From the IMG/VR virus record IMGVR_UViG_3300030107_002269, positions 1 to 22,091 of that record: DNA of 22,091 bases, one strand, 5' to 3'. The notes beneath the pieces are model-generated. The model saw nothing but the letters and a program-made list of their open reading frames with translations, searched no databases and was not told where the DNA came from. Positions 1 through 22,091 of this stretch are shown piece by piece. Position 1 is the first letter of the stretch, and the number at the start of each line of letters is the position of its first letter. The position numbers and the translations under genes were made by a program. This stretch comes from a virus.

Positions 1-1
1 T

Positions 2-85
2 GATGACGGTGAAGAGGAAGCCGAGAGGATCTGCGGAGTGCTTTCAGATATCTTCTGGTCAGAGTATTTAGAAGAAAAAATCTGA
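2..85 (+). CDS. C-terminal fragment of an unidentified protein (cut by the window edge)
   Basis: An open frame enters from the left edge and ends at TGA 83-85 after 27 codons. The fragment is acidic at the start (DDGEEEAE) and ends in EEKI. It is not recognisable. If the contig was opened arbitrarily from a circular or circularly permuted assembly, this could be the last gene of the late block preceding the early region, but nothing here proves it. Confidence 0.35.
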   Translation, partial: DDGEEEAERICGVLSDIFWSEYLEEKI

Positions 86-155
86 GAGCCTAAGAAAGGG
101 GTGGTCGGCGGGCGATTCCCCCCATGCCCCCATGCGGATTGGCTCAGATTCTTAT

Positions 156-171
156 TGACAATCCATTGTCA
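156..171. promoter_or_regulatory. Operator-like dyad TGACAAT-CC-ATTGTCA
   Basis: Two perfect 7-bp inverted arms around a 2-bp centre. The left arm overlaps a TTGACA hexamer (155-160) that could be a -35 box, but no good -10 hexamer lies at 16-18 bp. The shape fits a dimeric repressor site. The function is unknown. Confidence 0.35.
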
Positions 172-287
172 TTAGAAGATCAGGCACAAGGTCGGACACG
201 ATGGCCTCGATACCTCTATGCTACTGGCCTCCATGACGGACACGGGATCCGACATGGTGATGGGTGGACGGTTTGACCGTTTCAGCT

Positions 288-302
288 GTCGCAAGTTGCA
301 AC
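288..302. repeat. Degenerate copy of the early-region palindrome
   Basis: GTCGCAAGTTGCAAC matches the intact element GTAGCAAGTTGCTAC at 13 of 15 positions. The two changes break the outer arm pairing. No gene starts just downstream, unlike the intact copies, so this may be a decayed or weaker site. Confidence 0.45.
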
Positions 303-445
303 GGTCTGTACGTCCATCGGGGCGTTTATGTGCCGCCATAAACCCTTGGTATCTAAAGACTTACACCGGCCATCCTGAGATACCCTTGAGAGGCCATAGG
401 ATCCATTCTAAGGGCATCCATATTTGAATGGCCTAGTACCCTCGG

Positions 446-523
446 AAACTATTCAACTCGATTTAGGCCTAAACTATTGTGAATCAACAGTTTATATGTG
501 GATAAGTCGTAAACTGTGGATCT
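446..523. other. AT-rich segment with a DnaA box; possible origin or host-factor site
   Basis: TGTGGATAA at 497-505 is the exact reverse complement of the DnaA consensus TTATCCACA. A weaker TGTGGATCT lies at 515-523. AAACTATT is repeated at 446-453 and 471-478, and TTTAGGCCTAAA (462-473) lies between the repeats. The surroundings are clearly more AT-rich than the flanking coding DNA. AT-rich DNA near an early promoter is where T7-like phages can initiate replication, but one consensus box is weak evidence. Confidence 0.3.
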
Positions 524-555
524 GTATATAGTTATGGCTGTTTCATATTTAGTTG

Positions 556-583
556 TTGACAGGTTCAAGTAAATATGCATAAT
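556..583 (+). promoter_or_regulatory. Sigma70 early promoter P1
   Basis: TTGACA (556-561), a 16-bp spacer, then CATAAT (578-583) gives a perfect -35 and a 5-of-6 -10. Transcription would start near 590, about 87 nt ahead of the first gene's start, and the palindrome at 639-653 lies about 50 nt into the transcript. This is the expected host-polymerase promoter for the early region of a T7-like phage. Confidence 0.75.
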
Positions 584-638
584 GGTCGATATAGACATCA
601 GGCGACGGGGACCGACGGTTCCGGCCTGATCTCAAACC

Positions 639-653
639 GTAGCAAGTTGCTAC
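639..653. repeat. Early-region palindrome, copy 1 (G centre)
   Basis: GTAGCAAGTTGCTAC has 7-bp arms around one central base. It lies in the leader of promoter P1, with 23 nt between it and the ATG at 677. The following ACACTGGAAGGA resembles the ACACTGAAGGA after copy 2, so homology runs beyond the palindrome into the ribosome-binding site. Confidence 0.9.
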
Positions 654-676
654 ACGACACTGGAAGGATACGAACA

Positions 677-1423
677 ATGGCAACCAAGACAACAACAAGC
701 ATCAACGAGCGAATCGAAGCCATCTATACGGCAGTCACTGCTCTCCGAAAGCAGGCCATGATTTGCGCCGCGGATCTGGTGAATCTGATCTGGTTCGATG
801 AGGAAGCCAACACGGAGGCCATCATCGAGAAGACTGGTTTCAAGTCCATTTCCGAATGGTTCCGCAAGGATCCGAAGATGGGGCCATCCGCTTTCAATGC
901 TGTATATCTCGGCATCGTCAACAAGGCAGCTGTCGAGCATGTGAAGATCGACCCCGTCGATTCCATCGGTGCCGCGAAGATCCTGAAAGCCAATCTGATC
1001 TGGCAGAAGGGTGAGCCGGATGCGGGCCAGAAGATCAAGGAAGCAGGCCCGGAAATGGCTGTCAGTGAACAGCTTCACGCTCGACTGAGGGCATATAACG
1101 TGCTGATCAATCAGGGTTGGACGGCTATGGACGCTGCGAAGAAGGCATGCCAGATCGATGATCGAGGCGTCAATACAGAGGATTCCGAGGCAGTTGTGGC
1201 TGCTTCTGAAGAGGGCAGCGACAAGGCACAAACAAGTAGCACAACCAAATCCACTTTGGTGAAGGCGCAAGAGAGACTCCTGAGCGTACAGCAGCTCATG
1301 GCGAAGATGTCTCCAGAGGACTTCGAGACCCTGCTGGCCAGTCCACTGCTGAACAAGACCGCATGTCGCAAGGCGAGAAAAGAACAGCTGGAGAGAACCA
1401 AGGAAGCCACTGCTAAGAAGTGA
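677..1423 (+). CDS. Early protein of unknown function (248 aa)
   Basis: First full gene, behind promoter P1. ATG 677 is chosen because GGAAGGA (662-668) sits 8 nt upstream; the longer frame from 575 begins inside the promoter -10 region and cannot be on that transcript. The protein is soluble and mostly helical in appearance. The N-terminal 150 residues look like a compact domain (motif IIEKTGFKSISEWFRKD near residues 50-66). Next comes a low-complexity Ser/Thr/Glu linker near 168-192, then a Lys/Arg-rich C-terminal tail after a short LASPLLNK stretch. The basic tail and lead position would suit a DNA-binding or host-takeover protein, but I recognise no family. A strong terminator follows 21 nt after the stop, so it is its own transcription unit. 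Confidence 0.8.
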   Translation: MATKTTTSINERIEAIYTAVTALRKQAMICAADLVNLIWFDEEANTEAIIEKTGFKSISEWFRKDPKMGPSAFNAVYLGIVNKAAVEHVKIDPVDSIGAAKILKANLIWQKGEPDAGQKIKEAGPEMAVSEQLHARLRAYNVLINQGWTAMDAAKKACQIDDRGVNTEDSEAVVAASEEGSDKAQTSSTTKSTLVKAQERLLSVQQLMAKMSPEDFETLLASPLLNKTACRKARKEQLERTKEATAKK

Positions 1424-1444
1424 TCCGAATCAAACTTGAACAAG

Positions 1445-1477
1445 CCCCGGCCCTCTTCGGAGGGTTGGGGTTTTTTT
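1445..1477 (+). terminator. Strong intrinsic terminator after the first early gene
   Basis: An 11-bp stem, CCCCGGCCCTC with GAGGGTTGGGG (two G-U pairs), is closed by a TTCG tetraloop and followed by seven T. This is a textbook rho-independent terminator. It isolates the first gene from the next unit, which has its own promoter at 1604-1631. Confidence 0.93.
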
Positions 1478-1495
1478 GTGCCAGCCCGGCCCGGC

Positions 1496-1571
1496 GTGAT
1501 AGACGGCCATTCGGCTTCCATTGATCTGGTTCAGGGTGATAGACGGTATTCACCGGGGAGGGGTGATAGAC
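1496..1571. repeat. Three direct repeats of GTGATAGAC (iterons)
   Basis: GTGATAGAC occurs at 1496-1504, 1536-1544 and 1563-1571, with 40-bp and 27-bp start-to-start spacing, all in the same orientation. They fill the gap between the terminator and promoter P2. A related ATAGACATC is found at 590-598 just after P1. They could be activator or repressor sites for P2, or cores of promoters for the phage's own RNA polymerase; the sequence does not decide. Confidence 0.6.
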
Positions 1572-1603
1572 ATCGCTGGTCGCCGCCGAGGTCGTCGTAC
1601 CTC

Positions 1604-1631
1604 TTGACATGTTATATATGTATGGTACAAT
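1604..1631 (+). promoter_or_regulatory. Sigma70 early promoter P2
   Basis: TTGACA (1604-1609), a 16-bp spacer, then TACAAT (1626-1631) gives a near-perfect sigma70 promoter. Predicted initiation is near 1638. The palindrome at 1675-1689 lies about 37-52 nt into the transcript, a placement similar to that after P1. It should drive the cluster of early genes from 1711 onward. Confidence 0.82.
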
Positions 1632-1674
1632 ATGCCTGTGACGTCGGGGAAGGTCTCCGGCGTCCATCACTGGT

Positions 1675-1689
1675 GTAGCAAGTTGCTAC
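1675..1689. repeat. Early-region palindrome, copy 2 (G centre)
   Basis: GTAGCAAGTTGCTAC, extended by flanking T and A to a 17-bp dyad. It is 21 nt ahead of ATG 1711 and lies between promoter P2 and the ribosome-binding site. Confidence 0.9.
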
Positions 1690-1710
1690 AGAACACTGAA
1701 GGACTCACAT

Positions 1711-2034
1711 ATGAATGTCAAAGTGACTGCCCACAAGATTGGGGAGGTCGAGAGGGTAGGGTATTTAGATGCCCACGGCCATCGTTGTTACTACAGCATC
1801 ACCGTTCAGGGAGCTATAGATGCCGACCACCATGTAATGGTTTCTCGGATTATTGCATTTGATCACGGCGGCTGGGAAACCATGATTTTCTTCTGTAACG
1901 AGGAAACAAAAGAAGTCGAGTCTTGGATGCCTGTTTATGAAGTTCGTGGTTATGAAGAGATTGAACAGTCCGTATCGAATTACATCAAAACCGTAGCAAG
2001 TTGCTACAACAACCCAAAGGAGTCTTCAACATGA
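1711..2034 (+). CDS. Early protein of unknown function (107 aa)
   Basis: First gene of the P2 unit. AAGGA (1698-1702) is 8 nt ahead of ATG 1711. The 107-residue product is soluble, with alternating beta-like segments (VKVTAHKIGEVERVGYLD, HRCYYSITVQG) and no membrane segment or recognised motif. Its last coding stretch reads through palindrome copy 3, which contributes VASCY, and its TGA overlaps the ATG of the next gene, so translation is probably coupled. Unknown function. Confidence 0.7.
   Translation: MNVKVTAHKIGEVERVGYLDAHGHRCYYSITVQGAIDADHHVMVSRIIAFDHGGWETMIFFCNEETKEVESWMPVYEVRGYEEIEQSVSNYIKTVASCYNNPKESST
1993..2007. repeat. Early-region palindrome, copy 3 (G centre)
   Basis: GTAGCAAGTTGCTAC inside the 3' end of the preceding gene (read as VASCY), 23 nt ahead of ATG 2031. 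Preceded by CAAAACC, like the CAAACC before copy 1. Confidence 0.9.
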
Positions 2035-2507
2035 GACTTTCAATACCTTATGTTTCTGAGTTCTACAGCTTCAGCGTTCAAGCTGTTTTAGATTCAGAGT
2101 GGCAAGCAATCATCGACATCTGCCGGGACAACCGAAGAACACCAGAGATGATCCATCCGTCAGTCCTTAGGGCTATTCAAGCTCGTCTCAACCGAGCCTT
2201 CTGGGCTGATAATGAGCCATTCATTCTGGTCCCTAAGTTGGTCGATAACAACTTCGTCTTGATCCATGCCAAAATAGACGCGCACGGTATGGTTTGGGCT
2301 GTCGATCCCTCTGACTGTCCTCAGCCTTGGTACACGTTTGAACCTGAAGACTTCAAAGACGCCTTGAGTGACAATCTGGATATGAATCTCTCTTACAAGC
2401 ATTCAGCTCTTGAGCGAATCAAGAATGATCTCAAGGAGCAGGATGGAGAGGTTCCGCCTCTGGTCAAGATCGGTCCCGGTGGCGATTACGTCCGCGTATA
2501 TAACTGA
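2031..2507 (+). CDS. Early protein of unknown function (158 aa)
   Basis: ATG 2031 has AAAGGAG (2016-2022) 8 nt upstream and overlaps the stop of the previous gene. The 158-residue product is soluble and mixed alpha/beta, with an N-terminal helical part (residues 1-60) and a central strand-rich part (FILVPKLVDNNFVLIHAKID near 65-84) followed by a Pro/Trp-rich turn (PSDCPQPWYTFEPEDF). No membrane segment, catalytic motif or family is recognised. It ends just ahead of a hairpin and palindrome copy 4. Confidence 0.72.
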   Translation: MRLSIPYVSEFYSFSVQAVLDSEWQAIIDICRDNRRTPEMIHPSVLRAIQARLNRAFWADNEPFILVPKLVDNNFVLIHAKIDAHGMVWAVDPSDCPQPWYTFEPEDFKDALSDNLDMNLSYKHSALERIKNDLKEQDGEVPPLVKIGPGGDYVRVYN

Positions 2508-2524
2508 TCCTTTGGTTGGTGGGG

Positions 2525-2555
2525 GTGGGGAGTCCACGGTGTAGTGGCTCCTCAC
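2525..2555 (+). terminator. Hairpin between early genes (weak terminator or attenuator)
   Basis: GTGGGGAG pairs with CTCCTCAC (one G-U), then a bulged T, then CCAC with GTGG around a 6-nt loop, giving about 12 bp of stem. The following TCCTACATTTCATTT is only moderately T-rich, so termination would be partial. It could instead be a processing or stability hairpin. It sits 15 nt ahead of palindrome copy 4. Confidence 0.45.
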
Positions 2556-2570
2556 TCCTACATTTCATTT

Positions 2571-2585
2571 GTAGCAAGTTGCTAC
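2571..2585. repeat. Early-region palindrome, copy 4 (G centre)
   Basis: GTAGCAAGTTGCTAC directly abutting the AGGAG ribosome-binding site (2586-2590) of the gene at 2600. The gap to the ATG is 14 nt, the shortest of the set. Confidence 0.9.
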
Positions 2586-2599
2586 AGGAGATTGATGAA

Positions 2600-2845
2600 A
2601 TGAGTAAGAAGAAATTTCACACATTCACTCCAGCTCAGATTGCATGGAGAGTCGCGGAAACTGTGGCTGGGCGTCTGATTCCCACTGATTGGGAGACTCG
2701 GGACGAGTACACGAAGCAGACAGGCAGAAGGCTGCCCAGAGTTGAGAACTACTGGGGGCGTCACTGGGCTGATGTCGCTGGCTCTAAGGTTCCCGGCGAC
2801 CGTCAGGCATATCTGGATCACCTGCGGCGTATGGGGGGTAGATGA
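2600..2845 (+). CDS. Small early protein of unknown function (81 aa)
   Basis: ATG 2600 has AGGAG 9 nt upstream, right after palindrome copy 4. The product is 81 residues, basic, Trp- and Arg-rich (WRVAETVAGRLIPTDWETR; YWGRHWADVAGS), without a membrane segment or known motif. The size and charge fit the small host-takeover proteins of T7-like phages, but that is only a class resemblance. The stop TGA is immediately followed by the ATG of a membrane micro-protein. Confidence 0.65.
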   Translation: MSKKKFHTFTPAQIAWRVAETVAGRLIPTDWETRDEYTKQTGRRLPRVENYWGRHWADVAGSKVPGDRQAYLDHLRRMGGR

Positions 2846-2947
2846 ATGATTGTTTCTACTCTCGTTGTCTTGTTTCAGTTGGTTCTTCTAATTCTAGGAA
2901 TCTCATATCTGTTTCGTGCGGTGTTTGCAGACCGCTACAGGGAGTGA
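2846..2947 (+). CDS. Membrane micro-protein A (33 aa, single transmembrane segment)
   Basis: ATG 2846 directly follows the stop of the previous gene, with a GGGGGG tract (2833-2838) 7 nt upstream as ribosome-binding site. The 33-residue peptide has one strongly hydrophobic segment (about residues 2-23, VLFQLVLLILGISYLF) and a charged C-terminal tail (RAVFADRYRE), the usual inside-positive arrangement. It is followed 3 nt later by a second micro-protein of the same design. It is smaller than usual gene-calling cut-offs. Possible roles include superinfection exclusion, inhibition of a host membrane protein or a holin-like function; none can be chosen from sequence. Confidence 0.55.
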   Translation: MIVSTLVVLFQLVLLILGISYLFRAVFADRYRE

Positions 2948-2950
2948 GCC

Positions 2951-3049
2951 ATGAACTATGAAACTGTTTTACTGGGGGCTTCTTGGGTTGTTATATGTTT
3001 CAGCCTAGTTGCTGTTGTTTACGTTATTTGTGGAGACTCCAATGCCTAG
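2951..3049 (+). CDS. Membrane micro-protein B (32 aa, single transmembrane segment)
   Basis: ATG 2951 has AGGGAG (2939-2944) 6 nt upstream, and the stop at 3047-3049 overlaps the next gene's start by 8 nt, as in a compact operon. The 32-residue peptide has a short polar head (MNYE), a hydrophobic segment (about residues 5-27, LLGASWVVICFSLVAVVYVI) and a short CGDSNA tail. The pair with micro-protein A suggests two membrane peptides acting together, but they share no obvious sequence identity. Confidence 0.55.
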   Translation: MNYETVLLGASWVVICFSLVAVVYVICGDSNA

Positions 3050-3833
3050 AAATATCGTCATATACGACAGTCACAGTCTGTGGGACGATGAACCCATCAT
3101 CGTGGTCGTCACAGGACTCAATGGTCCCTCTCGGAATCCGAAGACTGGTCCCATGCTCCAGACATGGATCCTCAGGAGAGATGTCCACCCTGCGGTCGCT
3201 CTGGACACTGGGGAAGACAAATCCATCTGCGGTAACTGTGACCTCAGGCCGAAGGACGGCAAACGGGTTTGTTATGTCAACATCATGGGTCCCTCCGCTG
3301 TCTGGCGGGCCTTCCACGATGGCAAGTACGATTTCGTCACTCCAGAGGAAGCTGGCGATATCTGTGCTGGTCACAAGATCCGCCTTGGTGCTTACGGCGA
3401 CCCGGCGATGGTCCCTGCGGATGTGTGGCGGTCCCTGATCCGCAAGGCTTCTGGGACTACAGGCTACACGCATCAGTGGAGGACGATGGACCCCGCACTG
3501 CTTGACTTTTGCATGGCATCATGCGATAATACGGAAGATATAAGAGATGCGCAAGCTGCGGGCTGGCGGACATTTCGTTGTATCACATCTGACCAGACAC
3601 TGGAGCCAGATGAAATCATGTGTCCAGCTTCACCGGAGGCTGGGAAGTTGACTACCTGTGATCGTTGCGGGTTGTGTTCTGGTGCTATGGCTGATCGCAG
3701 CAAGCCTATACCGAACATCGCCATCACCGTTCATGGGCGTGGAGCAAAACACTTTGTAGCAAGTTGCTACAGTGAGGAAGGAGTCTCAGCTGCAAGTACC
3801 GACAAGGACCGAGTGGTCCGACAGGATGACTGA
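3042..3833 (+). CDS. Cysteine-rich conserved phage protein of unknown function (263 aa)
   Basis: ATG 3042 is chosen because GGAG (3032-3035) is 6 nt upstream; a TTG 33 nt earlier lacks a site. Two cysteine groups stand out: ICGNCDLRP followed by RVCYVN (C-x2-C-x9-C) near residues 65-80, and CPAS...TTCDRCGLCSG near residues 198-218. The segment IRLGAYGDPAMVP and GYTHQW between them looks like a conserved core that I associate with phage and plasmid proteins of unknown function. The cysteines could hold zinc or an iron-sulfur cluster (inference). The last codons run through palindrome copy 5 (VASCY) and overlap the next gene. Confidence 0.78.
   Translation: MPRNIVIYDSHSLWDDEPIIVVVTGLNGPSRNPKTGPMLQTWILRRDVHPAVALDTGEDKSICGNCDLRPKDGKRVCYVNIMGPSAVWRAFHDGKYDFVTPEEAGDICAGHKIRLGAYGDPAMVPADVWRSLIRKASGTTGYTHQWRTMDPALLDFCMASCDNTEDIRDAQAAGWRTFRCITSDQTLEPDEIMCPASPEAGKLTTCDRCGLCSGAMADRSKPIPNIAITVHGRGAKHFVASCYSEEGVSAASTDKDRVVRQDD
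3756..3770. repeat. Early-region palindrome, copy 5 (G centre)
   Basis: GTAGCAAGTTGCTAC within the 3' end of the cysteine-rich gene (read as VASCY). A strong GAGGAAGGAG site follows at 3774-3783, and an in-frame CTG at 3790 lies 19 nt after the palindrome, the same gap as other copies have to their start codons. Confidence 0.9.
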
Positions 3834-4053
3834 AATACGAGGCATGTTAGAGCTAGGATGGCTCAAGGATGCTCAAGACACAATCAAACAATGTCTCAAC
3901 GACCCTGATGACATGTTCATGTATACCGAAATGGAGCTGGCCTTTATGCTTGTAGTTTCATATCAGACTGAACCCATCAAGGGGAGACGCTGGGAAGACC
4001 CGAAGTGGGTTCTTTCCGAATTCAAAAGAATAGACAGGGAGACTCAGAAATGA
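3790..4053 (+). CDS. Small early protein of unknown function (87 aa from CTG, 75 aa from ATG 3826)
   Basis: The start is uncertain. ATG 3826 gives 75 residues but lacks a spaced ribosome-binding site. An in-frame CTG at 3790 lies 6 nt after GAAGGAG (3777-3783), and its distance from the palindrome fits the other cassettes, so I give the longer form. A GTG at 3772 has no site. The product is acidic to neutral and helical (MLELGWLKDAQDTIKQCLNDPDD), with no membrane segment or known motif. Its stop overlaps the next ATG (ATGA). Confidence 0.6.
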   Translation: MQVPTRTEWSDRMTEIRGMLELGWLKDAQDTIKQCLNDPDDMFMYTEMELAFMLVVSYQTEPIKGRRWEDPKWVLSEFKRIDRETQK

Positions 4054-4487
4054 GCAGCGATATTGGGTACGTTATTGAACGCTACATTGAATCGGAAGTC
4101 GAAACCGCTATTGACGGATATGATTTCTCTTCAATAATCAGCGATGCTATCTCCGACCATGATTTCACTGGCGATGTCGAGACTGCGGTCAATGACTGTG
4201 TGCATTGCATCTTGGAGGATCACATCTCCAGCAGTGAAGCTGTATACGACATGGTTCGCAACATGTTTCAGTCTACGGCATCTGGGGCTATTCTTCAGAT
4301 TCTGAAGAAAGGCATTGAGCAGTCACAATGTGATATTGCTGACTTGAGGACGAAGAATCGAGATATGACGGAACAACTCAGGGATCTCGCTATGGAGCAG
4401 ATCAACAGCAGGGTTCCTGAGGTTGCACTTGAAACTGCAAACCGTATCGAAATTGAATTGAATGACACTAAAGGAGAAGACGGATGA
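4050..4487 (+). CDS. Acidic, partly coiled-coil early protein (145 aa)
   Basis: ATG 4050 has AGGGAG (4036-4041) 8 nt upstream; the longer frame from GTG 4005 is discarded for lack of a site. The N-terminal 85 residues are very acidic and Asp/Ser-rich. Residues 90-125 (KKGIEQSQCDIADLRTKN onward) have the heptad-like pattern of a coiled coil. No family is recognised. Acidic early proteins of T7-like phages often mimic DNA, but nothing here is specific enough to claim that. It overlaps the next gene by ATGA. Confidence 0.72.
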   Translation: MSSDIGYVIERYIESEVETAIDGYDFSSIISDAISDHDFTGDVETAVNDCVHCILEDHISSSEAVYDMVRNMFQSTASGAILQILKKGIEQSQCDIADLRTKNRDMTEQLRDLAMEQINSRVPEVALETANRIEIELNDTKGEDG

Positions 4488-4708
4488 GCCGACAGAGCAC
4501 TTCCGCCAGCGGCCCCAATAAGGGGATCTATGTTCGTTTGGACCCGAAGACTGATCAGCAGCTTCGGTTGATGCAGGCCCGTACTTCCAAGCAGTTGGAA
4601 GCTCTCGGACTGCCACATGCAAAGCCGACCTTGTGTGACCTTGTGACGCACCTCGTCAAGGCTGGGATAAAGGCTGAGGTCACTGACCCCAACAGTCTTT
4701 TGAAATAG
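4484..4708 (+). CDS. Ribbon-helix-helix-like small DNA-binding protein (74 aa)
   Basis: Starts at ATG 4484 in a 4-nt overlap with the previous stop, after AAGGAG. After a short disordered head, residues 15-20 (IYVRLD) form a beta-strand-like segment followed by a helix (PKTDQQLRLMQARTSKQL). A second helix (TLCDLVTHLVKAGI, about 49-62) follows. The strand-helix-helix order and the YVRLD pattern fit the Arc/MetJ/CopG fold, whose dimers bind short palindromes. It lies in the middle of the palindrome-bearing region, 62 bp ahead of copy 6, so it is the best candidate in this window for an early-gene regulator. The fold call is by eye. Confidence 0.6.
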   Translation: MSRQSTSASGPNKGIYVRLDPKTDQQLRLMQARTSKQLEALGLPHAKPTLCDLVTHLVKAGIKAEVTDPNSLLK

Positions 4709-4769
4709 GACTCTCTTCGCTGAGTGGGGTGCGCATACTTTGATCACGCACAATATGTTTTATTCAACC

Positions 4770-4784
4770 GTAGCAACTTGCTAC
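4770..4784. repeat. Early-region palindrome, copy 6 (C centre, reverse orientation)
   Basis: GTAGCAACTTGCTAC is the reverse complement of copies 1-5. It is 16 nt ahead of GTG 4801, with AGGAGGG between them, and is preceded by TTCAACC, like the CAAACC of copies 1 and 3. Confidence 0.9.
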
Positions 4785-4800
4785 ACATAGGAGGGCCAAC

Positions 4801-5682
4801 GTGGTCTCTATTCCAAACAAACCTACCGTATTCGACCCCAAGAACTGGGGAGATCCACTGACTCCCAAGCAGGTCGGCAACATCCGTGTTCCTGTTCAGG
4901 TTCCTGACTCGTACCGAGCGTTCCCACATGAGCAGTACATCAGTCTCATTGAGCGTGAGCTGGACAAGCAGGGCTTCGTCGCTTCAGAGGGCGTGCATTA
5001 TGCGTGCAAATCCCGTGTACCCAAGGACAGCAACGGCAACCCAAAGATCAACGATCTTCCAGAACGTGGGCGATTCCTGAGCCTGTGGGGTGTCAAGCAC
5101 CCTTTGCTTCCTGACATCCCCGGTCTTAGCTGGGAAGTCGGCGGCAACAACAGCTACGACATGTCCTGTTCCAACGAGATCTTGTTGGCACGCCGTGTTT
5201 TGATCTGCTCTAACGGTATGGTCCTGTCTAAGATCGACAGCCGTATGCGCAAGAAGCACACCAAGGGCATCGACCGCGATTACGACGGACAATTTGAGCG
5301 TCTTCAGATCATGGTTCAGAAGGCGATTGGCAACCTACACACTATGGCGACGGAGGAAGCTGGCCGTATCGAGAACCGCAAGCAGGTCGAGGTCACTGAC
5401 GATGACATGCGGTATCTGTGCGTCGAAGCTGCCAAGGACAAGGTCATTGGTTGGGCTGCTATCGAGCGTGTTATGGAGCATTGGCATAACCCGGAGCATG
5501 TAGAGTTCAAGGACCGCAATCTGTGGTCAGCTGAGAACGCCTTTACAAGCAACGACCGAGGTGCTAATGTGATGACTCAGGGAACACGGTTCTCTCGACT
5601 CGATTCCATTATTGCCAAGCGGTACGGCGAAGAAAGTTGTAGCAACTTGCTACAGTCCGCCAACAGCCCAGCTGATTGGTGA
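4801..5682 (+). CDS. DUF932-like phage protein (293 aa)
   Basis: GTG 4801 lies 5 nt after AGGAGGG (4789-4795). The pattern around residues 115-145 (SWEVGGNNSYDMSCSNEILLARRVLICSNGM, shown here only in part: NNSYD...CSNEILLARRVLICSNGM) matches my memory of the DUF932 phage/plasmid-like family, with the expected NSYD, a helix and a CSNG turn, followed by the long helical middle and a C-terminal NAFT segment (near 253). The function of DUF932 proteins is not established. The gene is flanked by the two reverse-oriented palindromes, and the second lies inside its last codons. A strong terminator follows, so this is the end of the early unit. Confidence 0.7.
   Translation: MVSIPNKPTVFDPKNWGDPLTPKQVGNIRVPVQVPDSYRAFPHEQYISLIERELDKQGFVASEGVHYACKSRVPKDSNGNPKINDLPERGRFLSLWGVKHPLLPDIPGLSWEVGGNNSYDMSCSNEILLARRVLICSNGMVLSKIDSRMRKKHTKGIDRDYDGQFERLQIMVQKAIGNLHTMATEEAGRIENRKQVEVTDDDMRYLCVEAAKDKVIGWAAIERVMEHWHNPEHVEFKDRNLWSAENAFTSNDRGANVMTQGTRFSRLDSIIAKRYGEESCSNLLQSANSPADW
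5639..5653. repeat. Early-region palindrome, copy 7 (C centre, reverse orientation)
   Basis: GTAGCAACTTGCTAC within the last codons of the DUF932-like gene (read as CSNLL). No gene starts within 25 nt; the next start is 104 nt away beyond a terminator. This is the last copy seen in the window. Confidence 0.9.
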
Positions 5683-5699
5683 TTCCTAGATCTCATGTC

Positions 5700-5745
5700 G
5701 TCCCGGCCTTCGGTGATATTTCCACCGTTGGTCGGGACTCCTTTT
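5700..5745 (+). terminator. Nested-hairpin intrinsic terminator at the end of the early region
   Basis: The outer stem GTCCCGGCC/GGTCGGGAC (one G-U) encloses TT, an inner stem CGGTG/CACCG with a 7-nt loop, and TT. It is followed by TCCTTTT. It lies 17 nt after the DUF932-like gene and ahead of the integrase block, the position of the early terminator in T7-like transcription programmes, although here it precedes the RNA polymerase gene, so readthrough or another promoter is needed to express it. Confidence 0.85.
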
Positions 5746-5757
5746 ATGGAGATTCAG

Positions 5758-5952
5758 ATGTTCAGATTCAAATATAAATATGCGTGGAAAGCTGAGTGGA
5801 AAAGCCGGTGGGATTTGAACCATTACGACAGAACGGCTTCTGGCTATTCACGCACTGAGGAAGGTGCGGAGCGAAACGCTTGGGCCGCAGCCAATAAAGA
5901 AAGAAAGCTCGGGGCGCAGAGATGTACCATCGAGGTTATAAGGCTTTACTGA
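5758..5952 (+). CDS. Small conserved-looking protein (64 aa)
   Basis: ATG 5758 is used because GGAG (5748-5751) lies 6 nt upstream and earlier in-frame starts fall inside the terminator. The protein is rich in aromatic and basic residues (FKYKYAWKAEWKSRWDLNHY), followed by a helical segment (RTEEGAERNAWAAANKERK) and a strand-like end (CTIEVIRLY). No family is recognised. The minus strand of codons for WKSRWDLN has the layout of a tRNA 3' end, so part of this gene may double as an attachment site. Confidence 0.6.
   Translation: MFRFKYKYAWKAEWKSRWDLNHYDRTASGYSRTEEGAERNAWAAANKERKLGAQRCTIEVIRLY
5797..5821 (-). other. tRNA 3'-end mimic; candidate attP core
   Basis: Read on the minus strand from 5821 to 5797, the parts fall in tRNA order: GG, T-loop TTCAAAT, CC, three T-stem bases CAC, a seven-base acceptor strand CGGCTTT, discriminator T and CCA. 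The five-base T-stem is not completed on the 5' side, so this is not a tRNA gene. Phage integrases often use tRNA 3' ends as attachment sites and keep exactly such a fragment near int, which starts 280 bp away. The match is short and lies inside a coding frame, so chance is possible. Confidence 0.35.
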
Positions 5953-5971
5953 TGCCAATCACTCAACCCGG
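5952..5971 (+). repeat. Upstream copy of the integrase gene's first 20 bp
   Basis: ATGCCAATCACTCAAC plus CCGG here matches 6101-6120 at 19 of 20 positions. In this copy the frame reads MPITQPGE and stops at 5976-5978, so it forms an 8-codon mini-ORF. The A of its ATG is the last base of the previous gene's TGA stop. Confidence 0.7.
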
Positions 5972-5981
5972 AGAATAATAC

Positions 5982-6101
5982 ATGATACAGATCAGTCAAA
6001 GAGTACAGGGCAACATCGCCACGGCTGTCACCCCCAAGGACAGGTCAAAGTCTCGCCCTAATCCCAAGGCGAGGTTCAAGAAAAAGAAAAAGGGTAAATA
6101 A
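5982..6101 (+). CDS. Very basic small protein (39 aa)
   Basis: ATG 5982 has CGGAG (5969-5973) 8 nt upstream, and the TAA overlaps the integrase ATG (TAATG), so the two are probably co-translated. The C-terminal half is dominated by Lys and Arg (RSKSRPNPKARFKKKKKGK), which suggests nucleic-acid binding. It lies between the two copies of the integrase-start repeat. No family is recognised; it might assist the integrase as a directionality or bending factor, but this is only positional inference. Confidence 0.5.
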   Translation: MIQISQRVQGNIATAVTPKDRSKSRPNPKARFKKKKKGK

Positions 6102-7111
6102 TGCCAATCACTCAACGCGGTAAATCGTGGCAGGTCTCGGTCACCAAAGATGGCCGAAGGATACGCAAGACGTTCAGGAAACTGGACGAAGCGCAGGTTT
6201 TTGAGTTGGAATGCAAGGCGGCTCTTATTTCTGGTGGTCCCCTCCCTGTAGAGGCGAAGAACCACCGATCTGGGGTCCCTGCGACGTTTGGAGGCATGGC
6301 GGAACACATTTGGAAGCTGGAATGGTCGAAGCAGAAGGCTGCAAACGCTACCTATAGCGTCATGCGTCTTACTTGCTCCTATTTCGGTGATGACACAGAG
6401 ATCTCAAGCATTGATTCGTATGCCATTGACCAGTTCAAGTTGTATTTGGAACGTCAAGGCAATAAGCCAGCAACCGTAAATAGAAAACTAGCCATAGTCA
6501 GTAAGGTGTTCAGATACGCTCATCGCTATGGTCTTATCGAACGTAAATTAGAGTTGACCAAGCAGCGGGAACCCCGTGGTCGCATCAAGTACTACAGTAG
6601 AGAGGAGGAGCAGGAGATGTTGGAGCGTATGGATGACCCAGATCTCAGGGACTTCTTCATCGTCCTCATAGACACCGGGATGCGGCGGGGGGAGGTCCTC
6701 AGTCTGGAGTGGGAGGATGTGGATCTAGAGCAACGGACGTTGACGTTGGCCGACCCCGAGCGGATCAAATCGTCTATCACAAGGTTGGTCCCTGCGACCG
6801 TCCGAGTCACTGCTGTGCTGAAGTCTCGACTTGAGCAAGGGGAAATCCGGCCCTTCGACTTTACAGGGCCTCAAATGGATTACGCTGCTGCGTGTTTCAA
6901 AAAATGCTGCCCATCAGAACAGGATGTCTCCGCAATCTTCCATACCTGTAGACATACGTTCATCTCTAGACTTGTTCAGAATGGCGTTCCTATTGTTGCC
7001 GTAAAAGAACTGGCAGGACACAACGACATCAGGACAACAATGCGTTATAGTCATCTTGCCCCGAGTAATTTGGTGGATGCTATTGCTACTTTGGAGAACC
7101 CAAATGGGTAA
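6101..7111 (+). CDS. int: Tyrosine-family site-specific integrase (336 aa)
   Basis: Cuts and rejoins phage and host DNA at attachment sites. The N-terminal part (1-55) is a basic arm-binding-type domain with GKSWQVSVTKDGRRIRKTF. A core-binding SAM-like domain follows at about 60-150. The catalytic domain has all expected residues: R195 in TGMRRGE, K223 in the beta hairpin, H281 and R284 in HTCRHTF, H307 in LAGH and nucleophile Y316 in MRYSHL. The length is normal for a phage integrase, so it looks intact. It starts at TAATG with the basic 39-aa gene and ends overlapping the RNA polymerase start by 8 nt. Int next to the RNA polymerase gene is known in some marine T7-like phages. Confidence 0.96.
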   Translation: MPITQRGKSWQVSVTKDGRRIRKTFRKLDEAQVFELECKAALISGGPLPVEAKNHRSGVPATFGGMAEHIWKLEWSKQKAANATYSVMRLTCSYFGDDTEISSIDSYAIDQFKLYLERQGNKPATVNRKLAIVSKVFRYAHRYGLIERKLELTKQREPRGRIKYYSREEEQEMLERMDDPDLRDFFIVLIDTGMRRGEVLSLEWEDVDLEQRTLTLADPERIKSSITRLVPATVRVTAVLKSRLEQGEIRPFDFTGPQMDYAAACFKKCCPSEQDVSAIFHTCRHTFISRLVQNGVPIVAVKELAGHNDIRTTMRYSHLAPSNLVDAIATLENPNG

Positions 7112-9503
7112 GCATAATCAACAGCGGCTAGAACAAGAGATGATCGACCTTGGTCAGAAGCGGTACTGGAAGCGAGTCCGCCGTGCTAAGGAAACAAATC
7201 TGGAGTCCACCACCTCAGTAGGTCAGCACTTGCTTGCTAACTCTGTAGCGGAGCTTACGGACGCAATTAAGAGATGGATCAAAGACGCCAAGGCCGCTCC
7301 CGGTCGTCGCCACCGAGCGTTGGAACATATGGAGATGCTCCCGGCTGATGTCATAGCAGGTCTCACGGCTCGCTGTGTGTTGGACTGCATCTCTACCGAA
7401 CGAAAGATCGTATCCACTGCCAACAACATTGGTCGAATCTTGGAGCATGAAATACGGTTTAGACAACTCAAAGAAGAACACCCCTCTCTGTGGACTCAAA
7501 TACAGAGGAGCCTAGACAAATATAAGTCTGCTGAAACCAAATCTAGATTTGTCAACAAGACGCTGAAGTACCACGACTTGGTCATGCACTCTTGGGATCG
7601 TAAGGTCTCCATATCTGTGGGTCTAACGTGCATTGAGCTGATGCGGCAGTCCACAGGCGTTATCGACGTAGTGACTCGCAAGGATCCTAGAGGAAAGTCG
7701 TACACCTCCGTGGTCCCTAGCGACGATCTACTTAAGTGGCTGAAGGACTCGCACAGCTACAACGAGATCCTGAATCCAGTGTGGCTCCCTATGGTGGAAA
7801 GGCCAGTTGATTGGACTAATCCGTGGATTGGCGGATACCAAAGTGCTTCAATGCCTCGAAGACCTCTGGTAAAGACGGACGATAACGCTTATCTGGAAGA
7901 GCTGGCACTCAGTCCTATGTCGGAGATATATAAATCCTGCAACATACTTCAGAGGACCGGATTCAGGATAAACAAATTCGCTGATTCTCTCCTACGTCAC
8001 TGTTGGGAACGTAATCTTCCTGTCGGGGGCTTCCCCACCAGCGAAAATGACCCAGTTCCAAACAAGCCTTCGGATATCGCTACAAATATGGATGCTCGTA
8101 GGGAGTGGAGGAGAGCAGCAGCTAAAGTTCACTTTGAGAATGAGCGACAGAAATCTAAAAGGATTACGGTAGCTAAGGCTCTCCAGCTGGCTTCCAAGTT
8201 CAAAGACGAGACGCTGTATTACACAAAGTCTTTGGATCGCAGGGCGAGAGGTTATTACACGCAGCATCCGCTACAGCCACATGCTTCTCAGTATGTAAGG
8301 TCGTTGCTTGAGTTCTCTTCAGGCAAGCCAATTACTGAAGGCGGCTTGAGGTGGTTATATATAGATGCAGCAAACAAGTGGGGACTGGACAAAGAACCAT
8401 TTGAGGCTCGCATAGCGTTTGTCGAAGAAAATATAGGTTTGATAAGGTCTGTAGGGGCTGATCCAACTTCAAATATGGTTTGGGCAGACGCGGATAACCC
8501 GTTTGGATTTGCTTGCGTCTGTGATGAGATAAACAAGCTGCACGAAAACGGGTCGAAACATATCAGTCACCACCCTGTGGGCATCGACAGCACTAATCAA
8601 GGTCTTGGGATCATTGGTCTGGTGATGTATGACGAAGTTATCGCTGCTATGGCAAACATAACTGACTCAGATGCCCCTCAGGACCCTTACAAGAACGTGG
8701 CTGACGGTACTCGTAAGTTGTTATATTTGGATGCCTCAAACCCCTACTCCAAGACTTGGCTTGACTTTGGAATTGACAGAAAAACCACCAAGAGGCCGAC
8801 TATGACTCTTAGCTACGGCTCTACATTGTTCTCCTGTCGAGAGTACACAGCGGAGTGGTTCTATGACCAGCTGAAGACAGGCCGAGATAACCCGTTTGGG
8901 GATGAGACATACAGGCCGTGTTACTACTTGGCAGGTAAGATTTGGGAGTCGATTGGATCTGTTGTCGGATCTGCTTTGGATCTCTTGTCTTGGCTTCGGG
9001 CAGTTGCTGAGTTGTGCATCGAACATGAAGTGATTCCTAGATGGGGGACTCCGCAGTTGTTCCCTGTTAAAATGGAATACCAGAAGCAGTCGAAGTATGC
9101 GGTGAAGACCTTGGTAAATGGTCGGATACTAAATCACAGGATTAACGTGCCAACATCTGAGGCAAATCGCCGTAAAACTGTGAATTCTATTGTTGCAAAC
9201 TTTATTCACTCTCTGGACGGCCTTGGGGGGATCCTTGGAAGGTCTCTTAATTTGAGCTACGACCGGGGGGTTACTGATGTGTTTGCAATACACGACGAGG
9301 TAGATGTTCACGCCTCTAATGTAGATGTATTTGGTCGATCTGTTCGTGAAGCTACTGCGGAGATCTTTATGGAGGATCAGTTGACATTGTTTGCAAATTC
9401 AATTAACGTATTACTTCCATCTGAGGTAGAGGTTCCACCAATGCCCGCCAGAGGAAGTTTGGATGTGACGAAAGTCTTGGACTCAAAGTACTATTGGAAC
9501 TAA
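7104..9503 (+). CDS. T7-like single-subunit RNA polymerase (799 aa)
   Basis: Transcribes the middle and late phage genes from its own promoters. ATG 7104 has GGAG (7093-7096) 7 nt upstream and overlaps the end of int. Motif A aspartate is D495 (GIDSTNQG), motif B is K563, R564 and Y571-G572 (KRPTMTLSYGS; the 8-residue K-to-Y spacing equals T7 K631-Y639), and motif C is H730-D731 (FAIHDEVD). NFIHSLDG lies just before motif C as in T7. At 799 residues it is about 80 shorter than T7 RNA polymerase (883), with a diverged N-terminal half. Motif A is unusual: T7 has DASCSGIQH, here DSTNQGLGI. Its promoters are not firmly identified in this window. Confidence 0.95.
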   Translation: MGKHNQQRLEQEMIDLGQKRYWKRVRRAKETNLESTTSVGQHLLANSVAELTDAIKRWIKDAKAAPGRRHRALEHMEMLPADVIAGLTARCVLDCISTERKIVSTANNIGRILEHEIRFRQLKEEHPSLWTQIQRSLDKYKSAETKSRFVNKTLKYHDLVMHSWDRKVSISVGLTCIELMRQSTGVIDVVTRKDPRGKSYTSVVPSDDLLKWLKDSHSYNEILNPVWLPMVERPVDWTNPWIGGYQSASMPRRPLVKTDDNAYLEELALSPMSEIYKSCNILQRTGFRINKFADSLLRHCWERNLPVGGFPTSENDPVPNKPSDIATNMDARREWRRAAAKVHFENERQKSKRITVAKALQLASKFKDETLYYTKSLDRRARGYYTQHPLQPHASQYVRSLLEFSSGKPITEGGLRWLYIDAANKWGLDKEPFEARIAFVEENIGLIRSVGADPTSNMVWADADNPFGFACVCDEINKLHENGSKHISHHPVGIDSTNQGLGIIGLVMYDEVIAAMANITDSDAPQDPYKNVADGTRKLLYLDASNPYSKTWLDFGIDRKTTKRPTMTLSYGSTLFSCREYTAEWFYDQLKTGRDNPFGDETYRPCYYLAGKIWESIGSVVGSALDLLSWLRAVAELCIEHEVIPRWGTPQLFPVKMEYQKQSKYAVKTLVNGRILNHRINVPTSEANRRKTVNSIVANFIHSLDGLGGILGRSLNLSYDRGVTDVFAIHDEVDVHASNVDVFGRSVREATAEIFMEDQLTLFANSINVLLPSEVEVPPMPARGSLDVTKVLDSKYYWN

Positions 9504-9515
9504 GGAGACTCTTGA

Positions 9516-10124
9516 ATGAGTAAAAGCAAGTTCAAAGAAATCACAACACCCGTTGGTGTGGCCCAGTGGCCGTACCTGAACGAGCCTGATACCAAATTCA
9601 ACGCTAACGGAGAGTACAGGTGCAACCTGCGACTGCCCCGCGAAGACGCTGACGGTCTCATTAACGAAATCAAGTCTGTACTTGACAGGCATCACGAAGA
9701 ACTGAAGAAGGACCAGCCAAACAAGAAGTTTCGCATGGCCCCTCTGCCTTTCTCTGATGTCGAAGTTGATGGAGAACCAACTGGTGAAGTCGAGTTCAAA
9801 TTCAAGATGAAGGCTGTTGCCGGTTCAGGCGACCGCACCTTCGAGCAGCGACCGATTATGTTCGATTCTCAACTGAAGCCTACAAAGGCTAAGGTTGGTG
9901 GAGGAACACGCCTCAAGATTGGAGCAGAAGTTGTTCCATATAACGTGGCATCAATCGGCGTGGGCATTACGCTTCGACTTAAGACAGTTCAAATCATAGA
10001 ACTAGTCGAGTACTCAGGCGGTGCTAGTGCTGATCGTTGGAACTTCAGCAAGGAAGACGGGTTTGTAGAGGTTTCTGAGAACGTATCAGATAGCGAGACC
10101 TCTACGGATGATCACGACTGGTGA
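9516..10124 (+). CDS. Single-stranded DNA-binding protein, T7 gp2.5-like (202 aa)
   Basis: Coats ssDNA at the replication fork and recruits the polymerase and helicase. ATG 9516 lies 12 nt after the RNA polymerase stop, behind AAGGAG. The opening (TPVGVAQWPYLNEPDTKF) and strand-rich body (VEFKFKMKAVAG; GTRLKIGAEVVPYNVASIGV) fit the OB-fold gp2.5/DUF2815-type family. The C-terminal 25 residues are strongly acidic and end in an aromatic residue (STDDHDW), the hallmark of T7 gp2.5's protein-interaction tail. Length is slightly below T7's 232. It overlaps the RusA-like gene by 17 nt. Confidence 0.88.
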   Translation: MSKSKFKEITTPVGVAQWPYLNEPDTKFNANGEYRCNLRLPREDADGLINEIKSVLDRHHEELKKDQPNKKFRMAPLPFSDVEVDGEPTGEVEFKFKMKAVAGSGDRTFEQRPIMFDSQLKPTKAKVGGGTRLKIGAEVVPYNVASIGVGITLRLKTVQIIELVEYSGGASADRWNFSKEDGFVEVSENVSDSETSTDDHDW

Positions 10125-10566
10125 TGTAACTGTTGATGTGGAACCCCCACATTGTTATCAAATCAAAATACCTGTAGTACCCGTCCCGGCCAGTAGGCCA
10201 AGGATGGCTCGAAAGTCGGGGCGGGTTTACTACGGTAAGAGATATACGGAGTTTCGTAGGGACTGTGACTTCCTGCTGAACAGTGTTGAGTGGATGCCAT
10301 GCTTCCCTCTTGACAAGCTGTTGGCGGTTTCGGTAAAGTTCCTAGTGCCTCGTCCCAAGAAGACCAAGAGATTGGTTCCACGGGGCGATGTAGATAACTA
10401 CTTCAAATCTCTTGACGTTCTTAATGACGTTGTGTGGAGAGATGACGATCAGATTGTGTGGGCTTCAATGACAAAGCAGTTTGCGGACGAGGGTTCGATA
10501 CTGTTGGAGGTAATGGAGGTTGACAAGATTCTTGAGACACGAAGAATGTCCGAGTTGTGGGTCTAA
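10108..10566 (+). CDS. rusA: RusA-like Holliday-junction resolvase (152 aa)
   Basis: Cleaves branched replication and recombination intermediates. The N-terminal PVPASRPRMARKSGRVYYGK (residues 25-44) and the catalytic segment PRGDVDNYFKSLDVLNDVVW (91-110) with RDDDQIV after it match the RusA family. D94, D96 and one of D112-D114 correspond to the metal-binding aspartates, with K123 in the MTK that ends the core. It occupies the position where T7 encodes endonuclease I (gp3), which is absent here, so it probably supplies the same step before packaging. It overlaps both neighbours. Confidence 0.9.
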   Translation: MITTGDVTVDVEPPHCYQIKIPVVPVPASRPRMARKSGRVYYGKRYTEFRRDCDFLLNSVEWMPCFPLDKLLAVSVKFLVPRPKKTKRLVPRGDVDNYFKSLDVLNDVVWRDDDQIVWASMTKQFADEGSILLEVMEVDKILETRRMSELWV

Positions 10567-12115
10567 GGATAACCTTGCCCGCTACACAGACGGACACGCC
10601 TATTGCTTCACCCCCGGTTGTAACTATTATGAGGGGGGAGACGGACAACCTAAGACACAGGAGACTCAACAAATGTCCGGTTTGATTGAATATGAAATTG
10701 CAACGCTGAACAAGCGAGGCATCGACGAAGACACCTGCAAGCTGTGGGACTACGGAGTTGGAACCTTTAACGGTAAGCCCGTTCAGGTCGCCAACTACAA
10801 GGACCGACAGGGGACCATCAAGGCCCAGAAGCTGCGGTTCCAAGACAAGAAGTTCATGTGGCTGGGGGACCCCACCAAGATCAGCTTGTTTGGTATGAAT
10901 CTGTGGCGTGATGAAGGCAAATTTGCGACGATTGTGGAGGGAGAGATTGATGCCCTCAGTCTGTCTCAAATACTAAACAATAAGTGGGCAGTGTTCTCTG
11001 TTCCTAATGGAGCTAAATCTGCTGCTAAGTCGGTTGCAGAGTCGCTGAAGCTGCTTGAGGGATACGAGTCTGTCGTTCTTTGCTTTGATCAGGATGAACA
11101 GGGCAGAGCAGCAGCCCTTGAAGCTGCAAATATGCTTCCTCCCGGCAAGGCGAAGATTGTTACCTCGCTGCCATGCAAGGACGCTAATGAGTGTTTGGTT
11201 CAGGGGAAGACCAAGGATCTTGTTGACGCGATCTACGGGGCCAAGGTTTTCCGTCCCGACGGCGTCATCCCCGGCGAAGAGTGTTGGGATTTGATTGCGA
11301 ATGCAGACACAACGCCAAGCATTCCTTACCCTTGGGCGGGTCTCAATGAGAAGTGCCACGGCATCCGGTGCGGAGAGATGACCACGCTGACTGCTGGCAC
11401 AGGCATTGGCAAATCTAGTGTAGCTAGGGAACTGGCTTATTATCTGATTGGTATGGGACAGAATGTGGGATATGTAGCTCTTGAAGAATCAATTAAGAAA
11501 ACTTCTGAGTGCATTATGGGCTTGTATATGAACTGCCCTCCACACTTCTGGGGCCGGGAGAACGTCTCCAAAGAGCAGAAGCGAGAGGCATTTGAGAACA
11601 CTATTGGCAGCGGTCGTATGGTTCTCTATGATCACTTCGGATCTATTGATCCCAGTAACCTGCTCTTGCAGATTCGGTATATGGCAAGAGCAATGGATTG
11701 TAAATATATCTTCCTTGACCACCTCTCCATCGTCGTCAGTGCCTTGGAGTCTGGGGACGAGCGTCGGATGATCGACAACACGATGACCCGTCTCCGCAGT
11801 TTGGTGGAGGAAACCGGGATCCATCTTGTTCTCGTTAGCCACCTCAGGAGACCGGACGGTCGATCTCATGAGGAAGGCGGTCAGACCTCCTTGGCACAGC
11901 TCAGGGGAAGTCACGCTATTGCACAGTTATCTGACATGGTTATTGGTTGTGAGCGGAATCAGCAGGACGATGCTATGGCAAATCTCTTGCAGCTAAGGGT
12001 TCTTAAGAACCGCTACACTGGAGATTGTGGTTTGACTACGACGCTTGAGTACGTTCGAGACAGTGGCCGACTCGTTGAGTGGGAGGCCCCAGATGTAGTA
12101 GAGGTTCCTGTATGA
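10520..12115 (+). CDS. Primase-helicase, T7 gp4-like (531 aa)
   Basis: Unwinds the fork and makes primers. Domains in order: zinc-binding (C10, C13, C29, C34), TOPRIM primase (VEGEID with E140, DQDEQG with D190/D192), and hexameric RecA-like helicase with Walker A GTGIGKS (293-299), catalytic E near 322-323, Walker B D400 (YIFLDH), H441 (LVSHLRRP) and arginine finger R498 (LKNRYTG). The zinc domain requires initiation inside the RusA-like gene, where the only start is TTG 10520 (or TTG 10532) with GGAGG at 10515-10519 badly spaced. ATG 10673 (M52), with AGGAG 9 nt upstream, would give a helicase form lacking the zinc domain, like T7 gp4B. Confidence 0.95.
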   Translation: MTRFLRHEECPSCGSKDNLARYTDGHAYCFTPGCNYYEGGDGQPKTQETQQMSGLIEYEIATLNKRGIDEDTCKLWDYGVGTFNGKPVQVANYKDRQGTIKAQKLRFQDKKFMWLGDPTKISLFGMNLWRDEGKFATIVEGEIDALSLSQILNNKWAVFSVPNGAKSAAKSVAESLKLLEGYESVVLCFDQDEQGRAAALEAANMLPPGKAKIVTSLPCKDANECLVQGKTKDLVDAIYGAKVFRPDGVIPGEECWDLIANADTTPSIPYPWAGLNEKCHGIRCGEMTTLTAGTGIGKSSVARELAYYLIGMGQNVGYVALEESIKKTSECIMGLYMNCPPHFWGRENVSKEQKREAFENTIGSGRMVLYDHFGSIDPSNLLLQIRYMARAMDCKYIFLDHLSIVVSALESGDERRMIDNTMTRLRSLVEETGIHLVLVSHLRRPDGRSHEEGGQTSLAQLRGSHAIAQLSDMVIGCERNQQDDAMANLLQLRVLKNRYTGDCGLTTTLEYVRDSGRLVEWEAPDVVEVPV

Positions 12116-12405
12116 GTCAGATGAAGCTCGCGGGCCTTCTTGAAAGAGAAGGTAAAGGTATGTGTGGTCTGGAGTGGAAGGGTACGCCCGTTTCTTGGGA
12201 CTCGATTGCTGGGTGGTTGAGTGAAGAGGAGGGACAACCAGTCAGTAGACAGGTTCTCAAGAACCACTTCAGACACACTATTGTCAAACTACGAGGAAGA
12301 TTGTGCGAAGATCCAGTAATAAGAGACTGGTTAATCGAGAAAGGCTTAGGCCATGTTCTTGAAGAGGCAGAAGAAAACACAACTAGCTGGGAGGCTAACG
12401 GGTAA
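12112..12405 (+). CDS. Small helix-turn-helix-like protein (97 aa)
   Basis: ATG 12112 overlaps the primase-helicase stop (ATGA), with GAGG (12101-12104) 7 nt upstream. Residues 27-62 (VSWDSIAGWLSEEEGQPVSR then QVLKNHFRHTIVKLRGRL) resemble a helix-turn-helix with a basic recognition helix, and the C-terminal region is acidic (LEEAEENTT). I do not recognise a family. Its stop overlaps the DNA polymerase start (TAATG). T7 has unrelated small genes (4.3, 4.5) in this place. Confidence 0.65.
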   Translation: MSQMKLAGLLEREGKGMCGLEWKGTPVSWDSIAGWLSEEEGQPVSRQVLKNHFRHTIVKLRGRLCEDPVIRDWLIEKGLGHVLEEAEENTTSWEANG

Positions 12406-14213
12406 TGGACATTGTTATATTTGACATCGAGACGAACGCTATTAAAAACTTCAGGACTTTACTTGGACTGAAGACAATTCACTGCATATCTCTTGCTACA
12501 CCCACTACCGACGCTGTTCTTGTTCCAATAGATGAGGCCCTTGAACGCCTCAGACTTGCTGACGTAATCGTAGGACACAACATACAATCGTTTGATATTC
12601 CAGCCATCCAGAGGCTGTACCCTGAGTGGAAGCCTGAGGGCTGCGTCAGAGACACTTTGGTAATGTCCCGAATGCTGTGGCCTGACATCCAGAGAGAGGA
12701 CTGGCAGGCTCCTGAGTTTCCTAAGAACCTCGCTGGCCGTCACTCCCTGAAGTCTTGGGGCTACAGGCTTGGGATGTTGAAAGGAGATTTCGGTGAGACA
12801 ACAGACTGGGAAGTGTTCACTGAAGAGATGGGGCAGTACTGCTGTCAGGATGTAGAGGTAACCAAAGCTCTGTGGAATAAGATCGAGGAAGAGAAGCCTT
12901 CGGATTTTTCGACGATGCTGGAACACGAATTCGCTCAGGTCGTACAAGAACAAGAGACCAACGGATTCGCTTTCGACGTAGACGCCGCTAGAGAGCTGCA
13001 CTCAGAACTACTAGCAGAGAAGGATTCTATCCAGCGGTCCTTGAAGAATCTGTTTCCTCCAGTCAGGGTGGAGATGAAGACTCCTCAGTTCTATGTGGAC
13101 CCGATTGATGATGTTCAATACACATTGAAAGGGGACGCTCCTGTTGCAATTAGATCTAGACTTCTCAGGGGCAAGCCTAAATACAAAGAGACCCCTTTCA
13201 ACCCTTCATCCCGAGTTCAAATTGCCAACAACTTGATCAAGAAGTATGGGTGGCAGCCAGAGGAGTTCACAGGAGAAGGGCGACCTAAAGTTGATGAGTC
13301 TGTTCTTAGCCAACTTGAATACCCTGAAGCTAAGGTTCTAGTCAGATATTTGACAATTATTAAAAGGCTGGGCCAACTAGCTGACGGCAGGGAGGCGTGG
13401 CTTAGGGTGGAACAGGATGGCCGCATCCACGGTAGGGTCAACCCCTGTGGAGCTGTGACCTCCCGCTGCACCCACAGCAGTCCCAACATCGCTCAAGTCC
13501 CACGGGTGGGAGCTTTGTGGGGAACCGAGTGTAGGGAGCTGTTTATTGCTCCTCCTAATCATGTTCTTGTTGGTGTAGATATGAAAGGACTAGAGCTTAG
13601 GTGCTTGGCCCACTACACTTACAAATTTGACGGAGGTAAATACGTTAAAGAGATTCTTGAGGGCGACATACACGAAGCCAATAGGATGGCGGCGGGGCTT
13701 GAGTCTCGCAATGACGCTAAGACGTTTATATATGCTTTCCTTTATGGTGCTGGGGATGCAAAGCTCGGATCTATTGTTGATGGAGGCCGGGTCGAAGGGT
13801 CTCGAATGAGAAGCAAGTTCCTTAAGAAGATGCCAGCTATTGAGCGGCTTCAGAGCGGCATCAAGCTCTCTCTTCAAAGCCGTAATTACCTTAAAGCTAT
13901 TGATGGCCGACACCTGCGTATCAGGTCACAGCACTCGGCTTTAAATACCCTGCTACAATCGGCAGGTGCTATTGCAATGAAATTAGCTACTTGTATCCTT
14001 CACAGGAAACTCAGATCTCATGGATGGGATAAAGACGTTTTACAGGTGGCTCATATTCATGACGAAATCCAACTTCAAGTACGCACGGAGATAGCGGAAG
14101 ATGTCGGAAGGCTTGCAGTACAGTCAATGTGTGAGGCCGGTGAGGAACTCAAGTTCCGATGCCCCCTCGACGGAGACTATAAAATCGGAAGAAACTGGGC
14201 AGAAACCCACTGA
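12405..14213 (+). CDS. Family A DNA polymerase, T7 gp5-like (602 aa)
   Basis: Replicative polymerase with proofreading. Exonuclease motifs: D7 and E9 (FDIETNA), VGHNIQSFD near 56-64, and YCCQDVEV near 145. Polymerase motifs: A (VGVDMKGLELRCLAHY), B (AKTFIYAFLYGAG with K439 and Y443) and C (VAHIHDEIQ). The finger residue equivalent to E. coli Pol I F762 and T7 Y526 is tyrosine. The length is about 100 residues less than T7 gp5 (704). The region holding the thioredoxin-binding loop (about residues 220-270, before FNPSSR) is shortened and lacks the obvious T7 basic patch, though LLRGKPKYK remains. A homing-endonuclease-like ORF overlaps its last 113 nt. Confidence 0.96.
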   Translation: MDIVIFDIETNAIKNFRTLLGLKTIHCISLATPTTDAVLVPIDEALERLRLADVIVGHNIQSFDIPAIQRLYPEWKPEGCVRDTLVMSRMLWPDIQREDWQAPEFPKNLAGRHSLKSWGYRLGMLKGDFGETTDWEVFTEEMGQYCCQDVEVTKALWNKIEEEKPSDFSTMLEHEFAQVVQEQETNGFAFDVDAARELHSELLAEKDSIQRSLKNLFPPVRVEMKTPQFYVDPIDDVQYTLKGDAPVAIRSRLLRGKPKYKETPFNPSSRVQIANNLIKKYGWQPEEFTGEGRPKVDESVLSQLEYPEAKVLVRYLTIIKRLGQLADGREAWLRVEQDGRIHGRVNPCGAVTSRCTHSSPNIAQVPRVGALWGTECRELFIAPPNHVLVGVDMKGLELRCLAHYTYKFDGGKYVKEILEGDIHEANRMAAGLESRNDAKTFIYAFLYGAGDAKLGSIVDGGRVEGSRMRSKFLKKMPAIERLQSGIKLSLQSRNYLKAIDGRHLRIRSQHSALNTLLQSAGAIAMKLATCILHRKLRSHGWDKDVLQVAHIHDEIQLQVRTEIAEDVGRLAVQSMCEAGEELKFRCPLDGDYKIGRNWAETH

Positions 14214-14556
14214 TCTGGCTTATGTAGCTGGAATACTGGACGGGGAGGGGTGCTTTAGGTGGCACAACTCCCCCACCATTGGGGTGGATACGACTGCTAA
14301 GGAGACCGCTCAAGCTCTTTATGACATATGCGGAGGGACCTGCTCTGTCTTAAAGAGAAAAACAAATTCAGGAAACGTCGTGTTTAGGTGGGCGATATAC
14401 GGGACTAATGCGGTAAACCTATGCAAGACGTTGATTCCATACCTAACTGAAAAGGCGTACCAAGCAGAAGTCTTAATTGCTTTGGTAAGATACCCACCGA
14501 ACTCAGCGATGCGAGAGTCCCTGAAACAACGTCTTACCCGTCTTAAGAGGAAATAG
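14101..14556 (+). CDS. LAGLIDADG-type homing endonuclease-like protein (151 aa)
   Basis: Residues 39-50 (LAYVAGILDGEG) are a clear single LAGLIDADG-type motif. The following region (GGTCSVLKRKTN; VVFRWAIYG; LCKTLIPYLTEKAYQAEVL) has the strand-helix pattern of that family. With one motif it would act as a homodimer that cuts a long asymmetric site. ATG 14101 has GGAG 10 nt upstream, but the first ~37 residues are just polymerase DNA read in another frame; the recognisable domain begins right after the polymerase stop. A start at GTG 14131 or 14140 is also possible. No intron or intein is seen in the polymerase. Confidence 0.8.
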   Translation: MSEGLQYSQCVRPVRNSSSDAPSTETIKSEETGQKPTDLAYVAGILDGEGCFRWHNSPTIGVDTTAKETAQALYDICGGTCSVLKRKTNSGNVVFRWAIYGTNAVNLCKTLIPYLTEKAYQAEVLIALVRYPPNSAMRESLKQRLTRLKRK

Positions 14557-14558
14557 AT

Positions 14559-14777
14559 ATGACCGATTTGACATACGTTCAATCTGATGAGATGATCAAA
14601 GAACTTCAATCTCGATTCGATGAAATGGTTTTCTTAGGCTGTGCAAAGAGAACCGAAGAAACTGAAGATATAACAGTGTGTTTTACCGGATCATATCATT
14701 CTTGTGTAGGACTCATTGAGCTAGGTCGAATAGCTGTGCAAGCGGGAGGCACTCCTGATGACGACGATTCTAATTGA
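14559..14777 (+). CDS. Small protein of unknown function (72 aa)
   Basis: ATG 14559 follows AGAGG and the stop of the endonuclease-like gene by 2 nt. The product is acidic, with a helical start (SDEMIKELQSRFDEMVF) and a strand-like middle (DITVCFTGSYHSCVGLIELG), ending in DDDDSN. No family is recognised. Its last 20 nt overlap the exonuclease gene. Confidence 0.65.
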   Translation: MTDLTYVQSDEMIKELQSRFDEMVFLGCAKRTEETEDITVCFTGSYHSCVGLIELGRIAVQAGGTPDDDDSN

Positions 14778-15498
14778 CGGGGATATTGTTCTCTACGAAA
14801 TCTGTACTGGATGTGAAAGAGCTACAGATTGGGGAGACGATATTTGGACATACCACTGTGACCTAAGAGAAGCCAAACAGAAATACGACTGTTGGATCGA
14901 CCGGGTTAAAGAAGAGGTGGGGGCATCTAAAGTAATCATTGCCATGTCTGGCAGTGAAAACTGGAGGAAGGAAGTACTTCCTAGCTACAAGCTCCACCGA
15001 AAGAAGCATCGGAAGCCGATGACATTCAAGGCTCTTAAGGAGTATTCAAATGAAACGTATCGCACATTTCAGTTCCACAACTTGGAAGCAGATGACGTTC
15101 TGGGTTTGTTGGCTGGTGAACCGGGTATTGCGAAGATCGAAGGGGAGCGAGTAATTGTCACAATCGACAAAGATTTGAAGACAATACCGGGACTCCACTA
15201 TAACCCTCGCAAGCCTTATGAAGGAGTGTGCGAAGTCAGCCAAGATCAAGCTGATTACAACCACTTATTCCAAACGCTTACGGGCGATCCTGTAGATGGT
15301 TACAGCGGGTGTCCCGGTATTGGCCCTAGAAGAGCCGCCAGAGTCCTTGATTACCCCTGCTGGGGAGCAGTCTTAGAGGCTTTCGATGGGGCCGGACTCT
15401 CTCCTGAAGAAGCTCTTGTGCAGGCCAGAGTAGCTAGAATTCTCAGATACGGCGAGTACAACACAAATACAAAAGAGGTAAACCTGTGGAATCCATGA
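14758..15498 (+). CDS. 5'-3' exonuclease, T7 gp6-like (246 aa)
   Basis: Removes RNA primers and degrades host DNA in T7-like phages. ATG 14758 has GGGAGG (14744-14749) 8 nt upstream. The flap/exonuclease acid residues are present: D7 and D9 (LIDGDIV), E110, D112 and D113 (LEADDVLG), D137 and D139 (TIDKDLK), D177 and D180 (GDPVDGY). A helix-3-turn-helix hairpin (GCPGIGP, 184-190) follows. The length is somewhat below T7 gp6. It overlaps the DUF1599-like gene by 13 nt. Confidence 0.93.
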   Translation: MTTILIDGDIVLYEICTGCERATDWGDDIWTYHCDLREAKQKYDCWIDRVKEEVGASKVIIAMSGSENWRKEVLPSYKLHRKKHRKPMTFKALKEYSNETYRTFQFHNLEADDVLGLLAGEPGIAKIEGERVIVTIDKDLKTIPGLHYNPRKPYEGVCEVSQDQADYNHLFQTLTGDPVDGYSGCPGIGPRRAARVLDYPCWGAVLEAFDGAGLSPEEALVQARVARILRYGEYNTNTKEVNLWNP

Positions 15499-15827
15499 AT
15501 AGAGAAGATTTGCTTGCAATGCACGGAAAGCTCTGCCAAGAAGCTAGGGCTTTGATGGAGGCTAAGAACCATGACTACAGCGGCGGGAAAGACTCTAGCG
15601 ACCCCTTCCTGAACTTCACAAGAGTAGAGAGACTGGGAATTACAGATACCAAGACCGGGTTTATGGTTCGGATGACGGACAAGCTGTCTCGCCTAATTAC
15701 CTTTGTCCACAATGGCTCATTCAAGACCAAGGATGAGGCCCTTAAAGACACTATTCTTGACCTGATTAACTACTGCATTTTATTGTATTCATATTCAGAT
15801 TCAGAAAAGGGTGACTACAAGGGATGA
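15486..15827 (+). CDS. DUF1599-like protein (nucleotide-modification-associated, 113 aa)
   Basis: GTG 15486 is preferred because GAGG (15475-15478) is 7 nt upstream; ATG 15495 would be 16 nt away. The motif series KNHDYSGGKDSSDPFLNF (28-45), VRMTDKLSRLITF (61-73) and KDTILDLINYCILL (86-99) is what I know of the DUF1599 family. These were linked by others to modified-nucleotide systems, and their fold is MazG-like in helix pattern. The activity is unproven; it may act on nucleotide pools. It sits in the replication operon. Confidence 0.75.
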   Translation: MESMNREDLLAMHGKLCQEARALMEAKNHDYSGGKDSSDPFLNFTRVERLGITDTKTGFMVRMTDKLSRLITFVHNGSFKTKDEALKDTILDLINYCILLYSYSDSEKGDYKG

Positions 15828-16015
15828 AAACGAAACCAATCCCCCTCATTCCAGAGGATCTTCTGGAAGCTATGGACGAAAAATGGCCTGAGCGGTGTGC
15901 CGAATTAGATTGGGATATAGCTCAAGTAATGTTTTACGCTGGTCAGCGATCTGTTGTCCGGTATTTAAAAGAAGAATTTAAAGATCAAAGAGAGATCCAG
16001 CTAAGGAGTACATGA
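15824..16015 (+). CDS. Small protein of unknown function (63 aa)
   Basis: ATGA overlaps with both neighbours (15824-15827 and the stop at 16013-16015). The product is helical and charged (IPEDLLEAMDEKWPERCAEL; VVRYLKEEFKDQREI), with no membrane segment or known motif. It lies between the replication genes and the first virion-assembly gene. Confidence 0.65.
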   Translation: MKTKPIPLIPEDLLEAMDEKWPERCAELDWDIAQVMFYAGQRSVVRYLKEEFKDQREIQLRST

Positions 16016-16590
16016 TCATGTGCATGATGGGCGGAGGCGGCGGAGGCGGCGGTGGTGGAAATCGCGGACTTTTCCAGCACACATCTCCGGGTTGGACTTC
16101 CAATACTTATTACGGTTATGACCCTGAAAGGGAGCATGATTGGAGGAGTCACGGAAATGTTTTGCAGAGTGCCAGAAAAGGTGTTGCAGCAGGGTTGAGT
16201 GATGCAGCCGCTCAGGCGATGATTGAAAACAGCAGCCGTGGACTTCGAAGTAGAGAGCGGATGAGAGGTTATAACGTCGGGTTTGGCATGCAACGCGGAG
16301 GACCGGGACCTGCTGGGTATGGACCTACACGGGATCGGTATGGAAATGTCCTCACGCCTGCGACTATTCAGCCTAAAACTAGTACTACAACCCCCGCTCC
16401 AGCTGCGCCCACTCCACCACCACCTCCTCCAATCAACCCCTTTGAAGGGTTAAACATCAACATTCCAGATCCTCCTAAGGCGTATCAGCGGCAGACTTCT
16501 CCTGCCTCTAAAAAGCAGAGGCGAGCTAAAACTCGAAAGTCAAGTGCTGAAGGCAAAGCTGGATTGACTATTGAACGGATAAACTACTGA
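16012..16590 (+). CDS. Gly/Pro-rich protein in the T7 gp7.3 position (192 aa)
   Basis: AAGGAG (16002-16007) precedes four clustered ATGs; 16012 and 16018 are both possible. After MCMM comes a run of ten Gly, then an aromatic Tyr/Trp-rich part, a proline stretch (APAAPTPPPPPP near 130-141) and a basic C-terminal end (KKQRRAKTRKSSAEGKAGL, then IERINY). T7 gp7.3, directly upstream of the portal gene, ends similarly (KKARAGGKKSL ... GGGINI). The position and tail pattern suggest a tail-assembly protein of this type, but overall similarity is not visible by eye. Confidence 0.6.
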   Translation: MIMCMMGGGGGGGGGGNRGLFQHTSPGWTSNTYYGYDPEREHDWRSHGNVLQSARKGVAAGLSDAAAQAMIENSSRGLRSRERMRGYNVGFGMQRGGPGPAGYGPTRDRYGNVLTPATIQPKTSTTTPAPAAPTPPPPPPINPFEGLNINIPDPPKAYQRQTSPASKKQRRAKTRKSSAEGKAGLTIERINY

Positions 16591-18131
16591 TGGCATACGG
16601 AACTGGAAGCATTGCAGGCGAATACTCAAAGTGCGAGACCCAACGGTCTCCTTACCTTGAAAGAGGTAGAGAAGCGTCTCGTATTACAATTCCTACTATC
16701 ATGCCGGACGACGGCCACAACGCTTCCCGTAAATTTCCAACTCCATATCAATCCACAGGCGCACGGGGGGTCAACAACCTAGCTTCAGCATTGCTGTTGT
16801 CGTTGTTGCCCCCTAACGCTCCTTTCTTCCGTCTAGTAGTAGATGAAGAAGAAAAACGCAAGATGGACCAACTAGATCCCTCTATTCTTACAGAGGTTGA
16901 AAAGTCACTGGCAGAGATCGAGAGATCCGTGGCACGGGAGATTGAGCTGAATAACATCCGCGTGGCGACCTTTGAGGCCCTGCGGCATCTCGTCGTGACC
17001 GGAAATGCTCTCCTATATCTGCCTGATAAAGGTCCCATGCGGGTTATTCATCTTGATCGTTATGTGATTAAACGCGATCCAATGGGCAACGCTCGAATGA
17101 TCATTCTGAAAGAAACGGTATCTCCCGAGATGCTGCCAGAGGATTTGAAAGAGTACGCTCAACACAAGTCAGGGGACCCATCTCAAACCTGTGATATCTA
17201 TACCGCTCAGACAATGAAAGAAGACGGTAAAGTTGAGGTTGTTCAAGAGATATACGGGAAAATAGTCGAAGAAACCCGAGCAACTTACTCCAAAGACCAA
17301 TCCCCATTTATCGCTCTTAGAATGCTGCGGGTAGATGGAGAGTCTTACGGTCGTGGATATGTGGAGCAGTATTTAGGTGACCTCATCAGCCTTGAGGGAC
17401 TAACTAAAGCTATTGTGGAGGGTGCGGCAGCATCTTCCAAGGTGTTGTTCTTGGTCAATCCAAATGGAACCACCAGAGCAAAGACTCTTGCAGAAAGCCC
17501 AAATGGGGCAATTAGAGAGGGAAGTGCAGCCGATGTTAGCGTACTACAAACTCAGAAGGCCCAAGATTTCTCTGTGTCTCTCAGTGCGATGCAGCAAATT
17601 GGGGAGCGTCTTTCGTATGCGTTCCTCCTCACCGAGTCAACTATTCGTAATGCGGATCGAGTCACAGCCGAAGAAGTAAGGCTGGTTACTCAGTCTATTG
17701 AGCGACAGTTGGGTGGTATTTACTCTGTGCTTAGTCAGGAGTTCCAGCTACCTTTGGTAAATCGAATAATGCAACGAATGGAAAAGCAGAAGAAGCTGCC
17801 TAAGATCCCTAAGGATAAGGTGACTCCTGCTATTGTTACTGGTATTGAAGCTCTTGGACGAGGCAACGATCTCAACCGTCTGGATATCTACCTTCAAGGT
17901 ATTGCTCAGATGCTTGGACCGGAGGGCCTGTCTCAGTACGTCAATATGAGTGAATACATGTCCCGAAGAGCGTCTGCCCTTGGTATTGATACTGACGGCC
18001 TTATACGCTCCGAGGAAGAAGTGGCTGGTATGATGCAGCAACAACAGCAAGCAGAGGCCATGAAGGTCGCTACCCAGTCACTGGGTCCTAATGCTGTTAA
18101 TGCAATAGCACAACAAGCCCAGATGGAGTAG
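16590..18131 (+). CDS. Portal (head-tail connector) protein, T7 gp8-like (513 aa)
   Basis: Forms the dodecameric ring through which DNA enters the head. The opening follows T7 gp8 closely: RSPYLERGREASRITIPTIM, then PTPYQSTGARGVNNLASALL and LLSLLPPNAPFFRL. The middle (residues 225-290) contains the conserved YGRGYVEQYLGDLISLEGL segment. The length (513) is near T7's 536, and the Gln-rich C-terminus (MMQQQQQAEAM) fits the inner crown tail. It starts at TGATG with the previous gene and is followed after 4 nt by the scaffold gene. Confidence 0.96.
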   Translation: MAYGTGSIAGEYSKCETQRSPYLERGREASRITIPTIMPDDGHNASRKFPTPYQSTGARGVNNLASALLLSLLPPNAPFFRLVVDEEEKRKMDQLDPSILTEVEKSLAEIERSVAREIELNNIRVATFEALRHLVVTGNALLYLPDKGPMRVIHLDRYVIKRDPMGNARMIILKETVSPEMLPEDLKEYAQHKSGDPSQTCDIYTAQTMKEDGKVEVVQEIYGKIVEETRATYSKDQSPFIALRMLRVDGESYGRGYVEQYLGDLISLEGLTKAIVEGAAASSKVLFLVNPNGTTRAKTLAESPNGAIREGSAADVSVLQTQKAQDFSVSLSAMQQIGERLSYAFLLTESTIRNADRVTAEEVRLVTQSIERQLGGIYSVLSQEFQLPLVNRIMQRMEKQKKLPKIPKDKVTPAIVTGIEALGRGNDLNRLDIYLQGIAQMLGPEGLSQYVNMSEYMSRRASALGIDTDGLIRSEEEVAGMMQQQQQAEAMKVATQSLGPNAVNAIAQQAQME

Positions 18132-18135
18132 CTAA

Positions 18136-18906
18136 ATGGCTGATTATCAAAAAGTTGAAGTAGTTAAAGACCAACCAACGGAAGCATTTTCCGAGGAGGA
18201 CTTGGCGAACCTTGAACAATCGGAAGAAACTCAACAGATCGAAGAGCCGGTTCAGGAACGACCCGAATGGTTGCCTGAGAAATTCAACAGTGCAGAAGAC
18301 TTTGCACAAGCCTATTCCGAATTGGAAGCCGCCTACACCCAGTCTCGACAGGGTGACGAAAGCGGAGAAGAGGGCGTTGAAGAGGTTAATGATGTTTCTG
18401 GCCCAATTTCAACCGAGTCTTTGAATGAGTATTCCACCGAGTTCTTTGAAACAGGTGACGTTTCTGAGGAATCCCGCAAAGCTATTGTTGATATGGGAAT
18501 TCCCCGCGAATATGTAGACGCTTATATCTCAGGTCAACAAGCTGTTCTCAAGAATCACTTTGACGGCATCTACAGTGAAGTAGGTGGAGAAGAGTCATAT
18601 AACGAAATGACTAGCTGGGCTGCTGAAAACCTACCTGAGGGTGAGCAAGAGGCGTTTAATAACGCTGTATCTAAAGGCAATCCTGACGAAATGATGTTTG
18701 CAATTCGTAGCCTCCACAGTCGTTGGACGGCTGCTGGAAATGCTCCCAGAGATCTGCTTCAAGGCAGCACCAGTTCTGAGTTCTCGGGAAGCGGCTTCCG
18801 CTCCCTTGCAGAGTTGACAGAAGCCATGAAAGATCCACGGTATGCGAAAGACGCAGCGTATCGTCAAGATATTGAAACGCGATTGAATAACTCCAACATC
18901 CTGTGA
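18136..18906 (+). CDS. Capsid assembly scaffold, T7 gp9-like (256 aa)
   Basis: Guides procapsid assembly and then leaves the head. It is strongly acidic, especially residues 1-110. The motif PEWLPEKFNSAEDFAQAYSE (near 42-61) is typical of T7-like scaffolds, and the C-terminal part ends in a helical, charged region (AELTEAMKDPRYAKDAAYR) that in the family contacts the capsid protein. The place between portal and capsid is as in T7. Its stop lies 8 nt ahead of the next gene's ATG. Confidence 0.93.
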   Translation: MADYQKVEVVKDQPTEAFSEEDLANLEQSEETQQIEEPVQERPEWLPEKFNSAEDFAQAYSELEAAYTQSRQGDESGEEGVEEVNDVSGPISTESLNEYSTEFFETGDVSEESRKAIVDMGIPREYVDAYISGQQAVLKNHFDGIYSEVGGEESYNEMTSWAAENLPEGEQEAFNNAVSKGNPDEMMFAIRSLHSRWTAAGNAPRDLLQGSTSSEFSGSGFRSLAELTEAMKDPRYAKDAAYRQDIETRLNNSNIL

Positions 18907-18914
18907 GGGACATC

Positions 18915-19409
18915 ATGCGTGACTGGATTAACGAAAACAAAAACGGCTTGATGATCGGTGGCATTACAGCAGCTCTTGCTGTGGGCCTTCTACTCGCCTC
19001 AGGATGCTCTCTAGGGGACATGGTGAAGGTTGATGTGCCTACAGGCGTCCGCCAGTCACTTGCGGTCCCCTCTCAAGTCAGTCTTAATGAATCGGTATAT
19101 ACTTGGGATTCGTGGGTCCACTATGTGGAATCTAATACCGCTCAATTCCAAGCCAACATTGACGAATCTAATTTCATCTGGGGGATGCTTTCCTCAGCAG
19201 TAAATGTTGGAGCAGAATCGGCCCAAGGACCCCTGTCGGCTTTGCCCGGCGGGGCCTTCCTTCTTACAGGACTCAGTCTTGTTACAGGGCTGTTCTTGAA
19301 CAAGCCGGGAGCTACTAAAGCTCTGGCTAAAGAAAAAGAAAAGTCGTACAACGCTGGTATGGATGCTGCTATCAAAGTCAGCAACACTTCAGCTACAAGT
19401 GCGAGTTAA
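18915..19409 (+). CDS. Lipoprotein-like two-segment membrane protein (164 aa)
   Basis: ATG 18915 has GAGGG (18905-18909) 5 nt upstream; GTG 18903 inside the scaffold gene lacks a site. The N-terminus is charged, then a hydrophobic segment (12-30) ends in LLASGC, with C31 resembling a lipobox cysteine although position -3 is Ala. A second hydrophobic segment occurs at about 118-134 (FLLTGLSLVTGLFL), followed by a Lys-rich tail. T7 has nothing of the kind between genes 9 and 10. It could be a virion membrane-interacting protein, a holin-like or host-range protein. No family recognised. Confidence 0.75.
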   Translation: MRDWINENKNGLMIGGITAALAVGLLLASGCSLGDMVKVDVPTGVRQSLAVPSQVSLNESVYTWDSWVHYVESNTAQFQANIDESNFIWGMLSSAVNVGAESAQGPLSALPGGAFLLTGLSLVTGLFLNKPGATKALAKEKEKSYNAGMDAAIKVSNTSATSAS

Positions 19410-19571
19410 ATGATTGTTATCCCACTCTCTTAGGGAGGAGTGTGGGATTTGGTGACGTTGAGAATCAATAGATTCTTGGCCCTCTGCTGAGGACAACCTT
19501 GAAGTCTGAGCTTCTAACCGTCCCGACTTTGTATCCCTAATAAATCAAAGTCATAATACGGAGAAACCAAA
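19410..19571 (+). other. 162-bp non-coding leader upstream of the capsid gene
   Basis: Longest gap in the late half. Besides the hairpin at 19419-19448 it contains a compact stem AGAATC-AATA-GATTCT (19461-19476) and an AT-rich segment before the GGAG ribosome-binding site (19560-19563). The layout suits a strong, structured leader giving high capsid expression. Confidence 0.6.
19419..19448 (+). promoter_or_regulatory. Capsid-gene leader: hairpin with T7-promoter-like core
   Basis: ATCCCAC pairs with GTGGGAT around a 16-nt loop. The loop and stem contain ACTCTCTTAGGGAGGAG (19424-19440), similar to the T7 promoter core ACTCACTATAGGGAGA. T7 has promoter phi-10 in exactly this place. No T tract follows, so a terminator is unlikely. 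The identity as a promoter for the phage RNA polymerase is inference from one site. Confidence 0.35.
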
Positions 19572-20693
19572 ATGGCTTATGAAGGCGTAGATCCGTCACG
19601 GTTGGGTCTAGTTAATAATACTGGAACCGATTATGATGCACTTTTCCTGAAAGTCTTCAGTGGTGAGGTTCTCACTACATTTGAAGCAAACAACATGATG
19701 CTGCCACTGAGTCGTGTTCGCACGATTACCAGTGGTAAGTCGGCTCAGTTCCCGGTGACGGGCGTGGCTGAGGCTAAGTATCACACTCCCGGCGACAGTT
19801 TGTTCGCTGATGAGCAGGATACTGGGAACATGTACCTGTCCAACGTCAAGCACAACGAGCGAACGATCTCGATTGACGGTGTTCTGACCTCCTCAGCATT
19901 CATTGCTGATATTGATGAGGCCAAGAATCACTATGAGGTTCGCAGTATTTACAGCACTGAAATCGGACGACAGTTGGCCTACACGGCTGACAAGAACCTG
20001 ATCCACACAGTGATTGCAGGTGCGCGTGAAACTACCAGTCGATTCGGTGGTTCTGCAATGTCGGGCGGTACAAATACCTACGGCGGTGCTGTCATCAATA
20101 TGGGCGACAACACTAACGGTGCGGGTAATGAGATTCAAATCTCTTCTGATGTTGTAACAGCCGACGGGTCAGCCCCATCTGCTTCCACCGGAAAAAGCCT
20201 GCTTCAGGCCCTGTTCACGGCAGCAGAACTGTTTGATTCCAAGAATGTCCCTAGTGAGGGGCGTTACTGTCTTCTCCCACCCGGTCAGTATTACAAACTG
20301 ATCAAGGAGAATACGGACGCAATCAACCGTGATTACGGTAATGAGGGCAACGGTTCGACAGCAAGTGGCAACATCGTTTCCGTGGCCGGTATTCAACTCA
20401 TGAAGAGCAACCATGTTCCTTCAGGAGTCGATCTCCGTGGCACGATTCATGATGATGCTGGCGTTTCCAACAACGTGTTCGGTGGAACTGATGGCTACTC
20501 AGCCGATTTCGCTGACACTTGTGGCATCGTCTTCCAGACCGAAGGTATCGGCACGGTTAAGTTGCTGGACCTCTCAATGGAGTCTGAGTACTACATGGAT
20601 CGACTCGGCACTCTGCTCATGGCTAAGTACGCTATGGGTCACGGCGTCCTCCGCGAAGAGGCTTGTTGTGAGATCATCCTCGACGCAGCTTGA
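19572..20693 (+). CDS. Major capsid protein, T7 gp10A-like (373 aa)
   Basis: Forms the icosahedral head (HK97 fold). The sequence matches T7 gp10 features: ALFLKVFSGEVLTTFEANN near 24-42, the GKSAQFPVTGVAEAKYHTPG segment (55-74), and the IDGVLTSSAFIADIDEAKNH stretch near 101-120. Later there are LLPPGQYYKLI and the C-terminal SMESEYYMDRLGTLLMAKYAMGHGVLREE. Length is near T7 gp10A. I see no slippery site for a 10B-type frameshift extension. ATG 19572 has GGAG 8 nt upstream. Confidence 0.96.
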   Translation: MAYEGVDPSRLGLVNNTGTDYDALFLKVFSGEVLTTFEANNMMLPLSRVRTITSGKSAQFPVTGVAEAKYHTPGDSLFADEQDTGNMYLSNVKHNERTISIDGVLTSSAFIADIDEAKNHYEVRSIYSTEIGRQLAYTADKNLIHTVIAGARETTSRFGGSAMSGGTNTYGGAVINMGDNTNGAGNEIQISSDVVTADGSAPSASTGKSLLQALFTAAELFDSKNVPSEGRYCLLPPGQYYKLIKENTDAINRDYGNEGNGSTASGNIVSVAGIQLMKSNHVPSGVDLRGTIHDDAGVSNNVFGGTDGYSADFADTCGIVFQTEGIGTVKLLDLSMESEYYMDRLGTLLMAKYAMGHGVLREEACCEIILDAA

Positions 20694-20766
20694 TGGATGA
20701 GTTTGATAACACTTGATCTCCCTCTGAGACTTGTGTTATACTGAGCGAGTTGAGTCTCCCAGTGTC

Positions 20767-20810
20767 GGGGGCGGTCCTCTTCCATTCTGAGGGCCGTCCC
20801 CTTTTTCTTT
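20767..20810 (+). terminator. Strong intrinsic terminator between capsid and tail genes (T-phi position)
   Basis: A 13-bp stem (GGGGGCGGTCCTC with GAGGGCCGTCCCC, two G-U pairs) around a 9-nt loop, followed by TTTTTCTTT. T7 places its T-phi terminator between gene 10 and gene 11. The same position here suggests partial termination that lowers tail-gene expression relative to capsid. Confidence 0.93.
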
Positions 20811-20824
20811 AGGAGTAAAGAACA

Positions 20825-21448
20825 ATGGCAGGAACAAGAACAAACGAATTGGAGGCTGTCAACACCATGTTGTCGGCTGTCGGAGAGCCTCCTATTACAG
20901 CTCTTGAAGGGCAGAAGAATGCCGATGCTGCTATTGCAAACAACATTCTGACTGAGGTAAGCAGAGAAGTGCAGACTATGGGTTGGCACTTTAATACTCA
21001 GCTGGATGTCAAATTTACTCCTGATTCGACAACTAAAGAAATCACGTTGCCGGAAAGTATTGTCAGGATTGATATCAGACCTACAACACTGACTGGCAGC
21101 ACTGACAACCGAGATGTCACCCAGAGGGGCGACAAGTTGTTCAACAAGACCGACAACACTTACGAGTTCACTAAGGAAGTGAAAGCCTGTGTCATCTATG
21201 TATTGGACTGGAGCGAGCTACCAGAGCCTGTACGTCGCTATGTGACGATCAAAGCCGCTAGGGTGTTCCAAGACCGTATGGTTGGCTCAGAGAAGCACCA
21301 CGCATTCTCGCGTGAGGACGAGGTCCGTGCATTTGCGTTGCTCAAAGAGTTCCAAATGGACACCGCAGATTCTTCAATTTTCCAGAACTATGATGTTTAC
21401 CGAATTATCAACAGAACTGATTCTCTTGGCGTAGGGAGGCTTTACTGA
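20825..21448 (+). CDS. Tail tubular protein A, T7 gp11-like (207 aa)
   Basis: Adaptor ring between portal and nozzle. The opening (ELEAVNTMLSAVGEPPITAL), NNILTEVSREVQTMGWHFNT and the later RYVTIKAARVFQDRMVGSEK are characteristic of this family. Length is near T7's 196. ATG 20825 lies 9 nt after AGGAG (20811-20815), directly behind the terminator. Its stop overlaps the gp12-like start (TGATG). Confidence 0.95.
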   Translation: MAGTRTNELEAVNTMLSAVGEPPITALEGQKNADAAIANNILTEVSREVQTMGWHFNTQLDVKFTPDSTTKEITLPESIVRIDIRPTTLTGSTDNRDVTQRGDKLFNKTDNTYEFTKEVKACVIYVLDWSELPEPVRRYVTIKAARVFQDRMVGSEKHHAFSREDEVRAFALLKEFQMDTADSSIFQNYDVYRIINRTDSLGVGRLY

Positions 21449-22091
21449 TGCCACTGATTACTTCCACCATGCCTAGTTTGACTGGTGGGGTTTCTCAGCA
21501 GCCGTCATCCCAAAGGTTGATGAATCAGTGTGAGGCTCAAGAGAACGCTGTGCCGCTTCTTATTGGCGGACTGATTAAAAGACCACCAACAGAGCATGTG
21601 GCTGAGATCAAGTCAGGGACCAACTCTATTGATCTAAGTAGCTCTTTTAGTCACATCGTTACTAGGGACACTGAAGAAGAGTTCATGGTGTTCTTAGATG
21701 GCTCTGGGTCCGTAAACATTATGGACACTAAGGGCGAAAACAAGACAGTGTTTAGGGACATAGGGGACAGTACATACCTACAAAGCAGTACTCCCCAGTC
21801 TTCTTTTAAAGCTATTTCGATTGCTGATGTTACTTTTCTAGTGAACACAGATGTTGAAGTAGAAATGGATTCTGCTAAATCCGTCTATAGCCGAGGGGCG
21901 ACCGCAGCAAAGCACGAAGCTCTTATCTGGATTAAGACCGCTGGGTACGGGACTGAATTTAATGTCTATTCAGGGGGATCATCATCAGTCGCTAGTTTTA
22001 CGGGGTCAAGCGGCTCTTCAGATCCTCAGCCGGGCAGTAACGATGTAGCTAAAGGATTGGCAACAGGGACAGGTGCGCCGACTAATAGTAG
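21448..22091 (+). CDS. Tail tubular protein B, T7 gp12-like (partial, N-terminal 214 codons)
   Basis: Nozzle protein of the short tail. ATG 21448 has GGGAGG (21434-21439) 8 nt upstream. The start (ITSTMPSLTGGVSQQPSSQR) and LLIGGLIKRPPTEHVAEI match gp12's N-terminal pattern (GGISQQP, LQKRPP). The frame stays open to the right edge, so the rest of this roughly 750-800 residue family lies outside the window. Confidence 0.93.
   Translation, partial: MPLITSTMPSLTGGVSQQPSSQRLMNQCEAQENAVPLLIGGLIKRPPTEHVAEIKSGTNSIDLSSSFSHIVTRDTEEEFMVFLDGSGSVNIMDTKGENKTVFRDIGDSTYLQSSTPQSSFKAISIADVTFLVNTDVEVEMDSAKSVYSRGATAAKHEALIWIKTAGYGTEFNVYSGGSSSVASFTGSSGSSDPQPGSNDVAKGLATGTGAPTNS

Follow-up and report, generated by a model that had tools for sequence, protein, structure and literature searches.

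The window analysed here, a stretch of 22,091 bases that makes up a whole IMG/VR record, is a fragment of an uncultured T7-like phage that encodes an RNA polymerase of its own as well as an integrase, and megablast of it against phage records returned no match. All genes and signals described here lie on the + strand. A sigma70-type promoter (TTGACA-16-CATAAT, 556..583) precedes gene 1 (677..1423), an orphan of 248 aa that we infer to be a candidate regulator, and a terminator-like hairpin (1442..1473) lies 3' of this gene. A second sigma70-type promoter (TTGACA-16-TACAAT, 1604..1631) is followed by two overlapping ORFs of 107 aa (1711..2034) and 158 aa (2031..2507), neither with an assigned function, by g5 (3042..3833) of the phrog_2554 family, likewise without assigned function, by g8 (4484..4708; 74 aa), ribbon-helix-helix-like by eye only, and by g9 (4801..5682), which has a weak DUF932 match and is conserved across the clade. 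Further downstream lie a tyrosine integrase (6101..7111) and a T7-like single-subunit RNA polymerase (RNAP, 7104..9503), the gene for the latter itself carrying, in some relatives, one of the palindromic sites that are the subject of this analysis.

Across the early part of this fragment the palindrome GTAGCAASTTGCTAC recurs in seven exact copies that span 639-5653, and a degraded copy, GTCGCAAGTTGCAAC (288..302; 2 mismatches to GTAGCAASTTGCTAC), is possibly a weak site. Scanning of all 22,091 bases gave no further match at up to 3 mismatches; shuffled versions of the window held a mean of 0.40 matches at the same tolerance, and 3 at the most. The sequence-only reading, which had reported seven intact copies and a degraded one, a repetition beyond chance and no copy past 5653 in the fragment, was thus correct on each of these points. 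At the centre, copies 1 to 5 have G and copies 6 and 7 (4770 and 5639) have C, which makes the latter two the exact reverse complement of the other five.

The copies are given here without strand. Copy 1 (639..653) begins 56 nt past the -10 box of the first promoter and 38 nt ahead of the gene 1 start, measured start to start, and copy 2 (1675..1689) begins 44 nt past the -10 box of the second, 21 nt ahead of ATG 1711; both promoters score 11/12. Copy 4 (2571..2585) lies 14 nt ahead of ATG 2600, and copy 6 (4770..4784), with its C centre and reverse orientation, 16 nt ahead of GTG 4801. Three copies fall within the 3' end of the preceding reading frame: copy 3 (1993..2007), in frame in the 107 aa ORF and 23 nt ahead of ATG 2031; copy 5 (3756..3770), in frame in g5 (FVASCYS); and copy 7 (5639..5653; C centre), in frame close to the 3' end of g9, the DUF932-like gene, and about 45 bp 5' of a terminator-like hairpin. 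The five copies with a Shine-Dalgarno sequence are 23, 21, 23, 14 and 16 nt from the start codon, in agreement with the 14-23 nt and adjacent ribosome-binding site claimed for them at the outset.

Equivalent sets of near-identical, near-perfect palindromes, 3-15 copies each and 13-18 bp long across the clade, were found in 14 + 3 relatives, namely 14 IMG/VR records in which the early region is at least partly present and three found later, and at least 10 different sequences are represented among them. A blind pattern scan for one palindrome class brought up a clade member that had not been seen before and that holds six copies. Scanning IMG/VR for the window palindrome followed by AGGA yielded four single-copy contigs, which we judged to be chance matches. 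Symmetry at the centre is unbroken in most classes, e.g., CATG in 15/15 sites of G005, ACGT in G007 and AASTT in the window. In nine cases a promoter scoring at least 10/12 has a site 15-70 nt past its -10 box, where chance would give 1.3 (0/5000 randomisations). The association with starts is less general: 40 of the 114 sites in 15 genomes precede a Shine-Dalgarno sequence and start codon (background 16%) and many sites lie inside genes, so we rejected start-codon association as a rule. Similarly, the idea that the element marks the early gene cassettes applies to the window but only in part to the relatives, whose sites also occur in replication genes and rarely close to a late gene.

In this clade the sites stay where they are while their spelling is replaced at all sites together. 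The sites hold homologous positions and, within coding genes, even homologous codons. In g5 the sites at homologous codons read YRCFRVNK-SVALQ or -SGTSQ and YRCFRVRS-CHDK; in the RNAP gene the peptide IGESP is encoded via TCGGAGAGTCTCCGA or TCGGGGAATCCCCGA, with symmetric silent changes that leave the peptide unaltered; and the position homologous to copy 7 is filled in relatives by other palindromes. A role of the encoded tags (SVALQ, SGTSQ, GESP, VASCY) at the peptide level was rejected, since the frames vary among sites and many sites are non-coding. Palindrome class and the RNAP tree are in conflict, same-class pairs being rejected as clades by the AU test (p = 2.4e-7 and 1.4e-3). Three different palindromes occur among the closely related G004, G005 and G007, and G004 and G007 differ in palindrome although their RNAP, primase and DNA polymerase are 94-96% identical; a binding site for a host factor was rejected on the grounds of these three classes. 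Judged from the sequences, it looks like related viruses keep re-keying a lock-and-key pair, in which the sites stay and the spelling differs.

When G004 and G007 are compared, gene 1 is the only early gene that clearly lacks a detectable counterpart, and in the relatives it keeps its position with unrelated sequence. In 7/7 genomes examined for it, gene 1 has a site 38-223 nt upstream, which is weak evidence by itself because the sites are dense. Searches of Pfam, PHROGs and PDB gave no convincing match for gene 1 and no recognisable DNA-binding domain in it, protein scans with the gene 1 sequences from L013, L009 and the window retrieved nothing beyond themselves, and the AlphaFold models of gene 1 are of too low confidence to be usable (pLDDT 45-46). 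No same-class genome pair in which both members have gene 1 was found, so that the covariation test covers comparisons between different classes.

It is probable, given that relatives keep the sites yet respell them as other palindromes, that the 15-mer is a DNA operator of a phage-encoded protein, and the chances are about even that gene 1 encodes the protein acting on it. All copies would be bound by a homodimer of one DNA-binding protein, for which the gene 1 product is the likeliest candidate; it would probably stop or hinder the host RNA polymerase at leader, intergenic and intragenic sites, so that the early and replication region would be kept off or its shut-off timed; gene 1 would regulate itself via the copy at 639, and protein and site would form a pair specific to each phage lineage. 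Such pairs would amount to an immunity or self-recognition code, switched repeatedly and at all sites of a genome together. That the purpose is repression or immunity appears to us an evenly balanced proposition, and the reading as a whole, i.e., a multi-site operator system with gene 1 as regulator and lineage-specific immunity-type pairs, is one that we favour slightly.

The sequence-only reading had left the choice between a shared DNA operator and a stem-loop beside the ribosome-binding site; the former half is strongly supported and the latter disfavoured. Control at the RNA level, with the transcribed copies acting as hairpins by the ribosome-binding site or in antitermination, processing or as a protein-binding RNA element (cf. 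boxB and the Cluster K start-associated sequences), would accord with the five window copies ahead of starts and equally with the conserved leader placement past promoters, and all nine classes folded yield RNA hairpins (-1.9 to -10.2 kcal/mol). However, the hairpin of G005 is very weak (-1.9), most sites in relatives are not ahead of starts, the orientation of the centre base flips freely (6:6 in G006), a G013 site (site 108) lies upstream of a -35 box, and in most classes the symmetry spans the centre, which in RNA would be an unpaired loop with no base pairs to be conserved; we thus regard this alternative as quite improbable. Just as doubtful is the proposal that the palindromes are parS-like partition or DNA-organising sites for a ParB or KorB-like protein, in a plasmid-like prophage or in genome packing, with gene regulation secondary. 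Perfect palindromes of 13-18 bp, several per genome and some intragenic, are indeed reminiscent of parS sites and of the operator network of KorB, G006 gene 1 weakly matches a ParB-like PHROG family (E 0.0024), and a plasmid prophage would account for the members without integrase, but nine records have an integrase, the sites are enriched directly downstream of promoters, and ten genomes contain no credible ParB_N (PF02195) with controls positive, the only match being a weak one in a 256-aa frame (18136-18906) of the window.

In T7-like phages the early region often opens with a gene that counters host defences, such as T7 gene 0.3, and such a gene would also be hypervariable. Gene 1 could accordingly be merely a hypervariable anti-defence gene placed first, the regulator being a different protein of the phage or one of the host, which we consider unlikely but of some weight. 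That the g8-position protein looks ribbon-helix-helix-like by eye would accord with this; we rejected this protein as the specificity factor because its front part, including the N-terminal strand, is nearly identical between G004 and G005 despite their different palindromes. Moreover, the comparison of G004 with G007 shows no other early gene that is clearly replaced, and the three palindromes among G004, G005 and G007 argue against host switching.

Lysogeny is a putative trait of the clade. The integrase gene is present in the window and 8/16 relatives; it was not found in G003, G004, G005, G007, G008, G009, G011 and the DTR-bearing G012, which weighs against the operator reading. Scans with RNAP and g9 detected no prophages in 84,980 species genomes, although the hosts may be unsampled. 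No MarR (PF12802) match was obtained beside or directly upstream of the integrase in the clade, whereas the same search weakly matches HTVC019P, CRP-125 and Pasto.

Work on how immunity specificity changes when many operators must follow the repressor, still an open question, has centred on mycobacteriophages. In the present clade, at least 10 specificities occupy homologous positions, with some of the differences falling between phages about 95% identical in core replication proteins, and several operators within coding sequence make the silent symmetric changes directly readable. The system suggests possible early-gene control without the known MarR module in T7-like and HMO-2011-type marine phages, and palindrome class could mark immunity groups in viral metagenomes. 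There is an even prospect that gene 1 represents a fast-evolving regulator family not described before, with lineage-specific palindromic operators in these phages, all 3-15 of which per genome, including those within the RNA and DNA polymerase genes, would have been repeatedly rewritten together in place. The isolate HMO-2011 has an equivalent layout, with five AGTCCGNNNNCGGACT sites around gp74, an orphan gene analogous to gene 1, which renders the idea testable.

Among known systems, the temperate T7-like phages LUZ100, HTVC019P and Pasto carry a MarR-integrase lysogeny module (PMC10134795). Their integrase adjoins the RNA polymerase gene as in the window, but the MarR match is absent in the clade. 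The regions read of HTVC019P, CRP-125 and Pasto hold no repeated palindrome, and none repeated at least 3 times (arms of 6) occurs in the stretches read of published Pelagibacter phages, CRP-125, CRP-118, CRP-3, S2B, Pasto and HTVC115P. In plasmid RK2, the element-encoded KorB dimer acts at OB operators near and far from promoters (PMC11790492), one dimer serving many operators as proposed here; the clade, however, lacks a credible ParB_N domain. Cluster K start-associated sequences are repeats a short way ahead of start codons in the non-structural genome half, with no assigned function (PMC3203893). Unlike the sites of the window clade, which are also intragenic and only in part start-associated, they are non-palindromic and lie 3-7 bp from the start codon. 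The repressor of phiC31, a temperate phage from a different group, acts at many conserved palindromic inverted repeats distributed over the early region, a layout similar by description. Also comparable are the stoperators of Cluster A mycobacteriophages (L5, Trixie), a short site in many copies genome-wide that is bound by the immunity repressor, varies in sequence between related phages, tracks the repressor and is also found at the repressor gene, with integrase or parABS present (PMC6550527, PMC9283540). The likeness lies in the many sites, the phage-specific spelling and the site at the candidate regulator gene; stoperators, though, are 13 bp, asymmetric and mostly in one orientation, in contrast to palindromes in a different phage group. 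As a positive control, our search was run on Adzzy and RhynO, where it recovered the asymmetric repeat and no repeated palindromes; between gene 1 and the repressor of Adzzy no similarity was detected. By this analogy, the best reading is a multi-site repressor or roadblock like the L5 stoperators, which the sites in leaders and inside genes would fit.

The palindrome GTAGCAASTTGCTAC occurs in seven exact copies in the window and in one copy with two mismatches, and beyond these eight no match at up to three mismatches was found across the window, against an expectation of 0.4 from shuffled sequence; the repeat proposed by the sequence-only reading for the early region is thus real. The centre base is G in five copies and C in two (4770 and 5639), the latter representing the reversed site. 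A Shine-Dalgarno-bearing start lies 14-23 nt 3' of five copies, those at 1993, 3756 and 5639 also sit inside the 3' end of the upstream frame, and sigma70-type promoters (11/12) precede copies 639 and 1675 by 56 and 44 nt. Directly upstream of the promoter at 1604, GTGATAGAC(GG) stands in three direct copies (1496-1506, 1536-1546 and 1563-1571), possibly a second control element; GTGATAG stretches resembling them were seen 3' of gene 1, the orphan first early gene (677-1423, 248 aa), in some relatives.

The window, a 22,091-base IMG/VR fragment, encodes a tyrosine integrase, a T7-like RNA polymerase, a gp2.5-like protein, a RusA-like resolvase, a primase/helicase, a DNA polymerase and an exonuclease, and by RNA polymerase its closest published phages are mostly Pelagibacter phages (32-35% identity). 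An HNH endonuclease frame (phrog_5046, 14101-14556) overlaps, in a different frame, with the last part of the DNA polymerase gene. The early genes are orphans for the most part; g9 (4801-5682) weakly matches DUF932 and g5 (3042-3833) matches phrog_2554. Homologues of g5 lie close to the right-hand (early) end in Cluster A mycobacteriophages and also occur in the T7-like Caulobacter phage S2B and in the Roseobacter phage CRP-118.

We collected 16 related contigs by RNA polymerase and g9 searches, and all 14 that cover the early region, at least partly, repeat a palindrome there several times, namely TCGGAGANTCTCCGA, TCGGGGANTCCCCGA, CCGGGGANTCCCCGG, CCGGGGGATTCCCCGG, GTTGGGANTCCCAAC, CGCACANTGTGCG, TTCGGGTGATCACCCGAA, TCTGGGACGTCCCAGA, ATCTGGGNNNNCCCAGAT, TCTGTAGNNCTACAGA or CTTGTCATGACAAG, at 3-15 copies per genome with few departures from the exact sequence. 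In first-order Markov sequences modelled on G000, G006 and G013, no arm-6 palindrome occurred more than twice (N runs spoiled the G005 control). When the TCGGRGA classes were sought in a blind pattern scan, L073 came up as a further clade member carrying six copies, and a g5 scan added L091 and L096; the stretches read of published Pelagibacter phages, CRP-125 and Pasto held no comparable repeats. Further g5-homologue contigs carry palindromes of their own (L164 at 2282-7700; L142, L151 and L160 around 7577-9443; L157 at 4314-5970), with TTACAGANTCTGTAA in L164 and TGGCCTGCNNGCAGGCCA and CATAACAANTTGTTATG in others. GANTC, the CcrM methylation site of Alphaproteobacteria, forms the site centre in several classes (G002, G006, G009, G010, G012, G013, G014 and L073), and in those phages its frequency is 1.1-1.7 times the base-composition expectation.

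Positions are kept while the sequence changes. One g5 position reads YRCFRVNK-SVALQ-K in G003 and G004, YRCFRVNK-SGTSQ-K in G007 and YRCFRVRS-CHDK in G005, the variable residues being encoded by each genome's own palindrome. A site in the RNA polymerase gene encodes IGESPI in G006, G002 and G014, two of them using TCGGAGAGTCTCCGA and the other TCGGGGAATCCCCGA, which differ by symmetric silent changes; the corresponding position reads VGNPN in G013 and G010, and in G000, G001, G004, G005 and G007 the site is absent there. Sites in the DNA polymerase gene and at the end of g9 behave likewise. Since the reading frame varies from site to site, selection acts on DNA symmetry rather than on the encoded peptide. 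On the RNA polymerase tree, the TCGGAGA class unites G002 (sister to G014, TCGGGGA) with G006 (sister to G001, CGCACA), and TCGGGGA unites G014 with L073; trees that constrain same-class genomes into clades were rejected (p = 2.4e-7 and 1.4e-3). Swapping the early region is insufficient on its own to explain this switching, because the classes also occupy the RNA polymerase gene sites. More broadly, the analysis points to a family of putative palindromic operator sets, specific to each phage, the specificity of which has repeatedly been rewritten in place.

G004 and G007 share 94-96% of residues in RNA polymerase, primase and DNA polymerase, and the remaining clear syntenic genes, terminase through DNA polymerase, have matches at 55-97%, whereas for gene 1, and likewise for a putative 83-aa frame adjoining it, no match was detectable between the two. 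Gene 1 keeps its position in seven compared genomes (226-310 aa, with a site 38-223 nt upstream) and in L091; its similarity across lineages is marginal at best (G000-G014, G004-G005), and family searches returned no convincing match. By eye the proteins have a helical front part, a charged linker and a helical tail, which AlphaFold did not confirm. The protein at the g8 position (4484-4708, 74 aa) was rejected as specificity factor, its front being nearly identical in G004 and G005 despite their different palindromes. By elimination and position, which is not proof, gene 1 is the best candidate for the regulator.

The sequence-only reading had left two forms open, a shared DNA operator or an RNA stem-loop. 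RNA hairpins are possible energetically, but they leave unexplained the symmetry through the centre, the orientation flips and the sites within genes, so the DNA operator is the better half of that proposal. Sites lie 15-70 nt after strong promoters in nine cases against 1.3 expected, and such promoter-proximal sites downstream of the transcription start suggest that a dimer sitting there would obstruct elongation and not the binding of polymerase; intragenic sites and those before terminators fit the same picture. Eight of 17 records (G003, G004, G005, G007, G008, G009, G011 and G012) gave no tyrosine integrase; in all of them the region from g9 to RNA polymerase is covered, and one, G012, has direct terminal repeats. 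Seven of the eight also gave no serine recombinase, and genome scans found no prophage of the clade. The sites are still intact in these integrase-less members, and therefore their function is not tied to integration; they may serve to time early genes, to maintain a carrier state or to exclude relatives.

In the temperate T7-like phages known to date, a MarR-like gene lies beside the integrase (PMC10134795); a MarR search at that place was negative in the window's clade and gave weak hits in HTVC019P, CRP-125 and Pasto. The proposed roadblock resembles that of the Cluster A mycobacteriophage stoperators, which work by such a downstream block (PMC6550527, PMC9283540), but their sites are asymmetric where those of the window's clade are palindromic; as a control, the asymmetric repeat was recovered in Adzzy and RhynO. 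In a 2022 study on HMO-2011-type phages (PMC9038755), a text search brought up no mention of palindromes, inverted repeats or a repressor. The HMO-2011-like contig L164 has TTACAGANTCTGTAA eight times plus one near copy. HMO-2011 itself, isolated on the SAR116 bacterium Puniceispirillum marinum and carrying an integrase, has five exact copies of AGTCCGNNNNCGGACT at 53878, 54807, 60, 1261 and 1926 of the circular map (the first two being L178 4879 and 5808, the others L176 60, 1261 and 1926). Copy 1926 falls within the 3'-terminal part of gp02, ahead of the next gene, paralleling window copy 1993, and with its sites surrounding the orphan gp74 (205 aa) and the early genes gp01-gp03, HMO-2011 follows the same plan as the window.
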